From the IMG/VR virus record IMGVR_UViG_3300036900_000064, positions 1 to 41,656 of that record: a stretch of 41,656 bases of DNA. The stretch is one strand, 5' to 3'. Below are positions 1-41,656 of this stretch, piece after piece. The DNA comes from a virus. The notes below the pieces were generated by a model. That model was not told the origin of the DNA, did not search any database, and saw only the letters and a list, made by a program, of their open reading frames with translations. Made by a program: the position numbers and the translations under genes. Position 1 is the first letter of the stretch; each line of letters opens with the position of its first letter.

Positions 1-127
1 CGCTGGACTTCGCCAATGTCGAGGGAATGGAAAACCACCTGTTGCGGGGCATTCGCCATCGCGGCGAATTGTGGATGTTCGGCGTGACCGGCGGGGCTGT
101 CTGGTATGACGCCGGGGCCGCTGACTT
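1..127. repeat. Terminal direct repeat, left copy (circular closure)
   Basis: Positions 1-127 are identical base for base to 41530-41656. The stop-free frame that enters at position 1 continues exactly the frame leaving at 41656. This is the signature of a circular assembly closed by a 127-nt overlap; a real 127-bp terminal repeat is the alternative. The length 127 equals a common maximal assembly k-mer, so I favour an assembly overlap of a circular or circularly permuted genome of 41,529 bp. Confidence 0.95.
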
Positions 128-905
128 TCCTTTTCGTCCCGTGGCGGGGGGTGCCATCGCCTATGGCGCGGTGGCGCCCTCTGTCGCCTCGATCGACAAC
201 TCGCTGTGGTGGATATCGCGCGATCCCGCCGTGTTTCGTTCCGATGGTTACAAATCAACGCGGGTCAGCACGCACGCCGTCGAGACAATCCTGGAAAAGA
301 CCGACCCGGAGCAGTGGATTGGCTTTACTCATTTCCTCGATGGGCATGCGTATTACTGCATAACCCGCAAGGATGACTTTGGCCTGCAAACCGGAATCAC
401 GCTTTGTTATGACGCCGCGACGGGGAAATGGCACGACCGTTCGAGCGGGGTCGATGGCGACGGGGCGTGGCGGCCGCTGGTGTCGGGGAAGTTCGGCGAG
501 CGGGTCTATGTCGGTGATGCCGGCGGTTGGATGTATATCGTCGATCCGAACGACGGGACCGACAACGGGGCGCCGATCATCCGGCAGGCCACGCTGCCGC
601 CGCTTTATGTTGATGGGCACCGGGTCTATTGCGCGCGGGTCGAGGTGGAAATGGAAGTCGGGCAGATTCCCGTGATCGGCGACGTGACGCTGGACTGGTC
701 AGATGACGGCGGCAACAACTTCACCGGCGGGCCGCGTGTCATGTCGGGTGGCGCGGGCCTGGAATATCGCCATCGCGTCTACACCACGCGGCTTGGATCG
801 TTTCGTGAGCGGATGTTCCGAATCACCACGCGCGGGCGGACGACCTTGCACGGAGTCACCGCTGATGTCTCCGCGCCCGCCAGCACGTCGGGAGCCAATA
901 GCTAA
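1..905 (+). CDS. P22 gp10-like packaged-DNA stabilisation protein, C-terminal part
   Basis: This is the continuation of the gene starting at 40941; the first complete codon here is at position 3. The product is rich in beta-strand-like, Trp/Tyr/Gly patterns such as YDAATGKWHDRSSG, compatible with the beta-propeller-like fold of P22 gp10. An internal ATG at 27 is not the start, because the same frame extends 205 codons upstream across the closure. The TAA stop shares its last base with the ATG of the next gene (TAATG), suggesting translational coupling. Confidence 0.75.
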   Translation, partial: LDFANVEGMENHLLRGIRHRGELWMFGVTGGAVWYDAGAADFPFRPVAGGAIAYGAVAPSVASIDNSLWWISRDPAVFRSDGYKSTRVSTHAVETILEKTDPEQWIGFTHFLDGHAYYCITRKDDFGLQTGITLCYDAATGKWHDRSSGVDGDGAWRPLVSGKFGERVYVGDAGGWMYIVDPNDGTDNGAPIIRQATLPPLYVDGHRVYCARVEVEMEVGQIPVIGDVTLDWSDDGGNNFTGGPRVMSGGAGLEYRHRVYTTRLGSFRERMFRITTRGRTTLHGVTADVSAPASTSGANS

Positions 906-1132
906 TGCCCGATGTCCTGACGCACGTCTGGCCCATGCCGCCGGCCAATGATGCACCGTTGGCCGAAGGCGGCGGCCAGCACTCGCAGGCATGGGTGCGG
1001 TATTTCCAGGCTGTGTCGGACGAACTGGGAACGATCGCCGGGACGTTCGTGGCGCTGCGGGCGGATCTGGCGACGGCGCGTGCGAGGGTGGACGCCTTGG
1101 AGGCGCGGATCGCCGCGCTGGAGGGGCCGTGA
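905..1132 (+). CDS. Small coiled-coil protein after gp10 (possible tail-needle analogue)
   Basis: This 75-aa protein starts at the ATG overlapping the previous TAA. The N-terminal half is Pro/Gly-rich (VWPMPPANDAPL). The C-terminal half (about residues 37-74) is a regular heptad pattern with Leu/Ala/Val at a and d positions (LRADLATARARVDALEARI), so a parallel coiled coil is likely. In P22 the gene beside gp10 encodes gp26, a trimeric coiled-coil needle that closes the tail. The position matches, but this protein is far shorter than gp26 (233 aa). A minimal needle or a chaperone-like helical protein are both possible. Confidence 0.6.
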   Translation: MPDVLTHVWPMPPANDAPLAEGGGQHSQAWVRYFQAVSDELGTIAGTFVALRADLATARARVDALEARIAALEGP

Positions 1133-1674
1133 GCCAGTTCGTTCAAATAGCGGGTGGCATCGACGTCGTTCCGGTCACGCTGGAACTAAACCGCGCCGCT
1201 CACTTGTGGGACAAGAACCCGGAACGGCGGCTGTATCCTGGCACACCCCACGCGGCGATGACGGACATCACCGTCCGCTACATGCCAGAGGCGGATGTGA
1301 CGATGGAGGCGCGTCGGCAGGAACATCGCAACGTGTTCTGGCCAGCGTGGCACGCTCTGCCGTCGCTGCGGCCGATGGTGTTCGCGTTGATGGCGCGGGT
1401 GCAAGCGGTCGAGTTGGGCAGCATCCTCATAACGAAACTGCCGCCGGGGAAGATGATCGACCCGCATTCGGACAAGGGCAACTGGGCGCCGGAATGGTAT
1501 AACACAAAGTGTCATGTCACGCTGGCCGGGTCCGCGCAGGTTCGTTGCGAGGATGATGCGGCTACATTCGCGACGGGGTCTGTCTGGACATTCGATAACT
1601 TACTGATCCACTCGATTAAGAATACCGGAGACCGCGACAGGATCGTTGTCATCATCAGCATGAGGGCGGAATGA
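1129..1674 (+). CDS. Aspartyl/asparaginyl beta-hydroxylase-like Fe(II)/2-oxoglutarate oxygenase
   Basis: The start is GTG overlapping the previous TGA (GTGA); an upstream in-frame ATG at 991 would run through the preceding gene and is rejected. The 181-aa product carries the double-stranded beta-helix iron site: H113-x-D115 in DPHSDKG, distal H161 in NLLIHSIKN, and R171 ten residues later as a 2-oxoglutarate-binding candidate. This pattern matches the Asp/Asn hydroxylase family (PF05118). Such enzymes hydroxylate protein side chains. The substrate is unknown; a virion protein or a host protein are both plausible given the late-operon position. It overlaps the next, also cupin-like, gene by ATGA. 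Confidence 0.75.
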   Translation: MSQFVQIAGGIDVVPVTLELNRAAHLWDKNPERRLYPGTPHAAMTDITVRYMPEADVTMEARRQEHRNVFWPAWHALPSLRPMVFALMARVQAVELGSILITKLPPGKMIDPHSDKGNWAPEWYNTKCHVTLAGSAQVRCEDDAATFATGSVWTFDNLLIHSIKNTGDRDRIVVIISMRAE

Positions 1675-2012
1675 AACGCGCGGAGAACCAGCCGACGAGC
1701 GAACTCGTTTTGTATGCGGGTATTTACTGCAAACTCTGGTCCGTGCCAGATCGTTTCACGCTGTTGCCGCAACACGCGCACGCGCATAGTCATATATCCA
1801 TGGTTGTGCAAGGGGCGGTGCATGTGTGGAAGAATGGCGAACTGATTGGCCAGTTCGTCGCGCCCGCCATGATCAAAATCGAGGCTCACGCGATGCACAA
1901 GTTCCTGACGCTGTCCGACAACACGACCATCGCCTGTCTGCACAACGCCGATCACGCCGACCCCGACGGCGAGCCGGTCATCGCCGCCGAGCATCAACTG
2001 GTGGAGGACTAA
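1671..2012 (+). CDS. Small single-domain cupin protein
   Basis: This 113-aa protein begins in the ATGA overlap with the hydroxylase gene. It has a cupin-like metal motif: a His-rich run QHAHAHSH at about residues 34-41, a following Gly-rich turn (VVQGAVHVWKNGE), and a second His (HAMHKFL) at about 80-85. This is the normal arrangement of cupin motifs 1 and 2. It may act as a small metal-dependent enzyme or sensor. Its coupling to the hydroxylase suggests a shared task, but I cannot name a substrate. Confidence 0.6.
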   Translation: MKRAENQPTSELVLYAGIYCKLWSVPDRFTLLPQHAHAHSHISMVVQGAVHVWKNGELIGQFVAPAMIKIEAHAMHKFLTLSDNTTIACLHNADHADPDGEPVIAAEHQLVED

Positions 2013-2015
2013 GCC

Positions 2016-2657
2016 ATGCCGTTTGGGTGGGCCGCGGGAGCATCGGCCGTCGCGGGTATCGCGGGTTCGGTGATACAAAGCAAAGCCGTGGGCAACGCGT
2101 CGGACAAGGCCAACGCGACGCAACAGCAGGGCCTGGCGCAATCGCGCGCCGACCTCGCGCCATGGACCACGGCGGGAGGTGCCGCCATCCCGGCGGTGCA
2201 GAACGCCGCCGGCTTGAACGGACAGCCGGGCTACGACGCGGCGATGGCGGGTTTTCATACGAGCCCCGGTTACCAGTTCCAACTCGACCAGGGTTTGCGC
2301 GCGATCGACGCGGGCGCGGCCAGTAAGGGCATCCTCAATTCCGGCGCGACGCTGAAGGCGGAACAGACGTTCGGAACCGGTCTCGCGGACAAAGAGTTCA
2401 CTGATTATTACAACAGACTCTTTGATTTATCGAAGCTCGGCGAGAGCGCGGCGGCGGGCAGCGCGAGCGCGACGGCGGACGCATCGAAGGGCATGGCACA
2501 GACTGACCTTAGCCAGGGCAGCGCGATGGCGAGCATCTACGGCAACGCGGCGAAGGGCGTCGGCGACAGCGTCAACAACTACATGAACAATTCGCTCTAT
2601 GCCGATCGGACCAATGCGCTGATGGGCGAATACGGCAAGCTTGGCGGGAATTACTAG
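2016..2657 (+). CDS. DNA ejection/transfer-type virion protein (P22 gp7/gp14-like position)
   Basis: This 213-aa protein follows a strong Shine-Dalgarno (GGAGG, 2001-2005). The N-terminus is a Gly/Ala-rich hydrophobic segment (residues 4-20). The centre has a pattern I recognise from many podovirus and siphovirus virion proteins: SPGYQFQLDQGLRAIDAGAA followed by SKGILNSGATLKA and a YYNRLFDLSKLG segment. The composition (Ala, Gly, Ser, Gln; no Cys) is typical of ejection proteins. With the next two genes it forms a three-gene ejection cassette like gp7-gp20-gp16 of P22. The exact equivalence within that cassette is inferred. Confidence 0.7.
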   Translation: MPFGWAAGASAVAGIAGSVIQSKAVGNASDKANATQQQGLAQSRADLAPWTTAGGAAIPAVQNAAGLNGQPGYDAAMAGFHTSPGYQFQLDQGLRAIDAGAASKGILNSGATLKAEQTFGTGLADKEFTDYYNRLFDLSKLGESAAAGSASATADASKGMAQTDLSQGSAMASIYGNAAKGVGDSVNNYMNNSLYADRTNALMGEYGKLGGNY

Positions 2658-2659
2658 CC

Positions 2660-4999
2660 ATGCCCGACTTCACGCAATGGAACGTTCCGTCGCCGTTCCC
2701 AAACATCTTATACAATCCGGCGGCGGTGGACGCGGCGATCGCCAGGACGCAATCGGAGTTGGGCAACCTCGATATCAATCAACAGGAGCTGCAGCTCAAA
2801 AAGGATGAGTTCGCGCGCGGCCAGTCTTTCGCCGACACATGGAACAAAAGTATCGACGGCACGACGGGAACCACGGGCGCGGTACCGGGCGGTGGCGGCT
2901 CGTTTCTGGGCGCGCTGGCGCAAATCGAAAGCGGTGACAAGAACATCGTCAGCGGCACCGACAAAGACAACCAAGGACTAACCCTCGCGCAGGGCGGCAA
3001 CCCACAAGAGATCAGTCAGGGGCATTTCCAGATCCATACGGGGACGTGGAAAGACTTCGCGCCCCAGGCCGGTGTGGACGTCAACCAATATCCCAACGCC
3101 ATGTCGGCGCCGCGCGATATCCAGGCGCGGGTGGCGTCGGTCATTCCATTCAAACGGTTTGGACCCCGCACGCAGACAATGATGCGCCAGCAGTTCGGTG
3201 ACATCGACAGCAACCGGACGGTTGGAGAACTCGCCGGTCTGGGGCCGAGGTCCGGGTCCGCCGCCGTCGCCGGTCCTGTCGCCGTCACGCCACCACCCGC
3301 GACGCGGCAGGCGGGACCGTTGCCCGTGCCGCCGATTCCGCCGGGCAATCCCAATGCGGGGCCCCGCCTGGGTCTTGTTCCACCATCCGCCGTGGCAACC
3401 ACGCCACCCACGACAACCGGGCAGGCGGACGACCCGAACACGGCGGCGGTGAAGCAGGCGTCGGCGGCGCTGCTCAACATGCCAGAGCCCGACGCGGCGG
3501 CGGCTTATCCGGCGGTCGTCAGAGAACTTCAGGCGCGTGGCTTCGCGATGAACGCGCCGCCGACGTATCCCGGTCACGCCGCGTTGCAGGCGCTCGTTGG
3601 TGGAGGTGACGCGACAACGCCCGATGTCGACCCCTCTCGCCAGGCGACGCGGCTGGGTGGCGTCGCGGCCGCGGGACCAGCGGCGGGGCAGACCACGCTG
3701 CCGCCTGTCGAGCAACCGAACCGATTGTATTCGACCGGCCTCGCTGGCGTGACGATCAACGGTCCGGGCAACACGCTGGCGCCGCCTCCCGTCCAGACAG
3801 CCGCCGCCCCCGCCACGGCGCCACCAGGAGCCACCCGCCCGCCGCTGGAAGCGCCACCCGCCGCGCCGACGCGCGTCATACCGAGGGAGCCGCTGATCCA
3901 GTCAGGCCCGGCGGCGGGGCTGACGCGGACCCAGGCCGTCACGATCGGACAGATGCTGTCGCAGGGCGCGAAGCCGGCCGTGGTCATGCAACATGCCGAC
4001 GAGATGCGACACCAGAACGACGTGATCCGCCAGGGCGACGCGACGCAGGCGGCGATCGAGCAACAGGCGAACTACGAGCGACGGCAAAAGGCTGAGCAGA
4101 CGGCTTACGATCGGGCGGAAAAGGCCAAGGCGGACGCGATCGCGGCGGCAGTGGAAAAGCGCGCGGCGGATAAAGCAGCCGCCGAGGCCGCCGACCCGTT
4201 ACAGGGGAAGAGCGAGGACGAGCGCATCGAACGGACCCTGCTCCAACTGGCGCCGAAGGTCCGTGCCGGCCAACCACTGAGCGATGCGGAAAAAGATCAA
4301 TACACGTTGCTCTGGAACAAGTATCGCGAGGGGCCGATCCAACAGGTGCCGGACGGCAAGGGTGGTTTTTTCACCGCTCGCGTGCCGCGTGATGTGCCCC
4401 CTGATTTCCCGCCGCCCCCCGGCCAAAAGGTCTCGGCGGGGCCGCAGGCAATCCCCGGCACCGAGAAGCAACCGGATCTGGCGCCGCCGACCATTACAGG
4501 CGGGATGCTCGCGAACGGTGCCGGCCAGCGGAAGATCATGTCAGCACTCGCCGGCCTTGAGGCGCATCCCGACGCCGTGGGCGCGAAGGGCAACGCACCG
4601 GAATGGCTGTTGCAGCGCGCCGATCCGGAAGGCATCGCGCTGCGTTCCGCCGTCTCAAATGTCGCTGGTCACGAGTTCCACGACCTGTCTGGCGCGGCGG
4701 TCAGTCCGTCCGAAGCGTCTCGGTTGAAGTTTATCCCGAGTGAAAAGGACACGGCGTTCGCGCTGAAGACAAAGCTCCAACAGATGTTGGATCAGAACCG
4801 CGAAACGATGCTGCAGTCCTATCGAACATACGGTCCTGAAAACAATTTCCGCAGGGCACCAGCGGTCGAGGAAGCCATCATCGATTCAATCCCCCAGGTT
4901 TCCATCGACATGCTAAAAGACAAACCCGAAACGGCGAAGCAATTCGATAAAGCCTTCGGCAAGGGCGCCGCGAAACTGGTGCTGCAATATGGCGGATAA
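2660..4999 (+). CDS. Large internal virion protein with lytic transglycosylase-like domain
   Basis: This is a 779-aa protein. Residues about 75-170 resemble a goose-lysozyme/SLT-type fold: the candidate catalytic Glu in ALAQIESGDKN, then SQGHFQIHTGTWKDF (the S-G-x-F-Q-I strand that follows the active site in transglycosylases). Residues about 195-410 form a long Pro/Ala/Thr-rich linker, about 440-515 a charged Ala/Lys/Glu helix (probable coiled coil), and the rest is a helical C-terminal region. The likely role is local peptidoglycan opening during DNA entry. It overlaps the following gene by 11 nt. It carries the only peptidoglycan-hydrolase signature I see in the genome. Confidence 0.75.
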   Translation: MPDFTQWNVPSPFPNILYNPAAVDAAIARTQSELGNLDINQQELQLKKDEFARGQSFADTWNKSIDGTTGTTGAVPGGGGSFLGALAQIESGDKNIVSGTDKDNQGLTLAQGGNPQEISQGHFQIHTGTWKDFAPQAGVDVNQYPNAMSAPRDIQARVASVIPFKRFGPRTQTMMRQQFGDIDSNRTVGELAGLGPRSGSAAVAGPVAVTPPPATRQAGPLPVPPIPPGNPNAGPRLGLVPPSAVATTPPTTTGQADDPNTAAVKQASAALLNMPEPDAAAAYPAVVRELQARGFAMNAPPTYPGHAALQALVGGGDATTPDVDPSRQATRLGGVAAAGPAAGQTTLPPVEQPNRLYSTGLAGVTINGPGNTLAPPPVQTAAAPATAPPGATRPPLEAPPAAPTRVIPREPLIQSGPAAGLTRTQAVTIGQMLSQGAKPAVVMQHADEMRHQNDVIRQGDATQAAIEQQANYERRQKAEQTAYDRAEKAKADAIAAAVEKRAADKAAAEAADPLQGKSEDERIERTLLQLAPKVRAGQPLSDAEKDQYTLLWNKYREGPIQQVPDGKGGFFTARVPRDVPPDFPPPPGQKVSAGPQAIPGTEKQPDLAPPTITGGMLANGAGQRKIMSALAGLEAHPDAVGAKGNAPEWLLQRADPEGIALRSAVSNVAGHEFHDLSGAAVSPSEASRLKFIPSEKDTAFALKTKLQQMLDQNRETMLQSYRTYGPENNFRRAPAVEEAIIDSIPQVSIDMLKDKPETAKQFDKAFGKGAAKLVLQYGG

Positions 5000-6665
5000 T
5001 CCCTACGAACAGCATAAGCTGACCCATCCTCCGTCCGGCCTGACGAAGCCGGAAACGGAAGCCGCCCCGCCAGACCCGAACCAGACATTGGCTGGGACGG
5101 TCGGGCGCGGTCTTGGCCTCGGTGTGCGTGATCTACTGGAGGGCAGCGTTGGCCCGGCCTATGACATCGTTGGCGCGGGCATCAACGCTGGCGCTGGCCT
5201 GACCGGCCAGCCACCGCCCATCGCGCCGTTCTCTGAGAACCTGACGAAACTGGGCCTGCCGGAGCCCAAGACGGACACGGAGAAATTCATTTCCGGCGTC
5301 TCCCGCCCTATCAGCGGTGCGCTGTCCACGATGGGCGCCGGCGGCATGATGACGCGCGCGGCACCGCCTGTCGTGCAAGGCGTCGGTGAGATGCTGACGA
5401 CGCAGCCCGTGGGTCAGGTGGTCGCCGCTGGGGCGGGCGGGGCGACTGAGCAAGCGACAGGTAGTCCAGCGGCGGGCATGGCCGTGAGTATGGGCCTCCC
5501 GTTCGCCGGGGCCGGGCTGCGCGCCGCGGGGCGTGAACTGGAGCGCGCGGTTCTTGGCGGCGGCATCACGCCGGAGAACGCCCAACTGGGCCAGCGCGCC
5601 ATCGAGCATTACGGCATCCCCATCGCCGCGCACGACCTGAGTGACAACTCTCTGGTTCGCATCGGCGCTGACCAGGGCGGCAAGCTACCGTTGAGCGGCG
5701 CTGAAGCGGCCGATCATGTTAAGAAAACCGCGTGGCAGGGCGCCATCGCCCGTGAGATGGGCGAGCCGAACGCGACGGCTTTCACGCCCGAGGTGTTAAC
5801 TCGCGCCCGTGATCGGATCGGACAAACGTTCGATGGCGTCGCCGCGCGCACGCGCATCGCGCCTGCGGAAACCGCCGCGATGGGAGCGGAGTTCGGAAAC
5901 ATTCTCCCCGATGCCGGCCTGACATTGCAGACAGAGCAATTCGGTCAGATCCGAAGGCAGATCGAAAACATCAACGGGCTGGTGGCGCGCAACAACGGTG
6001 AGATCCCCGGCGACGTTTACCAGACGCTAACCCATCACGGCGGCCCGCTGGCGCGGTTGGAGAGCAGCGCGGACCCGGACGTGGCTCACTATGCCGGACG
6101 GATTCGCGACGCCCTCGACGACGCTTTCGTGCGCTCCGCGTCGCAACAAGACCAGGATGCGTTGAACCAGGCGCGTTACCAGTATCGCGTCATGCGGACG
6201 GTCGATCAGTTGGCGGCGGGCAGCCGTGACGGTGGCATCACGCCCCTGGGGTTCATGAACGCCGTCAAGACCGCATCGCGCCGGTTCGATCCCAACACGG
6301 GGGGCCTCGCCTACACGGGCGGCGGAAACATTGGGGAGCTTGCCCGCATCGGCACGTTGATGCGACCGGCGCAAAACAGTGGCACGACCGACCGCGCGTT
6401 GATTACCGGCCTGACGGTCGGGGCCCCCGCCATGCTGTATCATGAGCCAGCCGTCGCCGCCCTCGCTGGCGCCGGACTGGTCGGCAACCGCATGATGGGC
6501 GGCTATCTCCGCAACCCCGAGACGACCTCACGGCTTGCCGAGGGAGCGATCACTCCCGGCGCGGGGCCTCGCATCAACCGATTGGCCACGGGTATGCTGG
6601 ACGCGGCCAGACTCGCGGGCGCTACCTCGACGGCGGATTTTTACCAGAACCAAAGGCAACGCTGA
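4989..6665 (+). CDS. DNA ejection/transfer-type virion protein (P22 gp16/gp20-like)
   Basis: This 558-aa protein is the last gene of the plus-strand late operon. The first 190 residues alternate Pro-rich stretches with Gly/Ala hydrophobic segments (about 30-70, 100-125, 140-175) that could insert into a membrane. The middle is helical and polar, with many RIGADQGGK/QIENINGL-type segments. Another Gly/Ala/Met-rich hydrophobic stretch lies near 470-505. This layout suits an ejected protein that helps form the trans-envelope channel. Its 3' end overlaps, tail to tail, the last 44 nt of the opposing minus-strand operon. Confidence 0.65.
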   Translation: MADNPYEQHKLTHPPSGLTKPETEAAPPDPNQTLAGTVGRGLGLGVRDLLEGSVGPAYDIVGAGINAGAGLTGQPPPIAPFSENLTKLGLPEPKTDTEKFISGVSRPISGALSTMGAGGMMTRAAPPVVQGVGEMLTTQPVGQVVAAGAGGATEQATGSPAAGMAVSMGLPFAGAGLRAAGRELERAVLGGGITPENAQLGQRAIEHYGIPIAAHDLSDNSLVRIGADQGGKLPLSGAEAADHVKKTAWQGAIAREMGEPNATAFTPEVLTRARDRIGQTFDGVAARTRIAPAETAAMGAEFGNILPDAGLTLQTEQFGQIRRQIENINGLVARNNGEIPGDVYQTLTHHGGPLARLESSADPDVAHYAGRIRDALDDAFVRSASQQDQDALNQARYQYRVMRTVDQLAAGSRDGGITPLGFMNAVKTASRRFDPNTGGLAYTGGGNIGELARIGTLMRPAQNSGTTDRALITGLTVGAPAMLYHEPAVAALAGAGLVGNRMMGGYLRNPETTSRLAEGAITPGAGPRINRLATGMLDAARLAGATSTADFYQNQRQR

Positions 6666-6786
6666 TCCCAATGGCGGCGATGCTGATGACGATGACGCCC
6701 CAGTAGCCAAGGGTGTCCCAGAAAGGTGTCCACTCGCTCACCCCGGTGTGCTGGGACAACCAATAGTCTATTTGTTTCATTATCAT
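6622..6786 (-). CDS. 54-aa single-span membrane protein (lysis candidate)
   Basis: The start at 6786 is an ATG overlapping the stop of the preceding 46-aa gene (ATGA). The product has an amphipathic, Trp-rich N-terminus (KQIDYWLSQ, SEWTPFWDTLGYW), one clear membrane span at about residues 28-44 (YWGVIVISIAAIGISVAF), and a short basic tail. The layout is like a small holin or a short-peptide lysis protein. It is the last gene of the minus operon and overlaps the opposing 3' end of the ejection gene. No standard endolysin sits next to it, so the function is open. Confidence 0.6.
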   Translation of the reverse strand: MIMKQIDYWLSQHTGVSEWTPFWDTLGYWGVIVISIAAIGISVAFGSGKNPPSR

Positions 6787-6923
6787 AACGCCGCCACCAG
6801 CCACAAGAACACACCAACCACGCCAGCCACGGCGGTGGCGTCGGTGGCCCAGCCCCAGGCGTCGCTCCAGAGCCGGGAGCGGCTGCGCCTGAAATGCCAG
6901 TGCCAGGCGAGGGAGTGGTTCAT
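6783..6923 (-). CDS. 46-aa small membrane protein
   Basis: The gene runs from ATG (6923-6921, overlapping the upstream TGA as ATGA) to TGA at 6785-6783, itself overlapping the next start. The product starts MNHSLAWHWHFRRSRSRLW (basic, Trp-rich), then one hydrophobic segment ATAVAGVVGVFLWLVAAL ending at the C-terminus. An N-in/C-tail topology is likely. Two consecutive tiny membrane proteins linked by 4-nt overlaps suggest joint synthesis, as for holin/antiholin pairs; that role is inference. Confidence 0.6.
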   Translation of the reverse strand: MNHSLAWHWHFRRSRSRLWSDAWGWATDATAVAGVVGVFLWLVAAL

Positions 6924-7132
6924 GTTCCCATCTCACTGTTGAGCGCCTTCACGATCGCGGTGGCGTTCTCGAACACCGCCCCGCGCGCCAGGATCTCGTC
7001 GGCCTGCCCCGGTGTGTGACGGACCACATCGTAAAGCGCGATGGGGCCGGGCCTGTCCCCTTCGGTCCTGGTCCGATCGATATGAGATACCCGGACAATA
7101 CCGTAATGGACTGTGGTTTCTGTCGCTTGCAT
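6920..7132 (-). CDS. Hypothetical 70-aa soluble protein
   Basis: ATG at 7132 follows an AAGG Shine-Dalgarno about 10 nt upstream and lies just after a terminator. The sequence is a mixed alpha/beta pattern (YGIVRVSHIDRTR, then GPIALYDVV, then a helix ending ATAIVKALN). No family is recognised. It heads a three-gene set with the two small membrane proteins, all linked by 4-nt overlaps. Confidence 0.65.
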   Translation of the reverse strand: MQATETTVHYGIVRVSHIDRTRTEGDRPGPIALYDVVRHTPGQADEILARGAVFENATAIVKALNSEMGT

Positions 7133-7155
7133 CTGTTTGACCTTCTATCGGGTTG

Positions 7156-7197
7156 AAAAAGCCCCCCGGCCTCCCGTGCGATGGAAGAGGCCGAGGG
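7156..7197 (-). terminator. Rho-independent terminator after the PEP-CTERM gene
   Basis: Read on the minus strand, a 10-bp stem (arms 7188-7197 and 7163-7172, one G-U pair) with a 15-nt loop is followed by a run of five T (7160-7156). It lies 74 nt past the stop of the PEP-CTERM gene and before the 70-aa gene, so it separates the replication operon from the small membrane-protein set. Confidence 0.7.
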
Positions 7198-7270
7198 TAG
7201 AGGGGGGAAACGAGCGGCTTACGGCCGCCAGTCGACCAGCCCGGCACGGAGAGTGAACGGGCCAATACCG

Positions 7271-8020
7271 TCAGACACGGCGGTGTCGCACCGCGCCGAG
7301 TCCAAGCAGACCCATGCCCAGGATCGCCAGCGTGGCGGGCTCCGGCACGTCGGCCGTCACCGAGGGGACCAAAAAGAAGCTCTCAGCGCCGTCGCTGGCA
7401 TTGCTCCACCGGGCGTAGAACAGGATGCCGTCGCCGAGGTCGATATCGCCGCGATCGATGTTGAAGCCGCTCAACACGTAGTCGGGAAAACCAGTGCCGT
7501 TATTGTTGGTCGGCAGTGGCGTGCCGTTCGCCGGGTTATAGTCGGCCATGATGGTATGTTGCGTTGTGTTAATGATAGCGAACCGCTCCAGCACCTCGGG
7601 GCCTTTTCCCGCCGCCGTATTGACATCGATGCCGACATTCAGTGTGCCGTCGAAATCGAGTTGGGCCAGCAGGAAGGCGCGCAGGAACGACACGAGATAT
7701 GGCGTGCCCATCACATCGTTGTCGAGGCTCTGATGGCCGGTAGCAGCGGTCGAGAAATCGCTGAACGCGGTTTGGTTGCCGCCCTGTTTGTAGTTGTTAT
7801 AGCCGAACAGTGTCGCCTCTTGCTGCGGTTGCTGCGTGCCGCAAATCAAACAAGGCGAATTGAGCGGCTGATTGCCCGGTGGCGGTACGGCTATGAGCGA
7901 CAACGCCGACGTGTTGGCGTTGGCCGTGTAGCCCAACGTCGAGATGATGTCAGCCCGCGCCGTGGGGTGGAAGAACATCGCCCCGGTGACGATGGCCGTG
8001 GTCATCAACAATCGTTTCAT
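7271..8020 (-). CDS. PEP-CTERM sorting-signal protein (secreted, exosortase substrate)
   Basis: This 249-aa product starts at the ATG at 8020, preceded by AAAGGGA. Residues 1-23 are a Sec signal peptide (MKRLLMTTAIVTGAMFFHPT, then ARA). The body is Asn/Thr/Gly-rich and of no family I can name. The C-terminus is a textbook PEP-CTERM module: VPEPATLAILGMGLLGLG followed by AVRHRRV, i.e. the PEP motif, a hydrophobic span and a basic Arg cluster. In bacteria this signal is cut by an exosortase and goes with exopolysaccharide-producing envelopes. No exosortase is encoded here, so host EpsH-type machinery would be needed. A body upstream start at 8101 lacks the signal peptide at the N-terminus and is rejected. 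Confidence 0.85.
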   Translation of the reverse strand: MKRLLMTTAIVTGAMFFHPTARADIISTLGYTANANTSALSLIAVPPPGNQPLNSPCLICGTQQPQQEATLFGYNNYKQGGNQTAFSDFSTAATGHQSLDNDVMGTPYLVSFLRAFLLAQLDFDGTLNVGIDVNTAAGKGPEVLERFAIINTTQHTIMADYNPANGTPLPTNNNGTGFPDYVLSGFNIDRGDIDLGDGILFYARWSNASDGAESFFLVPSVTADVPEPATLAILGMGLLGLGAVRHRRV

Positions 8021-8138
8021 CGTGTGTTTCCCTTTGTGTTTGTGTTCGTAGCCACTCATTCTGGCGCTCCAGATCCTGTACAAGCAACTCCAGTTCTTCA
8101 ATCTGGCGGCGCAGCGCGTTGATGAGATCCGGAACCAT
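7950..8138 (-). CDS. 62-aa coiled-coil protein overlapping polymerase stop and PEP-CTERM start
   Basis: ATG at 8138 shares one base with the polymerase TGA (TGATG), and the polymerase's last codons AAA GGG supply a Shine-Dalgarno-like sequence. Residues 4-35 form a heptad helix (ALRRQIEELELLVQDLERQN). The tail (about 44-62) is His/Asp-rich and is read out of frame through the signal peptide of the PEP-CTERM gene, overlapping it by 71 nt. The helix resembles leucine-zipper-type regulators or small phage helical proteins. No function can be assigned. Confidence 0.6.
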   Translation of the reverse strand: MVPDLINALRRQIEELELLVQDLERQNEWLRTQTQRETHDETIVDDHGHRHRGDVLPPHGAG

Positions 8139-11035
8139 CACCCTTTTGAATACCTCGGCCCGCGCGACCCCTCGGCCCGCAGAGGAAAGCCCTCGCCCCA
8201 GGCGGGCAGCTCCGACATGATCGCGCACATGGAGTCCACATCGCCAAACCCCACCGGAGGCTCGCAGACGACCTCGTCGTGGATCAGTGTGAGCGGCCTG
8301 TAGCCCTCCTGCTCCAACCGTAGCGCCGCGTGGACGAGGAGATCGCGACAAATCGCTTGTACACAGTTCTCGACGAGCCGACCCCCGTACGTCTGCTGCC
8401 TCTCCCACTTCTTGGTCAGCGAATTAACGCTCATATACGACACGCAATCGTTGCCGAAGCGACCTGTCTCGATCAACGGCTGGCTGTACCAGATGTAGCG
8501 TCCACTCGGCAGGCGCATCCTTAGCCACTTACGGTCCATACGAAACCGAATGCGTCCGCCCGCCACCGCCGTCGCCTGACCGGGATGACGCACGGCGTTG
8601 ATCGCCGCCTGGTTCATGTTCTCCCACAAGAGCGGTATTTGTCTGTAAGTTCTGCGATAGACGCCCACGGCGCGTTCCGCCTCTTCCGGGGCGAGGAGGA
8701 TGTTGGCGGTAGCGATGCAGGTCTCCCTGAACTTGTACCACCCCATCTGATAGCCGCAGCCGAGCACGCAGTTAGAGACAATCAGGGGTTCATCAGAACC
8801 AGTCAGGATCGTGAAGCGATGCCTCGGTCCCGCGTTCGCCAGATCGTAGACGGGCCTCAAGGTCTCTGATGCGCTCTTCCATTTCATTGATCTTGCGTCT
8901 GTTGAGCGCGTTTTGAGAGTGGGTCGCGAAACGGATATTGCCGGGCTCGTAGCCCCGGTTGTTGTCGGTTCTGTCCATGTCGAGGCTAGGGTCGTCCCAT
9001 CCTGGGATGGTCTGGATGTAGCGGAGGAAAGTAGAACGATCGTTTCGCCACTCATCGCATACGAATATCCCCCGGCCGCCATAACTGGCGTAGATCCGGC
9101 TGGAGGGGGAATGGCAGCGAGTGATGGCAGCGGCCAGACGATTGAGCAGGCGCGATCGGTGAGCCACGTCAGGCAGCGCGTTTTCATAGATCCAATAGCG
9201 CTTTTCATGGCCCGCCCTTCGGCCGCAGATACCGCAACGAGTGCTTCTAAAGTGTTTGAAGTTGTTGAGCGCGACAGAGAACTCCGGCCTTCCGCAGCTA
9301 CATCTGACGACGAGGGCTGATAGCCCGTGGCGTTCCCCCTGGATGTAGCCCGTGACGGTAAGTTGGCCACTGCGAGTGCCGATTTCAGGGAGGGGTTGTT
9401 TTCGCCGTGTGCCAGATACCGCGCTTCCCGCCATCCTGTCCCGCACCACACGCGGTGATCCGGCGTCAACGAGATGCCTGACAAATTCAACGTTTTCTTC
9501 AAACCTTGTTTCAACAGGCCGTCGTGTCTGACCCACTCGATACCGTCCCATAATTTATGCGCTGTCGTTACGTCCTCGATAGCGACAGGCCCTCGGTCAG
9601 TCAATACCCGTGTCCCAGCACCCAGGCATGTTTTTCCTACAAACCGGGCCTTGCTGTCCTTGGTGACGGTAGCGGGATCGATCCCGTAAACGCGGCCGCC
9701 CATTTCCTCATAAATCTTCCGCTTCTGGCGGAACGCCTCGACCAGATCGTCCTGCCCCGCCAGCCACGCCACGCCCGCCGCTTCGACCGAGGCGAAATCG
9801 CCCGCCGCGATCTCGTGGCCCTCGGCGGGGATGATCGCGCCGCGCAGCATCTTCGAGACGACAGCGAGCGGCGGGCCGGCGATGGCGTCCACCATCGCGG
9901 CGCCGTGATCCAGCAGCGCGCGGTGGCCTTCCCAGTCCGCGACAACGTCGCGGGGGAAATTCTGCACCTGCAGCCCTTGCGAGATATACCGCCCGGTCGA
10001 TGCCCCGTGGTAGCCGAGCAGGCCTCGCACGCGGCCATCGGCGTTCGATCGTTCATGGATGGCGTATAACTTCTTGACCGATATCTTGCCGGCCTCCAGG
10101 CGGCACCGGAGGACGCTCTTTTCCAACAACCCCACGCGGGGATCGGCGAGCAGGCGCTGAACATCGCGCCGCCGCAGATCGGGGGTCGCCTCCTCTTCCG
10201 GCTCAGCCTCTTCCAGGTATTCGAGCAGATCGCCCTCGCGGGCAAGGTCGGGCGGCGGGGTCAGATCGACACCGCGTTTCATCAACCACGATTTGAGCAG
10301 ACCGATCTCGGAAGTCTTACGGACCACGCCGACAGTCAGCAGCCGCATGTCATTGTTCAACAGCGCCTGGGTTTCTTCGGCGACGATCCGCGCGGCCTGG
10401 ACAAAAGAGTGATCGAATCTCACGCCCCTGTCGTTCATGGTTTCCGTCAAATCCCAGACATCGAGTTCCGGCTGGGGCAGGGCGGCGGTGGAGCGGTATA
10501 TCCGGCGCTCCACTTTCACGTCGGTCGAGCAATAGTCGGACAGGCGCGTCATGCGGTCCTCGTCTTCCCACCACGCCAGGGAGCCATCCGATGTCCGCCT
10601 CGGTTTGCACATCTGGAGCATGAGGCGGTAGCCGTCGCCGTCTTTCTTCACCGGCAAGCCCAAGGCCATCCCCGCCCCGTCGAGGCTGGCCGGCAGGGCC
10701 TGGGCGCGGGCGCGGGCCATCGTGCAGATCCAACGATCGATCGCGACCAGGGGCCAGCCATGGCGTGGATGCAGGACGCCCTCGATCAGCAGCCGCTCGA
10801 ACTGGGCATTATGAGCGACGACCTCTTTCGTGGGGTCTTCCAGGTGAGCGCGGTATTTCGGGAGGAGTTCCCGCCCCGGCCGCCACTCCCACGGCTCTTC
10901 CATGCCGAGCGCCAGGCGGGCGACGGTAACCGAGGTGGAAGGGTCCGACGCATAGACGTATGCGCCGGTCTTCCTGAGATCGACCGTGCTTCTGGTTTCC
11001 AGATCCAGAAACAGCAGGTCGCCGATGTCGGTCAT
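8138..11035 (-). CDS. Family A DNA polymerase with 3'-5' exonuclease, interrupted by an intein
   Basis: The 965-codon ORF encodes a 679-aa polymerase (extein) plus a 286-aa intein (residues 470-755). The exonuclease domain shows Exo I FLDLETRS (9-16), Exo II VVAHNAQFERLL (about 92-103) and Exo III LSDYCSTDV. The polymerase domain shows motif A (AAGDFASVEAAGVAWL), motif B split by the intein (RFVGKT / CVLGCGYQMG; R-x3-K of the O-helix) and motif C (TLIHDEVVCEPP). All catalytic acids are present. The start ATG overlaps the stop of the preceding gene (ATGA). The enzyme would be the replicative polymerase, working with the primase-helicase, SNF2-like helicase and SSB encoded nearby. Confidence 0.93.
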   Translation of the reverse strand: MTDIGDLLFLDLETRSTVDLRKTGAYVYASDPSTSVTVARLALGMEEPWEWRPGRELLPKYRAHLEDPTKEVVAHNAQFERLLIEGVLHPRHGWPLVAIDRWICTMARARAQALPASLDGAGMALGLPVKKDGDGYRLMLQMCKPRRTSDGSLAWWEDEDRMTRLSDYCSTDVKVERRIYRSTAALPQPELDVWDLTETMNDRGVRFDHSFVQAARIVAEETQALLNNDMRLLTVGVVRKTSEIGLLKSWLMKRGVDLTPPPDLAREGDLLEYLEEAEPEEEATPDLRRRDVQRLLADPRVGLLEKSVLRCRLEAGKISVKKLYAIHERSNADGRVRGLLGYHGASTGRYISQGLQVQNFPRDVVADWEGHRALLDHGAAMVDAIAGPPLAVVSKMLRGAIIPAEGHEIAAGDFASVEAAGVAWLAGQDDLVEAFRQKRKIYEEMGGRVYGIDPATVTKDSKARFVGKTCLGAGTRVLTDRGPVAIEDVTTAHKLWDGIEWVRHDGLLKQGLKKTLNLSGISLTPDHRVWCGTGWREARYLAHGENNPSLKSALAVANLPSRATSRGNATGYQPSSSDVAAEGRSSLSRSTTSNTLEALVAVSAAEGRAMKSAIGSMKTRCLTWLTDRACSIVWPLPSLAAIPPPAGSTPVMAAGGYSYAMSGETIVLLSSATSRPSQDGTTLASTWTEPTTTGATSPAISVSRPTLKTRSTDARSMKWKSASETLRPVYDLANAGPRHRFTILTGSDEPLIVSNCVLGCGYQMGWYKFRETCIATANILLAPEEAERAVGVYRRTYRQIPLLWENMNQAAINAVRHPGQATAVAGGRIRFRMDRKWLRMRLPSGRYIWYSQPLIETGRFGNDCVSYMSVNSLTKKWERQQTYGGRLVENCVQAICRDLLVHAALRLEQEGYRPLTLIHDEVVCEPPVGFGDVDSMCAIMSELPAWGEGFPLRAEGSRGPRYSKG
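8771..9628 (-). other. Intein in polymerase motif B
   Basis: The intein starts at Cys470 (block A: CLGAGTRVLT), has block B with the TxxH motif (GISLTPDHRVW), block F (RPVYDLANAGPRHRFTI) and block G ending VSN, followed by Cys+1 of the extein (C756). It sits right after the catalytic Lys of the O-helix, a place where inactivation is total unless it splices. The penultimate residue is Ser rather than the usual His. Between blocks B and F the intein frame encodes about 170 low-complexity Ser/Thr/Ala residues with no family resemblance. That stretch is where the HNH gene is read in another frame. Confidence 0.9.
8793..9434 (-). CDS. HNH homing endonuclease gene nested out of frame inside the intein
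   Basis: In the frame one base upstream of the polymerase frame there is a 213-aa ORF starting MAGSAVSG, with GGGA about 5 nt before the ATG. It has a Cys cluster (CSCG, then CGICG about 30 residues on) and the C-terminal signature of phage HNH endonucleases: IYASYGGRGIFVCDEW, then LDMDRTDNN, then GYEPGNIRFATHSQNALNRR. The first convincing family residues are TRSGQLTVTGY, near residue 18. The frame remains open upstream to 9551. The whole gene lies within the intein coding sequence. An intein-HEN fusion restored by frameshifting, or paired sequencing indels, are alternatives. Confidence 0.8.
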   Translation of the reverse strand: MAGSAVSGTRRKQPLPEIGTRSGQLTVTGYIQGERHGLSALVVRCSCGRPEFSVALNNFKHFRSTRCGICGRRAGHEKRYWIYENALPDVAHRSRLLNRLAAAITRCHSPSSRIYASYGGRGIFVCDEWRNDRSTFLRYIQTIPGWDDPSLDMDRTDNNRGYEPGNIRFATHSQNALNRRKINEMEERIRDLEARLRSGERGTEASLHDPDWF

Positions 11036-11529
11036 GGTGGCCAGCTTTTCGTACGGATATGTCCATCTTCCCGCGCCTCGATCAGCCAGTCCTCGATCGC
11101 GCTCTGAATCACCTGAGCGAGGGCCATGACGCGACCCTCGATCAGAAGCTCACAATCTGACAAGAAATATTCAGCCAGTTCATGAGATTTCGGATCGACC
11201 AGTGGTGTCACCGCCGCACCCCCTTCACTGATAGCCTCATGGGTCGCCGTTCCATCACCGTAACCGATGCCGGATTTATCCCACCCCTCCACGGCCCAGC
11301 GCTCCCTCAGCGACTCCATGACCGAGGTCAACTCGTCATTCGTGACCGGACGGACCATTTGCTCTCGCTGGTTCGCGATGGTCTGGGGCGGATCACCCCA
11401 AAAGAACTCCCCCGTCGAGACAATGTAGCAATCGATTCGGCCTTCATTGCTTCCGTATTCGGTTTTCAGACACAGCTCATCGCCATGGATAAACAACCCG
11501 ATCGGACATCTCGACAGGGGGAGGATCAT
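11032..11529 (-). CDS. Hypothetical 165-aa replication-operon protein
   Basis: ATG at 11529 overlaps the stop of the 51-aa SSB-tail gene by one base (TGATG), and its own TGA overlaps the polymerase ATG. The N-terminal third is beta-like (GLFIHGDELCLKTEYGSNEG, GEFFWGD), the C-terminal part helical (HELAEYFLSDCELL, ALAQVIQSAIEDWL). No family is recognised. The tight coupling between the SSB-tail gene and the polymerase suggests a replication accessory role, by context only. Confidence 0.7.
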   Translation of the reverse strand: MILPLSRCPIGLFIHGDELCLKTEYGSNEGRIDCYIVSTGEFFWGDPPQTIANQREQMVRPVTNDELTSVMESLRERWAVEGWDKSGIGYGDGTATHEAISEGGAAVTPLVDPKSHELAEYFLSDCELLIEGRVMALAQVIQSAIEDWLIEAREDGHIRTKSWPP

Positions 11530-11664
11530 CAGAATTCGTCTTCCATTTCCTCGGCCACGGCGTCGAAATCCTGCGCCGCCGACGTGCGGCCGAACGCCCC
11601 GTCGTGCTTCAGCAGCTGGACATTGCCGAGGCCCAGCGAGACGCCCACGCCGATGTTGTTATAG
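11529..11664 (-). repeat. Partial duplication of the SSB 3' end, copy 2
   Basis: These 136 bp align without gaps to 11991-12126 with about 115 identical positions by eye. The copies are in direct orientation, separated by 326 bp that hold the 85-aa gene and a hairpin. The differences cluster at third codon positions. Confidence 0.85.
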
Positions 11665-11684
11665 CAGGTCGCGATGTCGGTCAT
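11529..11684 (-). CDS. 51-aa SSB C-terminal mini-protein (partial duplication of the SSB gene)
   Basis: Seven new residues (MTDIATC) are followed by 44 residues that match the last 44 of the ssDNA-binding protein at 11991-12536 in all but three positions. It includes the last OB-fold strand region (NNIGVGVSLGLGNVQLLKHD) and the acidic tail EEMEDEF ending in Phe. The DNA differs at about 21 of 136 positions, mostly silent, so the reading frame appears to be under selection. ATG overlaps the upstream TGA (ATGA) and its TGA overlaps the next ATG (TGATG). A separate acidic tail could compete with, or recruit, partners of the SSB tail; this is inference. Confidence 0.8.
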   Translation of the reverse strand: MTDIATCYNNIGVGVSLGLGNVQLLKHDGAFGRTSAAQDFDAVAEEMEDEF

Positions 11685-11938
11685 CCGATCGCGGCCTTCT
11701 CGATATCGTCCGCGAGTTCCCGCAACAGACCGATAAACGCCAACGTCCGCTTCTTATCGAAAGTCGTGGAGGGACGACATAGCACCTCGGGGCGCGGCAT
11801 AAGCTCGCCCAACCGCGAAATGATGAAAGCATACAGTTCTGGACTGTAAGGCGTGGTAACGGGATCGTCGTCCGTACCACCAAGATTACGATAGCCGATC
11901 ATAAAGTCGCAGAAGGCATAGGTCTGTCTGTAGTCCAT
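11681..11938 (-). CDS. Hypothetical 85-aa protein
   Basis: The start chosen is ATG at 11938, five bases after a GGGGG ribosome-binding site; the frame extends upstream only through SSB shadow sequence. The product is soluble: MDYRQTYAFCDFMIGYRNL, a TTPYSPELYAFIISRLGEL helix, and a C-terminal helix AFIGLLRELADDIEKAA. No family is recognised. It sits between the SSB and its partial copy, so it was presumably captured or left between the two by the duplication event. Confidence 0.7.
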   Translation of the reverse strand: MDYRQTYAFCDFMIGYRNLGGTDDDPVTTPYSPELYAFIISRLGELMPRPEVLCRPSTTFDKKRTLAFIGLLRELADDIEKAAIG

Positions 11939-11957
11939 CTCAACCCCCAGGAAGACG

Positions 11958-11979
11958 CCCGCGCCCTTCCGGGCGCGGG
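11958..11979 (-). terminator. Perfect 9-bp hairpin after the SSB gene (attenuator or processing site)
   Basis: The arms 11958-11966 and 11971-11979 are perfectly complementary (all G/C) with a 4-nt loop. On the minus strand it follows the SSB stop by 11 nt and precedes the GGGGG site of the 85-aa gene. The downstream side has only a short T-poor tract (GTCTTCC), so full termination is doubtful. Partial termination or mRNA 3'-end protection of the SSB message is more likely. Confidence 0.5.
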
Positions 11980-11990
11980 TTACGTGACTG

Positions 11991-12536
11991 TTAGAATTCG
12001 TCTTCCATTTCCTCGACGACCTGATCGAAATCCTGCGCCGCCGACGTGCGGCCGAACGCCCCGTCATGTTTCAGCAGCTGGACGTTGCCGAGACCGAAAC
12101 TGACCCCGACCCCGATGTTATTGTAGACGAACGGCCTCACGCTGATGTTGGCCCAGCGCCCGGCGTAAACCGCGCGCGGGTCGGTGACCGGCTCAAGCGA
12201 GGCATCGACGATGGCCGGCTTGTCCTTGGAGCTGGCGGAGATGAAGTGCCAGCCCTTCTCGTACCCCGCCATATGCTCTTTCTCTTCAGCACGGCGGACG
12301 ACCGATTCAGGACGGCGGGCATTGGCGGGCCATTTCTTCATGTCCTTGCCCCATACCTCCACGCACAGATCGTTCAGCGCCTTGAGTACGGGCGTCACGT
12401 CGAAGGTGGGCGGCAGCAATAAGGTGCAGGTATATTTCTCATCACCGCCGTTGAACGAACTGGGCTCGATCAAGGACGGGAATGAGAGACGGCCGGGGCC
12501 AAGGCGGATGGTCGATACAACTGGTTTTTGTGCCAT
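11991..12536 (-). CDS. Enc34-type (DUF2815) single-stranded DNA-binding protein
   Basis: The ATG at 12536 is preceded by GAGGAACAG; an in-frame upstream extension to 12569 is rejected because it overlaps the DUF2800 gene. The 181-aa protein starts AQKPVVSTIRLGPGRLSFPS and includes EKYTCTLLLPPT, YEKGWHFISASSKDKP and VYAGRWANISVRPFVYNN, the strand pattern of the DUF2815/Enc34 ssDNA-binding family (PF10991, OB fold). The C-terminus is acidic and ends in Phe (EEMEDEF), like the partner-binding tails of phage and bacterial SSBs. It sits directly downstream of the DUF2800 nuclease, its usual neighbour. Confidence 0.88.
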   Translation of the reverse strand: MAQKPVVSTIRLGPGRLSFPSLIEPSSFNGGDEKYTCTLLLPPTFDVTPVLKALNDLCVEVWGKDMKKWPANARRPESVVRRAEEKEHMAGYEKGWHFISASSKDKPAIVDASLEPVTDPRAVYAGRWANISVRPFVYNNIGVGVSFGLGNVQLLKHDGAFGRTSAAQDFDQVVEEMEDEF

Positions 12537-12540
12537 TTGG

Positions 12541-13728
12541 TTACTGTTCCTCTGTGTTGACGATTTCAAACTCTATACCCCGAGGCACCACTGGAGCCCG
12601 AGGATCGGACGCCGGAACCAGCGCGGTCCCAGGGTCTGACATCGTAACCAGTTCATTCCATTGAGCTGGCTTCTTGATCTTTTGCGCCTTCAGGATCTTT
12701 TCCGCCTGCGTCGGCGAGTGAAACTTCGTATAGAACATCGAAGGGGAGAGAGCACCGACGATACGCTCCGCGTCATCCTCGTTCGCCCATACCCGCCTGC
12801 CGCGCTTATCGACCAGCTTCCACCCTGGAATCTCTTCGCCTTTGTCCGCCAGGGCCTTGGCGTGGGCGCGAACGGCCGTGAGCCACAGATCGATCATCTC
12901 CGCGCCTTCCAGCACATGACCGAGTTCCTCTGTCGTCAGTGCCGAAGGGGCGGGCGGGACCGGGAAACCTTCCACGAGTTCAGCCTCCGGTGTGTAGAAC
13001 TCCAGGCGCGCGGCGATGAGCGCCTTGTCGCGCAGCGCCGGGCAGTCGCCGGCGGCGCGGCAGTATTGGCAGTGATCGCCCGCGATCCGAGGCGCCGCCG
13101 GGTCCTGGGCCCGCTCCGCGATCTCGATCAGATCGGCGGCGAGATCCTGTACCTCGGCCGTCGTCATGACGGTCCTCTGGGGTGGCCCGAGGGCCGGCTG
13201 GACGACGCACAGCTCGATCGATGTGATCTCGTGGGCGAGGCCAGCGGGCAGGCTGTGGAGGGCGCCGAGGCCGTAGCCGCCCAGTTGCAGGTTGACCCTC
13301 CCGTCAGGACGGCGGACGGGGACGGCGTGGCCCCGGCCGGTCTTCAGGTCGGCGACGTAGAGGACCGGCGGGGAAATGATCACCGCGTCGGCGGTGCCCC
13401 AGTAGAGTTCAGATAACGCCGAGAGTTCGAACGCCTGCTCGACGTGAAGTGTCCCGCCGAGGCGATCATGCGCGCTCTGGACCTCGATGAGGTAAGCCAG
13501 CACCATCTCAGCGCCCTCGGGGTCTTCGGAGATGACTTCCAGGGGGTTGAGGTGCTCACGCAGGCAGGCGGCGGCGACCTCGTGTAAATCGGTTCCGCGC
13601 TTCGCATAAACGCTTGTCGTATTCGGCCGCCCCTCTTCAGCTTTCATCGATCCAGGACAGCAATAGCGGCGTTCGAGGACGCTCATGCCGAGGGGTGAGT
13701 GGCCACGGGCGGGTGGCGTGTCGTTCAT
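12541..13728 (-). CDS. DUF2800 family PD-(D/E)XK nuclease (Cas4/RecB-like)
   Basis: This is a 395-aa protein. It has a Cys pair near the N-terminus (C23-C24 in RRYCCPGS) and a C-terminal cluster (CQYCRAAGDC, about 219-228), which together look like the four-Cys iron-sulphur site of Cas4/AddB-type nucleases. The nuclease core has GTADAVI (Asp) followed by VADLKTGRG (D-x-K). Residues 290-395 are a helical extension. DUF2800 genes habitually neighbour DUF2815 SSB, polymerase and SNF2 helicase genes in phage replication modules, as here. It may process DNA ends in recombination-dependent replication. Its start overlaps the previous stop (ATGA). Confidence 0.85.
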   Translation of the reverse strand: MNDTPPARGHSPLGMSVLERRYCCPGSMKAEEGRPNTTSVYAKRGTDLHEVAAACLREHLNPLEVISEDPEGAEMVLAYLIEVQSAHDRLGGTLHVEQAFELSALSELYWGTADAVIISPPVLYVADLKTGRGHAVPVRRPDGRVNLQLGGYGLGALHSLPAGLAHEITSIELCVVQPALGPPQRTVMTTAEVQDLAADLIEIAERAQDPAAPRIAGDHCQYCRAAGDCPALRDKALIAARLEFYTPEAELVEGFPVPPAPSALTTEELGHVLEGAEMIDLWLTAVRAHAKALADKGEEIPGWKLVDKRGRRVWANEDDAERIVGALSPSMFYTKFHSPTQAEKILKAQKIKKPAQWNELVTMSDPGTALVPASDPRAPVVPRGIEFEIVNTEEQ

Positions 13729-13904
13729 CCTCCCAGCGCCGCGACGTTTTTAATGAGAGCCACCAAAGGTGTGTGACCGGATTTGGTTGTTTTCGTCAGT
13801 TCATCCGCGATTCGCTTCAGGCTGACGGCGATCGACGCCAGCAGCACCTCGCTGTCCGTATCGAACTTCGCGTCGCCGAGGTCTTCATACTCAAACTCGG
13901 TCAT
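13725..13904 (-). CDS. Hypothetical 59-aa protein
   Basis: The gene lies between the 163-aa gene (its ATG overlaps that stop, ATGA) and the DUF2800 gene (its TGA overlaps that ATG). The N-terminus is acidic (MTEFEYEDLGDAKFDTDSE), followed by an amphipathic helix (EVLLASIAVSLKRIADELT). This arrangement is common in small phage accessory proteins that bind a partner. No family is recognised. The perfect fit of both overlaps makes it a real gene. Confidence 0.75.
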   Translation of the reverse strand: MTEFEYEDLGDAKFDTDSEVLLASIAVSLKRIADELTKTTKSGHTPLVALIKNVAALGG

Positions 13905-14392
13905 GTCGAATACTCCGACAGGATCAGGCTCGCGGCGCGGGCGATGTCCGGCCAGGTCGAGGGATCACACTCCGACAGGCGACGCGCGCCGCCGTGGGCC
14001 TCCAGGAGGTCGGTGATCGCTTTGACCTTCAAGGGGTGCACCGCGCCAACCTTGGACAGCAGAGAGCGCATGGCGGGCTCATCAAGGGGGGCGGGCTCCG
14101 GTGGAGGCGGGGGCGGTGGAGCCAGGGGCGCGGCGTTGATGGGCTCCTTCGCACCATTTGCTTTCGCGCGGCGAGCGGGCTTAGGAGGGAGAGCGGCGGC
14201 GATGACGGTCTCGACCGCCTCGATCCGTTCCTCGGGAACGGGCTCCGGCGCGGGCGGCGGCGGCGACGCTCCCGCGATGGCGACGACGCTCGCCGGCGAG
14301 ACAGGCTCGCCCCGGCCGAGGGTCCTCAACAGGAGGGTGTAAAGGTCCTCCGGCGTCAGGCGCAAAGTGAAAGTAGCCGTGATGTCGTCCAT
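13901..14392 (-). CDS. Hypothetical 163-aa protein with Pro-rich linker
   Basis: It starts with an ATG overlapping the helicase stop (TAATG). Domains: an N-terminal 26 residues (MDDITATFTLRLTPEDLYTL), an Ala/Pro-rich linker (about 40-105, including a run of seven Pro), and a C-terminal helical module (about 110-160) with a KVGAVHPLKVKAITDLLEAH segment. I associate this module with small phage proteins that end in a G-x-x-R-L-S-x-x-D-P motif. The function is unknown; the layout suggests a tethered protein-interaction domain within the replication machinery. Confidence 0.7.
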   Translation of the reverse strand: MDDITATFTLRLTPEDLYTLLLRTLGRGEPVSPASVVAIAGASPPPPAPEPVPEERIEAVETVIAAALPPKPARRAKANGAKEPINAAPLAPPPPPPPEPAPLDEPAMRSLLSKVGAVHPLKVKAITDLLEAHGGARRLSECDPSTWPDIARAASLILSEYST

Positions 14393-15738
14393 TAACTGGT
14401 TTCCTCAAGTAACTGTGTGACGATCCGCCGCTTGCGCCTGACGATGTCGGCGACACGGGCGTCGATACTGTCCGCGACGGTGAGGATGGATATCCGCACC
14501 GGGCGGGTCTGGCCGGCGCGATAGAGGCGCGCGATGGCCTGGTCGATGCTCGCCGCCGTCCAGTCGGTTTCGAGAAAGATGGCGCGGCGGGCACTTTGGA
14601 GATTGAGGCCGAAGCCGGCCACCCTGACCGAGGCCACGAGAACCTTGACGACGCCCGCGTTGAACCCGGCGACAGCGCCTTCACGGAGGGTATGGGCGGT
14701 TTCGCCCATCAGGAGCCTCGCGCCAAAGTGATGGCAGGCGTCGGCGACGGCCTGGAGCGCGGCGACGTGGACGCCAAAGAGGACGATCCTGTCCGCGCCG
14801 CCTTCGATCTCGGATCTGATCAGATCGATCGCGGCGCGGGATTTGGCCAGGGCGAGGACGCGGCGGGTGCTGGCGAGGGGGAGCAGCATCGCGTTCAACC
14901 GCTGCCACCCCGCCTCGTCGCCGCCCTCGATCTGGGTCAGGACGACATTCAGTTCCGCCCGCTGGTCATCGGTCATGGACTGTTCGACCGCGCGCCTGTC
15001 GGCGGCGGAGATCTCAACGGGCAAGGTGTCCACGGTGAGCGGCGGCAGGTCGGTCACATCGGACAGTTTCACGCGGGATGCGCACTTCGAGAGGATGGCG
15101 CGGAGTTCATCCGTGTTCCTGGCCCCGACTATCACCGGGCCGAATGTCTTTTGGACAGTGACGCAATACCGTTCGAGGAACAGGGCCTTCTGGACGTGGC
15201 CGGGGATAAGGTTGGGGAAAAGCCTGGACAGATGTGGATGTAATTCGTCGGGACTGTTGAGCACGGGTGTTCCCGTGGCGATCCAGACCCGGTTCGAGCG
15301 AGTGAAGAGCGCGCCTTTACTGTAGACGGTCGCGCCATAAAAGGCCCGTGTCCTCGCCGCGCTACCATGGCCGAGGGCATGGCCTTCGTCGCAGACCATG
15401 GATTCCCAGTAAAGACGGAATAACTGCTTCCAGATCTCAACCCGCCGCATCAGGTCATAAGAGACGATGACGATATCGGCCTCGGGATCAATGACGGACT
15501 TGCCCGAGGTGATCCGCTGGACGCGGACGCCGGGGCGCCAGAGCGCGATATCGTTGAGCGTCTGCGGGATCAGAACAGCATGCGTGATCCACAGCTGGCG
15601 CCCGCCCACGGTGGCCCCGGCGCGGATGAGCGCGGCGGTTTTTCCCGTGCCCATCGACCAAAGCAACAGGTAGTGGCCTTTGGTGAGAGCCGGGATGACC
15701 GCGCGTTGATGCGCCCAGAGAGCAAGGGTCGATGTCAT
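14392..15738 (-). CDS. SNF2-like superfamily 2 helicase/translocase
   Basis: The ATG at 15738 (MTSTLALW) overlaps the previous TGA (ATGA), so it is preferred over one at 15762. The 448-aa protein has the Walker A motif SMGTGKT (28-34), DEGH box (in SMVCDEGHALGHG), motif III-like IATGTPV, and in the second RecA domain FGLNLQSARRAIFLE and QAIARLYRAGQTRPV (motif VI, arginine fingers). This is the compact phage SNF2 form. It probably remodels replication forks or recombination intermediates with the DUF2800 nuclease and SSB from the same operon. Confidence 0.9.
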   Translation of the reverse strand: MTSTLALWAHQRAVIPALTKGHYLLLWSMGTGKTAALIRAGATVGGRQLWITHAVLIPQTLNDIALWRPGVRVQRITSGKSVIDPEADIVIVSYDLMRRVEIWKQLFRLYWESMVCDEGHALGHGSAARTRAFYGATVYSKGALFTRSNRVWIATGTPVLNSPDELHPHLSRLFPNLIPGHVQKALFLERYCVTVQKTFGPVIVGARNTDELRAILSKCASRVKLSDVTDLPPLTVDTLPVEISAADRRAVEQSMTDDQRAELNVVLTQIEGGDEAGWQRLNAMLLPLASTRRVLALAKSRAAIDLIRSEIEGGADRIVLFGVHVAALQAVADACHHFGARLLMGETAHTLREGAVAGFNAGVVKVLVASVRVAGFGLNLQSARRAIFLETDWTAASIDQAIARLYRAGQTRPVRISILTVADSIDARVADIVRRKRRIVTQLLEETS

Positions 15739-15923
15739 CGATCGAACCTCCGGTACTGCCACCAGAAATCCCCGCCACCGCTGAGCCAGTCATGTTTTTG
15801 AATGTGACGTTTCCAGACTGGCTTAAGCCACGTCCATCCCGCGTCGTATGTCCAACGGGGATACCACGCGAACACGCTGATCCATGGGCCGATTGGATCA
15901 CCAAACCTCGGTTGGTTCACCAT
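15735..15923 (-). CDS. Hypothetical 62-aa Trp/Tyr-rich protein
   Basis: ATG at 15923 lies within the last codons of the methyltransferase gene (7-nt overlap) and the stop overlaps the helicase ATG. The product holds nine Trp in 62 residues (e.g. GPWISVFAWYPRWTYDAGW, GGDFWWQYRRFDR). The pattern is not a membrane span because charges are interspersed. Homologous-looking Trp-rich mini-proteins occur between phage methyltransferase and helicase genes; no function is known to me. Confidence 0.7.
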   Translation of the reverse strand: MVNQPRFGDPIGPWISVFAWYPRWTYDAGWTWLKPVWKRHIQKHDWLSGGGDFWWQYRRFDR

Positions 15924-16426
15924 GAGCGCGCGCCCACCATGAACCCCAGCCCGGCCCGGGTGGCGTTCCAAAGCGCCTTACGCCCCTTCGATCCAATCGC
16001 CATCAATGAAGTGCCTTGCGCGGGAGACGCCCCTGGCAGGCCACTGGCGTCGATGAATTTGATCTTGGGCGAGACGAACAGAATGGCGTCGGCATGTCTC
16101 GCCGCGTGCTGCCACCAGGGCGCGGACGTGCGGTCGGGGACAAGCGCCACACCGTTCGCGTGAGCGATGAATTTATCCAGCCACGGCACGAGCCCGTTAC
16201 GGCCGCCAAAGGGCGGATTCATCCAGACAAACCCATGCCATGGCTCAGCCAGACCATCGACGTGCGCCCAGATAATCCCGCGCGTGGGAATCCAGGACAG
16301 GTCAACGTCCCCTTCCGGGTAAGCCACGTCGAGATCAAACGTCACGCCCATCGCCTCGAATACATAAGGCGGCGTGTACCATTCGTCCGAAGCCCCGACG
16401 CTCTGCTCGTGAAGGCTCATCACCAT
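15917..16426 (-). CDS. Phage N6-adenine DNA methyltransferase (Dam-type)
   Basis: This 169-aa protein has the phage Dam layout (PF05869): DEWYTPPYVFEAM (14-26), FDLDVAYPEGD (30-40; SAM-binding acidic loop) and the catalytic motif NPPFGG (70-75). It is shorter than stand-alone E. coli Dam and close to the usual phage form. The likely role is methylating phage DNA against host restriction, or marking origins. The start ATG (16426) overlaps the preceding gene; another ATG at 16420 is possible. Confidence 0.9.
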   Translation of the reverse strand: MVMSLHEQSVGASDEWYTPPYVFEAMGVTFDLDVAYPEGDVDLSWIPTRGIIWAHVDGLAEPWHGFVWMNPPFGGRNGLVPWLDKFIAHANGVALVPDRTSAPWWQHAARHADAILFVSPKIKFIDASGLPGASPAQGTSLMAIGSKGRKALWNATRAGLGFMVGARSW

Positions 16427-16638
16427 TGCTCGTCATCAGCGGGAACGGGCTCGGGCTTTGGTAATCCCGACGCCAGTATCTCGTCGATCACCGCGCGCAA
16501 TATGAGGATACGCCCGCTCAGGCGAATAGCCGGCAGTTCACCCCTGGCCACCTGGCCGTAGATTGTCCGTCCAGGAACGCCGAGAACCTTGGCGGCCGCC
16601 TTCACGGAGTAGGTCTGAGGGGTGATTGCTTTGGCCAT
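16420..16638 (-). CDS. Excisionase/MerR-type helix-turn-helix DNA-binding protein
   Basis: The 72-aa product from ATG 16638 contains a winged-HTH: YSVKAAAKVLGVPGRTIYGQ, then VARGELPAIRLSGRILI. This is the DNA-binding domain of excisionase-type proteins. There is no clear Shine-Dalgarno at 16638 or at the alternative start 16671, so it may be leaderless or weakly translated. It is first in the minus operon and faces a divergent promoter region, a normal position for an autoregulator. No integrase is seen, so a role in excision is unlikely. Confidence 0.8.
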   Translation of the reverse strand: MAKAITPQTYSVKAAAKVLGVPGRTIYGQVARGELPAIRLSGRILILRAVIDEILASGLPKPEPVPADDEQW

Positions 16639-16689
16639 CGTGAGGGCGTCATATACACACACGGCAAACATGGCAAGGGGTAAAGTGGG
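16639..16689. promoter_or_regulatory. Divergent promoter region between early minus and plus operons
   Basis: This 51-bp gap separates the starts of two divergent operons. On the minus strand TTGCCA and TATATG are about 15 bp apart; on the plus strand TTGCTT (in the HTH coding sequence, about 16626) and CATATA are about 18 bp apart. The region holds the alternating GTGTGTGTATATG run. Assignment as promoter is from gene arrangement and weak -35/-10 matches. It is the likely target of the HTH protein encoded beside it. Confidence 0.45.
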
Positions 16690-16923
16690 ATGCGTTTCAC
16701 CAAGGAAAACACACCGGAAGGGACCGACGACGATATCAGGCGGATGAACGAACGCTATTACATTGTCGCCGATAGCGTACGCCCTGGCGGATTTACGCCG
16801 AAGTTCCTGGAGAAGTTAGCCGAGGTCGTAAGGGAAGAGGTGATGGTGCAACGACGACTGCGAGAGGCGTTCCAGACGTATCAAAACAAAGACAGTGGAA
16901 AAGATGGCGAAGGAGGCAAATAG
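16690..16923 (+). CDS. Hypothetical 77-aa charged helical protein
   Basis: ATG follows AAGGGG (16677-16682) by a slightly long spacing. The product is acidic and basic in turn, with helices (DDDIRRMNERYYIVADS, FLEKLAEVVREEVMVQRRLR) and a Lys/Gly/Glu tail. No family is recognised. It is the first gene of the plus early block, and a second promoter follows it immediately. Confidence 0.65.
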   Translation: MRFTKENTPEGTDDDIRRMNERYYIVADSVRPGGFTPKFLEKLAEVVREEVMVQRRLREAFQTYQNKDSGKDGEGGK

Positions 16924-16927
16924 ACTG

Positions 16928-16956
16928 TTGACTTATGGTCGTGAGAGGTTCATATA
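16928..16956 (+). promoter_or_regulatory. Sigma70-type promoter, one of a matched pair
   Basis: TTGACT (16928-16933), 17-bp spacer, CATATA (16951-16956), then AGG TTTGGT. The sequence from TTGAC through the -10 and beyond is nearly the same as the promoter on the opposite strand at 22113-22085 (shared: CTGTTGAC, TATG, GGT-C/T-CATATAGGTT, GGT, ATGAAC). It drives the 60-aa gene at 16997 and the genes behind it. Confidence 0.8.
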
Positions 16957-16996
16957 GGTTTGGTCAACACGATGAACCGACGAAAAGGATAAGCAG

Positions 16997-17179
16997 ATGC
17001 ACGGCACGATCATCAACAAGTCGATCACTTTCTTCCCCACCGAGGCCGCTGCCCTGAAGATCGCGGAGGCCAATGGCGGCGCCGCCGAGGGCTACACCAT
17101 TGAGGAGGCCAAGGCGAAGGCGGGCAAGCTCGTTGTCAAGGTCGTCGATGAAGAAGGCGTGTTCGTCTTCTTCCTCTAA
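16997..17179 (+). CDS. Hypothetical 60-aa protein
   Basis: ATG is preceded by AAAAGGATAAGCAG, a good Shine-Dalgarno. The protein is a compact alpha/beta pattern: HGTIINKSITFFPTEAAALK, then EEAKAKAGKLVVKVVDEEG and FVFFL at the C-terminus. No family is recognised. It lies directly behind the strongest promoter-like sequence and before a hairpin, so it may be made in large amounts early. Confidence 0.75.
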   Translation: MHGTIINKSITFFPTEAAALKIAEANGGAAEGYTIEEAKAKAGKLVVKVVDEEGVFVFFL

Positions 17180-17195
17180 GCCGGACAAAGAAAAA

Positions 17196-17220
17196 CCGGC
17201 GGCGTGGGGGGCGCCGCCGG
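17196..17220 (+). terminator. Hairpin after the 60-aa gene (weak terminator or attenuator)
   Basis: Arms 17196-17204 and 17212-17220 form a perfect 9-bp GC stem with a 7-nt G-rich loop, 16 nt past the stop codon. There is no T run after it, so it may only reduce read-through to the zinc-finger gene. Confidence 0.5.
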
Positions 17221-17266
17221 AGAGTGGGGGTGTGACGAATAACGAGTGGAAAAGGAATGTAAGCAG

Positions 17267-17563
17267 ATGAAAACGAGCAACGCAACATTGATGACGAAGT
17301 GCCCCGAATGCGAAGGCGCGGGACTGAGGACGCACGATCACCCGAACGACCCCTGGGCGCGGGTGTTCGAGTGCCGCGAATGCGAGGGGACCGGAGAGGC
17401 CGTGGCTTCTCGCGAGTGCTGCCAGCGTGACGCGACGGAATGGGTCGATGGCGCGGCATGGTGCGCCGCTCACGCCGAAGAACAGCGGACAGGCCGGGAA
17501 GAATACCCCGATTCTGAACCGTCCGACCCCTGGGAGACCAGCGGCCCGAGGAGCGGAGCATGA
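17267..17563 (+). CDS. DnaJ-type zinc-finger protein
   Basis: The start chosen is ATG 17267, preceded by AAAAGGAATGTAAGCAG, nearly the same leader as the previous gene. The 98-aa product has two CxxCxGxG zinc motifs (CPECEGAG, CRECEGTG) as in the DnaJ central domain, but no J domain. A second Cys/His set follows (ECCQRDATEW, WCAAHAEE). Such proteins are frequent in alphaproteobacterial phages; the role is probably binding of protein or nucleic acid. Its stop overlaps the next ATG. Confidence 0.8.
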   Translation: MKTSNATLMTKCPECEGAGLRTHDHPNDPWARVFECRECEGTGEAVASRECCQRDATEWVDGAAWCAAHAEEQRTGREEYPDSEPSDPWETSGPRSGA

Positions 17564-17733
17564 GTGGAAAACTGACGGCTTACGACATCCGAATGATGCT
17601 GTTGGAGCTGGAGGTCGCGGAAAGGCACCGGGAGCACGTCGTCACTCACGCTGAAAGCATCAATGCGGTGCGCCGGACGCTGCTGCGCGCCGCGCTCGGG
17701 GATGTGGACGTGGAGACGGAGAAGAAACCATGA
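17560..17733 (+). CDS. Hypothetical 57-aa helical protein
   Basis: The gene is bounded by ATGA overlaps on both sides (17560-17563 and 17730-17733). The product is a nearly continuous amphipathic helix (YDIRMMLLELEVAERHREHV, INAVRRTLLRAAL) ending in an acidic/Lys tail. It probably forms a helical hairpin or dimer. No family is recognised. Confidence 0.75.
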   Translation: MSGKLTAYDIRMMLLELEVAERHREHVVTHAESINAVRRTLLRAALGDVDVETEKKP

Positions 17734-18014
17734 GCGAGACGATGAGGGGGATCGTGGAGGACGATCGTTCCCGCCGCCTGGGAGCGGCGCTGACGGCACT
17801 GCGGTGGACCTCGAGGGATATGGCCGACGTGCTCGGCGTCGGCGTCAGCACCGCCCGGAGGTGGCGGGAAGGGCTGTATCCCGTGCCGGATGCCGTCATG
17901 GCCTGGATCGAGGGCCTGGCCGGCGCGGTGGCGGCGGTGGGACCGCCGCCGGTGCGGGTGAAGGTTGGGCATCGGCCCTCGGCGGAGGCGGATGAATGGG
18001 CCGGGTGGGGCTGA
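17730..18014 (+). CDS. Helix-turn-helix DNA-binding protein
   Basis: This 94-aa protein has an HTH at about residues 27-52: TSRDMADVLGVGVSTARRWR, followed by EGLYPVPDAVMAWIEGLA. This is an XRE/YdaS-like single-HTH layout with a Gly/Pro-rich tail. It may repress one of the early promoters or recognise the nearby inverted repeat. Its gene is the last before a strong terminator. Confidence 0.8.
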   Translation: MSETMRGIVEDDRSRRLGAALTALRWTSRDMADVLGVGVSTARRWREGLYPVPDAVMAWIEGLAGAVAAVGPPPVRVKVGHRPSAEADEWAGWG

Positions 18015-18036
18015 CGGGGTGATGGGGGGCGGGGGA

Positions 18037-18064
18037 AGGGCGACGGGAGACCGTCGCCCTTTTC
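18037..18064 (+). terminator. Rho-independent terminator after the HTH gene
   Basis: A perfect 10-bp stem (18037-18046 with 18051-18060), GAGA tetraloop, then a run of T (18060-18063). It separates the small early genes from the primase-helicase gene. Confidence 0.75.
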
Positions 18065-18100
18065 GCGTCCATGGTGTGAGCGGTGAGAGGGACGGGTGAA

Positions 18101-20569
18101 ATGACGAAGAACGAAGACGATCGGATACGGGGACTGAATCTCAGGGACATCCCTGGCCTGGCGGCGATGCTCGCCGTGCCGCGCTGGTGCCTCTGGTACT
18201 GGCGCGTCATCGAGCGGAAGGACGGGAAGAGAGGGCGGACGAAAGTGCCGGTCATCCCCGGAACGGGGATCGGGGTCAGGGTCAACGACCTTGAGGGGGT
18301 CGTGGGGTATGACGCGGCGTCAGCGGCGGTGCTGGCCGAAGGCGCCGCCGGGGTTGGTTGGAGAATGGAGGGGGATCTCGGGCTGGTGGCGCTCGACCTC
18401 GACCACTGCCGCGACCCTCGGACAGGGAAGATCGATGCGTGGGCGCTGGCGATCCTCACCGCCGCGCCAGGAGCCTACCGGGAGGTGACGCCCAGCGGAA
18501 CCGGGTTGCGGGTCATAGGGCGCCTGGGAGGGCTCCCAGAGGCGTTCCAGGGGCGGCTACGGGTGGGAGAGTGGGTCAAGGGTCTGGGGCCTGACAGCGC
18601 CGAGGAGAGGGCGTGGTGGGGCGTGGAGATCAGGCCCCGCGCCGCGATCGAGATATTCCACGCCTGTGCGCGGTTCATCACGGTGACCGGATGGGACGGG
18701 ACCGGGGACTGTACGGCCGCGATCGACGAGATCGCCGGATGGTTGATGGAGCGGGCGGACGAACGGAAGACGACCGAGGGGCGCGCGGCGGCGGCCGACG
18801 ACGATGGGCTCTCGCTGCGGGGGCATACCGAAGATGTGATCGCGGCGCTGGGCAAGATCGCGAACGACGATCTTGGATGGGACGACTGGTCGAAGACCGG
18901 GATGGCAGCCTGGGGCGCGACGGGCGGAAGCGAAGAGGGATACGAGGCTTTCAGGGAGTGGTCGGCGAAGAGCGGCAAGCACGACGATGGGAGCTGTCGC
19001 GAGCGGTGGGATCACTGGATGCGCTCGCCGCCCGATCGGCTCGGGATCGGAACGTTGCTGTATGAGGCCAACAAAGCTGATCCGGAGTGGGTAAAGCCCT
19101 CCAGGAAGGCGCGGGGGGAGTCGGAAGCCTCGGGGACCCCGGCTGGTGGTAAGAAGAAAAAACCGGTCGCCACCGAATCGATCGTCACCGAGGGGAAAGT
19201 AGCGGACATCTTCACGGCCGCTCACGCGGAGCAGCTGCGCTTCGATCATACGCGCGGAAAATGGTTTCTCTGGGATGGCACGCGGTGGCGAAGGGAAGAG
19301 ACGAAACTGGCCTATCGATGGGCGCATGAGAAGGCGCGGCGGGCGGCGTGGGGGCACGCGCCAAAGACCGTGGAGCAGGCTGGGAAAGCATCGTTCGCGG
19401 GCGGCGTGGAGCGCCTGGCGCAGGCACGGGGGGCGTTCGCGGTCACGCACGAGATATGGGACGCGGACCCGTGGCTGCTGGGCACGCCCGATGGCGTCAT
19501 TGACCTGCGGACGGGAGTTATGCGGGAGGCGCGGCCCGAGGACTACATCACCCGCCTGACGACGGTGGCGCCCGCCGCGAGTGAGGACTGTCCCTTGTGG
19601 ATGGCGTTCCTGAGCGAAGCCACGGGAAACGACGCCGACATGATTGGATTCCTCCAACGGTGGTTCGGATATTGCCTGACCGGAATAACCCGCGAGCACG
19701 CGCTGGTGTTCATCCACGGCGACGGCGGGAACGGCAAAGGCGTGCTCATGAATACCGTCTTCGGGATCATGGGAGGACACGCGGCGAACGCGGTGACGGA
19801 TACGTTCGTGGTGACACGCGGCGATAAGCACACGACGGATCTCGCCATGTTGGACGGCGCGCGGATGGTCATGGCGTCGGAAGTGGAGGAGGGGCAGACC
19901 TGGGCGGAGGCGCGGATCAAGGCCATCACCGGCGGTGATCCGATAACCGCCCGCTTCATGCGGCAAGACAACTTCACGTTCGTCCCGAGGTTCAAGCTGA
20001 CGATCAGCGGCAACCACAAGCCGGCGCTGCGGGGCGTGGATAACTCCACCCGGCGGCGGTTCAACATCGTGCCGTTCACGCGCCGGCCGGCCACACCGGA
20101 CCCAGAGCTGTCCGAGAAGCTCAAAATGGAATGGGGTGCCATCCTGCGGTGGATGATCGAGGGGTGCCTGGAGTGGCAACGCAACGGGCTTGGCGCGCCC
20201 GCGTCCGTGTCCGCCGCGACCAAAGACTACTTTGAGTCGCAGGATTACTTCGGGCGGTGGATCGAAGACCGCTGCGACCTCGGATGGGGCCTGACAGACA
20301 CGCCCATCGCCTTGTTACGTAGCTTCGAGGACTGGTGCAGGGAAAACAGGGAAGAGATGACGGACAGCCGTCGTCTGCGGGGGATGTTGGAGAAAACACA
20401 AGGTGTTTACTACATAAAAACCAAAGAGGGCCGCAAGGTAAGCGGGATAGAACTGAAGGATACGGCGGCGGCCAGAAAGAGAAAGGCGGAGGAAGAAGCA
20501 GCGAAAAAAGCCGCCGCCGGGAATGGTGGCGCGCCCAAACCCGAAGAAGAAGCCCCCGGAGAGTTTTGA
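18101..20569 (+). CDS. Primase-helicase (primase-polymerase plus D5-type SF3 helicase)
   Basis: The ATG at 18101 is preferred to an in-frame GTG at 18083. The 822-aa protein has an archaeo-eukaryotic-type primase region at the N-terminus: LGLVALDLDHCRD gives the catalytic Asp pair, and the EVTPSGTGLRVIG segment the S-G-x-G-x-H/R-like motif. A PriCT_2-like domain follows (DDWSKTGMAAWGATGG). The C-terminal half is a D5 N-terminal region and SF3 helicase: Walker A GDGGNGKG (about 540), Walker B-like MVMASEVEEG, sensor SGNHKP and arginine finger STRRRFN. It would start and unwind replication; the candidate origin lies right behind it. Confidence 0.9.
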   Translation: MTKNEDDRIRGLNLRDIPGLAAMLAVPRWCLWYWRVIERKDGKRGRTKVPVIPGTGIGVRVNDLEGVVGYDAASAAVLAEGAAGVGWRMEGDLGLVALDLDHCRDPRTGKIDAWALAILTAAPGAYREVTPSGTGLRVIGRLGGLPEAFQGRLRVGEWVKGLGPDSAEERAWWGVEIRPRAAIEIFHACARFITVTGWDGTGDCTAAIDEIAGWLMERADERKTTEGRAAAADDDGLSLRGHTEDVIAALGKIANDDLGWDDWSKTGMAAWGATGGSEEGYEAFREWSAKSGKHDDGSCRERWDHWMRSPPDRLGIGTLLYEANKADPEWVKPSRKARGESEASGTPAGGKKKKPVATESIVTEGKVADIFTAAHAEQLRFDHTRGKWFLWDGTRWRREETKLAYRWAHEKARRAAWGHAPKTVEQAGKASFAGGVERLAQARGAFAVTHEIWDADPWLLGTPDGVIDLRTGVMREARPEDYITRLTTVAPAASEDCPLWMAFLSEATGNDADMIGFLQRWFGYCLTGITREHALVFIHGDGGNGKGVLMNTVFGIMGGHAANAVTDTFVVTRGDKHTTDLAMLDGARMVMASEVEEGQTWAEARIKAITGGDPITARFMRQDNFTFVPRFKLTISGNHKPALRGVDNSTRRRFNIVPFTRRPATPDPELSEKLKMEWGAILRWMIEGCLEWQRNGLGAPASVSAATKDYFESQDYFGRWIEDRCDLGWGLTDTPIALLRSFEDWCRENREEMTDSRRLRGMLEKTQGVYYIKTKEGRKVSGIELKDTAAARKRKAEEEAAKKAAAGNGGAPKPEEEAPGEF

Positions 20570-20582
20570 TTTTAGATAAATG

Positions 20583-20603
20583 GTGCCACTCGGTGGCTGC
20601 TCA
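20583..20603 (+). repeat. Inverted repeat, left arm
   Basis: This 21-nt arm is perfectly complementary to 20657-20677. Transcribed RNA would form a 21-bp stem; in DNA it could extrude a cruciform. Confidence 0.9.
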
Positions 20604-20656
20604 TAAACGATAGTGTTCACGTGGCGCGCGCGCGCACGTATAAGGAGTTTCGTTAT

Positions 20657-20677
20657 TGAGCAGCCACCGAGTGGCAC
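20657..20677 (-). repeat. Inverted repeat, right arm
   Basis: This is the reverse complement of 20583-20603 with no mismatch. It ends 30 nt before the ATG of the 160-aa gene, whose Shine-Dalgarno (AAAGGGTG) lies in the adjacent direct repeat. Confidence 0.9.
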
Positions 20678-20706
20678 TGTTTGATATTTGATAAAGGGTG
20701 TGAACG

Positions 20707-21189
20707 ATGCAAAATGGAAAATGGGCCGACCCCGGCGTGCCTAAAACCGGCTGGGAATGCACGGGCGTGGAGGATCTTGAAGAGCCTCGGGCTACCTGTG
20801 AGATGTGCGAGGTCCAGGTGATCCGGTACGTCCATTCGATGGAGCACTGGGATTACCCGGATACGCTACGGTGCGGGTGCATATGCGCTGGATACATGGA
20901 GGAAGATGCCGACGCGGCACGCGAAAGGGACGACGCGATGCGTGCGCGGGCCGGGCGAAAAAAGAACTGGTTGTCGCGGAAATGGAGCCTGTCGAGGCGG
21001 GGAAACATGTTCCTGAACGCCGGGGATTATAACGTCGTCGTGTTTGAACGTGGCGGGGCCTGGGCGTTTCGCGTGTCGAACAAAGCGACCGACGACACGT
21101 TGCCGTCCCGCAAGCCCTACATGAGCCGGGAAGCGGCGATGCTTCGGGCGTTCGACGCCATGGAGTGGATGAAAGAGAAGGGGCGTTGA
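20707..21189 (+). CDS. Conserved Cys-rich protein of alphaproteobacterial type
   Basis: The 160-aa protein has a zinc-site-like Cys set: GWECTGVED, ATCEMCEVQVIRYVHSMEHW, LRCGCICAGYMEED. It continues with RKKNWLSRKWSLSRRGNM and a beta-strand region (YNVVVFERGGAWAFRVSN), then a C-terminal helix. I recognise the CEMC-x-IRYVH-x-M-x-H-x-GC-C-GxME pattern from small uncharacterised genes common in alphaproteobacterial genomes and their phages. The role is unknown. Its 3' end overlaps the resolvase start. Confidence 0.75.
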   Translation: MQNGKWADPGVPKTGWECTGVEDLEEPRATCEMCEVQVIRYVHSMEHWDYPDTLRCGCICAGYMEEDADAARERDDAMRARAGRKKNWLSRKWSLSRRGNMFLNAGDYNVVVFERGGAWAFRVSNKATDDTLPSRKPYMSREAAMLRAFDAMEWMKEKGR

Positions 21190-21644
21190 CACTCATCCTT
21201 GGCATCGATCCCGGCGTGAATGGCGCGGCCGCGCTTATCCGCGTGGAGGCAGGCGCAATCGCCCAATGCTTCATCGAGGCATGGACGATCGAGCACCAAC
21301 GACCACTGGCACTGGCCCCCCAGGCCAGACTGATCGTCGTCGAGGCGCAACACGCCTCTCCCCAGATGGGCGTACGATCCGCCTTCGCACTGGGGCTGGC
21401 GTACGGGGGCGTCCGGGGCATGGTGGCGGCGTCGGGGCATCAGGCGGTCGTCTATGTCCAGCCGGCGGTGTGGAGGGGCTCCTACGGGCTCGGGGGAGGT
21501 GCTGCCGGCAAAGCGGCCGGCGTCGCCATGGCCAGGGAGGTCCTGCGAGAGCCCGAACGCCCCCTGACACATGATGAGGCGGACGCGGTATTGCTGGCGT
21601 GGTGGGGCTGGCGGAACGTGCTGAACAAAGAAAAGGCCCCGTGA
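21186..21644 (+). CDS. RuvC-like Holliday junction resolvase
   Basis: I place the start at TTG 21186, overlapping the previous TGA (TTGA) with GAGAAGG just upstream; a GTG at 21165 is the alternative. The 152-aa protein has the RuvC active site: LGIDPGVNGAA (D8), VVEAQHAS (E53) and HDEADAVLLAWW (D130, D133). It is close in size to phage RuvC forms. It would resolve branched DNA before packaging. Its stop lies in the loop of a terminator. Confidence 0.88.
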   Translation: MTLILGIDPGVNGAAALIRVEAGAIAQCFIEAWTIEHQRPLALAPQARLIVVEAQHASPQMGVRSAFALGLAYGGVRGMVAASGHQAVVYVQPAVWRGSYGLGGGAAGKAAGVAMAREVLREPERPLTHDEADAVLLAWWGWRNVLNKEKAP

Positions 21645-21660
21645 GGGGCCTTTTGCTTTT
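21631..21660. terminator. Bidirectional rho-independent terminator
   Basis: A perfect 10-bp stem (21631-21640 with 21645-21654) with loop GTGA has T-runs on the plus side (TTTT, then GCTTTT) and A-runs on the other. It ends the resolvase transcript and, on the minus strand, the DnaJ-zinc-finger gene that stops at 21676. Confidence 0.85.
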
Positions 21661-21675
21661 GGCCAATGGAGATAA

Positions 21676-22050
21676 TCAGTGGCGGCGTGATCTGATCACG
21701 CCCGTTCCGCCGCACTGGAAGCAAGAGCCATTCTCGATATGAGAGAACGCGCGGATCTTGCCGGAGCCGTCGCACTTACCGCACTGAAGCGCGGGCATCG
21801 CGCGGGCGGCGGGTGTCAGGCGGCGTTCGCGTGATGCCCGCTCTTCAGCGCGGGCGGCCTCGGTCTTTTTAATGCGCGCCTCGATCAGGCCGGCGTGATG
21901 ATTGATTGTTCCGGTGATGAATTTAACTTCATCCTCGGTTCCGGTAAACGCGGAGAAGTCCCAGCCATGCGCGGTGAGGGCTTTCGTCAGCTCGGCTGCT
22001 TCGATCGCGTGTTTCGCGGCGGCTGTCTCGATCATGGTCTGGATGTTCAT
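21676..22050 (-). CDS. DnaJ-type zinc-finger protein, minus strand
   Basis: The 124-aa protein has a helical N-terminal region (QTMIETAAAKHAIEAAELTK), a charged helix (ARIKKTEAARAEERASRERR) and a C-terminal pair of CxxCxGxG motifs (CGKCDGSGK, CFQCGGTG). It has no J domain. It is the second such protein in the genome and is driven by the second copy of the matched promoter, so both zinc-finger proteins appear co-regulated. An AGGACAAACAG sequence precedes the ATG. Confidence 0.8.
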   Translation of the reverse strand: MNIQTMIETAAAKHAIEAAELTKALTAHGWDFSAFTGTEDEVKFITGTINHHAGLIEARIKKTEAARAEERASRERRLTPAARAMPALQCGKCDGSGKIRAFSHIENGSCFQCGGTGVIRSRRH

Positions 22051-22084
22051 CTGTTTGTCCTGTTCATCTGTTCAACACCCAACC

Positions 22085-22113
22085 TATATGGACCCGTTGC
22101 GTTCATATGTCAA
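22085..22113 (-). promoter_or_regulatory. Sigma70-type promoter, second of the matched pair
   Basis: On the minus strand: TTGACA (22113-22108), 17-bp spacer, CATATA (22090-22085), then GGTTGGGT. It shares the -35, -10, the spacing and the flanking GGT/ATGAAC blocks with the plus-strand promoter at 16928-16956. The transcription start would be near 22078, giving a leader of about 28 nt. Confidence 0.8.
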
Positions 22114-22201
22114 CAGGTATTTTGGGGTCGGACGAAGATAGTTGGCGAAACAGGTAAACCGTGGTGGGCTGACGAAACATCCTTCGACCGGAGGAAGCAC
22201 C

Positions 22202-22372
22202 ATGAGCCTTACCGTTATCCTGATCCTGCTGTTGATCCTGATTCTGGCCGGCGGCGGCTGGGGCCTCGGCACCGGCTACTACGCGGCCAACCCGCACTAT
22301 GGTTATGGCCTCGGCGTTGGCGGCGTGATTATCCTGGTGTTGTTAGTATTGTTACTAACAGGAAGATTATAA
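22202..22372 (+). CDS. DUF3309-like 56-aa double-span membrane protein
   Basis: The start at ATG 22202 follows a strong GGAGGAAGC site; the upstream in-frame region is not coding. Two hydrophobic spans (SLTVILILLLILILAGGG and VGGVIILVLLVLLLTG) flank a Gly/Tyr-rich turn (YYAANPHYGYGLG). This is the layout of DUF3309 membrane proteins of alphaproteobacteria. Its function is unknown. At the head of the late operon it is a candidate holin-type protein. Confidence 0.75.
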   Translation: MSLTVILILLLILILAGGGWGLGTGYYAANPHYGYGLGVGGVIILVLLVLLLTGRL

Positions 22373-22552
22373 TTGAGGAACATCCCGTGCGGCGTCTGTG
22401 AACGCCCGATCGTCTCGCCGCCCGACGTCGAGGTCGCGCTATGCCGCGACTGCGCCCGACACCCCGTGCTCGTCGCCACCTTCCGTGAAGGCCGCGCCAG
22501 GCTTTTCGATCGCGAAGTCGAGGCGCACCACGCGACCGTGACAGTGACGTAA
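22373..22552 (+). CDS. 59-aa zinc-ribbon protein with TTG start
   Basis: TTG directly follows the previous TAA, with AGGAAGA seven bases before it. The product starts with a CxxC knuckle (IPCGVCERP) and a second one (VALCRDCARHP) 15 residues on, i.e. a four-Cys zinc ribbon, then a basic helix and strand. It may bind DNA or the terminase. No ATG exists in this frame; the TTG start is inferred from spacing. Confidence 0.65.
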   Translation: MRNIPCGVCERPIVSPPDVEVALCRDCARHPVLVATFREGRARLFDREVEAHHATVTVT

Positions 22553-22558
22553 TCGTAA

Positions 22559-22620
22559 CGTGGAGCATCGCGTGGAGCGACAGGACTGGCGTGGAGCATT
22601 GCGCGGAGCGACAGGACTGT
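22559..22620 (+). repeat. 31-bp tandem direct repeat upstream of terminase (candidate pac/cos site)
   Basis: Two abutting 31-bp units (22559-22589, 22590-22620) agree at 28 of 31 positions. Each contains GGAGCAT then GGAGCGACAGGACT, so a shorter GTGGAGC motif recurs. Repeats directly before the small-terminase gene are typical packaging-recognition sites. The assignment is by position. Confidence 0.65.
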
Positions 22621-22659
22621 GGTAGCGGGGAACGAGGAACGCACTGTATCAGGAATGAG

Positions 22660-23097
22660 ATGCCCGGCGGTCGCCCCAGCCTCTACACGCCAGAACTCGC
22701 GCAACGCATCTGCGACCGACTCAGTGCGGGCGAACTCGCGATCGAGATTGTGGAAGAGCCCGGAATGCCATCGATCGGGACCATTCACCGATGGCAGGGA
22801 GAGCGTCCGGAGTTTCGTGAACTGTATGTGCGCGCGCGCGAAATGCAAGCGCAGGCCTGTGCTGAACGGGCCGTGATTTCTGGGCGCAGAGCGACAGCCG
22901 AGGACGCTGGCGCGGCTCGCGTTCGTTTCGATGCCGATCGATGGCTGGCCGCTAAACTCGACCCAAAGAACTACGGCGAGCGCGTCGATCACAACATCGC
23001 CGGCGACCTCAACATCCATCGCGTGCTGTCCGAGGCGCCGCTGACCATCGAGGAATGGACGGAAGCGAACGTTATCGAGCCGCCTGATGCCGCTTGA
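22660..23097 (+). CDS. terS: Terminase small subunit
   Basis: The start ATG 22660 has AGGAATGAG just upstream; an in-frame GTG at 22591 lies in the tandem repeat and is rejected. The 145-aa protein begins GGRPSLYTPELAQRICDRL, the N-terminal helix pattern of phage small terminases. It continues with an HTH-like SIGTIHRWQGERPEFRELY and an oligomerisation region. It selects phage DNA for packaging, probably by binding the tandem repeat before the gene. It overlaps the large subunit gene by 11 nt. Confidence 0.88.
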   Translation: MPGGRPSLYTPELAQRICDRLSAGELAIEIVEEPGMPSIGTIHRWQGERPEFRELYVRAREMQAQACAERAVISGRRATAEDAGAARVRFDADRWLAAKLDPKNYGERVDHNIAGDLNIHRVLSEAPLTIEEWTEANVIEPPDAA

Positions 23098-24547
23098 TGG
23101 CACGACCGCTCCCGCTCGCGTCGTCTGGGCGCCGCAACCGGGGCAGCAACACAAACTTGTCACCTGCCCCTACATGGAGATCCTGTTCGGCGGCGCGCGT
23201 GGCGGCGGCAAGACCGATGGCGTGCTCGGCAAGTGGGCGGTGAAAGCGCAACGTTACGGCGTCGGCTTCAATGGCGTTTTCTTTAGGCACGAGATGCCGC
23301 AGGCGGACGATCTCATAGAGCGCGCGAAAGAGATATACATTCCGCTCGGCGCCGAGTGGCGTGAGCAGCCGCGCCAGTTTCGTATGCCAGGCGGCGGCCG
23401 CGTGCGCTTTCGCCCGTTGGAGAATGTTGTTGACGCATCGAAATACCAGGGCCAGAACCTGACGGATTGCGCGGTCGAGGAAGCGGGCAATTTCGCCGAT
23501 CCGAAGCCGATCGACATGCTGTTCGGCGCGCTGCGTTCGAAGGGTGGCGTGCCCGTTCAGTTGATCCTGACAGCCAACCCCGGCGGCGTCGGCCAGCAAT
23601 GGATCAAACACCGCTACATCGATCCGGCGCCACGCGGCATGACGCCGCTGGTCCGAAAGCTGCCGAACGGCGCGGAACATCGTTACATATACATACCGTC
23701 CCGCATTCAGGACAACCGCATCCTGCTCGCGAACGATCCGACCTACATAAACCGGCTGCATCTCGTGGGTTCGCCGGAACTGGTGCGCGCGTGGCTGGAG
23801 GGCGACTGGAATGTCATCGCCGGCGCGTTCTTTCCCGAGTTTTCCGCTGTCCGCCATATCATGGCGCCTCGATCCCTGCCGGAGCACTGGGCACGGTTCC
23901 GCAGTTTCGACTGGGGCAGCGCGCGGCCGTTCGCCTGCCACTGGTGGGCGGTCAGCGACGGATCAGTCCCGGATATCGCGCGTGGCTGCCTCGTCTGTTA
24001 TCGCGAGTGGTACGGGATGAAGCCGGGCGAGCCGAACGTCGGCTTGCGCATGACCGCTGAACAAGTGGCCGAGGGCATTCGCGATCGTGAACGCGACGAC
24101 CCAAAGCCAGCCAATGGCATGATGGTGGGCGTCGCTGATCCGGCGATCTTCGCCGAGGATGGTGGTCCCTCGATCGCGGCACGCATGACGCAGGCGGCCC
24201 GCGTGGTGTTCCGTCCCGCAGACAACAAGCGCGTGCCAAAGCGTGGCGCGATGGGTGGCTGGGATCAGTTGCGCTCGCGCCTGGTTGGCGACGCGAACGG
24301 CAAGCCGATGGTGGTGTTCTTTTCGACCGCGATCCATGCCATCCGCACGCTGCCGACGTTGCAACACGACGCGAACCGCGCGGAAGATGTAGACACGGAC
24401 AGCGAAGATCATTGTGCGGATGAAATCCGTTACGCTTGCATGAGTCGTCCTTTTGTCCGGGATATGGAACGACAGAAGCCCTGCGACAGTTGGGACGCCG
24501 CGTTCAACCGCGACGCGGAAGAACTGCGTGACTGGAGGGTGGCATAA
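23087..24547 (+). CDS. terL: Terminase large subunit (ATPase-nuclease)
   Basis: The 486-aa protein has Walker A GGARGGGKT (35-43), Walker B CAVEEA (128-133) and coupling motif LTANPGG in the ATPase domain. The RNase H-like nuclease has RSFDWGSARPF, VGVADPAIF and DHCADEIRYACM as the three acidic motifs. It powers DNA translocation through the portal and cuts the concatemer. Length and motifs are complete. Confidence 0.96.
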   Translation: MPLDGTTAPARVVWAPQPGQQHKLVTCPYMEILFGGARGGGKTDGVLGKWAVKAQRYGVGFNGVFFRHEMPQADDLIERAKEIYIPLGAEWREQPRQFRMPGGGRVRFRPLENVVDASKYQGQNLTDCAVEEAGNFADPKPIDMLFGALRSKGGVPVQLILTANPGGVGQQWIKHRYIDPAPRGMTPLVRKLPNGAEHRYIYIPSRIQDNRILLANDPTYINRLHLVGSPELVRAWLEGDWNVIAGAFFPEFSAVRHIMAPRSLPEHWARFRSFDWGSARPFACHWWAVSDGSVPDIARGCLVCYREWYGMKPGEPNVGLRMTAEQVAEGIRDRERDDPKPANGMMVGVADPAIFAEDGGPSIAARMTQAARVVFRPADNKRVPKRGAMGGWDQLRSRLVGDANGKPMVVFFSTAIHAIRTLPTLQHDANRAEDVDTDSEDHCADEIRYACMSRPFVRDMERQKPCDSWDAAFNRDAEELRDWRVA

Positions 24548-24762
24548 TGACCGATTACCGAGCACTCAGCGGCGCGGCGTTCCAACGCGAAGTCGGCACC
24601 GATCCGGACAAGTGGGCCGACGCGTTCGCGCAACGGGCCTTGGCGATGAGCGAATTAATTAGCGACGGCCTGCGTGATGAACTCGCGGAGTGGTTCGCCG
24701 ACGCCATGGAGGCCGCGCGTAAGGGGTCGATACGCGAAGTGATCGAAGGAGACACCGCATGA
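24547..24762 (+). CDS. Hypothetical 71-aa helical protein
   Basis: ATG shares one base with the terminase TAA (TAATG) and the stop overlaps the next ATG. The protein is acidic and helical (AFAQRALAMSELISDGLRDE, LAEWFADAMEAARKGS). No family is recognised; the place between terminase and exported proteins is not informative. Confidence 0.75.
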   Translation: MTDYRALSGAAFQREVGTDPDKWADAFAQRALAMSELISDGLRDELAEWFADAMEAARKGSIREVIEGDTA

Positions 24763-25097
24763 CCACGACCCGCCGCCTCTTAATCCTCGCCGGCTTGCTG
24801 CTGCCCACGGCAGCGCGCGCACAGGCCCTCACCTACGCCGACCGCTCCGGCACCATCACCGCCGGCGGCACCGCCCAGGTGGTCCTGCCGGCATGGCCCG
24901 GCCGACATGGCTGCATGATCCAGAACCAGTCCGCGGGCAGCCTGTGGGTGTCGGAGACGGCGTCGCCGGTTCAGGGACCGCCCGCGATCCTGATTCCGAC
25001 CGGTCAGCAGTTTTTGTGCATGAGCCCGGCGTCCAGCCAGGCTTACTCAATCATAGGCGCGACCACGGCGCAGGCGTTCGCGGCGCGCGAGTGGTAA
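24759..25097 (+). CDS. Exported 112-aa protein
   Basis: Residues 1-23 are a signal peptide with twin Arg (MTTTRRLLILAGLLLPTAAR, then AQA as cleavage site). The rest is a small beta-sandwich-like domain: SGTITAGGTAQVVLPAWPG, GCMIQNQSAGSLWVSE, and a C-terminal strand. The fold pattern resembles short decoration domains found with phage fibre genes. A signal peptide on a gene within the late operon is unusual. It overlaps the next, also signal-bearing, gene by 7 nt. Confidence 0.75.
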   Translation: MTTTRRLLILAGLLLPTAARAQALTYADRSGTITAGGTAQVVLPAWPGRHGCMIQNQSAGSLWVSETASPVQGPPAILIPTGQQFLCMSPASSQAYSIIGATTAQAFAAREW

Positions 25098-26143
25098 TCA
25101 CACGACGCTCACTGTTGCTGGCCGGGGCCGCGTTTCCCGCGACGGCGTATGGCCAGTGCGTAACCGACTCGCCCGCCGTGGATGCGTGCCGTGGTGGGGT
25201 GCGGATCGCTCGTCCGGCCGGTGCGACGCTCGACCTCAGTTTCATGACACCCGGCACGCTCGATCCGCGCATCACGTTTACGCGCGCCTCGACGGGCACG
25301 TATTTCGATTCAGCCGGAACGATGCAGACGGCGGCGATCAACGCGCCGCGCTGGGATTACGCGGGCGGTGCTTTGAATGGTCTGCTGATCGAAACAGGCA
25401 GGACGAACCTTCTTTTGAACAGCGCGACGCTTGGCACGCAGGGCGCGACGGCCACCGCCGTGGCGCACACGTTGTCGTTTTACGGCACCGGAACGATCAA
25501 CTACAGCGGCGCGGCGAGCGGTTCATTGGTGGGGACGGGCGGCGGGCAACGGGTGTCCGTCACATTCACCCCGTCGGCCGGGACGTTGACCTGCGCGGTG
25601 ACGGGTTCCGTTCTGAACGCGCAACTAGAGGCCGGGACTTACGCATCGTCTTATATTCCGACGACGTCCGCGACTGTCGCGCGGTCGCCCGATGTTTGCT
25701 CGATGGCGGACGCGACGTGGTTCACGCCCCCCGGCGGGTCGTGGTTCTGCGAGTTCATTCCGGTCAATCCAACTCCCGCCGCGAGCACGCGCGTGGTGGC
25801 GCCTAAAGGTGGGACGGGGACAACGCCGATATTCGTCAACGCTTCGAAATTGGTCGGGCAGTCCGATGGCGCGTCCGTTTTGACCGCGAACGCTCTTGTC
25901 ACGGGCGCCGTGACGAAAGCCACGACGACGTGGGCGGCGGGACAGGCGAAAGCGTGTCTGAACGGTGGTGCGGTGGCGTTGTCGGCATCGTTGGTCACCG
26001 GCTACGCCACCATCGCGGCCCAGGGCACATATTTCATGGGCGCGTTCACCGTACCAGCAGATAGCACGCCTGGGTGGCTGCGTCGTGCCGCTTACTGGCC
26101 GCGCGTGTTGTCAGATGCCGAAATGCAAGGTGTGACGGCGTGA
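25091..26143 (+). CDS. Fibre/spike-type protein with Tat-like signal peptide
   Basis: I choose GTG 25091, giving a 350-aa protein that begins VITRRSLLLAGAAFPATAYG, a twin-arginine signal pattern; the frame upstream to 24893 is shadow. Residues about 50-110 hold the segment PRITFTRASTGTYFDSAG, then GLLIETGRTNLLLNS, which I know from many phage fibre proteins. The C-terminal part is LamG/concanavalin-like and ends YWPRVLSDAEMQG. It probably binds a host-surface glycan. Overlaps the tailspike start by GTGA. Confidence 0.75.
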   Translation: MVITRRSLLLAGAAFPATAYGQCVTDSPAVDACRGGVRIARPAGATLDLSFMTPGTLDPRITFTRASTGTYFDSAGTMQTAAINAPRWDYAGGALNGLLIETGRTNLLLNSATLGTQGATATAVAHTLSFYGTGTINYSGAASGSLVGTGGGQRVSVTFTPSAGTLTCAVTGSVLNAQLEAGTYASSYIPTTSATVARSPDVCSMADATWFTPPGGSWFCEFIPVNPTPAASTRVVAPKGGTGTTPIFVNASKLVGQSDGASVLTANALVTGAVTKATTTWAAGQAKACLNGGAVALSASLVTGYATIAAQGTYFMGAFTVPADSTPGWLRRAAYWPRVLSDAEMQGVTA

Positions 26144-28284
26144 GCGCGATGATCCCGCAATACCCGTGGAGCGAGGGAGATCCGCTGTTCGCTTCCGCCT
26201 TGAACGTCGCCATCGCCAACGCGGGCGCCAATGGCGGCGTGAATGTCATCGACCATGGCGCCGACCCAACGGGTGTCGCGGACAGCGCACCGGCTATCAA
26301 CGCGGCACTGGCGACGGGTGAAGCGGTCTGGGTGCCGACAGGCAAATACCGGCTGTTGTCCGGGGTATCGCTCGGCGCGGCGCAGATGCTTTACGGCGAC
26401 GGCGTTGGCACGGTCTTGCAGTTCGACAGTGATTTCGATCCCGCCGCACCAGGGATGATCATCATCACCGTGCCGGGAAACCCCATCACGCAGGCGCACC
26501 GGCACGCCACGGTGCGCGATCTGTTGCTGGATTTCACGGCCCCGGCCGAGACGATCACGACCGCGACGGCAGCGGCGGCGGTCGGCGATCTGACGATCAC
26601 CGTGGCCAGTCCGGCGAACATTCGCGTGGGCTTCTACGCGGCGAACGCCACGAACACCGGTTCCATCCAGCGGAATTTCACCAACGCACTCGGAACCAAG
26701 GTCGTCTCGGTCGTCGGCAACGTGGTCACGCTGGACACGCCCGTCCGCGCGCCGGGGGTGTCGAGTGGCGATCAAATCCAGTTCGCGCCATCGCGTGAGC
26801 AATATATGCCGCTCGGGAGCGCATCCAATTTAGCGGGCGGCACCGGAACGCAATATCCGTGGGCGGTTTATAACAACGGGGCGAACGGGTTCACGATCAA
26901 CAATCTGTTCGTTCGCGGCGCGTGGAACGGCATCTATCAACGTGGCGACGCGTTCGACTTTCGTCACATCTGCGTGGGCGCGATCAACGTCGGGCTCGAC
27001 GTGGATCAATGCTATAGCTTTCCTTCCCTCATCAATTATCGTTTCTTCAACTGGGGTCTGGAAGGTCACAGCGCGGGTATCGGATCCTACTACGACGGGA
27101 CAACCATCGCCGCCAACCTCGGCGAATGCGACGGCCTGTCATGCGTCGGCTTCCAAACATGGCAGGGCATCCTGAACCTCACACCGACGTGGACCTGGGG
27201 CTCGATCGTCAACCTCATGCTGGACGGTGACCGTTCGTTGTTGAACGTGCGGTCAGGCCCCGGCTTCCTGATGGTCAACAACTGCTATTCGACCAAGACA
27301 GGCGCGACCCTCGGTGTTCCGTTCACCATCGACACCGGCGGGACGGTGCGGTTTGGTAACCTTCATACAACCAACGGCACCGCCAACTCGACCATGCAGG
27401 TGCAGCGTGGTTTCGTGCATATTAATTCCGGCAACAGCTTCAATGGCATCACCACTCCAGGCATGCCCGCGTTCAACGTGACCGGTGGCCGCCTGTTCGT
27501 CGGCGGCGGTATGCGTTTCGCCGCCGCCGCCACGATAAACGGTATCAACTTCGCGAACTCCGGGACGGGTGTGTTGCAGGTGCAGAACGTCTCGTTCGAC
27601 ACCCCGGCGGGCGGCGGTGTCGGGTTCCAGATCACCGACAATATCGCCAACAGCGTGCGCGACATCGTGTGGAACGGCTGGACCATCACGGGCATCCCCG
27701 CTGAACCGCTTGGCCGGTATGAAACGCCGCAAACAAATTACGTTAAGCAAATGAACATCACGGGTGGGACGTTCAACCTTGGCAATCCGAACCTCGCGAC
27801 CTCCCCGGAGTTCAACCTGTTCGCGGCGGCGGGCGTCTCACGGCGCATTCAGTTTTCCACCGGAGCGGCGGGTGGCGTGGGGCGGCGCTGGTCGATGGGG
27901 GCCAATTCCACGGCGGAAGGCGGGGCTAATGCCGGGTCGGACTGGTTTTGCAACGCCTGGGCCGACGATGGCACCACACTCCTTTCCGCGCCGATCAGCA
28001 TAAAACGCAGCACTGGCCTCGTGACGATGCCAACCGGTGTCGCGATCAGCGGTGGCCTCTCGACCATCGACAGCGCCAACATCGGGCTGACCGCGCCGGG
28101 TCAGGTTGTCGGCACGGTCATTCGCGCCAACTCGCCGACCGGGCCGACGTTCACGGGGGGCGCGGGCGCGCCGTCGTCCACGCAACCGGTCGGTTCGATT
28201 TATAGCAATGTCTCGGGCGCGGTTGGCGCGCGGCTTTATGTCAGCGCGGGCGCGGGCTCATGGAACGCGGTAGCGGGAGTATGA
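26140..28284 (+). CDS. Tailspike 1, pectate-lyase-type beta-helix protein
   Basis: GTG 26140 overlaps the previous TGA and follows AAGGTG; ATG 26149 is an alternative. The 714-aa protein starts with the N-terminal segment NVIDHGADPTGVADSAPAIN, the usual entry of pectate-lyase-3-like parallel beta-helices. Repeated N/G/V-rich coils follow to about 500. The C-terminus (STQPVGSIYSNVSG, LYVSAGAGSWNAVAGV) looks like a trimerisation/attachment tip. It would bind or cut host polysaccharide. It has no signal peptide. Confidence 0.8.
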   Translation: MSAMIPQYPWSEGDPLFASALNVAIANAGANGGVNVIDHGADPTGVADSAPAINAALATGEAVWVPTGKYRLLSGVSLGAAQMLYGDGVGTVLQFDSDFDPAAPGMIIITVPGNPITQAHRHATVRDLLLDFTAPAETITTATAAAAVGDLTITVASPANIRVGFYAANATNTGSIQRNFTNALGTKVVSVVGNVVTLDTPVRAPGVSSGDQIQFAPSREQYMPLGSASNLAGGTGTQYPWAVYNNGANGFTINNLFVRGAWNGIYQRGDAFDFRHICVGAINVGLDVDQCYSFPSLINYRFFNWGLEGHSAGIGSYYDGTTIAANLGECDGLSCVGFQTWQGILNLTPTWTWGSIVNLMLDGDRSLLNVRSGPGFLMVNNCYSTKTGATLGVPFTIDTGGTVRFGNLHTTNGTANSTMQVQRGFVHINSGNSFNGITTPGMPAFNVTGGRLFVGGGMRFAAAATINGINFANSGTGVLQVQNVSFDTPAGGGVGFQITDNIANSVRDIVWNGWTITGIPAEPLGRYETPQTNYVKQMNITGGTFNLGNPNLATSPEFNLFAAAGVSRRIQFSTGAAGGVGRRWSMGANSTAEGGANAGSDWFCNAWADDGTTLLSAPISIKRSTGLVTMPTGVAISGGLSTIDSANIGLTAPGQVVGTVIRANSPTGPTFTGGAGAPSSTQPVGSIYSNVSGAVGARLYVSAGAGSWNAVAGV

Positions 28285-28288
28285 ACAC

Positions 28289-28513
28289 ATGAGCGGCTTC
28301 AACAACGATCTGCCGATCCCCGTCAGCCTGTCCCGCCAGCAGTGGGAGCACGCACTGACGATGATCGCGAAACAACCTTTCGAACAGGTCGCCCCGCTCA
28401 TCGGCGAGATCCAACGCCAGTGCCAGATGTTCGACATGCGGCAACGCGCGACCCAGCAGCAGCCGCGTCTCGTGCCTGAGGACTACGGGCCGGTTGATCG
28501 AGCGGCGGAATGA
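28289..28513 (+). CDS. Hypothetical 74-aa protein before the portal gene
   Basis: ATG has a GGGAG site upstream; its stop overlaps the portal ATG (ATGA). The protein has a helix WEHALTMIAKQPFEQVAPLI and a Gln/Arg-rich C-terminal helix (EIQRQCQMFDMRQRATQQQ). This resembles small genes placed immediately before P22-type portals. No function is known. Confidence 0.75.
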   Translation: MSGFNNDLPIPVSLSRQQWEHALTMIAKQPFEQVAPLIGEIQRQCQMFDMRQRATQQQPRLVPEDYGPVDRAAE

Positions 28514-30630
28514 GCCAGTCCCTCTACCCCGACCCGCCGACCGACCCAGAGGCCGCCGAGGCGTCGCGCCCGAAAGGCGGCCCCGGCATCGCGGGCGATC
28601 GTTACCCGCGCGATCTGGACGACCTGCACGCGCGGCAGGTCCAGTGGTTCGAGGACAGCGAAACGACGACCGCCGATGGGCGCCGCCTGTCGCAACGCGA
28701 TCGCGACTACAAGGATGGATACCAGTGGAGTTCAGCGGAAAAGGAAGCACTGAAGGCGCGCGGCCAGCCGGAAATAACCATCAACAAGATCATCGGTAAA
28801 GTTGAGCTGATGTGCGGTCTTGAGCGCAAGTCGAGGACCGATCCCAAGGCATTCGCCCGCAATCCAACCGACGAGGACAAGGCCAACGCCGCGACGCAGG
28901 GGCTTCGTTACATTTCCGACGACAACAACTTTCCCCTGATCCGATCGGACGTTTATGAAAGCCTGATGGTCGAGGGCGCGGGCGGCGCCGACCTGGCGCT
29001 GGAGGACGACGGTCAGGGTGGCGCGGACATCACGATCACCCATGTGCCGTTCGATCGCCTGTTCTGGGACCCGCACTCGCGCCGCCTGGACTTTAGCGAC
29101 GCGCGCTATAAAGGCATCGTCATCTGGATGGATCGCGATCAGGCATACGAAACGTGGCCCGGCGCGGAAGACCTGATTTCCGATACGTTCGCGACGCAAA
29201 CCGGATCTTATTCCGACCGGCCGCACGATATCGTCTGGTGCGACAGCAAGCGCGAGCGTGTCCGTATCGTGCAGATGCACTGGCAAGAGAAGAACGAATG
29301 GTGGGTCTCCACCTTGACCCGCGTCGGTTTCCTGGCTGAACCGATGAAGTCGCCCTTTCTGAACGGCAGGGCTCGATCGACGTCCGGCCTCATCATGGCG
29401 TCCGCGCACGTCGATCGTGAGAATAACCGTTACGGCATGGTCCGTAACCTGATTTCCGTGCAAGACGAAATCAACAAACGGCGCAGCAAGGCGCTGCACC
29501 TTCTGAGCGTGAGGCAGGTCATCGCGGAAGATGGCGCGGTCGCGGATCAGGACCATGCGCGGCGCGAGGTGGCGAAGCCGGACGGATATATTTCCGTCAA
29601 TCCCGGCATGAAGTTCGAGATACAGGAGGGCGGCGAACTCGCCCAGGGCCAGTTCAAATTGCTGGAACACGCGACGGCGGAAATGCAGGCGTCCGGGCCC
29701 AACGCGGCGATGAGCGGCACCGACCCGCGGGAGTTATCGGGCCGGGCTATTCTCGCGCAACAGGCGGGCGGCGCGGCGACCCACGAGCCGATCGCGGATA
29801 CGCTGCGGATTTGGAGCAGGACGGTCTACGAGGTCGCCTGGATGGCCGCGCGCCAGTATTGGACGGCCGGCCGCTTCGTGCATGTAACGGACGATCTTGG
29901 CTCGACGAAATACGTCGGCATCAACCAGCCGGTGCGCCTGATGGACGAACTGGCGGCGATGCCGGAGCAGCAGCGCGCCACCGCCATGCAACAGATGCAG
30001 ATCGTGCCGGGCGACCCGCGCCTTCAACAGGTGATACGGATCGACAACGATATCACGGACATGGACATCGACATCACGATCGAGGAAGGAATTGACGTTC
30101 CAAGCATTCAGGCGGAACAGTTCCAGGTTCTCATCCAGCTCGCGGGCACGCAGCCGGGGCTGATCCCGCCGGAGATCCTGATCGCGGCCAGCAACCTGCG
30201 GAACAAGGACGAGTTGCTCGAGATGCTGAAAGAACATCAGCAGGCGGCGGCGCAAAAGCAGCAGGTCATGGAGAAGATGGCGACGGACAAGTTCCAGGCG
30301 GACACCGCGGCGACGCGGGCCAAGGCGGCGGCCGACTTCGCGCTGGCCAAGGAGCGCCAGCACGCGACGGTGCATCACATCGCCAACACGCATGTCATGC
30401 ACAACGAAATGATGGCGCCGCCCGACCCGCCGAGCGATCCCGGAACCGTGGTCCCGCCGGAGGTTCAGGCGGCGATGGACGGCGCGAACCTGAGGGGCTT
30501 GCACGCCAAGGCGGCGGTCGATGAGGCCAGGGCGGGCGATCTGCGGCAGAGCGCGGTGCAGCGTGTTGGGGATATGCTGATAGCGAGACACAACGCGCTG
30601 GCGCCGCCGGAACAACCGGGGACAGCATGA
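28510..30630 (+). CDS. P22-type portal protein
   Basis: The 706-aa protein fits the P22 portal size (725 aa). Sequence points: WSSAEKEALKARGQPEITIN, the NKIIGKVELMCGLERKSR segment, HVPFDRLFWDPHSRRLD, and the C-terminal helical barrel (QAAAQKQQVMEKMATDKFQA) rich in Gln/Ala. The portal is the dodecameric vertex ring through which DNA is packaged and ejected. The scaffold gene follows with an ATGA overlap, as in P22. Confidence 0.93.
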   Translation: MSQSLYPDPPTDPEAAEASRPKGGPGIAGDRYPRDLDDLHARQVQWFEDSETTTADGRRLSQRDRDYKDGYQWSSAEKEALKARGQPEITINKIIGKVELMCGLERKSRTDPKAFARNPTDEDKANAATQGLRYISDDNNFPLIRSDVYESLMVEGAGGADLALEDDGQGGADITITHVPFDRLFWDPHSRRLDFSDARYKGIVIWMDRDQAYETWPGAEDLISDTFATQTGSYSDRPHDIVWCDSKRERVRIVQMHWQEKNEWWVSTLTRVGFLAEPMKSPFLNGRARSTSGLIMASAHVDRENNRYGMVRNLISVQDEINKRRSKALHLLSVRQVIAEDGAVADQDHARREVAKPDGYISVNPGMKFEIQEGGELAQGQFKLLEHATAEMQASGPNAAMSGTDPRELSGRAILAQQAGGAATHEPIADTLRIWSRTVYEVAWMAARQYWTAGRFVHVTDDLGSTKYVGINQPVRLMDELAAMPEQQRATAMQQMQIVPGDPRLQQVIRIDNDITDMDIDITIEEGIDVPSIQAEQFQVLIQLAGTQPGLIPPEILIAASNLRNKDELLEMLKEHQQAAAQKQQVMEKMATDKFQADTAATRAKAAADFALAKERQHATVHHIANTHVMHNEMMAPPDPPSDPGTVVPPEVQAAMDGANLRGLHAKAAVDEARAGDLRQSAVQRVGDMLIARHNALAPPEQPGTA

Positions 30631-31454
30631 GCGAAACACCATCCCAACTCGACGCCTTCTTATCCAGCGGCGCGCAGCCCGAGGCCACCGAGACGCCCGC
30701 GCCGGAGCCGTCGAAGACAGCGCCAGAGGCCGCGCCGGACAGTGGAGGCAGCGGCAACAAGGGCAAGCCGCCCGCCGCCAAGGCCGCGCCCGAGCCGGAC
30801 GACGACGCGGAGCCGGGCGAGCCGGCGCCGCACGAGGCGATCGTCCCGAGGTCGGCATACCAGAAGGAGCGTGAGCGCCGACAGAACTGGGTCGAGCGTG
30901 CAGGCCGCGCCGAGGCGGAACGTGACGCGCTGGCGAAGCAGCTTGAGGAGGCGCGCAAACCGCCACCACAGCCCACATCGCCGCCGCCGCAACTTGAGCC
31001 GATCGACCCGGTGCGCGATCCCGAGGGATATACAAGGCGGATGAGGGGCGTCGTTTTGAACGAGCGCCTGAACACGTCGGAAATGCTGGCGCTGGAGAAA
31101 CACGGCAAGGAAACGATCGACGCCGAGACCGAGTATTTCCAGAAGCGCACGCAGGCCGATCCGCGACTGTGGAACGAGCTTTATTCCAAGCCGCACCCGT
31201 ATCAGTGGATGATCGACAGCAACACCACGGCGCGGCTGCACGAGGAGATCGGCACCGATCCGTCAGCCTACGAGGCGAAGCTGCGTGCGAAGTGGGAGGC
31301 CGAACGAGGCGCCGCGCCGCCTCCGGTGTCGCCCGCCGCCGGGTTGCCGCCGAGCCTCGCGAGCGCGCGATCGGCCGCTCCACGAGGCACCAACGGCTTC
31401 ACGGGACCGCCTTCACTCGCGGATATTTTGACGCGACCGGCGCGGGGACGATGA
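30627..31454 (+). CDS. Scaffolding protein
   Basis: The 275-aa protein is Ala/Pro/Glu-rich and mostly disordered in the first 80 residues. A charged helix follows (YQKERERRQNWVERAGRAEA) and a helical C-terminal half with a Pro/Ala tail. It lies between portal and coat, as P22 gp8 does. It would guide capsid assembly and then leave the head. Assignment is by position, size and composition. Confidence 0.8.
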   Translation: MSETPSQLDAFLSSGAQPEATETPAPEPSKTAPEAAPDSGGSGNKGKPPAAKAAPEPDDDAEPGEPAPHEAIVPRSAYQKERERRQNWVERAGRAEAERDALAKQLEEARKPPPQPTSPPPQLEPIDPVRDPEGYTRRMRGVVLNERLNTSEMLALEKHGKETIDAETEYFQKRTQADPRLWNELYSKPHPYQWMIDSNTTARLHEEIGTDPSAYEAKLRAKWEAERGAAPPPVSPAAGLPPSLASARSAAPRGTNGFTGPPSLADILTRPARGR

Positions 31455-31666
31455 GCAATCCTTACCCAGAAATAGCTGATGCTCTGACAGACGAGTTGGA
31501 GGACTGCCCGTTCTGTGGGCGGGAGCCTGACCGCTTATGGAATGCGAACGCGGATGACCCTGACGATGAAGCATCCTGGGTGGTGACCTGTGGCTATTGC
31601 GGCGCTGACGGACCACCCGCCGATACTCACGCGGGCGCTGTCAAAGCCTGGAATGAGCGCGATTGA
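31451..31666 (+). CDS. Lar-like (restriction-alleviation type) zinc-ribbon protein
   Basis: The start ATG overlaps the scaffold stop (ATGA); the frame upstream is shadow. The 71-aa protein has the Lar pattern: LEDCPFCGREPDRLW, VTCGYCGADGPPADTHAGAV, KAWNERD (PF14354-like). Lar of prophage Rac enhances host methylation and relieves type I restriction; in many phages the fold is only a zinc ribbon. A late-operon position is unexpected for an anti-restriction function. Confidence 0.8.
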   Translation: MSNPYPEIADALTDELEDCPFCGREPDRLWNANADDPDDEASWVVTCGYCGADGPPADTHAGAVKAWNERD

Positions 31667-31932
31667 CCGACCTCGCCACCATCACCGCCATCCTCTACGC
31701 CGCGCGTCTGCAACGCCGCGTGCCGGAAACAGCGGCCGAACAGCGCGGGGCTATCGCCGCGTCCGTCGCCGATGCCAGGCTGATCATGGCCGCCACCGCC
31801 GAAGAGGAGATGGACACCCGTCCGACCCTTGCTCTATTACTGGAATCCACGCCTAAGCAGCCGCTACCGCCGTCGCCGGGCAACAAAACGGGCGTATTAG
31901 CGGACGCGAAGGCAACCCGTCGCCGGGGTTAA
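31663..31932 (+). CDS. Hypothetical 89-aa protein with TTG start
   Basis: TTG 31663 overlaps the previous TGA (TTGA), as also seen for the resolvase gene. The protein has a helical N-terminal half (DLATITAILYAARLQRRVPE, ARLIMAATAEEEM) and a Pro-rich C-terminal tail. The first half looks like small helical phage proteins that follow the scaffold. The last codons lie in repeated sequence. No function is known. Confidence 0.55.
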   Translation: MTDLATITAILYAARLQRRVPETAAEQRGAIAASVADARLIMAATAEEEMDTRPTLALLLESTPKQPLPPSPGNKTGVLADAKATRRRG

Positions 31933-31997
31933 CGGGCGCCGGCCCGCCGCCAGGGCCTTAAATTTGGTGTGACCCGTCGCCGGGGATTTACCGGGCG
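31871..31997 (+). repeat. Three degenerate copies of a GC-rich motif at the HNH insertion edge
   Basis: CGTCGCCGGG-N-ACGGGCG-type units occur at 31871-31894, 31918-31938 and 31975-31997, in direct orientation. The second can fold on CCCGT/ACGGG. They lie just before the 3' end of the antisense HNH gene. They could be a processing or terminator cluster, or remains of the insertion event. Confidence 0.6.
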
Positions 31998-32007
31998 TTG
32001 ATTCGCT

Positions 32008-32538
32008 TCAATCGAACCGCGCGAAATCTCCGTGAAGACGTTTCGCGGCCTCGATATAGGCCGTGTGGGCCTCTTCCTGGCTATCGAAGGTGCCGAGAAT
32101 ATGGTTCTCGCGACCGAGCATGATTGTGGCCCGCCATCTCCCGTTGGCGGCTGGAGCCGTGCCCTTGAGGTATCCGTTCTTTCGGTTTGTGCGTCGGTTT
32201 CGGTTGTTCTCCGCCCGCGTGGCCTGCCGCAGGTTGATCCAAGCATCATTCGCCGGATTCCCGTCGATATGGTCGAGGATGGCGGTCGGCCACTCTCCCG
32301 TGACGTGCAGCCAGATCAGGCGGTGGGCCTGATACAATCGATCGTGGAGCCTGACCGACAGGTAGCCATACTGGCCGTCCCTACATCCCGCCGGCTTGCC
32401 GGCGAGGCGTGTGTTCACACGCGGCAGCACATCGTCGCGATGTCGCCACGACAACAGTCCGGTCGCCGGATCGTAGTCGAGGGCTTTTCTGACCATTTCG
32501 GCGGTCAGATGAGCGGGAAGGACGGTTTTATTGGTCAT
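32008..32538 (-). CDS. HNH homing endonuclease with AP2-type DNA-binding domain (antisense in late operon)
   Basis: The ATG at 32538 is used; GTG 32544 is in frame but lacks a better site. The 176-aa protein has an N-terminal region (LSWRHRDD), the HNH core LYQAHRLIWLHVTGEW and ILDHIDGNPANDAWINLRQA, and a C-terminal AP2-like region (GRWRATIMLG, LGTFDSQEEAHTAYIEAAKR). It is transcribed against the late operon between the scaffold module and the coat gene. It is a free-standing homing gene, related in layout to the one at 35364. Confidence 0.9.
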   Translation of the reverse strand: MTNKTVLPAHLTAEMVRKALDYDPATGLLSWRHRDDVLPRVNTRLAGKPAGCRDGQYGYLSVRLHDRLYQAHRLIWLHVTGEWPTAILDHIDGNPANDAWINLRQATRAENNRNRRTNRKNGYLKGTAPAANGRWRATIMLGRENHILGTFDSQEEAHTAYIEAAKRLHGDFARFD

Positions 32539-32610
32539 GGCCACATGAATATCACTGCACTGGCACGGAAGGAAGATCGTTGCATCAACCTCTAGTGTAG
32601 GAATAAAGTC

Positions 32611-33723
32611 TTGGCAGACATGAACGTAACTCCGGCACGCGCCGGACTAACTCCTCTAATTTGGGACTCCGACTTTTTCTCGGAGTATATTCGCAAAAAC
32701 CAGTTCGCGCGATACATGGGAACAACCATGGGTTCCATGATCCAGGTGCGCGAAGACCTCACCCGAAAAGCCGGGGATACCGTGGTTTTCCCGACCGTCC
32801 GCCGCCTGATCGGCGCGGGTGTTTCCGGAAACACCGTCCTTGAGGGCAACGAAGAAATCCTCAACGCCCGCAGCCTGAACCTCGTCGTCTCCGCGTTCCG
32901 GCACGCGGTCGCGGTCTCGGACTGGGACGAGCAGAAGTCGGTCATCGATCTCAGGGAAGCGGCGCGCGAGGCGCTGATGAACTGGGAACTCGAAAAGATG
33001 CGGTCGGACATCATCACCAGCCTCGAAGCCATCACGGCGGACGGTAACGTGCAGGTCTCCTACGCCGCCGCCACCGCCGGGCAACGCAATACCTGGATGG
33101 TCAACAACGCCGATCGGGTGTTGTTCGGCAACAGCAAGGCCAACGCCGTCTCTGGCGTCATGGCGACCGCGCTGACGACGATCAACAACACCACCGGCAA
33201 GATGACGGCGGCGATCGTCACGCTCGCCAAGCGCATCGCGCGGACCGCCTCGCCGCGCATCCGGCCGATCAGCGTCAACGACGACGAGGAATGGTTCGTG
33301 ATGTTCATGCCGAGCCTGCCGTTCCGCGACCTGATGACCGACCCCGTCATCATCAACGCGATGCAATACGCCTGGGATCGCGGCCGCGATAATCCGCTGT
33401 TCACGGCTGGCGACATCCTCTGGAACGGCGTCATCATCCGCGAAGTCCCAGAAATGCCGGTCCTCGCCGACGCGGGCGCGGGCGGCACCGTGGACGTGGC
33501 GATGTCGGCGCTGTGCGGCGCGCAGGCACTCGGCGTTGCGTGGGCGCAACGGATGAAGTCGACGACGAACGTACGTGACTACAACTATTTCCACGGAATC
33601 GGGATTTCTGAAATGCGTGGCATTGGCAAGTTGCGCTTCGGAACCGATCCGACCGTCGATACCTCGAAACCCGTTGATGCCGGTGTCGTTTCTGTCTTCA
33701 CGGCGGCCGAGCCGGACGCATAG
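32611..33723 (+). CDS. Major capsid (coat) protein
   Basis: I place the start at TTG 32611, eight bases after TAGGAAT; ATG 32620 is the alternative. The 370-aa protein has TPLIWDSDFFSEYIRKNQFA at the N-terminus, the FPTVRRLIGAGVSGNTVLEG segment, FRHAVAVSDWDEQKSVIDL (the HK97-fold E-loop/spine pattern of the N4-gp56/DUF4043 coat family) and a C-terminal domain. It follows scaffold genes, as expected. The name family is from memory; the coat role is firm. Confidence 0.87.
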   Translation: MADMNVTPARAGLTPLIWDSDFFSEYIRKNQFARYMGTTMGSMIQVREDLTRKAGDTVVFPTVRRLIGAGVSGNTVLEGNEEILNARSLNLVVSAFRHAVAVSDWDEQKSVIDLREAAREALMNWELEKMRSDIITSLEAITADGNVQVSYAAATAGQRNTWMVNNADRVLFGNSKANAVSGVMATALTTINNTTGKMTAAIVTLAKRIARTASPRIRPISVNDDEEWFVMFMPSLPFRDLMTDPVIINAMQYAWDRGRDNPLFTAGDILWNGVIIREVPEMPVLADAGAGGTVDVAMSALCGAQALGVAWAQRMKSTTNVRDYNYFHGIGISEMRGIGKLRFGTDPTVDTSKPVDAGVVSVFTAAEPDA

Positions 33724-33734
33724 GAGATTTCATC

Positions 33735-34190
33735 ATGGCAACGAAACACGACGACGACGACGACAAAAAGAAGGCCGCCGCCGAGCCGAAGCCGACGCCA
33801 CAGGCAACGGCGGCGGCCGCTCCCGGCTCCGATATGTTCGGACGCACGGCGGAACAGCGCGAACTGATGGCGTCCAACTCCATCGGGGCGCAGATCATCC
33901 TCGACTACAACGGAGACGGCAGCCTCGGTGCGCGTGGCGGCGCGGGCGGCACGATCGAGGAAAACACGATGATCCGGGACGCGCACCTGATCGCCGTGGG
34001 CCTCGATCCTACGAACCCGTCAGGCCCGCCAACCGGCGAGCCGTGGGCTCCGCCCGAGCCCCCGGTAAGCACACGCCACTCGGTCTCTGGGCACGCCACG
34101 CGCATGTCGTCGCTCGCGGCGGGGATCATCGCCGAGCCCGGCGACGTTCCGGAGCCGCCGGCGGGCACCGTGACCGGGGCTGCTCGGTAA
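33735..34190 (+). CDS. Hypothetical 151-aa virion-module protein with acidic/basic head
   Basis: ATG follows GGAGA. The protein opens with a run of five Asp and three Lys (KHDDDDDKKKAAAEPK), then a disordered Ala/Pro stretch. A compact central segment (MASNSIGAQIILDYNGDGS, MIRDAHLIAVGLDP) follows, then a Pro-rich tail. It could be a head decoration or completion factor, by position only. Confidence 0.7.
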   Translation: MATKHDDDDDKKKAAAEPKPTPQATAAAAPGSDMFGRTAEQRELMASNSIGAQIILDYNGDGSLGARGGAGGTIEENTMIRDAHLIAVGLDPTNPSGPPTGEPWAPPEPPVSTRHSVSGHATRMSSLAAGIIAEPGDVPEPPAGTVTGAAR

Positions 34191-34195
34191 GCAGT

Positions 34196-34723
34196 GTGCT
34201 CGGGCCGACAAACCAGTTGATGGCTGGGATGGACCTCGCGCCTGACGTATCGGACCCGTGGAACACGTTGGCGCCACCGCTGCCCCCACCAGGGCAGCGG
34301 ACGGTGCCGCCGGATACCGGATTGCTGGGCACGCCGCTGGCCCACGTCGAAGCCGGCCCACGCGCCAACTACATGGCCGAAGCCGATGCCGCGATGAACC
34401 TGACACCGCAGGAGAAGTATCTGTATCAGACGCACCTTCAGAACCTCTACGGCACGGGCAAGGTCGTCCATCCCGACGGCTCGATCTCAAGCCTGTTGCA
34501 AATGTCGTTCGAGGGACCGGGTGGGAAGACCTACAGCATCCCGACCGTGTGGGGCGGACGGGCACTGCAACCGCGCGAGGCGATCGGGATGGCGGAACGG
34601 ACGGGCGGCCTGGACAGGTTCCCCTCTTACGACAGCGGCGACGAGGCCGAGGCGCGTTATCAGCAACTCCACGATTATCTCGGACGAGATACCCAGGATT
34701 TTATCGCAAGGTCTGGCCGATGA
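34196..34723 (+). CDS. Virion-associated protein with a widespread phage domain
   Basis: The start is uncertain: GTG 34196 lies five bases after the previous stop, and ATG 34220 is next. Length is 175 aa from the GTG. After a Pro-rich head (about 15-50), the C-terminal 110 residues read LTPQEKYLYQTHLQNLYG, then SFEGPGGKTYSIPTVWGG, then GLDRFPSYDSGDEAEARYQ and RDTQDFIARS. I know this combination from many phage internal/virion proteins; no function is established to my knowledge. Its stop overlaps the adaptor ATG. Confidence 0.7.
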   Translation: MLGPTNQLMAGMDLAPDVSDPWNTLAPPLPPPGQRTVPPDTGLLGTPLAHVEAGPRANYMAEADAAMNLTPQEKYLYQTHLQNLYGTGKVVHPDGSISSLLQMSFEGPGGKTYSIPTVWGGRALQPREAIGMAERTGGLDRFPSYDSGDEAEARYQQLHDYLGRDTQDFIARSGR

Positions 34724-35367
34724 CCGTCCCCGTCTCCACGATCGCCGAACGCGCGCTCCGGCGGCTCAACGTCGCCGTGGCGCCGCTCGACGATCGCCCG
34801 ACGCTGACGGAACTCGTGCCCGCCGCCACCATCGCCACGATGGCGCTCGTTGAGCTGGGCGTCATCGCCTCGGACGAAACGCCGATCCCGTCCGACCAGG
34901 CGCTGGCGCTGGACAAAGTGGCGAGCGTTCACGCGGCGCTCGACGCGCAAGGGATGGTCTGGTGGACCGGCGCCGCCATCCCTCGGGCGTTCGTGGAGGA
35001 ATTCGTCAAACTGGTGGCCGCCCACGCGTCGTCCAGCTTCGGCAAGGCGTCCGACCCGGCGGCGCTGGCGTTGCTCGAAGGGCGCGTCCGTCGCGGCGCG
35101 ATGGTCATCGCCTCGCACGATATCGCGGTCGAGGCGGTGATGGCCGTTCATACCGATCTGGTAGCGAAGGGTATCGCGCGTTGGACCTCAAACGACATCC
35201 CCGAAATGGCGGCGCTGCCCTACGAGATGCTCGCCGCTTACAACCTCGCGCCGAAGTTTCCGCCCGCCGAGCAAGACAAGGCCGAGGTGGCACAGGCCAT
35301 GTCATCGTTGTTCAAGATCACCGCGCTGCCGACAAGCGGTGAGCGCATAGTAACCGAATATTTTTAG
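34720..35367 (+). CDS. Head-to-tail adaptor (P22 gp4-like position)
   Basis: The ATG overlaps the preceding TGA (ATGA). The 215-aa protein is mostly helical: VSTIAERALRRLNVAVAPLD, LVPAATIATMALVELGVIAS, WWTGAAIPRAFVEEFVKLVA, and MVIASHDIAVEAVMAVHTDL, with two similar helix-turn blocks each carrying a W-T segment. P22 gp4 (166 aa) binds the portal and carries gp10. The place and helical content suit this role. A longer ORF in the same frame starting at 34258 is a shadow. Confidence 0.75.
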   Translation: MTVPVSTIAERALRRLNVAVAPLDDRPTLTELVPAATIATMALVELGVIASDETPIPSDQALALDKVASVHAALDAQGMVWWTGAAIPRAFVEEFVKLVAAHASSSFGKASDPAALALLEGRVRRGAMVIASHDIAVEAVMAVHTDLVAKGIARWTSNDIPEMAALPYEMLAAYNLAPKFPPAEQDKAEVAQAMSSLFKITALPTSGERIVTEYF

Positions 35368-35927
35368 CGATGATGCACTCTCGCGAACTCACCATAAACT
35401 CCGGAGGCGGCCGCCTCGTAAGCACGAATAGCTTCGTCCTTAGTGGCGAACGATCCGAGGTGAACGCTTCGACCTCCCCGGCAAATCATGGCTCGAAACC
35501 TGCCATAGGGGGAGATGCTGACTCCTTTTATGCCACTCGTGCTGCTTCGGCGCATGAAGCTGTTTCCCCGATTTTGCGACGCGGTTGCCGCGCGGAGGTT
35601 TTCGATACGGTTATTCAACTGATCGTGGTCGATGTGGTCGATGATATCGGGCACGGGTTCGCCACGAACATAGACCCATACAAGACGATGCGCCCTGTAG
35701 ATGGTCCCTTGAACGGCGATGTGCAGATAGCCAGGTCCAGGCGTTTTCGGAAGGGGTTTGATATGCCCGGCGACAGTCCCGGCATATCGGCTGTTCCACC
35801 CCTCTCTATGGCGATTTTGAACGAGCGATTCAGCGGTTCTGGGCAGCCAGATGAGATCGCCCGTCTCAGCGTCATACCGCAACAACTGGTGCAGCAGCGC
35901 GCGAGAAGGCAAAGTCTTGATAGCCAT
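35364..35927 (-). CDS. HNH/AP2 homing endonuclease (second antisense copy)
   Basis: The start at 35927 has GGAGG five bases upstream, which itself lies in the codons of an alternative ATG at 35939. The 187-aa protein has HNH residues IYRAHRLVWVYVRGEPV, IIDHIDHDQLNNRIENLRAA and an AP2-like C-terminus (GVSISPYGRFRAMICRGG, LGSFATKDEAIRAYEAAA). It is tail-to-tail with the adaptor gene, overlapping by 4 nt. It is related in domain order, not in close sequence, to the HNH gene at 32008. Confidence 0.9.
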   Translation of the reverse strand: MAIKTLPSRALLHQLLRYDAETGDLIWLPRTAESLVQNRHREGWNSRYAGTVAGHIKPLPKTPGPGYLHIAVQGTIYRAHRLVWVYVRGEPVPDIIDHIDHDQLNNRIENLRAATASQNRGNSFMRRSSTSGIKGVSISPYGRFRAMICRGGRSVHLGSFATKDEAIRAYEAAASGVYGEFARVHHR

Positions 35928-36024
35928 ATGATCCTCCATGAAAGGGTCTGTTGGTCAGGGCGTTCTGGACCGCTACGAACGATCCAGGCGCCCGCTACAT
36001 ATATCGTAAATCGCAAGGTATGTC

Positions 36025-36267
36025 ATGGCGTATAAGTTGGCCTATTCCGATTACATCACGCCCGCTGGCCCGCCTGATCCGGCGTCGTGGGTAGGCCCGC
36101 CCGGCCCCCAAGGCCCGCCCGGCCCCCAAGGCCCGCCCGGCCCCCAAGGCCCGCCCGGCCCTCCAGGGTCTCTGCCATCGGAGGGTGGATTGTTGCCCAC
36201 CAGCGCTGCCGGCCTGCCCTCGGGTGCTTATTGGAACAATGGGGGCTTCGCGTGCATCGTCCCCTGA
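36025..36267 (+). CDS. Collagen-like Gly-X-Y repeat protein
   Basis: The 80-aa protein has a short N-terminal cap (MAYKLAYSDYITPAG), a collagen-like segment of GPPGPQ repeats (about 24-47) and a C-terminal domain (LPTSAAGLPSGAYWNNGG) that is common in phage fibre-tip proteins. The short collagen rod could form a trimer connector. It overlaps the signal-bearing tailspike gene by 16 nt. AAGGTAT precedes the ATG. Confidence 0.85.
   Translation: MAYKLAYSDYITPAGPPDPASWVGPPGPQGPPGPQGPPGPQGPPGPPGSLPSEGGLLPTSAAGLPSGAYWNNGGFACIVP
36094..36165 (+). repeat. 18-bp tandem repeat (collagen segment)
   Basis: Three perfect 18-bp units (36094-36111, 36112-36129, 36130-36147) and a fourth, altered unit encode the GPPGPQ triplet pairs. 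Identity at silent sites means recent amplification and a likely slippage site. Unit changes keep the frame. Confidence 0.9.
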
Positions 36268-37997
36268 GCCTTGGCCTGCTCTTTTCGCTGCTTTCGTTCG
36301 CCGCGAACGCCGCGTGCCCCGGCAGCCCCTCGACCTGCGGCGATCCGATGCAGACCGCCACATCGGGCTCCGCGATGTATGCCACCGCTTACGGCGTGAC
36401 GGCTGACGGTGCCACATCCGACGATGAGGCGTTGAAGGCGGCGGTCGATGCCTGCGCGGCGAAGGGGACGAAACTTATCTTACCGCCGGGGCGTATCCTG
36501 CTGGATGGGACGGGATCGGCAACGATCAATCTGAAGAATTGCCACGTCGAGGGTGCGGGTATCCTGGCGGGGAAGCAGGGCGATGGCGCCAGCTTCGGGA
36601 CGTTGTTCCTGCTCACATCGACGACGGTCAAACCGTTCAAGATCGGGAGCAACTGGAAGGTATCCGGTGTCGGCTTCCATTGGCCGCACCAGACAACCGG
36701 CCTGACACCTTATCCGTTCCTCATGTCCCCGGAGACGCCAACCACGGCGACCACCTCGTGGACCCTGGATAACGTCGTCATCGTCAATGCTTATAATGGC
36801 ATCCAGGCCGCCGGTGGCGCGTTCTTCATCACCAATAGTCTGATGTATGCGACCAACGAACTGTTCGAGATCGCCAGTATCGGCGATAGTTTCAAAGTGA
36901 ACAATGTTCATTTCACGCCAGGGCCGTGGTTCAATATGACCGGCTTCGCCGCCGCCGCCGCGATGAACGCGGTCACCAATCAGAACATGATTTTTCGCTT
37001 CATGGGCGGCGGCGGCGTCCCGGCGATCAATGTCAACGTGGGTAATTCATCCGGTTTCGCGTGGCGATATGGCGCGGTGGTCGAGAGCGGAGTGACGGTG
37101 GGGCTATCTACCTTCGATTGGTACCTGGATGCCACCGGCACCGTGGTCGAGGTGCGGGCCGGGGGCACGTGGGGGCCTGGGAGTTCTATGTCAGGTGGCG
37201 CGATCTGCCACCATTACGACGACGCCAATCGCACCCAGTATGGGAATAAACCTTGCTTCAATATCATGCCCGGCGCCAACCCCAGTTATCTCGACATACG
37301 AGACTGGAACGGGGCCTCCGGTGGATCGTTCGTTGAAAACCAGGCTTCGGCCAACGTTACGCTGAAGAATGTCGCCGTCACTATCGGTCAGTCGGCCGAC
37401 GGCGGAGACTATTACGGTGTCCACACGACATCGAATCCCGGCGGCCTCGTTGTCATGGTCCAGAACAGCAATCTTAATGGAGCCCCCGGCGATGTCCACC
37501 GACATGGCATCAAGACCGATGTGGCGGCGTCCAGACTCATCGTTCAGGATACCCTTTTCGCCTACCTGAACGATAGTCTCAACGCTCAGGCCGCGCCGAC
37601 GACGATCGTCACCGGCAACTGGAGCTTCGGGACCACTGGCGCCCAGGACATCGTCACCGCGACGCTCGGTTACGCGACGGGCATCGTTTACCGAAGCAAT
37701 CAGTGGGAGAAGCCGCCCAAGGCGGTGGCTACCGCGTGCGGCACGGGATGTTCCGTGGCGGGTGGCGCTCTCTCTGGCTTCATCACTGTTGGATCAACGA
37801 ACCCCACCACATCAGGCACGCTGACTTTACCATTCTCGCCCTACGGTGTCGGTGATGGTCTGTGCCGGTTCTACATCAACGGTTCCGGCACGCCGGTCGC
37901 GGCAGCCACGGCTGGTAGTGGTGTGTGGAACTTCAATTCCGGCGCGACCGACATGCACGGCGCGGCGCTTTTCTTTAATTGCCCAGGACAAGAATGA
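36252..37997 (+). CDS. Tailspike 2, beta-helix protein with Sec signal peptide
   Basis: GTG 36252 is preceded by GGGGG with six-base spacing and lies inside the collagen-like gene. Residues 1-21 form a signal peptide (HRPLSLGLLFSLLSFAAN, then AAC). Then comes the pectate-lyase-type entry AYGVTADGATSDDEALKAAV and beta-helical coils through about 500; the C-terminal domain has paired Cys (TACGTGC). The 581-aa protein may act as a secreted or virion-bound polysaccharide-degrading/binding protein. A signal peptide on a beta-helix spike is unusual. Confidence 0.8.
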   Translation: MHRPLSLGLLFSLLSFAANAACPGSPSTCGDPMQTATSGSAMYATAYGVTADGATSDDEALKAAVDACAAKGTKLILPPGRILLDGTGSATINLKNCHVEGAGILAGKQGDGASFGTLFLLTSTTVKPFKIGSNWKVSGVGFHWPHQTTGLTPYPFLMSPETPTTATTSWTLDNVVIVNAYNGIQAAGGAFFITNSLMYATNELFEIASIGDSFKVNNVHFTPGPWFNMTGFAAAAAMNAVTNQNMIFRFMGGGGVPAINVNVGNSSGFAWRYGAVVESGVTVGLSTFDWYLDATGTVVEVRAGGTWGPGSSMSGGAICHHYDDANRTQYGNKPCFNIMPGANPSYLDIRDWNGASGGSFVENQASANVTLKNVAVTIGQSADGGDYYGVHTTSNPGGLVVMVQNSNLNGAPGDVHRHGIKTDVAASRLIVQDTLFAYLNDSLNAQAAPTTIVTGNWSFGTTGAQDIVTATLGYATGIVYRSNQWEKPPKAVATACGTGCSVAGGALSGFITVGSTNPTTSGTLTLPFSPYGVGDGLCRFYINGSGTPVAAATAGSGVWNFNSGATDMHGAALFFNCPGQE

Positions 37998-38176
37998 CCG
38001 GGATCGAAGCCCTTAGCAGCGTTTCCGAGAAGCTGGTCAAGGCATTGCCTCCCGCCATGGCGACGCTTGTCGTCCTCAACATTCTGTTCCTGGCTGTTGC
38101 CATCTACAACACTCGCGCGCGTAACGAAGTGCTTACAAAAATCATCGATAGATGTTTGGAGATGCCGGCGCGATGA
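37994..38176 (+). CDS. 60-aa membrane protein (holin candidate)
   Basis: ATG overlaps the previous TGA (ATGA) and the stop overlaps the next ATG. It has a short helix (IEALSSVSEKLVKALP), one membrane span (AMATLVVLNILFLAVAIY) and a cytosolic-type basic/acidic helix (RARNEVLTKIIDRCLE). This pattern occurs in small proteins next to tail genes of many phages. It is a fair holin candidate. Confidence 0.65.
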   Translation: MTGIEALSSVSEKLVKALPPAMATLVVLNILFLAVAIYNTRARNEVLTKIIDRCLEMPAR

Positions 38177-38889
38177 CGCAGTTCGCCCTGACCCTGCCGC
38201 TCGATCGCGTCTCGCCCGTTCGCGTGCCGACGCGCGATCTCGTGCTCGGCGGCACCGATAGCGTCACGCTCAACGTCTCCATCGTGGACAGGGACAGCCC
38301 CGACGCGCTGCCCATCGAACTGTCTGGCGGCCTCGGCGGCCCAACCGTCTCGATGTTCGTCTGGCCCGACCACCGGGGCGGCCATGGCCCGCACTTAGGC
38401 GGTTGGGGCTCTGGCGATGACTACGGTTGGGGCGGCTGGTATGGCGGCGGCGTCGCCGGCCCTGGCACGGTGCTGTGGTCCGCCACCGGCACCGTCATCG
38501 ACGCGGCCACCGGCACGTTCGCCATCCTCGTCCCGCCCGGCACGATGGGTTGCTGGCCGCGCCGTTGCCGTTGGGCGATCTATTTCGACGCTGACGGCGG
38601 GGGCGAAGCTGAACTGCTCGCCGGGGGGCATCTGCACGTTCGCCCGATGGTCTCACGAGGGGGAGCGCCAGTTATCATGCTGACCGATCCGAACCCGGCG
38701 GTGCTGACCGATCCCGTGACCGGCGTCATCTACCTCGGTGGCGCGCCGACGCCATCGTCTTCGGTCCCGCCCGCCGGAAGGCTGCCAATCGCCAGCACGA
38801 CAACGCTCGGCGGCATCAAGGTCGATGGCGAGACCACCATGACTGATCCGGTGACGGGACTGCTGACCACCATCGCGCGGCTGGGGTGA
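38173..38889 (+). CDS. Hypothetical 238-aa virion protein
   Basis: The start ATG 38173 overlaps the previous stop; the upstream frame is shadow. The N-terminal 60 residues are beta-rich (VPTRDLVLGGTDSVTLNVSI), followed by a Gly/His/Trp-rich loop (about 80-102) and a C-terminal part resembling fibre baseplate linkers (ASTTTLGGIKVDGETTMTDP). That last motif (LGGIKV) is frequent at the tip of phage fibres. It probably belongs to the spike complex. The Gly/His stretch is a possible metal site. Confidence 0.7.
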   Translation: MTQFALTLPLDRVSPVRVPTRDLVLGGTDSVTLNVSIVDRDSPDALPIELSGGLGGPTVSMFVWPDHRGGHGPHLGGWGSGDDYGWGGWYGGGVAGPGTVLWSATGTVIDAATGTFAILVPPGTMGCWPRRCRWAIYFDADGGGEAELLAGGHLHVRPMVSRGGAPVIMLTDPNPAVLTDPVTGVIYLGGAPTPSSSVPPAGRLPIASTTTLGGIKVDGETTMTDPVTGLLTTIARLG

Positions 38890-38893
38890 AACG

Positions 38894-40939
38894 ATGAGCA
38901 TCACGAATGGCACACTCCCCGGCGTCCGCATTATCGATATGCCGGACCTCGGCGCTGTCTCCGATACATCGATCATTGTTGGCGACCGCGCCGGTTCTGG
39001 AACGTTTACCGCCCCGGCGTTGCGTGATTACGTCGTGGCGGGACTGGCCGACGGCGGCGGCACGACCCTGCCCGACCTTGGCTCGGTGACCGATGGCAGC
39101 CTGATCGTCGGTGAGAAGCCCGACACCGGCACATTCTCGGCGCCGGCGGTCGCGGCCTACGTCGCCAGCAAATATCCACCGAGTAGCGGTGGTGCCCTGT
39201 CGCCGTTTGTTTTCGTCATGGATCACGGCGCCGTGGCCGATGGCGTCACGGACGATACCGCCGCGATCAACGCTTCGATCGCGCTCGCGGCGCCAGGTCA
39301 GGAGGTCTGGCTGTCGCCCACCGGGCGGCATTTCTGCGCCGGGACCATCGCCCTTCTGAAGGGGCGCACGCTCCGCGGCGGGTGGAACGTCCCTGGCAAT
39401 ACGAACCCAGGCAATCTGGCTCTCGATCTGACGACACTGAACGGCGCGTTGATACTGCCCACGGGCGCCACGGTGCGGATGGACAGCGGGTCCGCCATCC
39501 GGGGCGTGCCGATCTATCGCCAGGGGCTCGTCACACCGGTCGCCAGCTCAGCCGCGTTCGGTGGCATTGGCATCACCATCAACGGTGACGACGTTTATGT
39601 TGGTTATTGCCTGATCATGGGTTTCGCGACGGGGATCAGCAGCACGTCGGGCGGCGGCAACTCGTGGGCCAGACAGAAAATAGAATGGGTTTACGGCGAC
39701 AATAGCAACGGCATCCTGATCGATAACTCGCACGACACGCCATACATCTCGCATTGCCATTTCTGGCCGTTCGCGAGCATTTCCCCGACCGCGACATTGA
39801 CCGCCCACCAGCGCACCGGAACGGCGTTCAATATCACCAACAGCGATCTGATTTCGCTCAGTCATAATTTCTGCTTTTCGTATCAGATCGGCTACCACAT
39901 CGGCCAGGATGGCGGTGCGTTCCTGCTCGATTGTCAGGCCGACGGTATTTTCAATGGCGCGCAGGGCTTCGTGTTCGACACCGGCATCGAGGGCACGCGC
40001 GCCATGGGGTGCGTCGCGTTCGCCAATGCCGGGACAACGACCTCGACCGGCTACCGGGTGAATGTGCCGGCGCAGGATTACATGGAGTTCACCGCCTGCT
40101 ACGCCAACAGCTGCGCCACCGCCTATGACATCGTATCCGGCGATTGCAGGATATCTGGCGGGACCGTCGATCATTGCACGATCGCCATAACGGTCACGTC
40201 TGGTTCCAGCATCGTCAGTATTTGCGGTGGGTTTCGCGCCGAGCAGATCACCAATGCCGTGGTTAATAACGCGGGCGGCGGCGGCGGGATTTACATCGAT
40301 CCCGACTGCGATTTCTCTCGCCTGAACCTGGGCGGTGGCACGGCGGGCGTGTCAACCACCATGCAGCCGTTCGTCATCCCATCGGCGTCGCCGGTCAATT
40401 TGCCGAACTACTTTGACTTTTTCGAGATTACCGGCGGGACATCGTTCGGCCAGATCCATGACGGGTGGGCGTCGCGCTCGGTAAAGCTGCTGTTCACTGG
40501 CTCACTGATTCTCACCCATTCCAGTGTGGCGGACGGCATCTTTCTGGCCGGGCTCGCCAACGTCACGACTTACACGGGAATGGTTCTGGATCTGATCCAT
40601 GACGGATATCAGTGGCACGAGTCGGGCCGCGCCGGCACCTACACGGGCAGCGGCGGCAGTCTGACATCGCCGGGGTGGCGGCGTAACGCGGACGGCTCGA
40701 TCGAAAACTGGGCGCTTGTCATCACGAACAGTTCCGGCGTCGGCACATTCACGTTTAGTCAACCATTTTCCGGCGGCCTGTTGTTCAGCGTGTCGGCGGT
40801 CGCGCAAACGGGAGGACTGGCCGAAGTGTGCGTCACGGTGGGGTCGCAAACAATAAATTCAATTCCGATTTACGCCTGCAACGCCACGACGGGCGCCGGG
40901 ATCGCGACCGGCGTGCTGTGCCACGCGATCGGGCGCTGA
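38894..40939 (+). CDS. Tailspike 3, beta-helix protein with duplicated N-terminal module
   Basis: The 681-aa protein starts after GGGGTGAAACG. The first 95 residues hold two copies of a roughly 37-residue unit (MPDLGAVSDTSIIVGDRAGS / LPDLGSVTDGSLIVGEKPDT), each ending in AP-AL/AV-x-x-YV. They are probably virion-attachment repeats. From about 110 the pectate-lyase-type entry VMDHGAVADGVTDDTAAIN begins, then beta-helix coils to about 520 and a C-terminal beta domain. No signal peptide. It is the last gene before the gp10-like gene. Confidence 0.82.
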   Translation: MSITNGTLPGVRIIDMPDLGAVSDTSIIVGDRAGSGTFTAPALRDYVVAGLADGGGTTLPDLGSVTDGSLIVGEKPDTGTFSAPAVAAYVASKYPPSSGGALSPFVFVMDHGAVADGVTDDTAAINASIALAAPGQEVWLSPTGRHFCAGTIALLKGRTLRGGWNVPGNTNPGNLALDLTTLNGALILPTGATVRMDSGSAIRGVPIYRQGLVTPVASSAAFGGIGITINGDDVYVGYCLIMGFATGISSTSGGGNSWARQKIEWVYGDNSNGILIDNSHDTPYISHCHFWPFASISPTATLTAHQRTGTAFNITNSDLISLSHNFCFSYQIGYHIGQDGGAFLLDCQADGIFNGAQGFVFDTGIEGTRAMGCVAFANAGTTTSTGYRVNVPAQDYMEFTACYANSCATAYDIVSGDCRISGGTVDHCTIAITVTSGSSIVSICGGFRAEQITNAVVNNAGGGGGIYIDPDCDFSRLNLGGGTAGVSTTMQPFVIPSASPVNLPNYFDFFEITGGTSFGQIHDGWASRSVKLLFTGSLILTHSSVADGIFLAGLANVTTYTGMVLDLIHDGYQWHESGRAGTYTGSGGSLTSPGWRRNADGSIENWALVITNSSGVGTFTFSQPFSGGLLFSVSAVAQTGGLAEVCVTVGSQTINSIPIYACNATTGAGIATGVLCHAIGR

Positions 40940-40940
40940 G

Positions 40941-41656
40941 ATGTCCGATACGCTCACCGCGCTTCAGACGGCGCTCAAACCCAAGACGGGCATGCGGCCG
41001 ATCCCGTTTCCGGCCGAGAGCTACCAGCACCCGTCGAAGCCGCTCCAGAGCAAGCGGTTGCTCAACTATGCCGCCGAGGCCGCGCCACCGGACAGCCGCT
41101 CGCCGTTCGTATTGGTCCCGACGCCGGGGCTGGTCGTGCGGAAACAGATCGGCGCCGGACCATGGCACGCGTTCAACACCAACCTCGTCGATCAGTTCTA
41201 CGTGGTTTCCGGCGATACGGCCTACCGATGCGACGAGGGGTCGGATGTCGCCATCGGTGTTGTCGGCGAAATGTTGAATCCGTATCCGATCACCATGCAG
41301 AGCATGGTGACGATCGCCGTCAACACGCAATACGCGGTGATCTGTGTCCCGCCTCGGCTTTACTATTGCCTGCACACGGACGCGGCGTTGACCGAGATCG
41401 ACACCACCGGCTGGCAGACCGGCGGGGCGGGAACGGTGACTTATGTCGATGGCTACTGGATCGTTACGCAATACGGCCCCGGCACGGCGTTCGTTGTCTC
41501 GGCGCTTCGCGATCCGTCGTCATGGGATGCGCTGGACTTCGCCAATGTCGAGGGAATGGAAAACCACCTGTTGCGGGGCATTCGCCATCGCGGCGAATTG
41601 TGGATGTTCGGCGTGACCGGCGGGGCTGTCTGGTATGACGCCGGGGCCGCTGACTT
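40941..41656 (+). CDS. P22 gp10-like packaged-DNA stabilisation protein, N-terminal part
   Basis: This ORF starts with ATG one base after the stop of the third tailspike and runs off the window. Joined across the closure to 1-905 it gives 497 residues, about the size of P22 gp10 (472 aa). Residues about 53-65 carry the SPFVLVPTPGL segment that I associate with this family near its N-terminus. In P22, gp10 is a tail accessory factor that plugs the portal after packaging and links gp4 to the tail needle. Its place after the adaptor and tailspikes and before a coiled-coil gene fits. The family assignment rests on motif memory and gene order, not on an alignment. Confidence 0.75.
   Translation, partial: MSDTLTALQTALKPKTGMRPIPFPAESYQHPSKPLQSKRLLNYAAEAAPPDSRSPFVLVPTPGLVVRKQIGAGPWHAFNTNLVDQFYVVSGDTAYRCDEGSDVAIGVVGEMLNPYPITMQSMVTIAVNTQYAVICVPPRLYYCLHTDAALTEIDTTGWQTGGAGTVTYVDGYWIVTQYGPGTAFVVSALRDPSSWDALDFANVEGMENHLLRGIRHRGELWMFGVTGGAVWYDAGAAD
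41530..41656. repeat. Terminal direct repeat, right copy (circular closure)
   Basis: This is the second copy of the 127-bp sequence found at 1-127, with no mismatch. It lies inside the gp10-like gene that starts at 40941, so the ends of the window are not natural gene boundaries. Confidence 0.95.

Follow-up and report, generated by a model that had tools for sequence, protein, structure and literature searches.

A phage DNA polymerase intein and its relatives with a predicted HNH endonuclease gene in an overlapping reading frame

Introduction

In the textbook intein the endonuclease is a domain of the intein chain itself. Inteins in which an endonuclease of the HNH type is fused in frame are known (Dalgaard et al., 1997, in the passage of PMC5050341 that cites it), and the endonuclease of canonical inteins lies between blocks B and F at a conserved insertion site (PMC6801210). 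An endonuclease uncoupled from the intein chain is found in fractured genes, in which it stands free between the halves of a split intein (Dassa et al., 2009, as quoted in part of PMC10448857). Group I introns with internal endonuclease ORFs are a further case of a nested, separately translated ORF within a self-removing element. The ShiLan element of phage methylase genes contains an out-of-frame HNH gene. Its insert is open in the frame of the host gene, the HNH is read in another frame and the distribution is patchy and homing-like; its authors found no support for reading the insert as an intein or as an intron (Arsenault et al., 2025; PMC11855218). Our full-text literature searches returned no paper on an intein that contains an endonuclease out of frame; a 2025 preprint by Gosselin and colleagues, outside the coverage of these searches, reportedly deals with actinobacteriophage inteins of 'non-canonical architecture' and may report part of this.

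Here we analysed a viral contig (IMG/VR record IMGVR_UViG_3300036900_000064, positions 1 to 41,656; 'the window') in which a family A DNA polymerase gene carries an intein and an HNH endonuclease gene is nested within the intein in another frame. As in canonical inteins, the endonuclease is encoded between blocks B and F; in contrast to them, it is not part of the intein chain but is read in the -1 frame, or in the +1 frame in some relatives, from a probable start of its own. Unlike in fractured genes, the intein of the window is continuous and should splice in cis, and the HNH overlaps the intein frame; intein halves in separate ORFs were seen in the upstream inteins of two relatives (L026 and L028), not in the window. 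Unlike group I introns, the element would be removed at the protein level, and the host frame stays open through the nested ORF. ShiLan differs by the lack of intein blocks and of predicted splicing and by its non-essential host gene, whereas here intein blocks are present, the insertion is in motif B of a polymerase, and the genes, the phages and the scale are others. Judged by sequence, the element is an intein by its splicing features, combined with a homing-type endonuclease whose layout falls outside the in-frame definition.

Results

The polymerase of the window contains an intein

The coordinates of all features are collected in Table 1. The polymerase ORF matched phrog_17 (E=6e-83), phrog_10285 (E=4e-50) and Pfam DNA_pol_A (E=6e-8). 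An initial annotation, made from the letters alone, had placed an intein in this ORF and an HNH gene out of frame inside the intein. Boundaries and splicing blocks were borne out at exactly these positions, and the nested -1 ORF is indeed an HNH gene (phrog_374, E=2e-34; phrog_3377, E=3e-22).

Table 1. Features of the polymerase locus of the window and of two related arrangements. Positions refer to the window unless another record is named.
Feature	Position	Strand	Remarks
Family A DNA polymerase ORF including intein	8138..11035	(-)	965 aa, one open frame
N-extein	9629..11035	(-)	C-terminal end ...RFVGKT, in polymerase motif B (O-helix, presumed)
Intein	8771..9628	(-)	286 aa, Cys1 to Asn286, +1 Cys; polymerase residues 470-755
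N-terminal splicing region, blocks A and B (TPDH)	9407..9628	(-)	alignment; AlphaFold pLDDT
Dual-coding core	8840..9409	(-)	HNH read in -1 frame; polymerase frame modelled as disordered
C-terminal splicing region, blocks F and G (VYDLANAGPRHRF...LIVSN)	8771..8851	(-)	conserved blocks
C-extein	8138..8770	(-)	N-terminal start CVLGCGYQMG; phrog_10285, phrog_7766
HNH endonuclease ORF, -1 frame	8793..9551	(-)	252 aa from first ATG (9551)
Most likely translated HNH	8793..9536	(-)	247 aa from GTG, intein nt 93
SD-like GGGACGG	9543..9549	(-)	coded for by the intein's conserved W-D-G; anti-SD energy -7.7 (start 9536)
CxC...CxxC zinc-ribbon-like motif of HNH	9225..9302	(-)	C84, C86, C106, C109 invariant in 11 HNHs
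HNH nuclease motif region (H131...YGGRGI...DMDR...GYEPGNIRF...N..NRR)	8895..9161	(-)	invariant alignment columns
Two inteins in L144	2316-3254 and 3516-4355		one +1 HNH, one -1 HNH
Split upstream intein	L026 3640-4659, L028 3640-4659		fractured-gene layout in polA

The insertion point lies in what we take, from knowledge of family A polymerases, to be motif B (O-helix). Because the intein breaks this motif, an active polymerase should require splicing. Cys1, block B (TPDH), block F (VYDLANAGPRHRF), block G (LIVSN) and the +1 Cys are all present. The penultimate residue is Ser instead of the usual His, as in 3 of 123 relatives. A penultimate His is not universal and known inteins differ at this position, therefore Ser does not disqualify the element. 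Among the 123 relatives Cys1 and the TxxH motif are each conserved in 121 and the penultimate His in 119; the last Asn and a +1 Cys, Ser or Thr were found in all 123, counts which were in part preselected by the search pattern. By its splicing features the insert is a bona fide intein for which splicing is predicted.

AlphaFold models were weak overall (pLDDT 65 for the HNH, 38 for the intein frame). In the intein frame residues 1-73 reached mostly 55-81, and the splicing ends behaved alike; residues 74-263 had mostly 20-30 and were modelled as disordered. The low-complexity stretch noted earlier between blocks B and F was modelled as unstructured and spans about 190 and not 170 residues. Fold searches with the HNH and with the intein frame gave no match at E<=0.001; the best matches of the intein frame were mostly inteins, that of the HNH was PacI (E=0.6).

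Beside the polymerase gene, at 7271-8101 on the same strand, we noticed a 276-aa ORF with a PEP-CTERM sorting signal at its end (TIGR02595, 22.7 bits, above cut-off), which is unusual for a phage genome. The ORF had no match in PHROG.

The HNH gene has a conserved probable start of its own

In the HNH frame intein nt 93 is the first base of an ATG, GTG or TTG in 96 of the 102 relatives with a -1 HNH, and in many members an HNH-frame stop is located just ahead of it. Across these 102 relatives the median anti-SD energy at this start was -6.9, compared with -2.2 in background windows. In the window the GTG at 9536 scored -7.7 and the ATG at 9434 scored -4.3. Since a start with a strong SD-like site at this position is common to the relatives, GTG 9536 is more likely to be used than ATG 9434, which the initial annotation had favoured (213 aa); the HNH still has a probable start of its own and an SD-like site. 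In phage SETP3 the sole other start up to codon 80 is the GTG at nt 126, a weaker one. The SD-like purines are owed to protein-level conservation of W-D-G and therefore support the start but do not prove it; conservation of a site fixed by these codons may be incidental. A scan of bacterial genomes with the HNH retrieved no relative, and a plasmid search gave weak HNH matches only, the best at about 26% identity.

The layout is shared by related inteins

Relatives were collected by searching with the HNH, with the polymerase plus intein, and with the Hint-N region alone. All scans were seeded with the Hint lineage of the window; the Hint-N-only scan removed bias from the core. The relatives (L numbers denote single records) came from IMG/VR contigs, Vibrio phage 97.13, Pseudomonas phage MR14, EBPR siphovirus 2, Jerseyviruses (SETP3, Ent1 and others) and Kagunaviruses. 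The 140 distinct Hint-N copies included 126 continuous inteins and 8 split N/C halves with an HNH between them. In the continuous inteins the HNH was in the -1 frame in 102 and in the +1 frame in 21, was undetectable in 3 and was in frame in none; since one Hint lineage seeded the scans, this zero applies to that lineage and does not extend to HNH inteins at large. The 123 nested copies correspond to 88 + 21 HNH clusters at 90% identity and to 52 + 17 at 70%. As a control, 86 other HNH copies were inspected and none was inside another ORF extending more than 100 codons past both ends. Hence the layout proposed at the outset is kept among the homologues, with no fusion to the HNH in frame in any of the 123.

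An annotated out-of-frame HNH was absent from all annotated phage records examined, which give only polymerase or intein. The Ent1 record annotates the intein with identical boundaries as 'encoding splicing domains' and has no HNH; in the Ijeoma record the entire ORF is labelled 'endonuclease'.

Three inteins of 143-158 residues in which an HNH was not detected (L254 4754-5228, L259 3500-3929, L274 3500-3953) look like true mini-inteins. Possibly they are ancestors or end products of HNH loss. Within the -1 family two insertion points were seen four codons apart in motif B, GKT/C and GKTTILG/C (window 9628/9629 compared with L001 3924 and L033 2424), which suggests site drift or retargeting.

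Both frames are constrained, each in a different way

Over the HNH region of the window 15 stops occur in the third frame and none in the polymerase frame. Synonymous shuffling of the HNH codons produced a mean of 4.5 polymerase-frame stops, and none at P=0.001. Likewise, the cores of the 123 relatives contain no polymerase-frame stop where synonymous shuffling predicts 352 + 127 (479); in the third frame they contain 1464 + 217 (1681) stops. A stop in this part of the polymerase frame would abolish the polymerase, which is why the frame is kept open there.

Substitutions were compared in two groups. For the HNH, polymerase and third frames, respectively, pN/pS was 0.15, 0.86 and 2.4 in Jersey- and Kagunaviruses (n = 10) and 0.23, 1.25 and 1.7 in IMG/VR phages (n = 5); such plain counts are biased by the overlap, and a window-by-window test therefore weighs more. 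In windows of 20 codons, exteins and splicing blocks differed mainly at polymerase codon position 3, whereas the core differed mainly at polymerase position 2, i.e. the wobble position of the HNH. This held in both groups. Constraint passes from one frame to the other at the intein blocks, as was seen at both ends of the core. The pattern indicates that the HNH is very probably a separately translated gene selected for function. In the core the polymerase frame is, by these substitutions, constrained to little beyond staying open, and the AlphaFold models agree with this division between splicing ends and core. In L028 the HNH contains a nonsense codon and the intein frame is intact, a decay that is expected of an independent gene. 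The initial expectation of two proteins from overlapping frames, in which the nuclease preserves its motifs and the intein frame stays free of stops, is thus supported by layout and substitution patterns: selection is purifying in the HNH frame and, in the core, does hardly more in the polymerase frame than keep stops out.

Filled and empty alleles

The SETP3 intein region was matched by 602 phage records, and 163 of them contain at least 80% of it; among the matches listed, most of the remainder cover only the C-extein, beginning at the insertion point. Two empty alleles, celemicas and S103, were aligned to the joined flanks and were identical at 541/600 and 571/599 positions with an exact junction. 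Empty sites in Jerseyviruses read GKA/CELG, and L037 and L038 are intein-less homologues. In five IMG/VR phages pN was lower in the intein core (0.12) than in the C-extein (0.30). The clean filled and empty alleles of Jerseyviruses are as expected for homing.

Just downstream of the SETP3 polymerase gene a second putative HNH endonuclease is annotated (L034 4268-4765). Several endonucleases crowd this locus.

Origins and neighbouring arrangements

In a phylogeny of the HNHs, computed from few columns and with many unresolved forks, the -1 class formed one supported group and the +1 class appeared in at least three places. This implies that the out-of-frame layout arose at least three times, with HNHs of different lineages and in either alternative frame, as far as sequences can tell. 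The +1 class is also present in helicase (L261, L275) and terminase (L272) genes. In each of four relatives (L144, L174, L190, L201) a single polymerase gene has two inteins, both with an out-of-frame HNH, which is in -1 for one intein and in +1 for the other. In L026 and L028 a split intein with a free-standing HNH is located upstream of the overprinted intein in the same polymerase gene; a stop closes Hint-N, the HNH follows in another frame and Hint-C opens a new ORF. Furthermore, the HNH of the upstream L144 intein is sister to that of the split intein in L129. The co-occurrence and the sister relationship together indicate that overprinted and fractured arrangements are evolutionary neighbours.

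Discussion

The data are best read as a mobile intein over which its homing endonuclease is printed out of frame, as a gene of its own; we put the probability of this reading at almost nine in ten. One chain would be translated, consisting of N-polymerase, Hint-N, about 190 unstructured residues, Hint-C and C-polymerase. To judge by their conserved residues, the Hint halves would splice themselves out and restore the polymerase. Ribosomes would also start within the Hint-N coding sequence, presumably at the GTG or ATG that follows the SD-like GGGACGG, and a free HNH protein would be made in the -1 frame, as selection on that frame suggests. Upon co-infection the HNH would cut intein-less polymerase alleles, and repair would copy the whole element in. 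For this homing step we rely on the HNH family, on filled and empty alleles and on the spread across divergent polymerases.

Instead of internal initiation, programmed -1 ribosomal frameshifting out of the polymerase frame might yield the HNH as a fusion. In the -1 class, ribosomes that slip by -1 in Hint-N would arrive in the HNH frame, and 16 of 102 inteins have a slippery heptamer within the first 240 nt. However, the other 86 have none, and the 21 inteins with a +1 HNH cannot use such a shift; this speaks against frameshifting as a general route. The HNH-frame stops just before the conserved start, and the single start position in 96/102 with a strong SD-like site upstream, make it improbable as well. 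That the layout is mimicked by sequencing or assembly frameshifts, or that the HNH is a dead passenger, has next to no credit. Paired indels can imitate such a layout, and the L028 HNH carries its nonsense codon. Yet 123 distinct inteins, including those of isolated phages, have the layout, and sequencing error is excluded because relatives from independent projects share it. The HNH frame has a pN/pS of 0.15-0.23, and the polymerase frame lacks stops to an extent far beyond chance; both readings were refuted by homologues and pN/pS.

Protein splicing itself may be questioned, the HNH region leaving as an RNA intron or the insert being tolerated as a loop, since out-of-frame HNH insertions of the ShiLan type are known without intein features (PMC11855218). 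Here, however, every intein block is present and conserved, the polymerase frame is constrained at the blocks and the insert is in a conserved motif of the polymerase. Rfam at gathering thresholds gave no match in the whole window, the group I intron core included, which speaks against an RNA intron; the out-of-frame HNH is shared with ShiLan but the intein blocks set the element apart. Absence of splicing is thus very improbable. Phage HNH proteins have several roles, and the HNH could be translated and serve another one, e.g. cleavage of host or competitor DNA. This we consider unlikely, since the element that contains the HNH has exact empty counterparts in close relatives, and such HNHs recur within inteins. 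We therefore favour a mobile intein with a separately encoded homing endonuclease.

Beyond the window, we think it likely that overprinted inteins are a widespread, polyphyletic and unrecognised class. HNH genes would have entered mini-inteins of polymerases, helicases and terminases at least three times, in either wrong frame, would have been kept as a second gene over an unstructured loop, and would interconvert with fractured split inteins. If true, this interconversion is a concrete route by which inteins gain, decouple and lose endonucleases.

A whole lineage thus appears to encode its endonuclease as a separate overlapping gene, and the layout, present in more than 100 related phage inteins, among them those of familiar Salmonella phages, was overlooked. 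About 160 deposited phage records are concerned, mostly of Salmonella and Escherichia phages, and the annotations examined give polymerase or intein only. In 'mini-inteins' with long unstructured inserts the other frames are worth checking for endonucleases. The endonuclease can decay without harm to the splicing frame, as in L028, and may be expressed independently of the spliced chain. The inteins also offer a clean example from nature of long overlapping genes on the same strand, where selection per frame is separable site by site, and with the Jerseyviruses and others tractable phages are at hand for studies of homing.
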